Positions 1-46,017 of a stretch of 46,017 nt of DNA are shown here, piece by piece; position 1 is the stretch's first letter, and the number at the start of each line of letters is the position of its first letter. Location of the stretch: contig JAGWBW010000019.1 of the NCBI GenBank assembly GCA_021295695.1, positions 1 through 46,017 on the forward strand, written 5' to 3'. Both the position numbers and the translations under genes were made by a program. The DNA comes from Candidatus Latescibacterota bacterium (GTDB lineage Bacteria; Latescibacterota; UBA2968). Below the pieces are notes generated by a model. The model did not search any database, was not told the DNA's origin, and saw only the letters and a program-made list of their open reading frames with translations.

Positions 1-811
1 TATCGGGGAATTGGCCCATAAGCAAATTGTCGAGCACTTCGCGCGTAGTCTGGATTTCCATATCGAGCTTTTTCAGTTCGGGATTGTCTGCAGTCATCAG
101 TTTTGATTGGTAATCGCGCTTGACAATCAGTTCTGCCAGCGAGCCGATGAGATTGGCAGATATTTCCAACTGCGTTTTGCCCTGGGTTTCCACGTCTAAT
201 ACCATGTGCTCGTTCTGAAAATCCCGATAGTGCCGTTCGGCTTTGAGCATGTCCTGTTCGGCCTCTTTGAGTCGCTCTGTGAGATAGGCCAGATAGGCAC
301 GCGTTTTGTCTTGATTGCGTCGTTCAAGCGCGTTTTTGAGTTCTTCAACAAAAGCATTGGTCAATTCTGCCGCCAGTTCCGGAGTATCGGCTTCGTAGGA
401 AATCGTAAGAAATTGCTCGCGAGAGAGATCGACTTGCAAACGATTGGATATCATATCGAGCAATTCACTTTGATGGCTAGCACCATAGCGCGTGGCGAGA
501 TCAAAGCGCTCTGCAACAGATAGGCGCACGCTTTCGCTTTCAACGACCGGAACAAAGTCTGTGGCTGATACGGCCTCACCGCCCAATCCCATCAAATTAA
601 GCGGTAATTCTTGCAACAGATTAGATAGTCCCCCTAAGCCACTGCCGGTATCTTGTGGGGGATAAACGCTGGCATACGCGCGATAGGCTTTGGGCAAGAT
701 CAGAGAAATGCCCGCCGTCACCAGTGTGACGGCAAAAAAGCACATGAGAATCATGCGCCGCCAGCGCACGAGAACGTAAATATGATCGAGGATATTGCGT
801 TCAGATTCCAT
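1..811 (-). CDS. Wzz-like chain-length determinant protein (C-terminus cut by window edge)
   Basis: About 270 codons are visible and the frame is still open at base 1, so the protein is partial. The N-terminus has a short cytoplasmic stretch, then a membrane helix around residues 19-37 (MILMCFFAVTLVTAGISLIL). A periplasmic part follows in which a coiled-coil region runs through EELKNALERRN, LTERLKEAEQ and TREVLDNLL. This is the plan of the Wzz/GNVR family, which sets the length of exported polysaccharide and spans the inner membrane. It starts 8 bases after the stop of the SLBB export gene, and the pairing of these two families is typical of capsule or exopolysaccharide export. Whether a tyrosine kinase domain is fused at the C-terminus cannot be seen. 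The family call is by overall pattern and gene pairing; no single diagnostic residue was used. Confidence 0.8.
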   Translation of the reverse strand, partial: MESERNILDHIYVLVRWRRMILMCFFAVTLVTAGISLILPKAYRAYASVYPPQDTGSGLGGLSNLLQELPLNLMGLGGEAVSATDFVPVVESESVRLSVAERFDLATRYGASHQSELLDMISNRLQVDLSREQFLTISYEADTPELAAELTNAFVEELKNALERRNQDKTRAYLAYLTERLKEAEQDMLKAERHYRDFQNEHMVLDVETQGKTQLEISANLIGSLAELIVKRDYQSKLMTADNPELKKLDMEIQTTREVLDNLLMGQFPD

Positions 812-819
812 ATTTATTG

Positions 820-2544
820 TCAGAGTTCTCGGTTGATCAGAACGATGGTGAAGACCAGCGATGCAACAGAACCGAGCATTGCAATGACTTCTCGCGTGAT
901 GCGATAGCCCTGCCCCGGCACGATTGCTTGCGTGGGAACCACAATCGCGTCGCCGGGACGCACGAGAGATTCTGATGTGGCAGGTATGGCATTGCCCGTA
1001 TTGCCCTCAATAATAATAATATCTTTTCGTTTTGCACGCGTGTTAAAACCGCCAGCAAGGTCAATATAACCGCCAACCGTTAGCACCGCATCGTAGGGAA
1101 TATTCGCAGGTGCGACGACCGCACCTGTCACGCGCACAGAAGATACAAATCTGGGAATGCGAACGACATCGCCATCTTGCAGGAGGATATTGTGCCGCTC
1201 GTCGCCGGCCATGAGCGCTACAAAATCAATGGGCAAACGCCCTGAAAATTGCTGGGTTTTGAGGGTAATGAGGGCCTCTTCGGCATCGGTGCGCTGTGAG
1301 CGGGGAATGCCGAGTAATCGGTTGAGCGCGGGATCATCTTCGATGGTCTGTTCTTCAAAATTGACTTTGCGAATAAGAGACGCCTGAACTACGGATGCTT
1401 CGGGTGTGAGTTCGGCCTGCTGTAATAATTCCTTGAGACGAAGCCCCTCTTTAAAAGGAAAAGGTCCAGGGAATTTTACCTCGCCTTCGACATAAACCCG
1501 TTTTGTTTCGCCAATAACATAGAGTTTATCACCCGCTTGTAAAGTGAGATTCGCCTGGGGATCACCTGCAAGCACACGAGGGAGATCAATGTCTATGGAT
1601 GTCCAATCGCTATCATCCGACAAGCGCAAAAGATGGGCACGCTTTGGGGGGGAATGGGCACGCAAACCATTCCCAAGAATAATGAGATCAGCCACGCGGT
1701 CACCGGGTGCAAATTCATAGCTGCCCGGGTATTTCACTGCACCTGTGACATAGATGGAATCACTGCGAGCAACGGGTACCACAATTTGTTCTCCATCGAG
1801 TAAGAAAGGATTGTACTGCGCCTTACCAGTGCGGTTCCATAGCTCGAGATCTATCCTGCGTCCCGTATTGTGCCATTGTCCATTTTCATCGAGACTCATG
1901 ATCTGGATATTGCGGCTGGAGCCTTTGCGGTTAAAATCATCAATGAGGCCCCCGGCTTTGGTGATGAGTTGCGATGCCTGTTCGACACCTTCAACGTCAA
2001 CGGCTCCTGGCATGTGTACTTCGCCAACCACGTTGATGGGAAATGTGCGAAGGCGCGCGAGGCCGATGGAGATATCGAGTTGATGAAAGCGTTTTTTTAT
2101 AGCTGTCTGGATAGCCTGGTTGGCTTCTGTAAGCGATAAAAATGCAACGGAAACAGGTCCAACAGACGGGAAAAGCAAACTACCGCTCGCGCCGACAGGC
2201 ACTTCAAAAGTCTCGATTTCTTCCCCTCTATTTACAACCACGGCAAAAACATCCCCCGGTCCGACAATATAGCGACCCGAGCGAATAACCGCATCATAGG
2301 CCGCTTTGCCAATACTTTTGATTTCAACCGGTGGTGTGACTTCTTTTTCTGATTCTTCGGGAACAAGCGTGGTAAAGGGCCTGGGAGATGAACGTTCGGA
2401 TTTTTCCTCGGCTTGACGTGCAGTGCGACGAGATTGCGCGTGTGCGGCTAAAGGGTAAAACGCAAAGTCAAAAATGAGCAAACCCACGAGCGCAAAATAA
2501 AAAAACCGCATATAGCGTCCCGGATATGCCATAGAGATGATCAT
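820..2544 (-). CDS. Wza-like polysaccharide export protein with SLBB repeats
   Basis: A 574-residue secreted protein. A hydrophobic signal peptide ends near AAHAQ (about residue 37). A polysaccharide-export domain follows, beginning at RYIVGPGDVFAVVV, and then SLBB-type beta-grasp repeats that each start with a V.GEV/V.GAV..PG pattern: INVVGEVHMPG, IYVTGAVKYPG, VYVEGEVKFPG and a more divergent VRVTGAVVAPA. The C-terminus has one hydrophobic helix (about residues 552-570), comparable to the outer-membrane-spanning helix of Wza. The protein probably forms the periplasmic and outer-membrane channel for polysaccharide export, with the downstream Wzz-like protein as inner-membrane partner. The first ATG overlaps the stop of thrB by 4 bases (ATGA). 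ATGs at codons 5 and 12 are also possible starts, and codon 12 gives a tidier signal peptide. Confidence 0.88.
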   Translation of the reverse strand: MIISMAYPGRYMRFFYFALVGLLIFDFAFYPLAAHAQSRRTARQAEEKSERSSPRPFTTLVPEESEKEVTPPVEIKSIGKAAYDAVIRSGRYIVGPGDVFAVVVNRGEEIETFEVPVGASGSLLFPSVGPVSVAFLSLTEANQAIQTAIKKRFHQLDISIGLARLRTFPINVVGEVHMPGAVDVEGVEQASQLITKAGGLIDDFNRKGSSRNIQIMSLDENGQWHNTGRRIDLELWNRTGKAQYNPFLLDGEQIVVPVARSDSIYVTGAVKYPGSYEFAPGDRVADLIILGNGLRAHSPPKRAHLLRLSDDSDWTSIDIDLPRVLAGDPQANLTLQAGDKLYVIGETKRVYVEGEVKFPGPFPFKEGLRLKELLQQAELTPEASVVQASLIRKVNFEEQTIEDDPALNRLLGIPRSQRTDAEEALITLKTQQFSGRLPIDFVALMAGDERHNILLQDGDVVRIPRFVSSVRVTGAVVAPANIPYDAVLTVGGYIDLAGGFNTRAKRKDIIIIEGNTGNAIPATSESLVRPGDAIVVPTQAIVPGQGYRITREVIAMLGSVASLVFTIVLINREL

Positions 2545-3440
2545 GTGACTGTGGCTCCCGATGGATCAACTTTGAGGATCTGATAACGCGCCCGTATGTT
2601 TTTTTTCGCCCAAATACCGATCATAGCCTGTCCGATAGCGTCGGCATTTTGGGTTGTAAGCGCGACGAGTGTTGGCCCCGCGCCCGAAAGCGCGGCCCCC
2701 CATGCCCCTGCGTTGACCGCCTCTGCGAGTATCTGATCAAAGCCCGGAATGAGTTTCGCCCGATAGGGGTGATGCAAACGGTCTTGCATGCCAACGGCGA
2801 GATGCTCAAAATTTCCCGTGATCAGCGCTGCGGTAACAATGCATGCTCGGCTTGTGCTAAAAACGGCGTCACGATGAGAAATGGTATTGGGCAAGACATT
2901 GCGGGCATCTTCTGTTTTGAGTTCAAATTCGGGAATGGCGACCACGGCGCGCAATTCTTTCGGTGGCAGCGCGCGCACGCATGCAACGCGGTTGTCATTC
3001 ATAGTAGAAGCAGTGAAGCCGCCGAGCAAGCAGGGCGAGACATTGTCGGGATGGCCTTCAATAGCCGTGGCAATATCGAGCATCTCCATCTGTGAAAAAG
3101 GTTCACCTAAAAGACAGTTAGCCGCAATAACACCGCCAACAATAGCCGTTGAACTGCTGCCCAATCCCCGGGCGAGAGGCACGGTATTGTGCATGTGGAT
3201 ATCGATTCCGGGCAATATTTTTTCTGCCCGTTGGGCGGTAAATTGCGCGGCGCGATAGAAGAGATTCACCTCATCAGCAGGCAAAATACCCTTGCCTTCA
3301 CCTTCAATGCGAAACGACAAGCCCGGTTGGGAACGAATCTTTACCGCGACATAATTGTAAATGGACAAAGCCATACCCAGGGCATCGTAACCTGGGCCAA
3401 GATTGGCAGTGGAACCGGGTAGGCGGATGCGAAATTCCAT
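2541..3440 (-). CDS. thrB: Homoserine kinase
   Basis: A 299-residue GHMP-family kinase that phosphorylates homoserine with ATP in threonine biosynthesis, in the cytoplasm. The N-terminus RLPGSTANLGPGYDALGMAL is the usual ThrB opening. The glycine/serine-rich phosphate loop is at ARGLGSSSTAIVGG, preceded by the N..P..RGLG context of the family, and the C-terminal GHMP motif is GAWGAALSGAGPTLVAL. Length fits the family (about 300). It starts directly after the hemW stop with no gap and overlaps the next gene by 4 bases, so it is translated from the lepA transcript. No other threonine gene is nearby, so the linkage to lepB/hemW is likely positional rather than functional. Confidence 0.93.
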   Translation of the reverse strand: MEFRIRLPGSTANLGPGYDALGMALSIYNYVAVKIRSQPGLSFRIEGEGKGILPADEVNLFYRAAQFTAQRAEKILPGIDIHMHNTVPLARGLGSSSTAIVGGVIAANCLLGEPFSQMEMLDIATAIEGHPDNVSPCLLGGFTASTMNDNRVACVRALPPKELRAVVAIPEFELKTEDARNVLPNTISHRDAVFSTSRACIVTAALITGNFEHLAVGMQDRLHHPYRAKLIPGFDQILAEAVNAGAWGAALSGAGPTLVALTTQNADAIGQAMIGIWAKKNIRARYQILKVDPSGATVT

Positions 3441-4544
3441 CTATAGTTCTCTAACGAGTTCAGAGCATACCAGATCGGCGAGCAAGAGACCTCGCCGCGT
3501 CAGGCGGACGCGGTTGTCAGTTCGTTCCAGCAAGTGCTGGTTTGCCATCGCGATATACTGTTTGTGAATTTTGGGATGGCTCAAAAAATCTACACGGAGT
3601 CCCCGGCGCTGGCGCAACCCCAGCATAATGCGTTCCAGCAGATGCTGCGTCGGTGTGAGTTGTTCCACTCTTTCCACTGCAAATCCGGTTGCCTCAATGC
3701 GCTGCATATAAGTTGCGAGATCGCGCACATTCCAGGATCGCCGATTGTCGAGATACGAATGTGCAGACAAACCAACGCCCAGATAAGGGCGATCATGCCA
3801 GTAGTTGAGATTGTGACGCGACGCAAATCCCGGTCGGGCAAAATTGGAAATTTCGTAATGTGCGTATCCAGCAGCTTCGAGTTGGTCAATAGCAGACATA
3901 TACATCTCGGCCTGGTCGGTTTCAGGCGGCACCTTCAATCGCCCCTTTTGAAAGCGGCGTGCAAAATTGGTCCGGGGTTCAATCGTGAGACCATACACGG
4001 AGATATGTTCAGGATACAGGTCAATAGCCCGTTCAAGACTCCTTGCCCATTCTCCCGGTGTCTGTCCCGGCGCGCCGTACATAAGGTCGATACTTATATT
4101 CTTAAACCCCGCATTGCGGGCGGCGTGAAACGCCGCTGTCGCATCTGATACCGTGTGAAATCGACCGAGTGCTTTGAGTGCGCGATCTGTAAATGCCTGC
4201 ACGCCCAGACTCAAGCGGTTGATGCCGTGTTCATATAATTTGTCAAAGTATCTGTGGTCATTTGGATTGGCCTCCGCCGTAATCTCTGCATCGGGAGCGA
4301 TCGCATTTTCCGCACTTGTCAGAATCCGATTCAATTGTCCAGGCGGTATTGCCGAAGGCGTACCGCCCCCAAAATACAGCGTATTGAACATGGGTGGCGT
4401 TTCGAGGGATTGCATGCGGTTTTGCATCTCTACAATCACCGCATCCGTATAGCGCTTTGCCAGATGATTTTTGCCCACGACAAATGCAAAATCGCAATAC
4501 GGACAACGAGAGTGACAAAATGGGATGTGGATGTAAAGGCCGAT
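3441..4544 (-). CDS. hemW: HemW-type radical SAM heme chaperone, apparently without an ATG/GTG/TTG start
   Basis: This is a coproporphyrinogen-oxidase-like radical SAM protein of the HemW family, thought to carry or insert heme. The reading frame opens right after the lepB stop with His, Ile, Gly, Leu, Tyr, Ile, His, Ile, Pro, Phe and then the [4Fe-4S] motif C-HSR-C-PY-C, the family signature. GGGTPSAI, the ANPND substrate region and SLGVQAFTDRALKALGR follow. The only usual start in frame is a GTG at 4478, which lies after the cluster cysteines and would remove them. Between the lepB stop and the cluster I see only one plausible start, an ATC at 4544-4542, 6 bases after GGAG. I placed the start there, giving 367 residues with cysteines 10, 14 and 17. 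A sequencing error or a stop-codon readthrough from lepB are alternatives. Family identity is secure; the start is not. Confidence 0.85.
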   Translation of the reverse strand: MGLYIHIPFCHSRCPYCDFAFVVGKNHLAKRYTDAVIVEMQNRMQSLETPPMFNTLYFGGGTPSAIPPGQLNRILTSAENAIAPDAEITAEANPNDHRYFDKLYEHGINRLSLGVQAFTDRALKALGRFHTVSDATAAFHAARNAGFKNISIDLMYGAPGQTPGEWARSLERAIDLYPEHISVYGLTIEPRTNFARRFQKGRLKVPPETDQAEMYMSAIDQLEAAGYAHYEISNFARPGFASRHNLNYWHDRPYLGVGLSAHSYLDNRRSWNVRDLATYMQRIEATGFAVERVEQLTPTQHLLERIMLGLRQRRGLRVDFLSHPKIHKQYIAMANQHLLERTDNRVRLTRRGLLLADLVCSELVREL

Positions 4545-4547
4545 GTG

Positions 4548-5237
4548 TCACTCCACGAGCATGCCAATGCGCTGCCAGCGCACGCGCTCTGGAAAATGGA
4601 ACAAATTATAGATCGCGATACCGATTAGAGACGTCACGTTGCCATATGTGGGGACACGATCATCTGGTGCCCAGGACCAGTAGAGCATAAATGCTTTCCC
4701 CCGAATGAGGTCGCGCTTGAGAAAGCCCCAGTATCGACTGTCTTCACTGCTGTCGCGGTTGTCGCCCATCACAAAATAGCAGTCTTCGGGCACGATCTTA
4801 GGCCCGTAGTTATCCCGCGTATTGGCCACCGACCTCCGTTGGAGAATAACAGAATCTATATATTTGGCTTTGGACGGATCTATCGCGCGTTTATCGTCAA
4901 CATAAAGGATTTTATCTTTTATTTCAACTTTCTGTCCAGGACCTGCAACAATGCGTTTGATAAAATCGCGGGATGGATCTCTGGGATACTGAAAAATGAC
5001 AATATCGCCGGGATCTGGCGAGCGCCACGCAGGCAGGCGAATGTCGGTAAAGGGAATGCGAGCGCCGTAAATAAATTTATTCGCCAGCAAAAAATCTCCG
5101 ACCAGCAAAGTGTTTTCCATCGATCCCGAAGGAATGCGAAATGCCTGTACGACAAATATGCGAATAAAAAGCGCGAGTGTAAACGCAAGCAAGATGGCTT
5201 TGATATATTCAATAGTCACAGATTTTTTTTTGGGCAT
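4548..5237 (-). CDS. lepB: Signal peptidase I
   Basis: A 229-residue type I signal peptidase that cleaves signal peptides on the outer face of the inner membrane. One N-terminal membrane helix lies around residues 9-30. The catalytic serine is Ser39 in IPSGSMENTL and the general-base lysine is Lys94 in DFIKRIVAGPGQ. Box E, VMGDNRDSSEDSRYWGF, is complete. The ATG at 5237 was chosen because it follows GAGGAAA just after the lepA stop; a longer frame back to 5378 would only read through the lepA end. The lepA-lepB order is common in bacteria. Confidence 0.94.
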   Translation of the reverse strand: MPKKKSVTIEYIKAILLAFTLALFIRIFVVQAFRIPSGSMENTLLVGDFLLANKFIYGARIPFTDIRLPAWRSPDPGDIVIFQYPRDPSRDFIKRIVAGPGQKVEIKDKILYVDDKRAIDPSKAKYIDSVILQRRSVANTRDNYGPKIVPEDCYFVMGDNRDSSEDSRYWGFLKRDLIRGKAFMLYWSWAPDDRVPTYGNVTSLIGIAIYNLFHFPERVRWQRIGMLVE

Positions 5238-5242
5238 TTTCC

Positions 5243-7042
5243 TCACACTTCCATCTGCAAAACAGCGAGAAATGCCTCTTGAGGGATTTCTACTGCGCCG
5301 ACTTGTTTCATCCGCTTTTTGCCCTCTTTTTGACGCTCGAGGAGTTTGCGCTTGCGGGTAATATCGCCACCATAACATTTGGCAGTGACGTTTTTGCGGA
5401 AGGGACGCACGGTTTCGCGCGAAATCACTTTGGCACCAATTGCCGCTTGAATAACGACCTCAAAGAGTTGTCGCGGGATTAGTGCCTTGAGTTTTTCACA
5501 TAAGGCACGCCCCCATTCATGGGCTTTGTCGCGGTGAACAATTGCAGAGAGTGCGTCTAAAGGTTCGCCATTGATGAGCAGGTCGAGTTTGACCAGATCC
5601 GCTGCCTGGTGTTTTTTGTATTCGTAGTCAAAAGATGCATAACCGCGCGATACCGATTTGAGGCGATCGTAAAAATCGAGTACAATTTCGGATAACGGCA
5701 GGTCGTAGCGCAAGAGTGCGCGGGTGGGATCGATATATTCGGTCGTCCGGTAATGTCCTCGACGGTCCTGTGCAATACGCATAATACTGCCCACATATTC
5801 AGCGGGCACCAGGATTTGGGCATCGAGTATGGGTTCGGCAATATCTTCTATATTTCCCGCCGGGGGCATCCCTGCGGGATTTTGCACATTGATTTGCTCA
5901 CCACTGGTCAGACGCACGCTATATTCGACATTGGGCACAGTGGTAATGATGTCGATGTCAAATTCGCGGTCCAGTCGCTCCTGGACAATTTCCATGTGAA
6001 GCAGGCCGAGAAAGCCACATCGGAACCCGAAACCGAGTGCTGTCGAAGTTTCGGGTTCGTAGGACAATGACGCATCGTTAAGGTGCAGTTTTTCGAGCGC
6101 AGAGCGCAAGTTTTCAAAGTCATCTGATAATACGGGATAAAGTCCGGCAAAAACCATGGGTTTGACTTCCTGATAGCCGGGCAAGGGATGAGGGGCGGGA
6201 TTCGCAGAGCCGGTAACGGTATCGCCGACCCGAGCGTCTTCAAGATCTTTTATCCCCGCGATGAGATACCCGACTTCGCCCGCACTGAGGCTTTGTTGTT
6301 TGATGCGTTTGAGTTTGAGGGTGCCAATTTCTTCGGCGTCATAATTTTGGCGGGTCGAAAAAAGTCGGATAGGCATATTTTTTTTCAGAACGCCATCAAA
6401 AACGCGCACATAAGCTACGACACCGCGATATTGATCAAAAACAGAATCGAATATGAGGGCCTTGAGGGGCGCATCCGGGTTCCCATCAGGAGGCGGTATC
6501 TCATCGATGATGGCACTCAAAAGTGTATCGATCCCGATGCCCTCTTTGGCACTGATTTTGACAATTTCTTCTTCTTCGACACCCAGCAAGTCGTGAAGTT
6601 GCATCACTACGCGATCGACCTCGGCGCCGGGCAGGTCAATTTTGTTGATTACGGGAATGATGAACAGGTCGTGCTCCATAGCGAGGAGAACATTGCTAAC
6701 GGTTTGGGCTTCCACTCCCTGCGCCGCGTCAACGAGGAGCAGTGCCCCTTCACATGCGGTAAGGCTGCGCGAGACTTCATAAGAGAAATCGACATGGCCC
6801 GGTGTATCGATGAGGTTGAGTTCATAAATTTGGCCATCTGGCGCCGTGTAATCCATGCGAATGGCGTGCGATTTAATGGTAATCCCCCGCTCGCGCTCGA
6901 GATCCATGCTGTCGAGCACCTGATCTTGCATCTGAAATTTATTCAGAGTTTGCGTCTGCTCGAGCAACCGGTCAGCCAGAGTTGATTTTCCGTGGTCAAT
7001 ATGCGCGATGATGGAAAAATTTCGAATATTTTGAAGATTCAT
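5243..7042 (-). CDS. lepA: Elongation factor 4 (LepA), ribosome back-translocase GTPase
   Basis: A 599-residue translational GTPase, the family's usual length. The ATG at 7042 is used because the protein then begins [20 protein letters not shown], the standard LepA opening; an extension to 7096 adds 18 unrelated residues. G1 is [10 protein letters not shown]3 is DTPGHVDF and G4 is NKIDLP. The C-terminal LepA-specific region reads [19 protein letters not shown]. It binds the ribosome in the cytoplasm and acts on stalled or mistranslocated complexes and on 30S assembly. It is the first gene of the six-gene minus-strand transcript and has a good promoter about 75 bases upstream. Confidence 0.96.
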
Positions 7043-7116
7043 GTTTTTGCGTTTCAACAAGTTCGAGATGTCGTGAATGATGTTATAGCAGCTCAATAAA
7101 CGCCATAAAACATGAG

Positions 7117-7145
7117 AATATACCGTCTTACCTCGTTGAGGTCAA
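7117..7145 (-). promoter_or_regulatory. Sigma-70-type promoter of the lepA transcript
   Basis: On the minus strand TTGACC (7145-7140) and TATATT (7122-7117) are separated by exactly 17 bases. The predicted start of transcription near 7110 gives a leader of about 68 bases before the lepA ATG. This box set is divergent to the yicC promoter about 85 bases away. Confidence 0.7.
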
Positions 7146-7229
7146 TCAAAGTGTAGAAACACAACTCGGGATCACCTCAGCGGGGAAATGCGATTGACAA
7201 CCTTAAATCCGTAGTCTTGTCCAGTTTGA

Positions 7230-7258
7230 TTGACAACGATGTATAAATTGAGTATCTT
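7230..7258 (+). promoter_or_regulatory. Sigma-70-type promoter of the yicC-gmk-rpoZ transcript
   Basis: TTGACA (7230-7235) and TATCTT (7253-7258) are 17 bases apart. The start of transcription would lie near 7265, giving a leader of about 58 bases to the yicC ATG at 7324. The upstream bases GATTGACAAC occur twice, 36 bases apart (around 7192 and 7228), but only the second copy has a good -10 box. Confidence 0.72.
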
Positions 7259-7323
7259 GTTTAGCTTTCTGATCCATTGTTTAAGACATTTTTTTCTGTA
7301 TTTGCCAGAAGGTGGGAGCGGGT

Positions 7324-8196
7324 ATGATCGCCAGCATGACCGGTTTTGGAAAGGGCGTTGCAGAAGGGGACGTGGGGCGTGTTATTGTTGAAATTCGGTC
7401 GGTCAATGGACGCTATGGCGATGTGATGGTACGCATGCCCCGTTCTTTGTCTGAGCTTGAGCCTCGTATCAAAGAACGGGTTTTGTCGGTCTTTACAAGA
7501 GGGCGGCTCGATGTGAGTATCACCTTGCAGGGAACTGCATCAGAGCAGGGTCTTCCCGTTCTCAAGCCCGAAGTTCTATCCGCGTACCTCAAAGGAATTG
7601 AAGAAATTCGCTCGGATATATCGGGCGATATCGATTTGATGCAAATTGCCCAATTGCCTCAACTATTCGCATTTGAAATTCCCGAACTCGATTCTGACGC
7701 CCTCTGGAAAGTGGTATCTGCTGCACTCAGTCAGGCCATTGACGCCTGTCGGGCCATGTGCCTGGCAGAAGGTGAAAAACTCGCCTGTGATCTCCGCACG
7801 CGCATTTCATTGCTCAACGAATTTCTCCAGCGCGTCGAAACACTCGCACCCGAGCGTGTAGAAACTGTTCGGACGCGGTTAGAGGAAAAATTGGCGCAAT
7901 TATTAACGCCTGAACAAATTGATGAGAGCAGGCTACTGATGGAAATTGCCCTCCTGGCCGACCGCAGTGACATAACAGAAGAATGCGTGCGTTTTCACAG
8001 TCACAACGCACAGTTTCTCGATATGCTCAACCGCAAGGAAGCAGTTGGTCGTCGTCTCAATTTTTTGCTGCAAGAAATGCTCAGGGAAGCCAATACCCTG
8101 GGATCCAAAGCGGGTGACGCGACGATATCCCATGTGGTCGTAGATATCAAAGAAGAAATTGAAAAACTCAAAGAACAGATTCAAAACATCGAGTAA
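7324..8196 (+). CDS. yicC: YicC/YloC family endoribonuclease
   Basis: A 290-residue protein starting MIASMTGFGKG, the family hallmark (usually M..SMTGFG). The ATG at 7324 was chosen for this reason over a GTG 12 bases upstream; GGGAGCGGG lies in front of it. The C-terminal part shows the conserved GRRLNFLLQEMLREANTLGSKAGD and the closing KEEIEKLKEQIQNIE. Members of this family are small-RNA and mRNA-directed endoribonucleases of the cytoplasm; earlier they were called stress-induced proteins. The yicC-gmk-rpoZ-coaBC order is conserved in many bacteria, which supports the call. It heads the long plus-strand gene run. Confidence 0.92.
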   Translation: MIASMTGFGKGVAEGDVGRVIVEIRSVNGRYGDVMVRMPRSLSELEPRIKERVLSVFTRGRLDVSITLQGTASEQGLPVLKPEVLSAYLKGIEEIRSDISGDIDLMQIAQLPQLFAFEIPELDSDALWKVVSAALSQAIDACRAMCLAEGEKLACDLRTRISLLNEFLQRVETLAPERVETVRTRLEEKLAQLLTPEQIDESRLLMEIALLADRSDITEECVRFHSHNAQFLDMLNRKEAVGRRLNFLLQEMLREANTLGSKAGDATISHVVVDIKEEIEKLKEQIQNIE

Positions 8197-8205
8197 AAAT
8201 CTCGG

Positions 8206-8859
8206 ATGATTAAATCAGAAGAAATTGATGTTGGACATATAAGACAAAAGTTGAGCGATAGTCCCAGCGCATTTGCCGTGATCGTCGCCGGGCCATCGGG
8301 CGTGGGAAAAACGTCGATGTGCCAGGGAGTTTTGCGTGTAAATTCCGGCGTGCAGCGGTGTGTGACGACAACGACGCGACCACCACGCGATGACGAAGTA
8401 GAGGGTCTTGCCCGTCATTTTGTGACAGTTGCACAATTTGAGGCCATGCAAAAGCGAGGTGATTTTGTCGAGTCTGCCGAAGTACACGGACATTTTTACG
8501 GCGCGACATTCGACGCGGTTGCAAAAGCCATGAGTGGTGGACAGGTGATGTTGATGGACGTAGATGTGCAAGGCGTGGCCGCGTGGAATGAAGTCTTGGG
8601 AGACCGCTGCGTGACCGTATTTGTCATGCCACCTTCTCTCGATGTGCTTGCAGAGCGACTCAATGCGCGGCAGTCTGAAAGCGCGTCGGCCTTTCGCTTG
8701 CGTATGGAAAATGCCGTTTCTGAACTCGTTCAAGCAAAAAACAGCGACTACGTTGTGGTAAATAACAAATTGGAAAAGGCCATCGCCGATTTGCTCGCTA
8801 TTATTCGCGCAGAGCGACAGCGCACACGGCGGATGTGTTTGAGTGGATTGAATCTCTAA
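8206..8859 (+). CDS. gmk: Guanylate kinase
   Basis: A 217-residue P-loop kinase that converts GMP to GDP with ATP in purine nucleotide synthesis. The P-loop is AGPSGVGKTSM. The GMP-binding region has TTTRPPRDDEVEGLARHFVT, and the GHFYGATFDAV and LMDVDVQGV segments match the family. About 20 extra residues precede the core, so a start closer to the core remains possible, although no better ribosome site is obvious. It sits 9 bases after yicC. Confidence 0.94.
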   Translation: MIKSEEIDVGHIRQKLSDSPSAFAVIVAGPSGVGKTSMCQGVLRVNSGVQRCVTTTTRPPRDDEVEGLARHFVTVAQFEAMQKRGDFVESAEVHGHFYGATFDAVAKAMSGGQVMLMDVDVQGVAAWNEVLGDRCVTVFVMPPSLDVLAERLNARQSESASAFRLRMENAVSELVQAKNSDYVVVNNKLEKAIADLLAIIRAERQRTRRMCLSGLNL

Positions 8860-8906
8860 AAACTCCGGCTATGCTCCCGACCCATCTCTTATCTAAGGAG
8901 TGCGTT

Positions 8907-9134
8907 ATGTCAAACGTATTTTTCACTGAGGAATTGACAGTTGAAGAGGATATGAATTCCTATCAAGCTGTATTGCTGGCATCAAAAGAAGCGCGAAGGT
9001 TAAATAAAGCCCGGCTGGTTGCGGGTGTGCCCGAAGGTGAAGAAAAAATAACAACCATTGCACTGGATCGAATTGTAGAAAAGAAAATTCAGGTGACCTA
9101 TGCTGGCGGGAAAGAGGATTCTTCTGGGCGTTAG
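8907..9134 (+). CDS. rpoZ: RNA polymerase omega subunit
   Basis: A 75-residue omega subunit that helps assemble RNA polymerase around beta-prime. The core YQAVLLASKEARRLNKAR matches the conserved omega helix (usually ..VL.A..RAR.L..), and KITTIALDRIVEKKIQV is the usual second part. The ATG at 8907 has AAGGAG six bases ahead. Position between gmk and coaBC is the classic one. Its last 35 bases overlap the start of coaBC in another frame, which is more than usual and suggests translational coupling. Confidence 0.88.
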   Translation: MSNVFFTEELTVEEDMNSYQAVLLASKEARRLNKARLVAGVPEGEEKITTIALDRIVEKKIQVTYAGGKEDSSGR

Positions 9135-10305
9135 CGGTGGAATTGCCGCCTATAAAAGTGTATTCTTATTGCGCCTTCTCCAGAATGCAGGCGCAGAGGT
9201 TCGGGTGGCCATGACGCCCGCTGCACAGAAGTTTGTGCAGCCCCTTACTTTTGAAGCACTCTCACACCATCGCGTCTATACGGATTTGTTTCCATCGGAC
9301 GGAGACCCTGATGTTATCCACGTACATTTGGGCAAGTGGGCCGATCTGATCATTGTTGCGCCAGCAACTGCAAATTGCATGGGCAAATTGGCCCACGGAT
9401 TGGCCGACGATCTGTTGACCTGTGCATTGTTGGCTGCAGAAGCTCCTGTTCTACTCGCCCCGGCAATGGAAACCCAAATGTGGAAACGCGGTGCTGTTCA
9501 GCGAAATGTCGGATTTCTTAAGAAGAATGGTTATCGGATGGTTGGTCCGGGAACGGGATTACTCGCCTCGGGTGCCGAGGGAATGGGGCGCATGGTCGAG
9601 CCCCATGAAATTGTGGATGAAGCCAGCAGAATAATGGACGCGACGCATTCGCTTGCGGGGAAACGCATTGTAGTGACAGCGGGCAGGACAGAACAACCCA
9701 TTGATCCCGTGCGCTTTATCACCAATCGCTCAACGGGCAAAATGGGCTATGCTATTGCCGAACAAGCGCGTTGCCGAGGTGCCGAGGTCGCGTTGATTAG
9801 TGGGCCGACAGAACTCCCCATACCCGCCGGTGTAAAGGTCGAATATATCCGCACAGTTGCCGACTTAAAAGCAGCGACCATCCGCGCATATCAGAAGGCC
9901 GACGCGCTAATTATGACCGCAGCGGTACTCGATTTTCGCCCCGAACATGTATCCAAATCAAAAATTAAAAAACGCGATGGTAATCTGTCCCTTCATCTTC
10001 TGCCCAATGAAGATTTTTTAGTTCCTCTGGGAAAAAATAAGGGAGAGCGAATCGTGATCGGGTTTGCAATGGAAACCGATCACGCGATGGCAAATGCCCG
10101 CAAAAAGCTCAACGAGAAAAACCTCGATCTGATTGTTTTGAACGAATTAAATGTGGAAGGAGCGGGGTTTGCTGTCGATACCAATGTCGTAACTTTTATC
10201 GAACCCCATCGAGAACCTGTGGCATTGCCGCTGATGTCCAAACGCAATGTGGCAGACCGCATTTTGGATTGGCTGGTGTCGCGTTGGGAGAACGCGCATG
10301 GATGA
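9100..10305 (+). CDS. coaBC: Bifunctional phosphopantothenoylcysteine synthetase/decarboxylase
   Basis: A 401-residue coenzyme A biosynthesis enzyme. The N-terminal CoaC flavoprotein half shows [17 protein letters not shown], the [20 protein letters not shown] segment with the catalytic His, and PAMETQMW. The C-terminal CoaB half begins at [19 protein letters not shown] with [15 protein letters not shown] and carries the KIKK segment and the ETDH loop (in place of the usual GFAAET). It adds cysteine to phosphopantothenate and then decarboxylates the product. The start overlaps rpoZ by 35 bases and the end overlaps the glycosylase gene by 8 bases. Confidence 0.95.
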
Positions 10306-10996
10306 ATCCCCCGGTCTGTTGGAAACACTTGCGCTCGCACGCGATTTTTTAGCACGGGAAATCGCTTATGCGCCCGCCTCGATTGCGCGGATGGATGATC
10401 GAGGATCGGACGCTGTCTGCACTGACAAGGGGTTAGTCAGTGATCCCCTGACTATTTTGAGTCAAGAGGCTTGTAACTGTCAAAAATGCGGATTGGCGCA
10501 AACGCGCACCTCAGTCGTATTTGGCAGCGGCCGTACTGATGCAGATCTCATATTTATCGGCGAAGCACCCGGCGCAGAAGAAGATCGGCAGGGGCTACCT
10601 TTTGTGGGAGCTGCCGGACAATTGCTGACGCGAATGATCGAAGCCATGGGTTTAACGCGCGAAGACGTCTATATCGCGAATATCATCAAATGCAGGCCGC
10701 CCAATAATCGGGATCCCAAACCCGATGAGATTGCCGCCTGCCAGCCTTATCTGCTACAACAAATTGAACAGATTGCACCCGTTGTAATATGCACCCTTGG
10801 CCGTTTTGCCGCGCAAACCCTGTTGCATACCACCGAGTCAATGGGGCGTTTGCGGGGGAAAATTTTTGAATACCAGGGCGCAAAACTGGTCCCCACATAT
10901 CACCCCGCTGCCCTGTTGAGAAATGCACATTGGAAGCGCCCTGCGTGGGAAGATTTGAAACTGGTTCGCAAACTTTACGATGGAACTGAAATTTAA
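10298..10996 (+). CDS. Family 4 (iron-sulfur) uracil-DNA glycosylase
   Basis: A 232-residue glycosylase that removes uracil from DNA. The conserved motif [17 protein letters not shown] begins at residue 88 and YHPAALLRN at about 201. Four cysteines can hold the [4Fe-4S] cluster: Cys61 and Cys64 (CQKC), Cys132 (KCRPP) and Cys148 (AACQP). About 45 poorly conserved residues precede the core, as in many family 4 members. The ATG at 10298 overlaps the coaBC stop by 8 bases and the gene ends one base into dnaB, so these three are tightly coupled. The association with dnaB fits a DNA maintenance role. Confidence 0.93.
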
Positions 10997-12366
10997 TGGT
11001 CGAAAATCCTACATTGAATACGGCTGAACGCGCACTGCCCCAGGCACTCGAAGTCGAACGCGCTGTGTTGGGCGCAATGTTGATTGACAATATGGCAATC
11101 AATCGCGTGGTCGAAGTATTGGGGGACGAAACGGCTTTTTACCATACCCCACATCGAAAAGTTTATGCGGCAATTCAAAAATTGTCTGAGCGCGGCGATC
11201 CTGTCGATCAGGTCACACTCACTGAGGAACTCGTGCGGCGAGGGCAACTCGATGATGTCGGCGGCGCGGTTTTAATTGCCGAGTTAGCCAGTGAAATGGC
11301 GACAGCAGCCAATGCCGAATACCACGCGCAGATCGTGCTGGACAAAGCGCAACGTCGGCGATTGATTGGCGCAGCGACACAAACGCTTACCGAAAGCTAT
11401 GAAGAAACTGAGGATGTGCGCGAACTCATCGACCGCGCAGAGCAACGGGTCTTTCAAATTGCCGAAGGCGAATTGGGTAAAGGCGTCCTGCCCCTTGGAT
11501 CTGCACTTACCGAGGTTTATGAAGCTATTGATAGGGCGCGTGAACATGGCGGCACGCTGACGGGCGTGACCACGGGCTATACGGAACTCGATGAGATCAC
11601 AGCGGGCTTGCAGTCTTCGGACATGATCATCCTGGCGTCGCGCCCATCAATGGGCAAAACAGCACTCACATTGTGCATGGCACGCAATGCCGCCGTGAAG
11701 GGCAACACGCCCGTACTGTATTTTTCGCTGGAAATGGCAACAGAGCAACTCGCACAGCGACTCTTGTGTGCAGAAGCGCGCGTGGATTCGCACCGTGTGC
11801 GAACGGGCAAGTTGTCGGACGATGAATGGGATAGATTAGCTAACTGGACGGGAAAGCTCATTGAAGCCCCCATATACATTGACGACACACCTGCTATCTC
11901 CGTAATGGAACTGCGTGCCAAAGCGCGCCGCGCAAAATCCGAATACAATATAGGATTAATCATTGTCGATTATCTGCAATTAATGACCACAACTGAAAAT
12001 TATGCCAGCCGCGAACAGGAAATCGCCTCTATCTCGCGGTCTCTAAAAGCCCTTGCCAAAGAACTCAATCTTCCGCTCGTTGCCTGCGCGCAATTGTCGC
12101 GGGCTGTGGAAAGTCGCACGGATAAACGACCACAATTGGCCGATTTGCGCGAGAGTGGTTCGATAGAACAGGACGCGGATGTGGTGATGTTTCTCTTTCG
12201 TCCCGAAGTGTATGGCATTGTAGATGAAGAGGGCAATACGCAAGAAGGCACCGCCGAGATCATTTTGGGCAAGCAACGCAACGGGCCGATTGGCAACGTC
12301 TTTTTAACCTTTGTAGCAGAGTGTCTTCGCTTTGAAGAGCCCGAAATCTATCGCGAATTTCCCTGA
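10996..12366 (+). CDS. dnaB: Replicative DNA helicase DnaB
   Basis: A 456-residue hexameric helicase that unwinds DNA at the replication fork. The N-terminal domain runs from PQALEVERAVLGAMLID to the linker near residue 165. The RecA-like core follows with Walker A in SRPSMGKTAL, Walker B in GLIIVDYLQLM, and the family motif SRSLKALAKELNLPLVACAQLSR with ESRTDKRPQLADLRESG. The end EIILGKQRNGPIGNVFLTF is the standard DnaB C-terminus. No intein is present. The start codon shares one base with the preceding stop (TAATG). Confidence 0.97.
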   Translation: MVENPTLNTAERALPQALEVERAVLGAMLIDNMAINRVVEVLGDETAFYHTPHRKVYAAIQKLSERGDPVDQVTLTEELVRRGQLDDVGGAVLIAELASEMATAANAEYHAQIVLDKAQRRRLIGAATQTLTESYEETEDVRELIDRAEQRVFQIAEGELGKGVLPLGSALTEVYEAIDRAREHGGTLTGVTTGYTELDEITAGLQSSDMIILASRPSMGKTALTLCMARNAAVKGNTPVLYFSLEMATEQLAQRLLCAEARVDSHRVRTGKLSDDEWDRLANWTGKLIEAPIYIDDTPAISVMELRAKARRAKSEYNIGLIIVDYLQLMTTTENYASREQEIASISRSLKALAKELNLPLVACAQLSRAVESRTDKRPQLADLRESGSIEQDADVVMFLFRPEVYGIVDEEGNTQEGTAEIILGKQRNGPIGNVFLTFVAECLRFEEPEIYREFP

Positions 12367-12377
12367 GGAATACGCCC

Positions 12378-13745
12378 ATGGGCAAAGTGCGTGTGCGGTA
12401 TGTATGTCAACAATGCGGTGCTGATTCGGGACGGTGGTTTGGCAAGTGTATATCTTGTGGCGGATGGAACACCTGTGTCGAAGAACAGACATCACCCGAG
12501 GGAAAACAAAACAGACGCGCGGACGAATGGGTCAAAGCAAATCCGCCGCAACCGATCACGGAAGTGGTGGGCGGCAGAGAAGACCGTATTGAGACAGCTA
12601 TCGACGAATTTGACCGCACATTAGGGGGCGGCATTGTGCCCGGCATGGCCGCGCTTGTCGGCGGCGATCCCGGCATAGGCAAATCCACATTGCTGTTGCA
12701 AGGAGTTGCACAACTCGCGTTTTCGGGTATGAAGACACTGTACGTATCCGCAGAAGAGTCCCCCCGCCAAACGCGGATGCGAGCTCAAAGAATCGGCGCA
12801 TTATCCGATGAGTTGTACTTGATTTCTGAATCCAATCTCGATCTGATTTGCGGCTATATCGAAGAGATGCAGCCCGTCGCAGTTGTGGTCGATTCGGTGC
12901 AGACCATTTTTAGCCCAGATCTGCAAAGCGCGCCCGGAAGTGTGGCACAAGTCAGAGAATCTTCTGCAAAACTGGTGGCGCTGGGCAAACGCACGGGCAC
13001 ATCGATTTTCTTGATCGGACATGTCACCAAAGAAGGCACAGTTGCGGGACCGCGTGTGCTCGAACATATCGTCGATACCGTGCTTTACCTGGAGGGCGAA
13101 CAGCACGGTGCGTTTCGCATTTTGCGGGCGGCGAAGAACCGATTTGGCTCGACAAATGAAATCGGTATTTTTGAAATGTGTGATCGGGGGATGGTCGAAG
13201 TGGATAATCCCTCACAGGTATTTTTGCCCGAACGCGAAGCCGATAGAGAAGGCACAGCCATTGTTTGCACAATTGAAGGTACGCGTCCCATTTTGGTCGA
13301 AGTGCAAGCATTGGTCAGCCGCAGTAATTTCGGATACCCGCAGCGCGTGGCCACGGGGTTTGATGCGCGACGGATGGCAATTTTAATTGCCGTGCTCGAA
13401 AAACGGTCGGGACTACAGTTGGGCGCTGAAGATATTTTCTTAAATGTCGCAGGAGGCTTGCGTATTGATGAACCTGCTGTCGATCTGGGTGTGGCTATGG
13501 CTATGGCATCGAGCTTTCGCAGCAGGCAGATGTCCCGAGATACGGTTCTAATTGGCGAAGTTGGGCTGGGCGGAGAAGTGCGTGCGGTTGGTCAAATTGA
13601 ACGCAGAATGGCCGAAGCATGCAAACTGGGCTTCACGCGGTGTGTTGCCGCCAAAACAAATTTGAGTGGGACGCGCATTCCCGATGGCCTGTCGCTGATT
13701 GGCGTTCAGGATGTGGATGCCGCGCAAGATGTGGTTTTTTCATAG
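12378..13745 (+). CDS. radA: DNA repair protein RadA/Sms
   Basis: A 455-residue recombination helicase that drives branch migration. The zinc finger has Cys10, Cys13, Cys24 and Cys27. Walker A is GDPGIGKST at 96-104. The RadA-specific motif KNRFG is at 253-257. The C-terminal Lon-protease-like domain shows SGLQLGAEDIFLNVAGGLRI and GEVGLGGEVRAV, without protease function in this family. It lies 11 bases after dnaB and 24 bases before kptA. In many bacteria radA neighbours disA; here a different diadenylate cyclase comes two genes later. Confidence 0.96.
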   Translation: MGKVRVRYVCQQCGADSGRWFGKCISCGGWNTCVEEQTSPEGKQNRRADEWVKANPPQPITEVVGGREDRIETAIDEFDRTLGGGIVPGMAALVGGDPGIGKSTLLLQGVAQLAFSGMKTLYVSAEESPRQTRMRAQRIGALSDELYLISESNLDLICGYIEEMQPVAVVVDSVQTIFSPDLQSAPGSVAQVRESSAKLVALGKRTGTSIFLIGHVTKEGTVAGPRVLEHIVDTVLYLEGEQHGAFRILRAAKNRFGSTNEIGIFEMCDRGMVEVDNPSQVFLPEREADREGTAIVCTIEGTRPILVEVQALVSRSNFGYPQRVATGFDARRMAILIAVLEKRSGLQLGAEDIFLNVAGGLRIDEPAVDLGVAMAMASSFRSRQMSRDTVLIGEVGLGGEVRAVGQIERRMAEACKLGFTRCVAAKTNLSGTRIPDGLSLIGVQDVDAAQDVVFS

Positions 13746-13769
13746 ACATTATTATTACGGAGAAAATAT

Positions 13770-14393
13770 ATGGCACCGAGAATTGTATATATTTCAAAAT
13801 TGTTGTCATTGATGTTGCGGCACAGGCCCGATGAGTTTGGACTACAAGTCGATCCCTATGGATTTGCCGATCTCGACGCAGTTTTGCGTGCATTTCAAGA
13901 CCGAGATTCAACATTTACTCTTGAAGATATTGAAAAAGTGGTTTATGATGGAGAAAAGCAACGTTTCGAGATTGTGGAAAACCGCATTCGAGCGCGTTAT
14001 GGACACAGTTTTTCCATCGATCTGGGCCTCGATCCATCAGAACCTCCCGAATTTTTGTACAAAGGAGTGGATTCTACCGATGTTGAGCGATTGTTGTCCG
14101 AGGGCTTGGCACCAGATGATCGCGATTATGTTCATTTGTCATTTGACGCCGATGTCGCTGCGAGGTTAAGTGCCAGGCCTGGACGCCGAGGGGCGGTCAT
14201 ACGCATTGCTGCGACACGCGCCCATCAGGGTGGCGTGCATTTCTACGATTGTGGCCCAACCGTATTGACCAAACATATTCCTGGGGAATTTTTGGATTTA
14301 GAACGGGGAGGGGGCATAACATCACATAACATATCCCAGGAACGAGAGAATGTGACTTATGGTCGGCGGCGACGCTTTTCGTCCCGGCGGTAG
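13770..14393 (+). CDS. kptA: RNA 2'-phosphotransferase (Tpt1/KptA family)
   Basis: A 207-residue enzyme that moves an internal RNA 2'-phosphate to NAD, giving ADP-ribose 1'',2''-cyclic phosphate. The family core is complete: KLLSLMLRHRP (Arg17 and His18), IRARYGHS (Arg74), YKGVDSTDVERLLSEGL, VHLSFD and the arginines of RPGRRGAVIRI, followed by FYDCGPTVLTKHIP. These cover the known Arg-His-Arg-Arg catalytic set. Beyond the usual end at about residue 177 there is a tail of roughly 30 residues ending in RRRRFSSRR, which could contact RNA. In fungi the enzyme removes the splice-junction phosphate of tRNA; the bacterial substrate is not established. No RNA ligase is visible nearby. Confidence 0.93.
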   Translation: MAPRIVYISKLLSLMLRHRPDEFGLQVDPYGFADLDAVLRAFQDRDSTFTLEDIEKVVYDGEKQRFEIVENRIRARYGHSFSIDLGLDPSEPPEFLYKGVDSTDVERLLSEGLAPDDRDYVHLSFDADVAARLSARPGRRGAVIRIAATRAHQGGVHFYDCGPTVLTKHIPGEFLDLERGGGITSHNISQERENVTYGRRRRFSSRR

Positions 14394-14452
14394 TAAATAG
14401 TAGTTTTGGACATGTTCACAAGGCCAGAATAACCTTCTCACAAAAGCGTTTT

Positions 14453-15361
14453 ATGGCTAAATCTCACAAAAATCACACGCAGTCCTTGCTGAGTACCGCC
14501 AAAAATTTGGCTCGGGAAACCTGCGCCGATATGATCCTGCTCGTGGCCAATTCTGGCGTGAGCCACGCTGATGTTCACAAGCTGAACACCATCTGTCAGG
14601 TCCTGATTGTTACGCGAAAAAAACACTTTTTGAGCGGTGTTGAAGAGAAGGGTGTGCAGCGCTTGACTTATGATTATCGCAGGAGTGACGGGACACACTT
14701 AGAACAATTGCGACAATGCGTTATCAGAGGCCTGGAGAGTGGGTATATTCGCAGGGATGCGCGATTGGTATGCCTGAGTCATATGCTGGCTTCGCGAGGT
14801 GTGGATGCGATAACGGTGATGGATGCCAGTATTGGGTTTGATATATACGATCCGGCAAAAATTTCGGACATAGCGGGCGATTTACCACTCAAAGTTGTCA
14901 AAACCACGCTCGAGCTTGCTGTCAATATTGGTAAGGAAGGTCGCGAAGGCGAACCGGTCGGCACCTTATTTGTCATTGGCGATTCCAAACGGGTTTTGCA
15001 CCATTCGCGGTCCATGACATTTGATCCTTTTCGCGGATATTCTGAAGAAGAAAAAAATATCTGCAATCCCGATGTTCACGAAGGTGTCAAAGAAGTATCG
15101 CTGATGGATGGCGCATTTATCATTCGGGAAGATGGGGTTATCCTATCTGGAGGACGCTATATTTCAGCGAGTGTGCGCGGTCTCACTTTGCCCAAGGGGT
15201 TGGGCGCGCGGCATGTGGCGGCGGCGGCAATTACCAAAACGACCCGAGCCATCGCCCTGGCTATTTCTGAGTCAACCGGAACGGTTCGCGTATTTAAGCA
15301 GGGCAAAATCGTTTTGCAAATCAACACGCACCAGCGGCACATTGGGCAAGCCCAGCGGTAA
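14453..15361 (+). CDS. DacZ-like diadenylate cyclase (c-di-AMP synthase)
   Basis: A 302-residue protein with a C-terminal DAC (DisA_N) domain. The catalytic DGA motif is at residues 219-221 (MDGAFIIREDG) and the second motif is GARHVAAAAITKTT at 251-264, followed by ISESTGTVRVF. The third residue of the classic RHR motif is Val here. The N-terminal half (about 20-125) resembles a pyruvate-kinase C-terminal-like fold (ADMILLVANSG, LNTICQVLIVTRK), the architecture of archaeal DacZ, rather than the DisA helix-hairpin-helix or the CdaA membrane helices. It has no membrane segment, so it should be cytosolic. It probably makes c-di-AMP from two ATP. The DAC domain is clear; the N-terminal assignment is by pattern only. 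Confidence 0.82.
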   Translation: MAKSHKNHTQSLLSTAKNLARETCADMILLVANSGVSHADVHKLNTICQVLIVTRKKHFLSGVEEKGVQRLTYDYRRSDGTHLEQLRQCVIRGLESGYIRRDARLVCLSHMLASRGVDAITVMDASIGFDIYDPAKISDIAGDLPLKVVKTTLELAVNIGKEGREGEPVGTLFVIGDSKRVLHHSRSMTFDPFRGYSEEEKNICNPDVHEGVKEVSLMDGAFIIREDGVILSGGRYISASVRGLTLPKGLGARHVAAAAITKTTRAIALAISESTGTVRVFKQGKIVLQINTHQRHIGQAQR

Positions 15362-15387
15362 TGGACATATTGCGCTGAGAGATATTT

Positions 15388-16683
15388 ATGCAGCGGTGGA
15401 TCGTGCCCCTTTTGATGGGGTTGGTCATGACGAGCAGTTTTGCTGCGATGCCGGCATTGGGCAAGCAAGTGCCGGTTTTTTTTGTGCTTTTTGGCATTGC
15501 ATCTGTGGCCTATCTCATTGCAGTCTGGCATTGTAAATATGTGCCATTGGCGGCTATTGTGATCGCTGCGGCTGTGTTCCGGCTTAGCCTTTTGTTTTCC
15601 TTTCCCGCGCTGTCCGATGATATTTATCGCTATGTATGGGATGGGCGCGTACAGTGGGCGGGGATCAATCCCTACCGGTTTGCACCTGCGGCACAAGAAC
15701 TGATGCATGTCCGAGACGCACACATTTTCCCCAAAATTAATCACCCCGAATTGCCCACTATTTATCCGCCCATCGCGCAAATAGCATTCTGGGTGGGGTA
15801 CGGCATTTCGGGTGGCATACTGGGTATCAAGGTGCTACTCGCCTGTGCCGATCTGATTGCGGGATGGCTTATAGTCTGTTTGCTCAGGCATTTTGAGCAG
15901 CGGACACAATGGGTTTTGATTTACTTCTGGCATCCGCTGGTCATAGTGGAAATTGCTGGAAATGGACATATCGAATCGCTGGGTATCGTCGCTTTGCTGG
16001 CTGCGTTGTATCTGTTCTTAAAAGGACGAGATTACATCGCGCTAAGTGCGCTGGGTGGGGCTGTTTTGGTAAAATTTTTTCCCCTTGTTTTTTTGCCGAA
16101 TCTCGTGCGTTGGAAAGGGTGGCTGCCAACCAATTGGCCCGCTCTGCTCATGGCACCCTGTGTCGTGTTTCTGGGCTATTTGCCCTATGCGTGGACCGGC
16201 GCGCCTGTTTTGGGTAGCCTGGGTACTTATGCTCAGCACTGGTCATTTAACAGCGCGGTATTTGATGTACTCATTCTGTTTTGTGGTAGTGGACAAATTG
16301 CACGCGGCATCATTGCCCTGCTCTTTTCAAGTGTTGTGCTGTTGCTGATCTGGAAACGCGTCCCTCTGTTGCACGGTGCATATTTGACTGCGATCGCCTT
16401 TGTTCTACTCACCCCCACGCTCCACCCATGGTATGTCTTGTGGTTAATCCCATTTCTCGTTTTTTATCGGCATCCGCCCTGGATCGCTTTCTCACTCCTG
16501 GTAGTCTTATCCTATCATATTTTGATTCAATACCAGGCTCGTGGCATATGGGAAGAAGCCGCATGGGTCCAATGGGTGGAATACGGAGGATTGATACTGG
16601 TAGGCATCCCGTCTTTGCTTCTCAAACGCACAGAAATCTTGACGAGAATAGGACGTTTTTTTAATATACACCGTCTAATTTGA
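15388..16683 (+). CDS. Polyprenol-phosphate-mannose-dependent mannosyltransferase-like membrane protein (GT-C fold)
   Basis: A 431-residue integral membrane protein with about ten hydrophobic helices. The first loop carries LSDDIYRYVWDGRVQWAGINPY, with the Asp-Asp pair expected for the catalytic region of GT-C enzymes (GT87/MptB-like), then NHPELPTIYPP. Later TPTLHPWYVLWLIPF is a motif often seen near the end of this group. It should transfer a sugar from a lipid-linked donor on the outer side of the inner membrane. The acceptor cannot be told. It lies 26 bases after the DacZ-like gene. Confidence 0.78.
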   Translation: MQRWIVPLLMGLVMTSSFAAMPALGKQVPVFFVLFGIASVAYLIAVWHCKYVPLAAIVIAAAVFRLSLLFSFPALSDDIYRYVWDGRVQWAGINPYRFAPAAQELMHVRDAHIFPKINHPELPTIYPPIAQIAFWVGYGISGGILGIKVLLACADLIAGWLIVCLLRHFEQRTQWVLIYFWHPLVIVEIAGNGHIESLGIVALLAALYLFLKGRDYIALSALGGAVLVKFFPLVFLPNLVRWKGWLPTNWPALLMAPCVVFLGYLPYAWTGAPVLGSLGTYAQHWSFNSAVFDVLILFCGSGQIARGIIALLFSSVVLLLIWKRVPLLHGAYLTAIAFVLLTPTLHPWYVLWLIPFLVFYRHPPWIAFSLLVVLSYHILIQYQARGIWEEAAWVQWVEYGGLILVGIPSLLLKRTEILTRIGRFFNIHRLI

Positions 16684-16722
16684 TTGCACTGTCTGAAAAG
16701 AAAAAACGGAACTCTATTTGGG

Positions 16723-16736
16723 CAAAAACGTTTTTG
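16723..16736. promoter_or_regulatory. Perfect 14-bp palindrome in front of the TPR lipoprotein gene
   Basis: CAAAAACGTTTTTG reads the same on both strands, in the 87-base gap between the glycosyltransferase and the lipoprotein. TATAAA follows at about 16743. No convincing -35 box at the right distance was found, so this may be an operator of an internal promoter or a chance A/T-rich palindrome. Confidence 0.3.
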
Positions 16737-16770
16737 AAAAAGTATAAATAAGCAAAGGAGGTCGGCAAAG

Positions 16771-17253
16771 ATGCACAGATTTCGATTCTTATTCTTTTTG
16801 CCACTATTTGTCGCCTGTGGGGCACAAGAACAATCTGCGGATTTGCTATTTCGGGAGGGCGAACAAGCCACGCACGATATGGCATCGTATCCCGTGGCCG
16901 AGGTCAAATTGGCGGAATTTCTGACGCGTTTTCCCGACGATCCTCGCGCTGAGGTGGCATTACAGGCCCTGGCACGGGTATTGATGAATCAACAAAAACA
17001 CAAAGAAGCCATTGCGCGATACGAAACCTTGATCGCGCGTTTTCCGCAGAGCCGATATTGTGTACAGGCACAGTTTATGATTGGCTATATCCACGATCAA
17101 CTCGGCGATTACGAACAGGCGCGAGTGGCCTATCAACAGGTAATTGATACCTATCCAAACTCTGAGTTAGTGGATGACGCCAAATTTTCGATCGAAAATT
17201 TGGGCAAAGCGCCCGAGCAGTGGTTGCGTACCAAACCAATAAGTCGAGAGTGA
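16771..17253 (+). CDS. TPR-repeat outer membrane lipoprotein, BamD/YbgF-like
   Basis: A 160-residue lipoprotein. The signal peptide ends at a lipobox FVA-Cys16. Tetratricopeptide repeats fill the rest: YPVAEVKLAEFLTRFPDD, HKEAIARYETLIARFPQSRY and DYEQARVAYQQVIDTYPNSEL, each with the A..Y...I..FP pattern of BamD and YbgF relatives. AAAGGAGGT precedes the ATG at a good distance. It ends 4 bases before moxR, so it shares translation units with the MoxR/DUF58 pair. It is shorter than BamD (about 240), so a general envelope scaffold is as likely as a BamD role. Confidence 0.82.
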   Translation: MHRFRFLFFLPLFVACGAQEQSADLLFREGEQATHDMASYPVAEVKLAEFLTRFPDDPRAEVALQALARVLMNQQKHKEAIARYETLIARFPQSRYCVQAQFMIGYIHDQLGDYEQARVAYQQVIDTYPNSELVDDAKFSIENLGKAPEQWLRTKPISRE

Positions 17254-17257
17254 TACA

Positions 17258-18253
17258 ATGACAGTTGGACAAGATATTCAATTAATTAATGAACGGGTTG
17301 GGCGCGAAAGCGCGTTTGTCGATCGGTTATTGGTCGAGGTGGGCAAGGTCATTGTCGGACAACAGGACATGATTGAGCGATTGTTAATCGGCCTGTTATG
17401 CAACGGCCATGTCTTGCTCGAAGGCGTTCCCGGTCTTGCCAAGACTTTAGCCGTCAATTCATTGGCTCAGGCGATTCAGGCGTCTTTTAAACGCATTCAA
17501 TTTACACCCGATTTATTGCCCGCAGACCTGATTGGTACAATGGTCTATCACCGGGAGACGGGCGAATTTGTGGCTCAAAAAGGACCTATTTTTGCCCAAC
17601 TCGTACTCGCGGATGAAGTTAATCGCGCACCGTCAAAAGTGCAAAGTGCCATGCTCGAAGCCATGCAAGAACGTCAAGTTACCATTGGGAACGAAACATT
17701 TGCCATGCCCGATCCCTTTTTGGTGCTGGCCACGCAAAATCCCATCGAACAAGAGGGAACTTATCCACTACCCGAGGCACAGGTCGATCGCTTCATGCTA
17801 AAAGTGCGGGTAACATATCCCAATAAACGGGAAGAACGCGCCATTGTCGATCGCATGAGCCGCGATACAACTCCTCAAATTGAGACAGTCATAACAACTG
17901 ACGATCTTATTCGCGCGCGAAGCGTAGCCGATGAGATTTACGTGGATGATAAAATCAAAGATTATATCGTCGATCTCGTGTTGGCTACTCGCGATCCAGA
18001 AGCTTATGGTCTGGGTGACTTGCGCGCCCTGATCGAATTTGGCGGATCGCCACGTGCGTCTATCGCCCTGACCCGCGCTGCAAAAGCGCATGCGTTTTTG
18101 CGCCACCGCGGCTATGTTACTCCCGAAGATGTGAAAGCCATTGGCATGGATGTATTGCGCCACCGCGTGCTGGTAACTTACGAGGCAGAAGCAGAAGAAA
18201 TTAACTCCGAAGAAATCGCGCGCCAAATATTCGATCACATTGAAGTGCCTTGA
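17258..18253 (+). CDS. MoxR-family AAA+ ATPase
   Basis: A 331-residue cytoplasmic ATPase. Walker A is in LLEGVPGLAKTLAVN, Walker B in LVLADEVNRAPSKVQSAML, and the MoxR motif LATQNPIEQEGTYPLPEAQVDRFML is complete. The lid domain contains GGSPRASIALTRAAKAHAFLRHR. Members act as chaperones that mature or activate partner proteins, typically encoded with a DUF58 protein and von Willebrand A proteins. The DUF58 partner follows directly; no von Willebrand A gene is present in the window. Confidence 0.95.
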   Translation: MTVGQDIQLINERVGRESAFVDRLLVEVGKVIVGQQDMIERLLIGLLCNGHVLLEGVPGLAKTLAVNSLAQAIQASFKRIQFTPDLLPADLIGTMVYHRETGEFVAQKGPIFAQLVLADEVNRAPSKVQSAMLEAMQERQVTIGNETFAMPDPFLVLATQNPIEQEGTYPLPEAQVDRFMLKVRVTYPNKREERAIVDRMSRDTTPQIETVITTDDLIRARSVADEIYVDDKIKDYIVDLVLATRDPEAYGLGDLRALIEFGGSPRASIALTRAAKAHAFLRHRGYVTPEDVKAIGMDVLRHRVLVTYEAEAEEINSEEIARQIFDHIEVP

Positions 18254-18264
18254 TAGTTTTTCCT

Positions 18265-19146
18265 ATGATTCCAACTGAAATCCTCAAAAAAGTGAAACGC
18301 ATTGAGTTGCGCACGCGCAATCTGGTAAATACAATTTTTGCCGGCGAATACCATTCGGTATTTAAAGGCCGGGGCATGGCGTTTGCGGAAGTCCGAGAAT
18401 ACCAGCCCGGCGATGATGTTCGCACAATTGACTGGAATGTGACAGCGCGTATGGGTGATCCCTTTGTCAAGGTGTTCGATGAGGAGCGTGAACTCACCGT
18501 GATATTGATGGTGGATGCGAGTGCGTCGGGCGACTTTGGTACGGTGGCGCAAATGAAAGGCGAGATAGGTGCTGAGATTTGCGCTTTGCTCGCCTTTTCC
18601 GCAATTCAGAATAACGATCGCGTGGGACTGATTATTTTTACCGACGAAGTCGAGTTATTTATTCCCCCTAAAAAGGGCAAAAAGCATGTGCTGCGCGTAA
18701 TTCGAGAATTGTTGTATTTTCAGCCCTCAGGGCGCAGTACAAATATCGATGCGGCATTGGAATATTTGAACCGCGTGACCTATCGGCGCAGTGTCGTGTT
18801 TCTGGTATCAGATTTTTTTGCTTCTGACTATGAGAAAGCATTGCGCGTTGCCAATCGGCGTCATGATCTGGTAGCAATAGCCCTGGAAGATCCGCGGGAG
18901 TACGACCTGCCTGCTATTGGCATTGTGGAGTTGGAAGATGCCGAGACGGGCGAAGGCATCATGGTCGATTTTGGCGATGCAGCAGTACGTGAGGCATTTC
19001 AAAAGCTGACGCGAAAAGAGCGCGATGACCGCGAAGCGTTGTTTCGGCGCATGGGCTTAGACGCCGTGAATATTTCGACTCAAGGAGCGTATCACGAACC
19101 GTTGATGCAATTTTTCAGGATGCGGGCAAAAAAAATTAAGGGATAA
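18265..19146 (+). CDS. DUF58 domain protein (MoxR partner)
   Basis: A 293-residue protein beginning MIPTEILKKVKRIELRTRNL. The DUF58 signature is GRGMAFAEVREYQPGDDVRTIDW, and a von Willebrand A-like fold follows with ILMVDASASGDFG as a partly altered MIDAS segment (D.S.S becomes D.SAS). It lacks the N-terminal membrane helices of long DUF58 proteins, so it is the short soluble type. The ATG at 18265 was chosen over a TTG 15 bases earlier. It lies 11 bases after moxR and 10 bases before an ABC transporter gene, suggesting that the MoxR/DUF58 pair serves this transporter or an envelope process linked to it. Confidence 0.92.
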   Translation: MIPTEILKKVKRIELRTRNLVNTIFAGEYHSVFKGRGMAFAEVREYQPGDDVRTIDWNVTARMGDPFVKVFDEERELTVILMVDASASGDFGTVAQMKGEIGAEICALLAFSAIQNNDRVGLIIFTDEVELFIPPKKGKKHVLRVIRELLYFQPSGRSTNIDAALEYLNRVTYRRSVVFLVSDFFASDYEKALRVANRRHDLVAIALEDPREYDLPAIGIVELEDAETGEGIMVDFGDAAVREAFQKLTRKERDDREALFRRMGLDAVNISTQGAYHEPLMQFFRMRAKKIKG

Positions 19147-19156
19147 GGAGCAAGAT

Positions 19157-20083
19157 GTGATAGAAGTTGATCGCCTGACAAAGCGATACGGCGCATTTAC
19201 GGCTGTTGACGACATTTCGTTTCAAGTGGGGAAAGGTGAAATTGTCGGTTTTTTGGGACCAAACGGCGCGGGCAAAACCACGACCATGCGCGTGCTTACC
19301 TGTTTTTTGCCCGCCACAGAAGGCACGGCGCGCATTGCCGGCTACGACATTTTTGACAATCCATTAGAAGTTAAAAAACGCATTGGGTATTTGCCCGAAT
19401 TGCCGCCCCTGTATCGCGATATGCGCGTGCGTACATATCTGGAGTTCATCGCCAAAATCAAAGGCGTTGTGCCAAAAGAATCCAGACGGCGAATTGATGA
19501 AGTCGTTGTTCAATGCGGGCTTGTAGATCGCACCGAGCAACTCATCGGTCATTTGTCCAAAGGATATCGACAGCGGGTAGGGCTTGCACAGGCGATTTTG
19601 CACGACCCCGAGGTGATCATCATGGATGAACCCACCTCGGGACTCGATCCCAATCAGATCATCGAGGTGCGACAATTGATCCGCGAACTTGCCCAGGAGC
19701 GCACGGTGATTTTGAGCACGCATATCTTGCCCGAAGTTGAAATGACCTGCAACCGCGTGGTCATTATTCACGAAGGCAGAATTGTCGCCGTTGATACCAC
19801 TGAAAATCTCACGGCTAATATGCGCGATACAACGCGATTTTTTGTTCGGATATCGGGCGACCTGGATGTTGCAGCCAAAGCCATTGCCACTATTGAAGGG
19901 GTTAGCGACGTGACGCGCACAAACAATGGGCTGCATGTCCATTGGTCCTCGGAAGCGGATTTGAGCGCCGCAGTATCGGCGCGCGTTGTCGAATTGGGTA
20001 TGGGGCTGGTGGAAATGAAGCGAGAAGCGATGTCTTTGGAAGAAATTTTTCAAGCACTGACCATGCGCGAGGAGAGGATGTGA
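19157..20083 (+). CDS. ABC transporter ATP-binding protein, GldA-like
   Basis: A 308-residue ABC ATPase with a GTG start 7 bases after AAGGAG. Walker A is GPNGAGKTT, the signature is LSKGYRQRVGLAQA, Walker B is VIIMDEPTSGLDPNQ and the switch histidine is in STHILPEVE. After the ATPase core there is the extra C-terminal region typical of ABC-2 exporters with NatA/GldA-like ATPases. Its partner permease starts in the overlapping TGATG. The likely substrate is unknown. Confidence 0.92.
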   Translation: MIEVDRLTKRYGAFTAVDDISFQVGKGEIVGFLGPNGAGKTTTMRVLTCFLPATEGTARIAGYDIFDNPLEVKKRIGYLPELPPLYRDMRVRTYLEFIAKIKGVVPKESRRRIDEVVVQCGLVDRTEQLIGHLSKGYRQRVGLAQAILHDPEVIIMDEPTSGLDPNQIIEVRQLIRELAQERTVILSTHILPEVEMTCNRVVIIHEGRIVAVDTTENLTANMRDTTRFFVRISGDLDVAAKAIATIEGVSDVTRTNNGLHVHWSSEADLSAAVSARVVELGMGLVEMKREAMSLEEIFQALTMREERM

Positions 20084-20856
20084 TGGGCAATATAATGGCA
20101 ATTTTTGGCAAAGAGATGCGGTCGTATTTTGGCTCGCCAATTGCATACGTGATGGCTGGCGTGTTTTTACTATTTAGCGGCTTTGTTTTTCGCAACCAGT
20201 TGCTCGAATTTCACGATATGGCCGTATATCTGAAATTGTCAGAACGCGAGGAAAAAATTCTACTAAACGTCAATACTGAGGTTGTCACGCCATTCTTTGA
20301 ATTTCAGACCTTTATCTGGATGATTGTGATTCCAATGCTTACGATGCGTCTCTACGCCGAGGAAAAACGCGGGGGCACGTATGAGTTGTTGATGACCTCG
20401 CCGATTACTTCGGCACAAATCCTGATAGGCAAATTTCTCGCTTGTTATGTATTGTACTTGCTAATCGAAGTGATGGCCTTCGGATATATTGGCGTATTGT
20501 CTATGTACGCACAATTGGACTGGGGGCCCATATTTTCCGGTGCGCTGGCTGTGGTGCTGATTGGCGCCACATTTATCAGTGTGGGCATTTTGGCGTCGTC
20601 TTTGACTGAGAATCAGATTATCGCGGCTGTGTTGTCTTTTTTCTTTTTAATTCTATTGTGGATTATCGACTGGGCCGCGCGTTTTGCCAGCGACATATTT
20701 TTCGTTATTTTGAAATTTCTCTCCCTTATAGAACACACCCGAGACATGATTCACGGCGTTGTCGATACGCACGACGTGGTATTTTTTATCAGTGCTGCGG
20801 CTTTTTTCCTCTTTTTAACACATACAGTACTCGAATCGCGCAGATGGCGAGCGTAG
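20083..20856 (+). CDS. ABC-2 type permease, GldF-like
   Basis: A 257-residue membrane protein with six hydrophobic segments. The pattern FGKEMRSYFGSPIAYV near the start, the MRLYAEEKRGGTYELLMTSPIT loop and the end segment THTVLESRRWR are characteristic of GldF-type permeases. The start ATG at 20083 overlaps the ATPase stop by one base. In gliding Bacteroidota and relatives a GldG-like extracytoplasmic protein follows; here the next gene is an oxidoreductase, so that partner is missing from this spot. Confidence 0.88.
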   Translation: MGNIMAIFGKEMRSYFGSPIAYVMAGVFLLFSGFVFRNQLLEFHDMAVYLKLSEREEKILLNVNTEVVTPFFEFQTFIWMIVIPMLTMRLYAEEKRGGTYELLMTSPITSAQILIGKFLACYVLYLLIEVMAFGYIGVLSMYAQLDWGPIFSGALAVVLIGATFISVGILASSLTENQIIAAVLSFFFLILLWIIDWAARFASDIFFVILKFLSLIEHTRDMIHGVVDTHDVVFFISAAAFFLFLTHTVLESRRWRA

Positions 20857-20869
20857 GAAGGACTCTATT

Positions 20870-21865
20870 ATGAAAATCGGTATTATAGGCATACACTACG
20901 GACATATAAGTGGTATGTTTCACTCGGCGGTCAATGCGCCAAATGGCGAAATAGTCGGCATTGTAGAATCCGATGACGCGCTTTGCGAAAAATATACCGC
21001 AGACCGCAACATCACCCGCTTTGCCACACTCGACCTGATGCTCGAAAAAGCAAAACCCGACCTGGTAATAGAGGGTCTCGAACACCACGAAAAAACGCCT
21101 GTCATTGAAACGTGTGCCGCATCTGGCGTCCACATGCTACTCGACAAACCGCTCTGCCGAACACGGGCAGAATTACAACGCATCAAAACGGCTGTAACAA
21201 AGAACAATATCAAATTTTCCACCTTTTTCACTTCCCGCAGTTATGGAGCATTTATCGCCCTGAGACAGGCGATTCAAAACGGCGATTTGGGCGACCTCGT
21301 GAGCCTCATCACCACGCATCCTCACAAACTCGGTGCAAATCCCCCTGCGCTCTACTTCGATGCAGACAAATATGTGGGTACATTCCACGATTTGGCAGGT
21401 CACGGCGTAGATCAAGTCCGCTGGCTCACCGGCGCAGAATACACGGGTGTTCACGCGCTCGGCACACTCAAAAAGCATATTGGCTCTGGTCTCACCTTCG
21501 ATCACGTCCAGGCTTCGTTTCAACTCGACAATGGCGCACTTGCCACCGCCACCGCAGATTGGCTGACCCCCAAAGATGCGCGGTCTTTTGGCGATACGCG
21601 ATTTATTATCATGGGTACCGAAGGCTCGGCACACTTGCGCGCCTATGCCGAAGACCACGTGCTCATTGTCTCTAATAAATCGGGCACTTACGAACCCGAA
21701 CTCCCTCCCTCAACCAATCACACATTTGTTGAAAATATGATCGATGCACTTTCGCGCGGCGAAGAAAACTCGATCTCAACAGACGATACCCTCGCCGTTG
21801 CCAATGCCTGCATCACAGCCGAAGAATCGGCGCGACAAGGTGGAAAATTTCTGACGATCAAATAG
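20870..21865 (+). CDS. Gfo/Idh/MocA family NAD(P)-dependent oxidoreductase
   Basis: A 331-residue protein with an N-terminal Rossmann fold (KIGIIGIHYGHISGMFHSA; the glycine pattern is altered from GxGxxG) and the C-terminal Gfo/Idh/MocA barrel. The family EKP motif appears as LLDKPLC, keeping the lysine, and the later GHGVDQVRWL supplies the Asp used in catalysis. The substrate is likely a sugar or inositol derivative but cannot be told from sequence. It lies 13 bases after the permease and is the last gene of the plus-strand run. Codon use looks like its neighbours. Confidence 0.85.
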   Translation: MKIGIIGIHYGHISGMFHSAVNAPNGEIVGIVESDDALCEKYTADRNITRFATLDLMLEKAKPDLVIEGLEHHEKTPVIETCAASGVHMLLDKPLCRTRAELQRIKTAVTKNNIKFSTFFTSRSYGAFIALRQAIQNGDLGDLVSLITTHPHKLGANPPALYFDADKYVGTFHDLAGHGVDQVRWLTGAEYTGVHALGTLKKHIGSGLTFDHVQASFQLDNGALATATADWLTPKDARSFGDTRFIIMGTEGSAHLRAYAEDHVLIVSNKSGTYEPELPPSTNHTFVENMIDALSRGEENSISTDDTLAVANACITAEESARQGGKFLTIK

Positions 21866-21873
21866 TGGTACAC

Positions 21874-21907
21874 AAAAAAGCAGTAGCAGGATGTTGCCTG
21901 CTACTGC
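21874..21907 (-). terminator. Intrinsic terminator of the Rieske gene, between convergent genes
   Basis: A perfect 11-bp stem (GCAGTAGCAGG at 21880-21890 with its complement at 21897-21907) has a 6-base loop. Read on the minus strand the stem is followed by six T (21879-21874). On the plus strand there is no T run, so it would stop the oxidoreductase transcript less efficiently. Confidence 0.82.
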
Positions 21908-21925
21908 CTGATCAGCCCTCTGCTT

Positions 21926-23764
21926 TCACCTAAGCCCTGTCCTAATTATCATGCGCTGCAGCCGCTCCGCGTTTTCCGTGGACCACAGAATCCCCTTCAT
22001 CACCTTCTGAGCGGTAATATACCGGGTCGCCGCCAGCAGGTGCATACGCTTCTCTTTCGGATCGTCCGACAGGTCGTAGTGCCGAAATGCCACCTCCAGC
22101 ACCTGGAACATGTGCAACTCCGCATCCTCGCGCAACATAATATGGGCCAAGGTATGCCTGAGCTTCGCGATATCGTATCCTTCCTCCAGATACTGGCTTA
22201 CCAGCACCTCAGCCTCGAAGACCTTCTGGAAATCCGCAAACTCCTGTAGCCGGTCCAACATCTCGTCCTCAGACGCGAACGTCTCGTCCAGCCGCTGTCC
22301 TTCCCTGGGCAGGCGGGCCGCTGGCATGTTGAGCCAGCGCAAATAGGTCATAAACACAGCGCCGTGGAAAATGCCGCGCAAAAGCTCTTTGCTCGGCGCC
22401 CGGTGGAAAGCGCGATAGAGGGCATGAGCGTAAGAGTAAATATTCGCCACATCATGCCAGTCCCCCTCGTTCTTGAGGTGGAATCGCGCCGTGCGGATGG
22501 CCCCGGCATAGGTCATCGCCCGGCAGATATCCGTGGGCTTCACGCCCTCGCGCAGTTTGTCTTCGATCTCGGCGACAATCGGCTCGAACTCCTCCCCCAG
22601 CAGCGTCTGCGTAAAAGCAGAAATATCCAGCGATGTCTCGTTCTCCTGGTTCGCTTCCCACATCTCGTCCAGACGGGTGAAAATATCTTCCAGGACCGGC
22701 ACGCTGTCTTCCCACCGGGCGGTCTCCTCATGTCGTTCCCTGCCCACTAAATCTACCACAATCGGTCGCAAAATCTCATTTGCCCCTTCCCAATCTACAT
22801 AATCCAAGGCCTCGAACATCTTATTCGCGAAATCGAGCGCGTGACCGTCCCCGGTAAAATAGAAATCCGTCGCCGTGGTAAAAACGATATCCGCAATCTC
22901 TTCTGGTGAATACCCACGGTCGTACAGGGTCATCAGAATACGCTGTGCAGCGCTGCTGCTGCGCTGATCTACCAGCCGCCGGAACCAGCGTTTGAGGGTC
23001 GCCAAATCCGGTTCGTCCGATGTTTTGGGCAAAGGGAAACCCTGCCGCCGCGAACCTCCTGATGTACGTCTGGAAATCTGCGTCAGCCCGTGGACCAGGA
23101 AAAGATTGTGGTCATTCTCATCTATATCTTCCCACATATTTGCAGCCAGCGTCAGAATGGCCACCCCCGATGACCAACCCTCATTCGATTTATATGCTCC
23201 GTAAAAAAGTCCCTGCTGGATCATCTCCTGTGGCGTGGCACCCGCAGCCCTTAGCGCGGTAATCGCCTTGGCAATCAGGAGCGAACTCCGATCTTTCAGA
23301 CCCTGCTCAAGAATATACTTGCCCCGGTCAATCCGCCGGCGTCTGGCCGCCTCTTTTTCGCCCGGCGCAAGCCCCACGTACAGACACCCGTCGTCCCGTA
23401 CCTCCACGGGAAAGCTCTTCAGATCGTTTCCAGCGCCGGAGGTTATGAAACAGCCGCCCGTCTTAAGGTCAAACTCCCAGTGGTGCCAGTGACAGATCAG
23501 GACCCCGTCTCGAACGCTGCCCTCGGACATCGGATATCCCATGTGCGGACAGCGGTTATCTACCGCATTGAACTCCCCTTCGTAGCGGAAAACGGCGATG
23601 TGGGTACCCGCCACCGTAAACGGCTTCCCTTCGCCTTCTTCAAAATCATCAGCAGAGCACAATTTGTAATACACCAGGTTGCTCGGATCCACCTCCGGAG
23701 AAACATCCAGGGTCATATCCCCGTCCTTGAGTCGATCCTGGAAACTTTGAGTAGCGATAGCCAT
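21926..23764 (-). CDS. Rieske [2Fe-2S] protein fused to a large helical region
   Basis: A 612-residue soluble protein. Residues 30-130 form a Rieske domain with all four ligands: Cys72 and His74 (CPHMG), Cys91 and His94 (CHWHHWEF). From about 140 to the end the protein is mostly helical and I do not recognise it with certainty. It contains several helix-borne histidines (FLVHG, GDGHALDFANKMFEALD, YSYAHALYRAFHRAP, RGIFHGAVF), which could bind a metal or heme and make a small oxygenase, in the manner of questin-oxidase-like proteins; this is a guess. GAGGAGGT precedes the ATG. The gene is visibly richer in G and C than its neighbours (many CTC, GCC and CGG codons), which hints at transfer. It is a single-gene unit with its own promoter, operator-like palindrome and terminator. 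Confidence 0.78.
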   Translation of the reverse strand: MAIATQSFQDRLKDGDMTLDVSPEVDPSNLVYYKLCSADDFEEGEGKPFTVAGTHIAVFRYEGEFNAVDNRCPHMGYPMSEGSVRDGVLICHWHHWEFDLKTGGCFITSGAGNDLKSFPVEVRDDGCLYVGLAPGEKEAARRRRIDRGKYILEQGLKDRSSLLIAKAITALRAAGATPQEMIQQGLFYGAYKSNEGWSSGVAILTLAANMWEDIDENDHNLFLVHGLTQISRRTSGGSRRQGFPLPKTSDEPDLATLKRWFRRLVDQRSSSAAQRILMTLYDRGYSPEEIADIVFTTATDFYFTGDGHALDFANKMFEALDYVDWEGANEILRPIVVDLVGRERHEETARWEDSVPVLEDIFTRLDEMWEANQENETSLDISAFTQTLLGEEFEPIVAEIEDKLREGVKPTDICRAMTYAGAIRTARFHLKNEGDWHDVANIYSYAHALYRAFHRAPSKELLRGIFHGAVFMTYLRWLNMPAARLPREGQRLDETFASEDEMLDRLQEFADFQKVFEAEVLVSQYLEEGYDIAKLRHTLAHIMLREDAELHMFQVLEVAFRHYDLSDDPKEKRMHLLAATRYITAQKVMKGILWSTENAERLQRMIIRTGLR

Positions 23765-23815
23765 AACCCATACCTCCTCAAAATAATGGCTTCAAGTAGA
23801 AGAAAAGTAATAGAA

Positions 23816-23844
23816 AATATACTGCAATTGCAGTACGTGGTCAA
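23816..23844 (-). promoter_or_regulatory. Promoter of the Rieske fusion gene
   Basis: On the minus strand TTGACC (23844-23839) and TATATT (23821-23816) are 17 bases apart. Transcription would start near 23809, about 45 bases before the ATG. A palindrome covers the downstream half of the spacer and the edge of the -10 box. Confidence 0.72.
23820..23835. promoter_or_regulatory. Perfect 16-bp palindrome, likely repressor operator
   Basis: TACTGCAATTGCAGTA is fully self-complementary and sits inside the Rieske promoter, overlapping the first bases of the -10 box. A dimeric repressor bound here would block RNA polymerase. The regulator is not encoded in the neighbouring genes. Confidence 0.6.
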
Positions 23845-23942
23845 TGCGATGGTGGTGGGACGTGACGACCTACCTGCGGATACCTCCCGCCTTTCATCTT
23901 GATCATCCTGAAATCCCAACCCGTCGTTCACCCAAAAAACAA

Positions 23943-23971
23943 TTGACAGGTGCTCTCCACCGGCTTATTAT
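23943..23971 (+). promoter_or_regulatory. Promoter of the ATP-grasp/alpha-E/transglutaminase operon
   Basis: TTGACA (23943-23948), 17 bases, TATTAT (23966-23971). Transcription would begin near 23978, giving a leader of about 42 bases to the ATG at 24020. Confidence 0.75.
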
Positions 23972-24019
23972 TTTTTGTCGCCACGTCACGCAAGCCATTC
24001 TTTTCTGGATGGTAAACAT

Positions 24020-25501
24020 ATGGACTTTTCATCTTATGAACTCGGTGGATTTTACGACGAACTCTTTGAATCTCCGAACAGTCCCCATCCCGGCGCGCGA
24101 GTGCTCCTCGAAAAACTCGGCGAACTCTCCGAAGCCGAACTCCAAAAACGCCATCAAGCCGCCGAACTGACCTTGATGAACATGGGCATCACGTTCAACG
24201 TGTATGGCAGCGAAGCCGGCGTTGAAAAAATTTTTCCCTTCGACATCATTCCGCGCATCGTTTCTCATACCGATTGGACGCACATTGAAAAAGGTCTCAA
24301 GCAACGCATTCAGGCACTCAACCTCTTTCTTTGCGACATCTACGCCGATCAAAAAATCCTCAAAGACGGCATCATTCCCCGCTACGTCATCGATACAGCC
24401 AAAGAATTTCTAAACCCCTGCATTGGCCTTTCGCCCCCCAAAGATGTGTGGTGTCACATCTCCGGCATTGACCTCGTGCGCGATAGAGACGGCCAGTTTT
24501 ACATTCTCGAAGACAATATGCGCTGTCCTTCGGGGGTGTCTTATGTGCTTGAAAATCGCGAGGTTCTCAAACGCATATTTCCGGAAGTCTTTGAAGCTTC
24601 TCATGTGCGACACGTCGATGACTATCCCGCTCAATTGCTCAACACATTGCGTTCTCTATCTCCTTCCCATGTCACATCGCCAACGGTCGTTTTACTCACT
24701 CCCGGCGTCTATAACTCGGCCTATTTTGAACATGCCTTTCTCGCCCAACAAATGGGTGTCGAATTGGTCGAAGGGCGGGACCTCGTCGTTGCCGACGGTT
24801 CTGTGGCGATGCGAACGACCCGTGGTTTTCAGCGCATCGATGTTATTTATCGGCGCATTGATGCCGAATTTCTCGATCCAGAAGTCTTTCGCCCCGATTC
24901 TATGCTGGGCGTACCCGGACTCATGGAGGTCTATAAAAACGGTCAGGTAGGCATTGCGAATGCGCCCGGCACAGGTGTTGCCGACGACAAGGTCGTATAT
25001 GCTTATGTGCCACAAATCATCAAATATTATCTCAATGAAGACATCCTGCTCCCCAATGTGCCCACCTATGTTTGTTGGGACGACAAGCAACGCCAGCATG
25101 TACTTGAAAACCTGGACACCCTTGTGGTCAAAGCCGCCAATGAGGCGGGCGGATATGGCATGCTCATTGGTGTGAATTCCACACGAGCCGAACGCGAAGA
25201 CTTTGCCAACCGCATCACCAAAAACCCACGCAATTATATTGCACAACCCACCATTGCACTCTCGCGAAGCCCTATTCTGGTAGAAGATCATTTTGAAGGC
25301 AGGCATGTCGATTTGCGGCCCTATGTCCTCTACAATGGCGAAGATATTTATGTCTTGCCCGGCGGGCTGACGCGCGTGGCTCTAAAAAAAGGATCTCTGG
25401 TGGTCAACTCTTCACAAGGCGGGGGTAGCAAAGATACCTGGGTATTATACGACAGTGACGATCCGTTTGTCCCGTCCAGGTACCTGTCACAAACACAGTA
25501 A
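24020..25501 (+). CDS. Circularly permuted type 2 ATP-grasp protein (catalytic copy)
   Basis: A 493-residue protein of the DUF404/DUF407 ATP-grasp group, predicted to join an amino group to a carboxylate using ATP. The key positions are intact: EDN at 164-166 with Arg168, a lysine and glycine-rich loop [10 protein letters not shown] at 371-380, DLRP at 431-434, PGGLTRVA at 447-454 and GGGSKDTW near the end. Other hallmarks are [20 protein letters not shown] and [16 protein letters not shown]. The ATG at 24020 is preferred because homologous sequence begins there; an upstream frame to 23975 adds unlike residues and overlaps the leader. It lies 15 bases before the alpha-E gene. Substrate unknown; Iyer and colleagues predicted peptide synthesis or modification for this operon class. 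Confidence 0.92.
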
Positions 25502-25516
25502 CGCACGAGCCATCTT

Positions 25517-26476
25517 ATGTTAAGCCGCGCTGCAGAATCCATTTACTGGATGAGCCGTTATCTTGAACGCGCTGAAAATGTCGCCCGCTTTATCGAGGTC
25601 AATTGCCACTTGATGCTCGACTTACCCGTTGAAGCCAAAGGACAGTGGGAACCGCTTGTGCTCATCACAGGTGATCAGCATCTGTTCTACGAAAACTACG
25701 CAACGGACAATCAAGCCAGCGTCATCGACTTCCTGACATTTAGTCCCGTAAATCCCAACTCTATTCTCTCCTGCTTGCAAAACGCCCGTGAAAATGCGCG
25801 TTCTATTCGAGAAATTATTTCAACGGAAATGTGGGAACAGATTAACAAATTCTACTTGCAGGTGCAAAACATCGACAAACCTCAGGCACAGGATGCTCCC
25901 CATGCCTACTTTACAGATATCATCACGGCCAGTCACCTGTTCACAGGCATTCAGCGCAACACCATGTCTCACAATGAAGCATGGCAATTTGCCCGACTGG
26001 GTCGGGCCTTAGAACGCGCCGATAAAACCTCGCGCATCCTCGATGTCAAATACTTTTTTCTATTGCCCGAAGTTGGAGATGTGGGCACGCTCTTTGACAA
26101 TATCCAGTGGGCGGCATTGCTCAAATCTGCCAGTGCCCTCGAAATGTATCGCAAGCAATTTGGCCCTATCGAACTCCACAATGTGATCAATTTCTTGATC
26201 TTAAACCGCGAATTTCCACGCGCCATTCGATACTGTCTTTTCGAGGCCAATCAATCGTTGCGCACCATATCAGGTACACCCGAAGGCTCTTTCCAAAACA
26301 CATCCGAACAAGTACTGGGGCGCCTGCTTGCCGAACTGGATTATACCAGTATCGATGAAATCATTTCGCAGGGTCTGCACGAATACCTCGACGCATTTCA
26401 AACGCGCCTCAACCAGCTTGACAACGCAATTTTCGAGACCTTCTTTACAACTTCGCCTTCCTCTGCGACCGCCTGA
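25517..26476 (+). CDS. Alpha-E domain protein (DUF403)
   Basis: A 319-residue all-helical protein. It begins MLSRAAESIYWMSRYLERAENVARFIEVN, which is the family's defining N-terminus. Later it has MSHNEAWQFARLGRALERADKTSRILDVKYFFLLP and FLILNREFPRAIRYCLFEANQSL, also conserved. Its biochemical role is unknown; it is found with circularly permuted ATP-grasp and transglutaminase-like genes and may hold or recognise the substrate. The same fold recurs as the C-terminal part of the next protein. Confidence 0.92.
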   Translation: MLSRAAESIYWMSRYLERAENVARFIEVNCHLMLDLPVEAKGQWEPLVLITGDQHLFYENYATDNQASVIDFLTFSPVNPNSILSCLQNARENARSIREIISTEMWEQINKFYLQVQNIDKPQAQDAPHAYFTDIITASHLFTGIQRNTMSHNEAWQFARLGRALERADKTSRILDVKYFFLLPEVGDVGTLFDNIQWAALLKSASALEMYRKQFGPIELHNVINFLILNREFPRAIRYCLFEANQSLRTISGTPEGSFQNTSEQVLGRLLAELDYTSIDEIISQGLHEYLDAFQTRLNQLDNAIFETFFTTSPSSATA

Positions 26477-26517
26477 AATTTTCCTCTGCTTTCGCATTTT
26501 TTCCGCAGGATCCAGTC

Positions 26518-29061
26518 TTGCCCAAAACCCCACCTGAAATTGCCGATATTATACCCGAAGGATACGCCCTTGAACCCGGTTCTTACGACGAAATGTGGGA
26601 TCAAAAAGACGGGGTGCGTACCCATTGGCATCCCTTTTTTACAGCAATAGAACGCATGGGCAGCAAAGAACTGGCACGCCGCGATCAAGAAGCGCGATTG
26701 TTGCGCGAAAACGGCGTTACGTACAATGTACACGGCGACCCCGATGGCTTGCATCGCCCCTGGGAACTCGATCCCATACCCCTGCTACTTCAGGCCAATG
26801 ACTGGACCCATATTGCGCGGGGTGTATCTCAACGCGCCGAATTACTCAACCTCGTGCTCAAAGACATCTACGGTCCCCAAACACTCATCCGAGAGGGCCT
26901 GTTGCCTTTTGAACTCATCTACAATCACGCCAATTTTTTGAGACCTTGCAAAGATGTCTTTTTGCCGTCCGAACATCACTTGCGCGTCTATGCCGCCAAT
27001 CTCGCACGAGGACCCGATGGACAGATGTGGGTTTTGTACGACCACACACAGGCACCTTCGGGCCTGGGATACGCGCTCGAAAACAGAACTGCGATGTCGC
27101 GCATCATGCCCGCCTTGTTCAACGACTGCAATGTACGGCGCCTGGCCGATTTTTTTCGCACCTTTCAGGCTGGTCTGTCAGAAATTGCCCCTCACGATAA
27201 AGAAGCTCCTCGGATCGTCGTGTTGACGCCGGGACCTTTTAACGCCACCTATTTTGAGCATACATATCTCTCGGCTTATCTGGGTTATACCCTTGCGCAA
27301 GGCGATGACCTCACCGTACGCGATGGGCGCGTGTGGCTCAAATCCATTGATGGCCTGCATCCCGTCGATATCATCTTGCGCCGCATCAATGACGACTTTT
27401 GCGACCCACTGGAACTCAACGAAGAATCGCAAATCGGTGTTGCCGGGCTGCTCGATGCCGTGCGAAATGGGCACGTTGCTATTGCCAATCCCCTGGGCAG
27501 CAGCGTACTCGAAAACCCGGGCTTGATGCCTTTTTTACCCGGCATTGCGCGACACTTACTGGGCGAAGACCTCATACTGCCCTCGGTAGCCACCTGGTGG
27601 TGCGGGCAAGCGCGGGAAATGAATTATGTGCTCGACCATCTCGACAGTCTGGTTCTCTGTCCAATTGATCGGCAATCCGTTACTCATCGCGTTTTCGGTG
27701 CCTTGCTCAGCCGCGCCGAGCGCGAAGCCTGGCGCGACCGCATCAGGGCGAATCCCACTCGCTACGCAGCCCTGGAACACGTCAGCTTTGCAACATCACC
27801 TTCCCTGATCAACGGCCATCTCGAATCTCGCTATACCACCCTCACCACCTTTGCCGTCTCCCACCAAAATACTTATGCGGTAATGCCCGGAGGCCTCACG
27901 CGCAGATCGCCCGAACGCGGCAATTTTATCGTCCCTACGCATACATTTGCACACAGCAAAGACACCTGGGTAATTGACGACCAACCCGAATCCTACACCA
28001 GTCTCTGGCAGCAAACAGGTGGTTCTTCCACATCTTATGTTTTGCCCAGCCGCGCCGCCGAGAATCTGTTTTGGGTGGGGCGTTATGCCGAACGCGCAGA
28101 AGGCGGCATTCGACTCGTTCGCGCCATTGTGAACAATCTCACAGATCGCCGCAAGAATGAAGACGATGCCTGTCGCGTCTCCCTCTTGCACGCGCTGACC
28201 TGTACCACCAATACATTCCCAGGTTTTGTCGGCACAGGCGCGGATGACCGATTGCGAAATCCTGAAAAAGAAATTCTATCTGTCATAAACGACGACACGC
28301 GACAGGGAAGCCTTTCCTTTACCATCCGCGCTTTTGTTCAAGCTGCATTTGTCATTCGCGACAGATGGTCAACTGATACCTGGCGCGTTATTGATGGCAT
28401 TGAATCGCAATGGGCCCAGGTACGCAAGAACGTTGAACTTCTCAATGTACAAAATGCACTCAATCAGGTGCTCACCGGATTGCTCGCCTTCACCGGTCTC
28501 ACGCAGGAAAGCATGACCCGCGAACTCGGCTGGCATTTGCTTGACACGGGCCGGCGCATCGAACGCATTCTCCTTCAGATTGCCCTGCTGAGGTGTACTC
28601 TGGCCCACCTGCACCCTGAAGATACCACAGTGCCCGCTGGAGGTCTTGAAGACCAGTTGGTACTCGAATCTGTGCTTTCTATCACCGAAACTCTCATCAC
28701 ACACAGACGCCGCCATCGCACCTATATCAGCATGGAAACCGTACTGGAATTGCTTTTGCACGACGAAAGCAACCCCCGGGCATTGGCCTATCAAATGATC
28801 CGACTGGCCGATCACATGGCACAACTGCCGCGTTTGCACAATCACCATCGGCCCAGCGAAGAAGAATGCCTCATACTCGATGCATCCACCCAACTGCGTC
28901 TGTCTGACCCGACCTCATTGGCACACGGAGGTCTTGACACGCTCCTCTCACATTTGGAGACACAAGTCAGAAAGACCTCGGAAATACTCTCTCACACATA
29001 CTTCAGCCACGCGCGCAATACAAGACAATTGGCACCCACACACCGGAACTTTGGCGCATGA
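26518..29061 (+). CDS. ATP-grasp/alpha-E fusion with degenerate ATP-grasp active site
   Basis: An 847-residue fusion: residues about 20-490 match the upstream ATP-grasp protein and residues about 508-830 match the alpha-E protein (PSRAAENLFWVGRYAERAEGG). Structural motifs are kept (DWTHIARGVSQRAELLNLVL, TPGPFNATYFEHTYLSAYL, PGGLTRRSPERG, HSKDTW). The catalytic positions are not: EDNMR becomes YDHTQ (174-178), the lysine/glycine-rich loop [10 protein letters not shown] becomes CPIDRQSVTH (381-390), and DLRP becomes TLTT (441-444). It therefore probably cannot use ATP and may act as a scaffold or regulatory subunit. The start is a TTG with AGGA 10 bases upstream. The stop overlaps the next ATG by 4 bases. 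Confidence 0.9.
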   Translation: MPKTPPEIADIIPEGYALEPGSYDEMWDQKDGVRTHWHPFFTAIERMGSKELARRDQEARLLRENGVTYNVHGDPDGLHRPWELDPIPLLLQANDWTHIARGVSQRAELLNLVLKDIYGPQTLIREGLLPFELIYNHANFLRPCKDVFLPSEHHLRVYAANLARGPDGQMWVLYDHTQAPSGLGYALENRTAMSRIMPALFNDCNVRRLADFFRTFQAGLSEIAPHDKEAPRIVVLTPGPFNATYFEHTYLSAYLGYTLAQGDDLTVRDGRVWLKSIDGLHPVDIILRRINDDFCDPLELNEESQIGVAGLLDAVRNGHVAIANPLGSSVLENPGLMPFLPGIARHLLGEDLILPSVATWWCGQAREMNYVLDHLDSLVLCPIDRQSVTHRVFGALLSRAEREAWRDRIRANPTRYAALEHVSFATSPSLINGHLESRYTTLTTFAVSHQNTYAVMPGGLTRRSPERGNFIVPTHTFAHSKDTWVIDDQPESYTSLWQQTGGSSTSYVLPSRAAENLFWVGRYAERAEGGIRLVRAIVNNLTDRRKNEDDACRVSLLHALTCTTNTFPGFVGTGADDRLRNPEKEILSVINDDTRQGSLSFTIRAFVQAAFVIRDRWSTDTWRVIDGIESQWAQVRKNVELLNVQNALNQVLTGLLAFTGLTQESMTRELGWHLLDTGRRIERILLQIALLRCTLAHLHPEDTTVPAGGLEDQLVLESVLSITETLITHRRRHRTYISMETVLELLLHDESNPRALAYQMIRLADHMAQLPRLHNHHRPSEEECLILDASTQLRLSDPTSLAHGGLDTLLSHLETQVRKTSEILSHTYFSHARNTRQLAPTHRNFGA

Positions 29062-29945
29062 ATTATCGCATCACACATCAGACCCACTACGAATATGCGG
29101 AGACCGTAAGCCTGTGCCACAATCAAGCCCGATTGATCCCGCGCAGTTTTTTTACTCAAACATGCTTGAATAGCCACATCGCCATCAATCCACAGCCAGC
29201 ATCCTTTCGCGAGCGAAAAGATTTTTTTGGCAACCGCACCGCCTATTTCTCCATCGAACAACCTCACAATATCCTCTCAGTTATAGCAAAAAGCGATGTG
29301 CATATCGCATTGCAAACCCAATTGACCAGCGATATGCCCTGGGAAACCGTGTACCACATCCTCAAAAATACAACCGATCCCACCCTTCTTTCAGTGCGCC
29401 AATTCGTAATCGATTCTCCCAAGGTCGGTACCGTCCCTGAGCTGACAAAATATGCAGCACTTTCATTTACCAAAAACCGTCCCCTCATCGAAGCGGTTAG
29501 CGACCTCACGCAACGCATCTACAACGACTTTGAATACGTACCTGGCTTCACCACCATATCCACGCCATTATTCGATGTGTTCAAACACCGCAAAGGTGTG
29601 TGTCAAGACTTTGCCCATCTGGCTATCGGCTGCCTCCGCGCGATGGGTCTGGCCGCGCGCTATATCAGCGGCTACCTTGAAACCCAGCCTTCCCCTGGCA
29701 AAGATTACCTGATTGGCGCGGATGCTTCCCATGCATGGTTCTCTGTGTATCTACCCAATCACGGCTGGATCGACTTTGACCCAACCAACAACCTCATGCC
29801 CGATGACCGACACATCACCGTGGCCTGGGGCCGCGACTTTGCCGATGTCACCCCTCTCAAAGGCGTGGTCGTGGGCGGAGGCCAACACATGCTCACCGTA
29901 TCTGTCACCGTAGAACCAATAGTGAGCAAATTTGTGCCTGCTTAA
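29058..29945 (+). CDS. Transglutaminase-like cysteine protease/transferase
   Basis: A 295-residue protein with the N-terminal beta domain usual for this group (MNYRITHQTHYEYAETVSLCHNQARLIPR) and a transglutaminase core. The catalytic triad is Cys182 (RKGVCQDFAHL), His225 (DASHAWFSVYL) and Asp241 (WIDFDPTN). No signal peptide is seen, so it is cytosolic. Such proteins cleave or form amide bonds and regularly follow the alpha-E and ATP-grasp genes. Here it overlaps the fusion gene by 4 bases and ends the operon. It may trim or transfer the peptide-like product made by the ATP-grasp protein. Confidence 0.93.
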   Translation: MNYRITHQTHYEYAETVSLCHNQARLIPRSFFTQTCLNSHIAINPQPASFRERKDFFGNRTAYFSIEQPHNILSVIAKSDVHIALQTQLTSDMPWETVYHILKNTTDPTLLSVRQFVIDSPKVGTVPELTKYAALSFTKNRPLIEAVSDLTQRIYNDFEYVPGFTTISTPLFDVFKHRKGVCQDFAHLAIGCLRAMGLAARYISGYLETQPSPGKDYLIGADASHAWFSVYLPNHGWIDFDPTNNLMPDDRHITVAWGRDFADVTPLKGVVVGGGQHMLTVSVTVEPIVSKFVPA

Positions 29946-29960
29946 ATGAAGCGAACCGGA

Positions 29961-29989
29961 TTGACCGGGTGTTACAATTATAGTATATT
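29961..29989 (+). promoter_or_regulatory. Promoter of the toxin-antitoxin pair
   Basis: TTGACC (29961-29966), 17 bases, TATATT (29984-29989). Transcription would begin near 29996, about 28 bases before the antitoxin ATG. It begins only 16 bases after the transglutaminase stop. Confidence 0.75.
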
Positions 29990-29993
29990 TGTA
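29973..29993. promoter_or_regulatory. 21-bp near-perfect palindrome over the -10 box, likely autoregulatory operator
   Basis: The arms are TACAA-T-TATA and TATA-T-TTGTA around a central G at 29983; nine of ten base pairs match. It covers the -10 box, where a YefM/YoeB-like complex would shut off its own promoter, as known for this toxin family. Confidence 0.65.
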
Positions 29994-30023
29994 GAGATAA
30001 ACTCTTCAGATTGAGGCGAATTT

Positions 30024-30278
30024 ATGAATGCCATCACTGTAAATGAAGCAAAAAATGACCTGAGTCGCGTTATTGAGCGCGTTACGGCCGATGCTGAACC
30101 TATGATTATTTGTGGGGAGGGAAGTCAGAAAGCTGTTCTCCTATCTCTGGAAGAATTTAATTCCTGGCAAGAAACTCTGTATCTACTTTCAAACCCTGTC
30201 AATGCAGATCATTTGCGTCAGTCAATTGCCGAAGTTAGAGAAGGTAAAATTCTGGAACAGAAATTAGTTGAACCGTGA
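30024..30278 (+). CDS. YefM/Phd-family antitoxin
   Basis: An 84-residue protein. The N-terminal Phd/YefM fold reads MNAITVNEAKNDLSRVIERV, followed by PMIICGEGSQKAVLLSLEEFNSWQETLYLLSNP, the classic YefM sequence pattern. The acidic C-terminus (SIAEVREGKILEQKLVEP) is the part that wraps the toxin. It should bind DNA as a dimer and repress its own promoter. The stop overlaps the toxin start (GTGA). Confidence 0.93.
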   Translation: MNAITVNEAKNDLSRVIERVTADAEPMIICGEGSQKAVLLSLEEFNSWQETLYLLSNPVNADHLRQSIAEVREGKILEQKLVEP

Positions 30279-30535
30279 AATTGGGATTCACGGAAACGGC
30301 CTGGCGAGACTATCTCTGGTTTCAACAACACAATCAGAAATTGCTCAGACGGGTTAATGATCTGATTAGAGATACACAGAGAAGCCCATTTCGAGGGATA
30401 GGAAAACCCGAACCCTTAAAAGGTGAATTATCGGGATATTGGTCGAGACGTATTAACGCAGAACATCGTCTGGTCTATGAAGTATCAAATAACATTTTGA
30501 CCATTATTTCTTGCCGATACCACTATACCAAATAA
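30275..30535 (+). CDS. YoeB-type mRNA interferase toxin
   Basis: An 86-residue toxin of the RelE superfamily that cuts mRNA in the ribosomal A site. The family core KPEPLKGELSGYWSRRINAE leads to HRLVYEV and the terminal CRYHY. Residues matching the E. coli YoeB catalytic set are present at similar numbers: Glu51, Arg65, His83 and Tyr84. All needed residues are intact, so the toxin looks active. The start is a GTG overlapping the antitoxin stop, typical coupling that keeps antitoxin in excess. Confidence 0.93.
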   Translation: MKLGFTETAWRDYLWFQQHNQKLLRRVNDLIRDTQRSPFRGIGKPEPLKGELSGYWSRRINAEHRLVYEVSNNILTIISCRYHYTK

Positions 30536-30573
30536 AACAGTCCTACCGAATCTGGTAGGACTGTTATTTTTTT
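30536..30573 (+). terminator. Strong intrinsic terminator after the toxin gene
   Basis: A perfect 12-bp stem (AACAGTCCTACC at 30536-30547 with its complement at 30554-30565), a 6-base loop, then ATTTTTTT. It starts at the toxin stop codon. A-rich sequence before the stem gives a weaker T run on the other strand, so it may also end the minus-strand enolase-family transcript. Confidence 0.88.
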
Positions 30574-30593
30574 CCTGTGTTTTTTACTCACAC

Positions 30594-31700
30594 TTATATG
30601 ACCGCCTTCATAACCGTCACCTTCTCCAAACGTTCGGGAACTGGATCGAACCCAACGCCGGGCGCTTCATCCAGTACCACATTACAATTCTCATCCTGCT
30701 CAATCCATCGATCTGTAATATCCTCAACATAGAACTTGCGCGATGGAAACACATCTGCCGGATAGTTAAATCCCGGCAACGTACCCAACGCCGCACAAAT
30801 CCCAGCGCCAACACCGCTCTCCAGCATCCCCCCCACCCACGCATCCATGCCCGCCTCGCGCGCCATATCGTGAATTTTCATGGCATTTAACAAGCCTCCC
30901 ACGCGACCGGGTTTTACATTGATCATGCGACACGCGCCAATTTTCAGAGCGAGTTCAAAATCCCGCGGGCGTTTGACCGACTCATCCAAACACACGGGCG
31001 TTTCAATTTGGCACTGCAACTCCGCGTGCTCAATCAGGTCCAGATGATCCAATGGCTGTTCGATCATCGCCAAATTGAACTGATCAAATGCCTTGAGCGT
31101 GTCAAAATCCGTGTTCAAATCATATCCCGAGTTGCAATCCACATGAATCACGGGATCGGGAAAAGCCGAGCGCACGGCTTTGAGCATCTCGATATCCCAT
31201 TCGTGTCGTACCTTCAGCTTTATCCGCGGATATCCCACATCCACAGCCTCCTGAATCAGCGATAAAAGTTCATCAATCGTATCCTGCACACCAAAATCAG
31301 CGCCACATGCCACCGTCGGATCGGTCGCGCCCAGCGACTGCCAGAGTGGTATGCCCTTCAACTTGCTATCCAATGCCCACCACGCGGTCTCCACAGCCGC
31401 TTTGGCAAAAGGATTGCCCTTAAAAATCGACAGTCTTTCCACCACTTCTTCCGCCGAATCGAATGTTTCGCCAACAATTTGGGGCAAAAAAAACTCCCGC
31501 GCCGTTTCATAAACAGACCGGGCCGACTCGGGTGAATAAGTCGGCGCGTAAAACGGCGTAGCTTCACCCCAGGCAGCAGTTCCTCCACCCGAGAGTTTAA
31601 CCATCACCGAATGAATCGTCGCATCCTCACCATAAGCCGTGCGCCACGGCGAAATCAGTGGCAACTCGACATATCGAATTTCCGCGGCATCAATTTTCAC
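30594..31700 (-). CDS. Enolase-superfamily enzyme, o-succinylbenzoate synthase/N-acylamino acid racemase-like
   Basis: A 368-residue muconate-lactonizing subgroup member. The catalytic and metal residues are in place: Lys161 and Lys163 (IKLKVRHEWD), metal ligands Asp188 (HVDCNSGY), Glu214 (MIEQPL) and Asp239 (CLDES), and Lys263 on the other side (NVKPGRVGG). The K-x-K plus distant K pattern fits OSBS/NSAR-type enzymes rather than mandelate racemase. No menaquinone genes are nearby, so racemisation of an N-acylated or dipeptide substrate is as likely as OSBS activity. It follows a tiny membrane protein gene by 12 bases on the minus strand. Confidence 0.85.
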   Translation of the reverse strand: MKIDAAEIRYVELPLISPWRTAYGEDATIHSVMVKLSGGGTAAWGEATPFYAPTYSPESARSVYETAREFFLPQIVGETFDSAEEVVERLSIFKGNPFAKAAVETAWWALDSKLKGIPLWQSLGATDPTVACGADFGVQDTIDELLSLIQEAVDVGYPRIKLKVRHEWDIEMLKAVRSAFPDPVIHVDCNSGYDLNTDFDTLKAFDQFNLAMIEQPLDHLDLIEHAELQCQIETPVCLDESVKRPRDFELALKIGACRMINVKPGRVGGLLNAMKIHDMAREAGMDAWVGGMLESGVGAGICAALGTLPGFNYPADVFPSRKFYVEDITDRWIEQDENCNVVLDEAPGVGFDPVPERLEKVTVMKAVI

Positions 31701-31712
31701 CTGAAAATCCTC

Positions 31713-31916
31713 TTAATCTCCTGATCTCCACCGGGCCGCGTTCAAAACCGACCACAGGTGAATCACCCAGCCCATCCAGATAAACCATAGGATGGCTGCC
31801 AGGAAAAATTGGAAAAGGGCAATTAGCAAACGTCCCTGAAGCAACTGCCCCAAACCCGGAATAAAAAAACTACACAAAGCTGCCAGAACATTGCCGCCCG
31901 AACCTTGTCCAGCCAT
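31713..31916 (-). CDS. Small membrane protein with GLGQLLQG motif (TM2-like)
   Basis: A 67-residue protein with two hydrophobic helices separated by a short loop. The first helix ends in FFIPGLGQLLQGR, a motif shared by many small TM2-like membrane proteins, and the second is rich in Trp (AAILWFIWMGWVIHLW). The ATG at 31916 follows AAGGAGG at an ideal distance, so the six codons upstream are not used. Function is unknown. It is probably co-transcribed with the enolase-family gene 12 bases downstream. Confidence 0.75.
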   Translation of the reverse strand: MAGQGSGGNVLAALCSFFIPGLGQLLQGRLLIALFQFFLAAILWFIWMGWVIHLWSVLNAARWRSGD

Positions 31917-31957
31917 ACTATTTCCTCCTTCCATTCACCTTGATTCCGCTCAAGATT

Positions 31958-32012
31958 AAAAAAAGAGGCTCCAGATACCTATCTGTCTTACACAGGGCAT
32001 GCCTGGAACCTC
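31958..32012 (-). terminator. Hairpin with T run upstream of the small membrane protein gene
   Basis: On the minus strand GAGGTTCCAG (32012-32003) pairs with CTGGAGCCTC (31974-31965), 10 pairs including one G-U, with a 28-base loop, followed by seven T. It lies downstream of another terminator-like hairpin and ahead of the small membrane protein gene, so it could end the flavoprotein transcript or act as an attenuator. Confidence 0.6.
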
Positions 32013-32084
32013 CCGGAGAAATTTTTCTCACCTTATTCCAAAACATCTTGGACAGCAGCTTAACATCACGCCGCCATGACAGAC

Positions 32085-32123
32085 AAAAAACCTCTGGATC
32101 GCGGCTTAAAAACATGCCGCGAT
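32085..32123 (-). terminator. Terminator-like hairpin after the flavoprotein gene
   Basis: On the minus strand an 8-bp perfect stem ATCGCGGC (32123-32116) with its complement (32105-32098), a 10-base loop, then 7 bases and six T. The displaced T run makes it weaker than a typical terminator; the second hairpin 80 bases on may back it up. Confidence 0.5.
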
Positions 32124-32159
32124 GACGGCTCTGTTAATAGGATTGATTGAATGGACCAC

Positions 32160-32705
32160 TTATTCAACAACATCAAAGTCATGGAAATCTTCACCAGCTT
32201 CGCGCGATAAAATTTCCAGCGCAGTCGCTGCGCCTTGCCCGGCGGAAATAATCGCCTGCGTGCGGATGAGACGCGTATTCCAACCCACTGCAAAAAGCCC
32301 CTCAACCGAAGTGCGGCCATCACCATCTGCAACAATACCCTTGTTCTCCTTAGCCAAACTCAGATCCTCGGCCAATTTGGTATTTGTGCCGGTGGCTAAA
32401 ATGAGATACTTCCCTTCTCTTCGGTCTCCATCTCCCGTTGTAACGGCAAAACCGCCATCGGTCTTTTCGGCATTGGTCACTTCTACATCCTCAATTGAGC
32501 CGCCCAAATTCTGGACCTGCGCTCGACCTATTCGCTGAAACTCACTCCCCGTCATCTCGGGAATGCCCAGATAATTGTAAAGCATCGCCTTGTGCATCGG
32601 CGTTCCATCTTGCCCAAACACCGTCACATTCTGACCATTCTTCGTCAAAAACAACGCGGCACTCAATCCGGCAGGCCCATCGCCTATAATCAAAACATCT
32701 GCCAT
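32160..32705 (-). CDS. Short thioredoxin-reductase-like FAD/NAD(P)-binding protein
   Basis: A 181-residue protein. It opens with the FAD-binding MADVLIIGDGPAGLSAALFL and ends with the second FAD motif GLFAVGWNTRLIRTQAIISAGQGAATALEIL, as in thioredoxin reductases. The NADPH-binding domain with the redox CxxC, normally between these parts (about 120 residues), is absent, so the protein is about half the usual length. The two FAD segments are joined by EFQRIGRAQVQNLGGSIEDVEV and KYLILATGTNTKLAEDL. Such compact forms exist as NAD(P)/FAD-dependent oxidoreductases; a redox partner would be needed. The only cysteines typical of thioredoxin reductase are missing. GGATATG precedes the start. Confidence 0.78.
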   Translation of the reverse strand: MADVLIIGDGPAGLSAALFLTKNGQNVTVFGQDGTPMHKAMLYNYLGIPEMTGSEFQRIGRAQVQNLGGSIEDVEVTNAEKTDGGFAVTTGDGDRREGKYLILATGTNTKLAEDLSLAKENKGIVADGDGRTSVEGLFAVGWNTRLIRTQAIISAGQGAATALEILSREAGEDFHDFDVVE

Positions 32706-32737
32706 AACATATCCTTTCTTTTAAAATTGTGGTAGAA

Positions 32738-33001
32738 TTAGCGGTTAGACGCTGTCAATATTGTCGGTGGTGTATGAATAATACCCAGCAAGCCATCGAT
32801 TGATAAATCCTCGTCAATTAACGGCCAGTGAATACCATAACCCGAAGGAGAAATTTCATACATATTTCTCTCTTCAACAGATGCCTTCTGCAATACAAGT
32901 GAAATCTCACTGAGAGCGAACCTGCTCTTTTGCCCATCAATGGTTACAACCATTTCATCACCATTAAAATGAAGATCGCTTACATCATGATAGTTTTTCA
33001 T
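32738..33001 (-). CDS. DUF2442-like small protein
   Basis: An 87-residue protein beginning MKNYHDVSDLHFNGDEMVVTI. The end part, SGYGIHWPLIDEDLSIDGLLG, resembles the G..I.WP..D.D......L pattern of DUF2442 proteins, which are often encoded with DUF4160 proteins in toxin-antitoxin-like pairs. No DUF4160 gene is adjacent. The ATG at 33001 follows GGGGGTG; a GTG three codons earlier is possible. It lies 35 bases after the DUF255 gene and 32 bases before the flavoprotein gene. Confidence 0.55.
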   Translation of the reverse strand: MKNYHDVSDLHFNGDEMVVTIDGQKSRFALSEISLVLQKASVEERNMYEISPSGYGIHWPLIDEDLSIDGLLGIIHTPPTILTASNR

Positions 33002-33036
33002 TGTTGACACCCCCGTCCAAATTAGTATCCCAAACT

Positions 33037-35064
33037 CTATTCATCCAGTAATTTTTCCAGTGCCTCGGCATCTGTAACGGGTTCAGAGCAGACAAAATTG
33101 CGACATACATAAGCTGTGGCACGTCCGTCAATCATGCCGCGATTTTTCAAAAGCGGAATCGCGTCGGACACGGGATCACTTCCCCCACATAAAACCACAT
33201 TGGGTCGCCATGTTTTATTTACCACATCGAGCAATGCAACCGTATCTTCTCTGTCTCGATCACCCAGAACTGCGACTTCAACGGCCCCTTGCAAATAGAG
33301 ATCCAGGGCACAAATCATATTGCCAAAGCCCGAAGGCACCTCTTGAATATGCCTGCCAAAAAGATGTAAAATACGGGCGGCCATATCCCGCCAATCTTCG
33401 CGCTCCAGCAGCGTTCCCAACCGCAGCAACGCCATCGCCCCTGTTGAATTGCCAGAAGGCGTAGCATTGTCAAAGGGATTTTTTGAACGCACAATCAGTT
33501 CCTCGTGATCTCTCCCCGTATAAAAAAAACCGCCATCTACATCATCCCAAAACTGATCGATCATCACCTCCATAAAATCGCGAGCAGCAATGAGATAAGA
33601 AGGCTCAAAACTCGCCTCGTACAGATCAATTAACCCGAGGATCAGACAGGCATAATCATCCTGATAGGCATTGAAACGCGCGCGACCATCTGTATAGGTA
33701 TGCAACAAAAGCCCGCGATCCGTACGCATATTCTCCAATATAAACCGAGCCGCCTCTGACGCACTATCCAGATAAACGGAATCGCCAAATGCCCGATACG
33801 CTTGTGCAAAAGCCGAAATCATCATCCCATTCCAACTCACCTGAATTTTTTCATCGCGCCCGGGTTTCACGCGCTTTTCTCGCGCATCAAACAAAATCGC
33901 ACCCCCACGTGCTATTGCGTCTTCATCCACCTCGTATGCCTGCGGAATATTCAGGATATTTTTACCTTCAAAATTGCCTCGCGCCGTCACATCAAAATAC
34001 CGACAAAATATCGCACCGTCTTCTTCGCCCAATAAATCCACCACCTCCTGCGGCGTCCACACAAAAAACTTGCCCTCTTCTCCCTCGCTGTCGGCATCTT
34101 GCGTAGAATAAAAGCCGCCTTCTGGCGCGGTCATCTCTCGGCGTGTATAATCCAAAATTGACCTGACAATGCGCGCAAAAAGCGGTTGCTTCGTCACCTG
34201 ATAAGTCTGCGTATAAAGCTGTGCGAGCAATGCATTGTCATACAGCATCTTCTCAAAATGGGGTACCAACCAGCGGCTATCCACAGAATAGCGGTGAAAT
34301 CCCCCGCCGAGTTGATCGTAAATGCCTCCCCGCGCCATTTTTTCAAGCGTCAATATCACCATCGCAAGTGCCTCTTCGTTCCCCGTACGCAAATAAGTTC
34401 GCAAAAACACATCGAGATTCATCGAATTGGGGAACTTGGGCTGCGTGCCAAACCCGCCATTTTGAAAATCAAAATTCGACCTGATCTTTTGAAACGCACC
34501 GTCAAAATCTGTCTCACTCAGGTCATCTGTCAACGCATCAATATGCGTCATCGCCCGCAAGTGCTCATGCAACCGATTCGCTACATCCGCGACATTATCC
34601 CCCTTTTCCCGATAATGCCTGGCAACGGATTCCAGGACATGGGGAAAACCTGGTATGTTATGCCTACTCTCGGGCGGAAAATACGTGCCTCCGTAAAACG
34701 GAACGCCCTGTGGCGTCAGAAACACACTCATAGGCCACCCGCCGGAACCAGTCATAACCTGTACTGCATTCATATAAATTTCATCGACATCGGGCCGCTC
34801 TTCTCGATCGACCTTCACATTGACAAAATGCGCGTTCATAATCTGCGCGATTTCCTCGTCTTCAAAACATTCGTGTGCCATCACATGACACCAGTGACAA
34901 GCCGCATATCCCACGCTCAAAAAAATCGGTTTGTCTTCCGCAGTAGCCCTTTCAAACGCCTCTTCGCCCCACGGAAACCACGCAACGGGATTATGTGCAT
35001 GTTGCAATAAATACGGGCTGGTCTCGTGGATTAATCTATTAGTATCTCTTTTGTCGGTCATCAC
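33037..35064 (-). CDS. DUF255 thioredoxin-fold/six-hairpin protein (YyaL/SSP411 family)
   Basis: A 675-residue protein. Residues about 10-160 form the DUF255 thioredoxin-like domain with [22 protein letters not shown] and the CxxC site [10 protein letters not shown]. The rest is an alpha-barrel related to N-acylglucosamine 2-epimerases and six-hairpin glycosidases: [33 protein letters not shown] and [21 protein letters not shown]. Length is normal. Function is not known in bacteria; the mammalian relative is a testis redox protein. Two adjacent ATGs could both start it. It begins 4 bases after the metallophosphoesterase gene. Confidence 0.9.
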
Positions 35065-35068
35065 AACC

Positions 35069-36424
35069 TCACCTGAAAGCCAACACTGTCCTCAACGATC
35101 GTCCCGGTTGTATCTTTTGCAATGTCTCATATTCATACTCATCCCACCGGTTAGACCACGTATAAATATCTTCAAAAACCAGCGACCGCACATAACGACC
35201 ACCGGGCAATACCACTTCGAGAACCAGATTGCCAAGCGTTATCTCACTGCCCTCAGCCGGTTCAATACGCACCTTATTTTCCATCTGCAAACAAGCGAGC
35301 GCGTTGGGTGGTAAAGACAGGCGACTGGGCGTAAAATTATCTGCACGCGGCAGAAGGCCAATCTCATTCCCATTGAGAAATACGCGCGCATCGCCCATAC
35401 TATCCCAGGCGCAAAAACGGAGCATCCCCTGGCGAATACGCCCCAAATTTGCTTCAATGAGTTGAGCTGGTGGCGCGGGATCCATTGTCCAAAAAGTCTG
35501 AATGTCCCCAGGGCGAAGCCAGCGCACCAGGGCTTCGGCCCCGCGGTTAATATGATGCCATTCCACACGCGCCTGGCCCTGTGCAACATATCCCATAAAC
35601 CACCCCGGAGCCGTATTTTCAATATATCCGGGCCAAACAGCCATGAGATCATCGGACGTGGGCAAAAGGGCATGAACTCGGTTGAGCGGAAGCGGCGGCG
35701 CGTCAGACAACCCAACCAGAGCACCCATACACTGCAACACCGGCAAATGAGGCGTGCGGTGCAAAACAATACTTTGATTGTGTGAATGCCCACAAAAATA
35801 GGCATCAATCGCGTGTCGAGACAAAAGATTGACCATGTCCGTCTGAAAATCGCGATTATAAAAAAAAGCTCGTGCTACCGGCCATATGGGATGATGCCCC
35901 AGCAAAAACAATGGTGTATAAGCATTTTTTTCCAATACGGCATCGAGCCACTGACATTGCTCAGTATTCCAATACGGCGTATCCAGAACAATAAATTGGC
36001 AACCATCTACCTCAAAGGAAAAATAATGCGCTTTGGGCACCTCGCCTAAAAACTGTGCAATACGCGGCCCCACAATCTCATCAAAAGTCGAAGTACCATC
36101 GTGATTGCCGCGAGCGACGACTATGGGAATATCGCAGGTGGCAAAAAAATCCAGTGCAGCCTTGAGATTCTCGCAGTGGCGTTCTGGATCCAGCGGGGAT
36201 TCGGCCACATCGCCGGTCAAAACTATAAAATCCGGTTTGAGACGGCGCAATGCATCCATCATAGGCGCAAGCGAATAGGTCACATTTTCTATATACCCCT
36301 CAGTACTGAGCGGTCTTGTCGCATCAAACGCCTGCCCAATAAAATCCCGCGTTACAAAATGCGTATCACTCACAACCGCAAATGAAAAAGGCCGCTTGAG
36401 ATGTTTGATAGACTCAGGTATCAC
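35069..36424 (-). CDS. Calcineurin-like metallophosphoesterase with C-terminal beta domain
   Basis: A 451-residue protein. The phosphoesterase core has all five metal-binding blocks: [33 protein letters not shown] and FCGHSHNQ. After about residue 270 comes a second domain with beta-rich sequence ([17 protein letters not shown]), resembling the extra beta domain of some purple-acid-phosphatase-like proteins. There is no signal peptide. The GTG at 36424 was chosen because it follows GGAGGG by 5 bases; a TTG six codons earlier is the alternative. Substrate unknown. Confidence 0.87.
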
Positions 36425-36450
36425 AGAACCCTCCCATTGCAATGTGAGAT

Positions 36451-36479
36451 AATGTAACCCATTTTTTTACGATAAACAA
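36451..36479 (-). promoter_or_regulatory. Probable promoter of the metallophosphoesterase gene
   Basis: On the minus strand TTGTTT (36479-36474) and TACATT (36456-36451) are 17 bases apart, placing the start of transcription about 20 bases before the GTG start. The boxes are weaker than those of the other promoters in the window. Confidence 0.5.
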
Positions 36480-36487
36480 GCGCGCCC

Positions 36488-36526
36488 AAAAAACAAACGC
36501 GGGCTTCTTCAAAGAAACCCGCGTTT
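36488..36526 (-). terminator. Intrinsic terminator of the Spy-like gene
   Basis: A 9-bp stem (AAACGCGGG at 36495-36503 with CCCGCGTTT at 36518-36526). On the minus strand the stem is followed by GTTTTTT, and it sits 40 bases after the Spy-like stop codon. Confidence 0.8.
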
Positions 36527-36565
36527 TGATATCTCCAACACTGAACAAGCAGAGGGGCCTCTGCT

Positions 36566-37066
36566 TTACTCTCCACCACCGCCGCCACCGCCACCACCGC
36601 CACGACCACCGCCGCGACCACCTTGCCCGCCGCGTTGCCCGCGCTGCCCGCGCTGGCTCATCCGCTGCATCTCTGCTTGAAATACCTTTGTCTGATCCTC
36701 ATTGAGAATAGCAGTCAGACCTTGTGTCATTTCCATTCGCAGTGCGCGCACTTGCTGCATCGCCGCCTGCTGGTCGTTGCTACCGCGCAGGCTTCTTTGC
36801 AATTCCTGGCGTTTTGTATAAACCCCTTTAAGTGACGCACGCACCTTGACGAGTTGCTCATCGCTCAGAGCCACATTCTCGTTAAACGACAGATAAGACA
36901 GCACTTGTTCAACCGGCAAAAAACGCTGCACCTGAACGCCCCCGCGCTGCCCTTGCCCACGCTGCCCTTGACCTTGACCACCTCTTTGGGGCTGTGCCCA
37001 CACATCGCAGGACGCGGCCATAAGCATTGCCACTGCCAAAAAACCGAAGAGTCGAAACCTCTGCAT
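36566..37066 (-). CDS. Spy/CpxP-like secreted protein with Gly/Arg-rich ends
   Basis: A 166-residue exported protein. The signal peptide is MQRFRLFGFLAVAMLMAASC, possibly a lipoprotein signal with Cys20, or cut after VWA. Residues 26-45 are a GQGQRG repeat. The middle (about 48-135) is helical with two LT..Q-like segments, LSDEQLVKVRASLK and LNEDQTKVFQAEMQRM, as in Spy/CpxP periplasmic chaperones. The last 30 residues are RGQRGQRGG, then a run of about ten glycines. AAGGAG precedes the ATG at 37066. The core suggests a periplasmic chaperone or stress sensor; the low-complexity tails are unusual for the family. Confidence 0.7.
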   Translation of the reverse strand: MQRFRLFGFLAVAMLMAASCDVWAQPQRGGQGQGQRGQGQRGGVQVQRFLPVEQVLSYLSFNENVALSDEQLVKVRASLKGVYTKRQELQRSLRGSNDQQAAMQQVRALRMEMTQGLTAILNEDQTKVFQAEMQRMSQRGQRGQRGGQGGRGGGRGGGGGGGGGGE

Positions 37067-37101
37067 AACCTGCTCCTTTGAAAGGGTTAAAAAATGCCTA
37101 T

Positions 37102-37149
37102 AAAAATCCGGGCATATATCGCAACAAATTAGACGATACATGCCCGGAT
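37102..37149 (-). terminator. Long-stem terminator after the OPT transporter gene
   Basis: A 16-bp stem with one G-U or mismatched position (37106-37121 with 37134-37149) and a 12-base loop. The minus strand continues with TTTTTA. It separates the transporter transcript from the Spy-like gene 35 bases on. Confidence 0.82.
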
Positions 37150-37173
37150 AAAAGTTCCATCCATCATTTTATT

Positions 37174-39228
37174 TTAGAACACCACTTGAGACACGGCTTT
37201 GGATATCAACGCCACAGCAATTGAAGTCATGCCAATAAGCCCCATGCCGCAGGAATAACCCGCTACTAAAATAGGCGCGTAAGCCTTCCATTTGGACTCG
37301 CCAAACCGCTTTTGAAAATGATATCGCCCCAGCATCGCCCCGGCAAAATTCAAAATGACAAAGTGCGGCCATTGCGCCAGACCATTCACAAAACCGAAAA
37401 ATGCCAGCACGGGGACCTTGGCTGCGACCAGTACCAGATAGAGAAGTCCACCAGAAACCAGTCCTGTGAGAATGTATTTGGGGATGATAATTTCTCTTAA
37501 AAGATCCATACCTACGGCACCCTGTACTTCTCCGGGCGGCATAGTCGATTTAAGCCATACGGTTTGCATCGTGGCTTCATAGGGCCAAAATAGCTGGACA
37601 TAAGGATATGTGGAAGATGGAATGGGTCCCAACCGCCAGATAAACTCATAGAATATAAAGCTGCAAATGAAAATCACAAACATCGTAACCACGACCATTT
37701 TGAGATAACTACCGATCTTTGTCTTGGTCAATTCCAGTTGCTTAAACTGCCGCACAGCCAGCCCGTGGTCGTGCAGAGGAATGGGGGCAAACCACACCGC
37801 CACACCTTTATAACCAGACAGCAAAATGGCCGCTTCCCGAATAAAGGGAATGCTCGCCCCATAAGGACTGCCCGTAAGACCGATCATCCGTGCACCGATA
37901 TAAGACGAAACAGGCGTATAAATAAATGCGAAGAAAACCAGCCATCCCCAGTGAAACTCTGGCACGAGCCACTGGCACAGTCCAATGGCGGCAAAAGAAG
38001 CCATAACCCACAAAACAAGGGGCCACTTCATCGGCATATCACCCCGGCCCTCGGGCAAATCCTCCATACTAATGTTTATCGAATGATGTCCTGTCTCCTG
38101 TTTGAGCTTGCGCTGTTCCAGCAGAGTTTTGCCTATCATATAAAAACCGGTGAGTGCGATCACGATTGAAGTACCAATCCCAAAGCTCAGCCAGAAATCG
38201 AAACGATTGGAAATACTTGCGGGAATCGCCGTCATACCCGGTGCCCATCGGGTCAAAATTTCATGGTGATAAAGGACTGGATTAATTACCAGATTGGCAA
38301 GCACAGCACCGATAAACGATCCCACCACCACGTAAAACGGCAGGACAAAACCATACAATAAATGCCCCAAATCCGTTCCTATGCCAAACACGGCAGCGGG
38401 CAATATGGTCTTTACCTCGGCTGTAAAATCGATAAATGGAATGGGCAGAACCTGAACGGTCTCAGTCAGAAAAATGCCCGACAACGTGGGCACAACCACA
38501 TAGAGCAATCCCCACACCAGACCAATACACGTTCCCGTGCTAAATACGCGCCACCGCCAACCCTCGGTTTTGGCCGATGTTTCAGCCAGTGCGGTGACAC
38601 CCCGTGCTTGAACAGGCTCCAGCGGAAAAGGCAATTGCTCGATATCGCTGGTAATGCGGAACATCACATACCCAAAGGACAGCCGCGCAGCCTGATTGAT
38701 AATCATGACCAGAAACAGAATCAACACCGGCAAAATCCAGTCGGGATGCACAAACGTGCGCTCGGCATAAACTGGCGAATCCAGAGGCGGCGTCACCCAA
38801 TTTGGGATATAACTATCCAGACCTTTTGCCGCGGGTGACTGAATCAAATACTGATCCCAGATCAGCCCTCCAAAAGGCCCGCCGTATAGATGTGCACCAG
38901 ATCCGAGTTTTACCCCAATCCCCAACAGCCCTGCAGCGACCCAATAGATGATCAAAATTTCCTGTGTCCTGAGCCGAACAAAAGAGCGCTTGGCTATCTC
39001 TAAAAAGAGAATAATCGTCACCCACTCAGACGCACCGGCCATGCTCTGCCCGGTCACCAGGCCCAAATAAATCGCTCCCGGTAACATAACAATCCCAACG
39101 AACGCCGTCGCCCATATCGTCTTCCAGCCAAAGCCATCCTCAAAAGGCGCGTCCTCTGGCATAATCTGTTCGTATTCTGTCAGATCCTCTTTTGTTTCTT
39201 CTGTATCTCTTGGTTCGTCAGTTGCCAA
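37174..39228 (-). CDS. OPT-family-like membrane transporter (DUF6784/DUF6785)
   Basis: A 684-residue membrane protein with about fourteen hydrophobic helices. The first reads WATAFVGIVMLPGAIYLGLVTGQSMAGASEWVTIIL. Pieces such as ALISKAVSQVVF at the end and SYIGARMIGLTGSPYGASIPF in the middle fit the oligopeptide/siderophore transporter (OPT) superfamily group annotated as DUF6784 and DUF6785. The cytoplasmic N-terminus (about 30 residues) is acidic. The start is a TTG with GGGAGG five bases before it. It lies 37 bases after the giant peptidase-like/FtsX gene and shares its transcript. The substrate may be a peptide or metal chelate; this is inference. Confidence 0.78.
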   Translation of the reverse strand: MATDEPRDTEETKEDLTEYEQIMPEDAPFEDGFGWKTIWATAFVGIVMLPGAIYLGLVTGQSMAGASEWVTIILFLEIAKRSFVRLRTQEILIIYWVAAGLLGIGVKLGSGAHLYGGPFGGLIWDQYLIQSPAAKGLDSYIPNWVTPPLDSPVYAERTFVHPDWILPVLILFLVMIINQAARLSFGYVMFRITSDIEQLPFPLEPVQARGVTALAETSAKTEGWRWRVFSTGTCIGLVWGLLYVVVPTLSGIFLTETVQVLPIPFIDFTAEVKTILPAAVFGIGTDLGHLLYGFVLPFYVVVGSFIGAVLANLVINPVLYHHEILTRWAPGMTAIPASISNRFDFWLSFGIGTSIVIALTGFYMIGKTLLEQRKLKQETGHHSINISMEDLPEGRGDMPMKWPLVLWVMASFAAIGLCQWLVPEFHWGWLVFFAFIYTPVSSYIGARMIGLTGSPYGASIPFIREAAILLSGYKGVAVWFAPIPLHDHGLAVRQFKQLELTKTKIGSYLKMVVVTMFVIFICSFIFYEFIWRLGPIPSSTYPYVQLFWPYEATMQTVWLKSTMPPGEVQGAVGMDLLREIIIPKYILTGLVSGGLLYLVLVAAKVPVLAFFGFVNGLAQWPHFVILNFAGAMLGRYHFQKRFGESKWKAYAPILVAGYSCGMGLIGMTSIAVALISKAVSQVVF

Positions 39229-39265
39229 AATTGCCTCCCAGAAGGAAATTCACAAAATCTGCGCG

Positions 39266-42200
39266 TTATGCTATTGCCGCGACTTCGCCAGACAAAACCC
39301 GGCGTCCGTCTTCTGCATAATTGAACTTCATGTCGCCCGGGATAGTACGCCAGACCAGGAATCGCTTTCGCAACACATTCAAAAACCCGCGATTGATCCG
39401 TTTCCAGGACGCCACATCGCCACTCAGGCGATTGATCACCACTTCAATTTTATAAATATTGTGCTCACCCGTTGGAATGGCTTTTAACTGCACTTCCTGG
39501 CTGATTCCCAGATCATAAGGTGCCAACCATGCCGTCAGGTCAATATTGTATTGCGGTTCTCCCTCGTGATCCTCAGACCAGAACTTCACATGATCTGCAA
39601 CAAAATCACCCACCGACCCCTCGCCATAAGATTCAAAAACCCGGGTCAAATAGGAGTACATGCCCAATACCTCGGCACCGCCTACGGTAAAGGGAAAATC
39701 AAATATCCACCTGTCACCATCTGGATCGGGAAATTCCCATTTGCGGGTCACATCCGGCACAGCCATATCCGCAGCTTTCTTCGCTGGATAAAGCGCGGAG
39801 AGAAATACGGTTGCCATCACAATCAACGTGGCGGAAATTGCAGACAGGGACGAATAATTTAATTCCAGGCCACCCAACAATCCCTCATTGTAAAGTACGA
39901 GCACGAGCACTTGTCCAATCAAATATCCCATAACCGCACCGAGTGTGGCAAATACGCCGGCCTCCGCGAGGAAAAGTGCAGCAATATGATTGGGAGCCAA
40001 TCCCACTGAAGAATAAATACTGATCTCCCGGAACCGCTCATACACAGCACCCATCATAGTATTGAGCACAATGAGTGCCGCAATCAAGATCGGAATAAAC
40101 AAATTGCCCAATCCAGAAAGCGCCGTTGAACCAATCGAACTATAAACGGTTACGCCATCATCCTTACCCACAAACATCGTCAAAGACACGCGCGCCATAA
40201 ACTCTTCGATATCGGGGACAAAATTCAACTTGGGCTGCCCGCTCTCATCCTTAAAATTCGCAATCGCCACCGAAGCCAACACACCTCCGATATCCCGAAT
40301 ATACTCATAGGGCACGACAAGTACATTGGTCGATTCCAAATGGGTAAAGGTCTCAATAGGCGCAGCCGCGACGACCCGCGGGTCCTGATCCTGTGCATCT
40401 GCCAAATCGTCTTTTTCTTTTACCGTATCAACAGGGGTCAGTTTTTCATCATCCAGATCTTTGAACTTGTTAAACATTTCAGAATCGAGAATGCCAATTA
40501 CTGTAAAAACCTGTCCCTGCATTTCAATTTTAGCCGTTCCTGCATCTTCGGGAAAAATACCGACAAGCTCGGCCAGATCATTTGGCAACAGGCAAACAAA
40601 CTCTTCCCCGGGTTCAAACCATCGCCCGCTCATCAAATAGCGATCAACCCCGGTAATTTTGGGTTCGTCTGGCGTAAGCCCCAGCAACGCATTGACAAAA
40701 CTGTCTTTCCCCGTGGTAATGCCCACATCAAAATCGACGTAAATCTCCTTGGGACCCATATCAGCGGTGGCCTCTGTCACGCGAGAAAAATTCACATAAG
40801 CGCGCTCGCCCCGAACCTGTGACAAATACCACGATCGCGGCACAATATCGGCGCGGCCTTTAAAAGCACTATGAAGATAATTGAGGACAGATTCCTGCAT
40901 CCCCCGCCAGGATCGGTCGCGCACGAGTGCCCCCTGATAAGATGGCTCATTGTCGCGGGGCAATTTGTAAAACTTCAACGAAGTCTGCACCGAGGTAAAA
41001 GACAGGGTCGTAAACGTCAATAAGGTCAAGGTAATCGCCGTCAACCCCGTGCGCATGGGACGCTTTCGCAGATTTGAAATACCCAGCACAACCGCGGCCG
41101 ATGTCGCGCTAATGCGCCCGACATCGGCTTCATAAGTCCCGGCAGAAGCCTGTTTCATTTTGCGGACTTCATCGCCAAACTTAGATACCACAATGACCAT
41201 TGCCACACCGCCGAGAGCCATAATCACAAATGCGAGAAAAATAATATAGGGAGAATTGCTCAACTGAAAAGCCGGATGGACAACGCGCAGAACGATAAAG
41301 AAAAATACAAAAAACGCGGCAAACCAGCCCAAGCGCGCGGTAATACTCGACGCGCCAATCAACAACCGCTCGCAGAAAAATGAAAACGGCAACAACAAAA
41401 TAAAGTAAAAAATAATCCCCCGCACAGTATCATTGGCAGTAGCCATCACTTCGGGATACCCCCGTGCCTCCAGCCCCCACGCCCGCCGAGATGCAGCCAT
41501 AAACCCTTCGTAATCAAAATTTTCAAGGTGCTGACGCGCTTCGATCAGTGCCTCGCGCGCGCTGTTGTGCAACAGAGTCAGACGATTGTTTTCAATACCA
41601 AATTGCGCTAACTGTTTCATCCGCACATCGTCAATCACCCACATATCTTTGGCGGCCTGATACGAGGGCGTGAAAATGACGCCGGGTTCATATCCTACAC
41701 CTCGCGCCTCTTCCAGAAGATCGGGATTTACCTCGCGTTTATCAACCGGATTATCCAAAAACTTCTGGGGCGCATTGATCAACAAATACTTAACACCAAA
41801 TAATCCCGTGCTCATCAAAACTTTCAGCCGCTCGGCTTCTCCTGTGTGTTCATCCACGCGCGCAAACGTCACAGCAGCGCGTGTCACATCGCCTTCTTTG
41901 GTGCTTTGCCCAGGTAAATACGTATAGCCAAATTCTATAGGTTGCGTATCGTTGTCATTGAGCACCGTCATAAAATCGAGTGCCGACAAATAGCTCGAAT
42001 CGATAATTTCGAAAACACTGATGGAGCGGCACCTGAACAGAACCGTCAGCATTTCATTTTCCCACCAGCCATATCGCTGTGTCAGTGGGAATTTTTTGTC
42101 GCCCTCAGTTCCCATGTCGGGTGCCGACGTAATATTTCCCTCTTCGTCAATATCATAAGCCAAAATGCGATTGGTAAATCGATTTCGCATGATATTGAAG

Positions 42201-44119
42201 AAAAACCATCCGGTTTCCTTTACCTTATTTTTATCGCCAAACAAATTTAGATCTACATCTTCTATCTGATCGTCTGCCAATTTATCGATATCGTAAATGG
42301 GACCTTCTGTCGTCTTGTCAATAATCAGCGTCCTCACACCCGCGCAACTGTGAACATTGCCCGGCTGCCGATACGTCGCAACCCCACCGGGCACGGGCAC
42401 GCGAGGCAACGCGAAATCGACATTGCGATCAAACCACAATACCTGTCCTCTCAAACTGTGCCCTCGATCTTGCAATTTGAGTTTGGATACCCTGAAAAAT
42501 TCGGGGTCTTCACCCGCTTTCATCATGGCAGCTATCGCCGTTTGGACCTGGCGCGTCAAATTGTCCATATTGACATTCTCAACGCGATCAATGGGCGTAT
42601 CGACAAAACGCCGCACTGTTGATGGCGTCGCCAGTGTAATACCTTCTTTCCCAACAAAAGTAACGGCCTCGCTGTCAAACCCCAGACGAATGGGCATAAA
42701 ATTTTTCCATGTGCGTTTTGGCGGTGCAATTGCATCGACATGGCGCACTTCTTCGCCCGGAAATACTTTGGCCATATATTTATCAAATTTGTCCGCATAA
42801 GGTGCCAACAGATTATTCAAATAATTGTCGGTCTGCCAATTTGGGTTGTTAAAGGTGCCGTGTGAAAAGCTCGCCAACTCATCGGATTCACTCGACAGGT
42901 CTAAGCCGATGAATAACCGGAAATCAATTTTATAGCTATCGGGAATAAGTTCTTCAAAATCTTCGCTTTCGCGCGGAATAAGTTCGCCATCGAGATACGC
43001 ACCGGCAACCGATACACTATCGGGAATCTTATCGCGGAAATGATCGCTTTCGCGCGAATGCCGATACACAAAATCATTGATACCCGCCAGGCCCTGAAAA
43101 TGAGAGCCTGTTGCCAAAAAGGTCACCGAATATTTTGGCGGATGCTGTTTCAAAACGCGGGCAGTATGCAAAAGTGCAGCCATCCCCGACGCATTTTCAG
43201 CACCTGGCGCGAGAGCGGGTACAACGGAAATGGCATCGTAAAAAGCACTCAGCACAATTTGCTGGTCTTTCCACTTGCGCTCTTCGCGCTCTGTAATATA
43301 GTCTTCGGACCCGGGAAGGGTTGCAAAAATATTCCAGGTCGGCACCTCTTCCCAATCCATCTTTGACATTAAACGCACTTCGGGCGATTGCGTTTGGGCT
43401 AATTCGAGCAAGCGCAAAGCATCGTCTTTTTTGACCCAGAACCGGGGCACATCAACGGGCACGGGTAAAAACTTATCCAGCGCCTGGCCCTGTGTGACCC
43501 GCCCATTGTCATAAAATAAAATGGCCTGTGCCCCCAACATACGCGGGCTTAAATAGCTCTGGTCACAATCGAAATCCATTATGACAACGCTGCCTTCGAC
43601 CTTTTTGCCATTGAGTTCTGAAAAAGAACCCTTGCCCCCATAAATAAGCGCCCCCGAAATCCCAGCGCTGGGCACAGAGGGCGTTTGTACATGGTTGGGC
43701 CAAAAACCGTAGATCGCAATTTCTTCGCCGGTATCCATCAAAGTAAGTGAAGCACCTTTGTCAATGGGAACCGTTACCGTGTGCTCTTCGACCTCAATGT
43801 CTTCGAGACCAATTTGCTCAAAATGCTGTTTGACATATTCAAAAGCCCGCAGATGCCCCACATAGCCGGGCACCCGAGACCCCATCCCCGACAGGTCGGC
43901 AATGATTTGGTGCACATCTTCTTGTCTAATGGACTCGGCAATGGACCGAATTTCCCGATCGCGTTCTGAAATTTCAATGGGTTTGAGTTCGGGAATACTC
44001 GGTTTAATATTAAAAAGCGTTACAAAAAAATCCGTCACCTGTCCCGGATTAAAAATGGTCACCGAAGACAACATCAAAATTGTGATAATCCAGAGAATAC
44101 CTGTGCCGATTTTACGCAT
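39266..44119 (-). CDS. Giant M28-peptidase-like (degenerate) and FtsX permease fusion protein
   Basis: A 1617-residue membrane protein. Order: N-terminal membrane helix (8-35); M28 peptidase-like domain with an inserted PA domain (about 60-535); beta-rich region resembling a carboxypeptidase regulatory domain (550-760); further soluble part; three hydrophobic helices (901-980); FtsX/MacB permease half starting NLRKRPMRTGLTAI (1017), a large periplasmic loop, and helices ending in the FtsX block YERFREISIYSSVGLAPNHI with SALYPAKKAADM; then a C-terminal soluble domain. The zinc site of M28 looks lost: the first ligand block is AFYDA instead of HxD, GAND(D)NASG is GAENASG, EE is GSH and the final histidine block reads FVDTPIDRVENVN. 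It may bind rather than cut peptides. No ABC ATPase gene is adjacent. It has its own promoter and is followed by an OPT-type transporter. Confidence 0.85.
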   Translation of the reverse strand: MRKIGTGILWIITILMLSSVTIFNPGQVTDFFVTLFNIKPSIPELKPIEISERDREIRSIAESIRQEDVHQIIADLSGMGSRVPGYVGHLRAFEYVKQHFEQIGLEDIEVEEHTVTVPIDKGASLTLMDTGEEIAIYGFWPNHVQTPSVPSAGISGALIYGGKGSFSELNGKKVEGSVVIMDFDCDQSYLSPRMLGAQAILFYDNGRVTQGQALDKFLPVPVDVPRFWVKKDDALRLLELAQTQSPEVRLMSKMDWEEVPTWNIFATLPGSEDYITEREERKWKDQQIVLSAFYDAISVVPALAPGAENASGMAALLHTARVLKQHPPKYSVTFLATGSHFQGLAGINDFVYRHSRESDHFRDKIPDSVSVAGAYLDGELIPRESEDFEELIPDSYKIDFRLFIGLDLSSESDELASFSHGTFNNPNWQTDNYLNNLLAPYADKFDKYMAKVFPGEEVRHVDAIAPPKRTWKNFMPIRLGFDSEAVTFVGKEGITLATPSTVRRFVDTPIDRVENVNMDNLTRQVQTAIAAMMKAGEDPEFFRVSKLKLQDRGHSLRGQVLWFDRNVDFALPRVPVPGGVATYRQPGNVHSCAGVRTLIIDKTTEGPIYDIDKLADDQIEDVDLNLFGDKNKVKETGWFFFNIMRNRFTNRILAYDIDEEGNITSAPDMGTEGDKKFPLTQRYGWWENEMLTVLFRCRSISVFEIIDSSYLSALDFMTVLNDNDTQPIEFGYTYLPGQSTKEGDVTRAAVTFARVDEHTGEAERLKVLMSTGLFGVKYLLINAPQKFLDNPVDKREVNPDLLEEARGVGYEPGVIFTPSYQAAKDMWVIDDVRMKQLAQFGIENNRLTLLHNSAREALIEARQHLENFDYEGFMAASRRAWGLEARGYPEVMATANDTVRGIIFYFILLLPFSFFCERLLIGASSITARLGWFAAFFVFFFIVLRVVHPAFQLSNSPYIIFLAFVIMALGGVAMVIVVSKFGDEVRKMKQASAGTYEADVGRISATSAAVVLGISNLRKRPMRTGLTAITLTLLTFTTLSFTSVQTSLKFYKLPRDNEPSYQGALVRDRSWRGMQESVLNYLHSAFKGRADIVPRSWYLSQVRGERAYVNFSRVTEATADMGPKEIYVDFDVGITTGKDSFVNALLGLTPDEPKITGVDRYLMSGRWFEPGEEFVCLLPNDLAELVGIFPEDAGTAKIEMQGQVFTVIGILDSEMFNKFKDLDDEKLTPVDTVKEKDDLADAQDQDPRVVAAAPIETFTHLESTNVLVVPYEYIRDIGGVLASVAIANFKDESGQPKLNFVPDIEEFMARVSLTMFVGKDDGVTVYSSIGSTALSGLGNLFIPILIAALIVLNTMMGAVYERFREISIYSSVGLAPNHIAALFLAEAGVFATLGAVMGYLIGQVLVLVLYNEGLLGGLELNYSSLSAISATLIVMATVFLSALYPAKKAADMAVPDVTRKWEFPDPDGDRWIFDFPFTVGGAEVLGMYSYLTRVFESYGEGSVGDFVADHVKFWSEDHEGEPQYNIDLTAWLAPYDLGISQEVQLKAIPTGEHNIYKIEVVINRLSGDVASWKRINRGFLNVLRKRFLVWRTIPGDMKFNYAEDGRRVLSGEVAAIA

Positions 44120-44169
44120 CGAGGAGGCTCCTGTTAAAATGCCAAACGTATTGGGAAAATCGAGTTTTT

Positions 44170-44198
44170 ATGCTAATAAATAACTTTCGAGATGTCAA
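44170..44198 (-). promoter_or_regulatory. Promoter of the peptidase-like/FtsX gene
   Basis: On the minus strand TTGACA (44198-44193), 17 bases, TAGCAT (44175-44170). Transcription would start near 44163, about 44 bases before the ATG at 44119. AGGAG lies 8 bases before that ATG. Confidence 0.68.
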
Positions 44199-44271
44199 GA
44201 CAATTTCCGAGACACACACTATTGATTTTTCGAGTATTTAAGCTATCTTTGGTGACCTCATTATTTTCGTA

Positions 44272-44300
44272 TTGACATACCCGCGTTTTGGGAGTATATC
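44272..44300 (+). promoter_or_regulatory. Promoter of the LamG lipoprotein gene
   Basis: TTGACA (44272-44277), 17 bases, TATATC (44295-44300). Transcription would start near 44307, about 50 bases before the ATG at 44357. It is divergent to the FtsX-fusion promoter 75 bases away. Confidence 0.72.
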
Positions 44301-44356
44301 AACTTAAGTACTCAACTTCGCAATGCGCTGAACTTCTTTTTCAGGAGACCTTACAC

Positions 44357-45208
44357 ATGGCATTCCATCTTCCCCATCTATCTCGCGGCACTCTAACCGT
44401 CATATTTTTGGCGATCACAACAGCTTGTGGTGGTCCTGAAAAGGCTATTGAAGAGAGCTTGCGAGCGCACATACTTTTTTTTGCGAACTTTGAAAAAGGC
44501 GTGGATGCCCTCGACAGTCTTGGCGATCCGTTGGCCACCTTTGACACTGCCAACACCAACCACATTAAGCAGGGCGGCAATCCCGACGGATATTTGGCTT
44601 TTAATCCAAATGCAGGCGCACTCAATTACAGCGGTAAAAATAACCTCGCCTACAGTGCAAACAGCGCGTGGTCTGGCAGCATTGCATTCTGGCTTCAAAC
44701 CGACATCGCCAGCTTTGAGGAAAGCTACCCAGAACCTTTTCATGTTGGAAAAAAAGACGGCGAAAAATATCCCTGGGACGATGCCGTTGCATTCGTCGAT
44801 TTCAAAAAAGCCGATGGTACGCTCAGGTTTGGATGTTATCCCAACAAAGAACAGCCAGTTACCGACGATGTGGTCGATGCCCGTGTGATTTCTGTACCAG
44901 TCAATTGGCGTGCAAGTGACTGGCATCACGTCGCAATTACATGGTCCAACTTTAACAGCGGCAAGGCCGATGCAGAATGGGCGCTGTATATAGATGGCAA
45001 AGAAGCAGGGCGCAAAGGTCCACTTCAGCAGAATATGACCTGGGATATAGAAACCCTCGTGATGCGATTTAATCATTACAAATACCCCGGACAAATTGAC
45101 GAAATCGCCGTCTTTGACAAAGCTCTGACGCCCGACGAAGCCAAATATCTTACGGCTCCCAAAAGCCCACTGAACAAACTCTTTTATAAAAAAAGCGAAC
45201 GGCGATAA
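44357..45208 (+). CDS. LamG/concanavalin A-like surface lipoprotein
   Basis: A 283-residue protein. The signal peptide ends at an ITTA-Cys24 lipobox-like site. The mature part is a LamG-type jelly-roll domain: it has FFANFEKGVDAL near the start, the strand pair SGSIAFWLQTD and WRASDWHHVAITW, LYIDGKEAGR, and the closing PGQIDEIAVFDKALTPDEAKYL, all diagnostic of the fold. It probably binds polysaccharide at the outer membrane. The ATG at 44357 follows AGGAGACC. No enzyme domain is attached. Confidence 0.85.
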   Translation: MAFHLPHLSRGTLTVIFLAITTACGGPEKAIEESLRAHILFFANFEKGVDALDSLGDPLATFDTANTNHIKQGGNPDGYLAFNPNAGALNYSGKNNLAYSANSAWSGSIAFWLQTDIASFEESYPEPFHVGKKDGEKYPWDDAVAFVDFKKADGTLRFGCYPNKEQPVTDDVVDARVISVPVNWRASDWHHVAITWSNFNSGKADAEWALYIDGKEAGRKGPLQQNMTWDIETLVMRFNHYKYPGQIDEIAVFDKALTPDEAKYLTAPKSPLNKLFYKKSERR

Positions 45209-45264
45209 ATAAAATACATTTTCAACAACAGCTCAATGCCATTTCTCATATCCCAAAATTGGTG

Positions 45265-45293
45265 TTGACAAGCTGAAATTTGTGTTTTATCTT
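45265..45293 (+). promoter_or_regulatory. Promoter of the final lipoprotein gene
   Basis: TTGACA (45265-45270), 17 bases, TATCTT (45288-45293). Transcription would start near 45300, about 50 bases before the ATG at 45350. Confidence 0.75.
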
Positions 45294-45349
45294 CCGCAAA
45301 GAAAACAATGCGTAAAGCCCTCATAGACGATAAACTAAGGAGTTTAAAA

Positions 45350-45976
45350 ATGCGACCCATTTTAAGCCTTTGCACTGTTCTGATTATGGCATTTGCCATA
45401 ACGGGTTGTGGGCCTTCCGAACAATTGGTAAAATTGAAAGCAGATACTGAGGCAGCTTATGCTGCAGCTCAGGCGGCCCAGGCCGAGGCTTATGCGCCCG
45501 CCGCATATAGTTTAGCAACTGCTGCCATAGACAGTGCTGCCAAGAAATTTGAAGAAAAAAAGTTCTTCTTCTTTAATAAATTTGATGAAGCCGAGCCTCT
45601 CTATGTAGAAGCTCAGGAGTTAGCCAATAGCGCAAAATCAGAAGCTGATACCAATAGGCAGCTGGAAGCCGATACTCAGGCAATTATCGAACGCGTAATG
45701 CCCGGCATTTCAGAAACCAGAGTCAATTTGAGCGAGGCACCTCAGGGAAAGGGCGCGGACGATGATATCGATCAACTCAATGCCGACCTGAATCAGGCCG
45801 AGACCAGCATAAGCGATGCACGCAGCAGCCTTGACAATGGACAATACAGAGATGCTCTCGCCCAAGCTCAGGATGCAGAAAACAAACTCGCTGAGGTTCA
45901 GGGTGCTGTTTCGGTCGCGTTCCAGAAAATTGAAGACTGGAAAGAACGACACAAACCCTGGTACTTCCGCCTGTAG
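45350..45976 (+). CDS. Coiled-coil lipoprotein, DUF4398-like
   Basis: A 208-residue lipoprotein with a clear lipobox ITG-Cys20. The mature part is helical and alanine-rich: EAAYAAAQAAQAEAYAPAAY, then ATAAIDSAAKKFEEKKFFFFNKFDEAEPLYVEAQELANSA and LNQADLNQAETSI-like heptads (DLNQAETSISDARSSLDNGQ). This resembles DUF4398 proteins, which are periplasmic helical lipoproteins of unknown function. An odd run of phenylalanines (KKFFFFNKF) interrupts the helix. AAGGAG lies 5-6 bases before the ATG. Nothing is visible in the remaining 41 bases of the window. Confidence 0.75.
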   Translation: MRPILSLCTVLIMAFAITGCGPSEQLVKLKADTEAAYAAAQAAQAEAYAPAAYSLATAAIDSAAKKFEEKKFFFFNKFDEAEPLYVEAQELANSAKSEADTNRQLEADTQAIIERVMPGISETRVNLSEAPQGKGADDDIDQLNADLNQAETSISDARSSLDNGQYRDALAQAQDAENKLAEVQGAVSVAFQKIEDWKERHKPWYFRL

Positions 45977-46017
45977 CACCATCCAAATATCTTCTAAAAA
46001 AGACAAAACCGAGGTGC

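Follow-up and report, generated by a model that had tools for sequence, protein, structure and literature searches.

A family-wide replacement of the di-zinc site in an M28-like domain joined to a type VII permease, and its OPT-like neighbours in Latescibacterota

What use does a bacterium have for a peptidase fold that lacks its metal site and continues, in one polypeptide, into a permease? The question is raised by a gene of a Candidatus Latescibacterota bacterium (contig JAGWBW010000019.1, assembly GCA_021295695.1), lying in the 46,017-nucleotide stretch of DNA that was analysed here and is called the window. An earlier note, made from the letters of the sequence, had described a 1617-residue open reading frame at 39266-44119 as an M28 peptidase fold without zinc ligands joined to an FtsX-type permease, and had proposed a peptide-binding sensor. 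These coordinates are exact and the frame, on the minus strand, is real: it begins with an ATG preceded by an AGGAG ribosome site, the five other frames of the interval contain 25-91 stops each, Pfam matches to M28 and FtsX exceed their cut-offs and full-length homologues exist. The fusion protein is under strong purifying selection, with dN/dS of 0.06-0.12 in the M28 part and 0.01-0.04 in the permease part, values which rule out a decaying pseudogene. Full-length orthologues in many MAGs, single-contig ones included, likewise rule out a frameshift, a chimera or an assembly artefact. A viral or plasmid origin was also rejected, as viral contigs hold no relative and plasmids carry only ordinary M28 and FtsX proteins.

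The gene does not stand alone. Upstream of it a consensus scan finds a promoter-like site, TTGACA-17-TAGCAT (44170-44198, minus strand), which scores 10/12 and is weak evidence by itself. Downstream, after 37 bp and probably in the same transcription unit, lies a gene for a 684-residue OPT-like transporter (37174-39228, minus strand), a conserved neighbour of the fusion gene. It is followed by the probable third gene of the unit (36566-37141, minus strand), the product of which has no Pfam match, is Q/R/G-rich and probably secreted, and keeps its position throughout the genus. A scan places a terminator-like hairpin, with a 14 bp stem and a T-rich tail, just beyond it (36495-36526, minus strand), and the whole looks like a three-gene unit.

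The fusion protein begins with a transmembrane segment at residues 4-22 (44054-44110, minus strand, as are all features of this protein), seen in the hydropathy profile and as a helix at 2-22 in the structural model. Residues 56-545 (42485-43954) form a PA-containing M28 aminopeptidase-like domain, recognised by fold search, by a PDB profile search and by profile-profile alignment with an intact M28 enzyme. The Pfam Peptidase_M28 match spans residues 282-442 (E 9.8e-9, above the cut-off). The fold search returned the Aneurinibacillus structure 2ek8 (E 1.7e-21) and the Bacillus YwaD/BSAP structure 6hc6 (1.2e-19), then TfR1 and GCPII, and the profile search, built on 18 homologues, gave 2EK8 and YwaD first and then transferrin receptor and nicalin. 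The domain has the M28 fold with the PA insertion of the YwaD/2EK8 group, its best matches by fold and by profile. The model of the N-terminal half has a mean pLDDT of 65 and a pTM of 0.67, with values of about 80-97 across residues 50-140 and low confidence in the pocket segments around 400-510.

The metal site was followed through the family, gathered from Latescibacterota genomes, aligned and thinned to 59 members with less than 90% identity. As reference ligands we take, in Aeromonas aminopeptidase numbering, H97, D117, E151/E152, D179 and H256, against which the window protein has F293, E308, H340 and F341, D407 and S483. Not one of the 59 members has an intact di-zinc site, so that its loss, to judge by this alignment, is fixed and old; the earlier note had held that homologues with intact ligands would speak against such a loss. 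The H97 column holds Y in 45 members, F in 9 and H in 4, and the D117 column E in 58/59, an assignment of E308 that crosses a one-residue gap. At E151, the catalytic-base position, 58/59 have H, and at E152 there are 37 F and 20 H; a subfamily has HH at the EE columns. D179 is the sole ligand position retained (D in 57/59); the earlier note had left out this fifth ligand, kept here as D407. The H256 column reads S in 41 members, G in 13 and H in 2. S483 was placed in it, the column of the M28 SDH histidine, by a profile alignment with an intact Peribacillus M28 protein anchored on the invariant G490, the GLP glycine, and lies within D482-S483-E484. The motifs quoted in the earlier note do stand at the residues given for them, but VDTPID (506-511), taken there for the final zinc-histidine column, aligns with the downstream M28 motif 'YHSPEDTLEKI' and was rejected for that role.

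This protein thus lacks the full set of an active M28 metallopeptidase, zinc-binding H, D, E, D, H together with the catalytic Glu. On the alignment, the lost ligands are replaced by a new conserved set, E308, H340 and E484 (50/59), with R503 (58/59) and D511, which like D295 is present in 59/59; S298 is found in 56/59. Because these replacement residues are so tightly conserved, the pocket looks rebuilt rather than decayed. One 1943-residue paralogue (L076 2258-8089, genome G016) keeps little of the new motif: it reads APFDAG, with Q for H340 and no D507.

A rebuilt pocket could also be a rebuilt active site, in which case the N-terminal domain would still be an enzyme that cuts peptides before OPT-like uptake, for example with a single metal bound through E308, D407 and E484, or without metal, through H340 and S298. 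The strong conservation of H340 in the catalytic-base column, of E308, D407, D295, S298 and E484, and the existence of the HH subfamily, fit such an enzyme. A precedent exists in YbbAP-TesA, where a type VII permease with many transmembrane helices works with a periplasmic hydrolase-fold protein; in that system TesA, an active GDSL enzyme, is a protein of its own, and YbbP is duplicated and has two coupling helices (PMC12646458). We nevertheless regard a surviving enzyme as unlikely, since all canonical ligand columns but one are changed and conservation of the new residues could as well reflect a part in structure or in ligand binding; with the segments around 400-510 modelled at low confidence, no geometry can be read from the pocket.

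Use of the M28 fold for binding rather than cutting has precedents of its own in transferrin receptor 1, nicalin and nicastrin, which are pseudo-M28 receptors. TfR1 and nicalin are themselves among the profile matches of the fusion protein, although these receptors are eukaryotic and have no permease.

The permease lies beyond a region, residues 546-890 (41450-42484), that from its position and a low-confidence model is presumably periplasmic; a paralogue (L099) shows a weak match to PF13620 CarboxypepD_reg (E 0.0014) that bears on this region. Three transmembrane helices follow at residues 898-977 (41189-41428), recognised by hydropathy and as model helices, and then a type VII permease core at residues 1012-1470 (39710-41086), consisting of one transmembrane helix, a periplasmic core domain and three further helices. 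The core assignment draws on PF02687 (FtsX, residues 1341-1451, E 7.8e-13, above the cut-off), on PDB profile matches to YtrF, MacB and LolC, on fold matches and on conservation. The fusion of an M28 fold to an FtsX-type permease, as first described, is thus borne out. The last domain, residues 1481-1617 (39269-39679), is conserved in the alignment, predicted to be cytoplasmic and modelled mostly at pLDDT of about 70-86. The model of the C-terminal half as a whole is poor (pLDDT 48), its only significant fold matches being LolE, the MacB-like permease 5xu1 and the heme exporter 7w7a, and it is too weak to back anything beyond the type VII assignment.

Between its transmembrane helices the FtsX domain carries an ER..EI coupling segment, AVYERFREI.IYSSVGLAP.HI, which is near-invariant in the family. 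Hydropathy gives eight transmembrane helices in all (one N-terminal, three at 898-977, one at about 1021-1044 and three at 1334-1443), and this succession of one and three, then one and three, is how two type VII halves would be arranged, with the M28 domain at the place of the first core domain. Sequence carries no signal of an internal duplication, as hhalign finds no homology between the two halves, and a duplication can therefore be suggested from topology only. The duplicated permease ADOP of NCBIfam gives a weak match to the fusion protein.

What the permease might serve is indicated by its neighbours. Several orthologues of the OPT-like gene exceed the PF03169 cut-off in a whole-genome search (best 5e-13); the window copy has no Pfam match, nor did hmmscan produce one for the alignment members. 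In profile-profile comparison with OPT the family scores 37, where a reversed control scores 20, a modest excess, and we regard the downstream gene as OPT-like, a possible and remote member of OPT. The OPT-like and DUF6785 families are in turn related (94% probability over 200 columns, reversed control negative). The partners are thus described here as members or look-alikes of the OPT family (PF03169) and DUF6785/DUF6784. The DUF6785/DUF6784 membrane family, which is transporter-like, is unusually expanded in the phylum, most Latescibacterota having at least 19 scored copies per genome and up to about 60 first-look candidates.

The fusion family occurs in 59/64 Latescibacterota genomes, often as several paralogues, and is absent from family f7 (4 genomes) and from one incomplete genome. 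DUF6785 is found in the same 59/64 genomes and the OPT-like partner in 58/64. Fusion protein, DUF6785 and OPT-like genes are all missing from f7; as f7 is one clade, this co-absence is one event and gives weak support to a link between them. Gene order is stronger support: in 62/70 loci with flanks an OPT-like or DUF6785 gene is fused or lies no more than 1.5 kb away in the same orientation, and in 45/70 an OPT-like gene is directly downstream, although these loci include close relatives and are not 70 independent cases. In the window genome both OPT-like copies adjoin a fusion gene. Furthermore, in two genera (L097 and L099) the fusion protein runs in frame into a full DUF6785+DUF6784. Only these two fusions are confirmed, two more (L081, L095) having proved to be overlapping, out-of-frame reading frames. 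A third paralogue in the window genome (L030, G000:C130:296-4814) is split over the frames 296-1186 and 1047-4814 by a frameshift or an assembly error, its relatives being single-frame.

These partners were missed when a peptide sensor was first proposed, and their constancy, in operons or in the same polypeptide, makes a receptor or gating subunit within a transport system likelier than a free-standing sensor. In its fuller form the sensor reading holds that the pseudo-peptidase senses a peptide, or a fragment of the cell wall, and that the permease passes the signal on, as in BceAB-type systems or FtsEX, the transporters being merely co-regulated targets. Type VII permeases are known mechanotransmitters (PMC5985334, PMC12646458), and the conserved, predicted cytoplasmic C-terminal domain of about 130 residues would suit such a role. 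Among the annotated neighbours in the gene maps, however, no regulator is constant; the constant partners are transporters, and with fused forms in existence physical coupling fits better than signalling. We consider the sensor rather unlikely.

Is the machine driven by ATP? There is no ABC ATPase at the window locus, as had been noticed at the outset, but an orphan ATPase of MacB/LolD type is encoded elsewhere in the genome and, by the search across genomes that the earlier note had proposed, in other Latescibacterota. ABC ATPases, of two types, A and B, occur in the fetched flanks of 6/70 loci and are absent from those of 64/70. Type A, the orphan, has no permease neighbour at any of more than 30 loci examined; it occurs in f1-f3, f6 and G002, and f4 has a relative that is likewise an orphan. 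In G020, from a related family, the order type A, DUF6785, fusion, OPT is found on one strand, with about 750 bp from the ATPase to DUF6785, and in the window genome type A and a paralogous fusion gene are 19 kb apart on contig C128. The families f8-f10, which do carry the fusion protein, yielded type B alone, so type A cannot be the obligate partner everywhere. The sister type B always lies beside a 233-residue FtsX protein without a periplasmic domain, which rules it out as a plain partner. At G010, G012 and G015 (f8/f9) this pair follows the fusion and OPT genes, about 4 kb further downstream. Pairs of type B and the minimal FtsX protein (L137 1495-2987, L138, L017, L206, L214 and others) occur in nearly all fusion-carrying genomes.

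Absence of an ATPase from the flanks of 64/70 loci, and the weak ADOP match, would be expected if the permease half were an 'orphan' permease acting as an ATP-free scaffold, the ATPases belonging to other systems. That reading seems to us quite improbable: the segment which docks ABC domains in the type VII fold is among the most conserved parts of the protein, and the orphan ATPase is itself conserved and linked to paralogues. From this linkage and the near-invariant docking segment, a partner encoded in trans is likely, and for the window protein it would be of type A or type B.

The reading that we prefer, tentatively and at slightly less than an even chance, is that a type VII machine equipped with a pseudo-peptidase receptor works for OPT-like transporters. 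It builds on features read directly in the genomes: the domain make-up, the fixed loss of the zinc site, the operon and fusion link, and an orphan ATPase linked to paralogues. The fusion protein would be the central component of an envelope machine resembling type VII ABC systems, in which the periplasmic M28-fold part, its di-zinc centre replaced, would bind a substrate instead of cutting it. Fold and OPT-like partner together suggest a peptide, a peptide-like compound or a metal-chelate nutrient. The FtsX/MacB-type half would recruit the MacB/LolD-type ATPase in trans and pass ATP-driven motion to the periplasmic domain, which would deliver the substrate to, or gate, the adjacent OPT-like/DUF6785 transporter. 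Ligand binding, the ATPase pairing and the direction and purpose of transport are what we infer here, as is, from gene order and the fusions, the coupling of fusion protein and transporter. A bolder version, which we think doubtful, would see an ATP-driven type VII ABC machine built physically onto a secondary OPT-like transporter, with an M28 domain turned to use as its substrate receptor. Such a hybrid, combining primary with secondary transport, would be without a described precedent and would have spread by paralogy through the whole phylum.

Each part of the system is known and, provisionally, the combination is new, the genomes compared being those of Latescibacterota and the literature searched partial. 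2EK8 and YwaD/BSAP differ from this family, which lacks the di-zinc site in all members and is joined to a permease. MacB, LolC/E and YtrF have the FtsX core and coupling motif in common with it, whereas the fusion protein has a giant M28 ectodomain, extra transmembrane helices and OPT-like partners, and no ATPase gene of its own. YbbAP-TesA is the nearest in concept, but a YbbP-like duplication with two coupling helices was not detected in the fusion protein. In the literature searched we found neither an M28 or ABC-type partner of OPT, DUF6785 or DUF6784 proteins nor, within that partial coverage, the combination of M28, type VII permease and OPT-like protein.

The evidence is pointing to an undescribed machine for nutrient uptake or transporter gating. 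If this is true, serving or gating OPT-like transporters would be a new job for type VII ABC systems, the fusion protein would provide a bacterial example of an M28 pseudo-enzyme as receptor, and DUF6785/DUF6784 would gain a first functional lead. For the uncultured Latescibacterota themselves, it may offer a lead on how nutrients are taken up.
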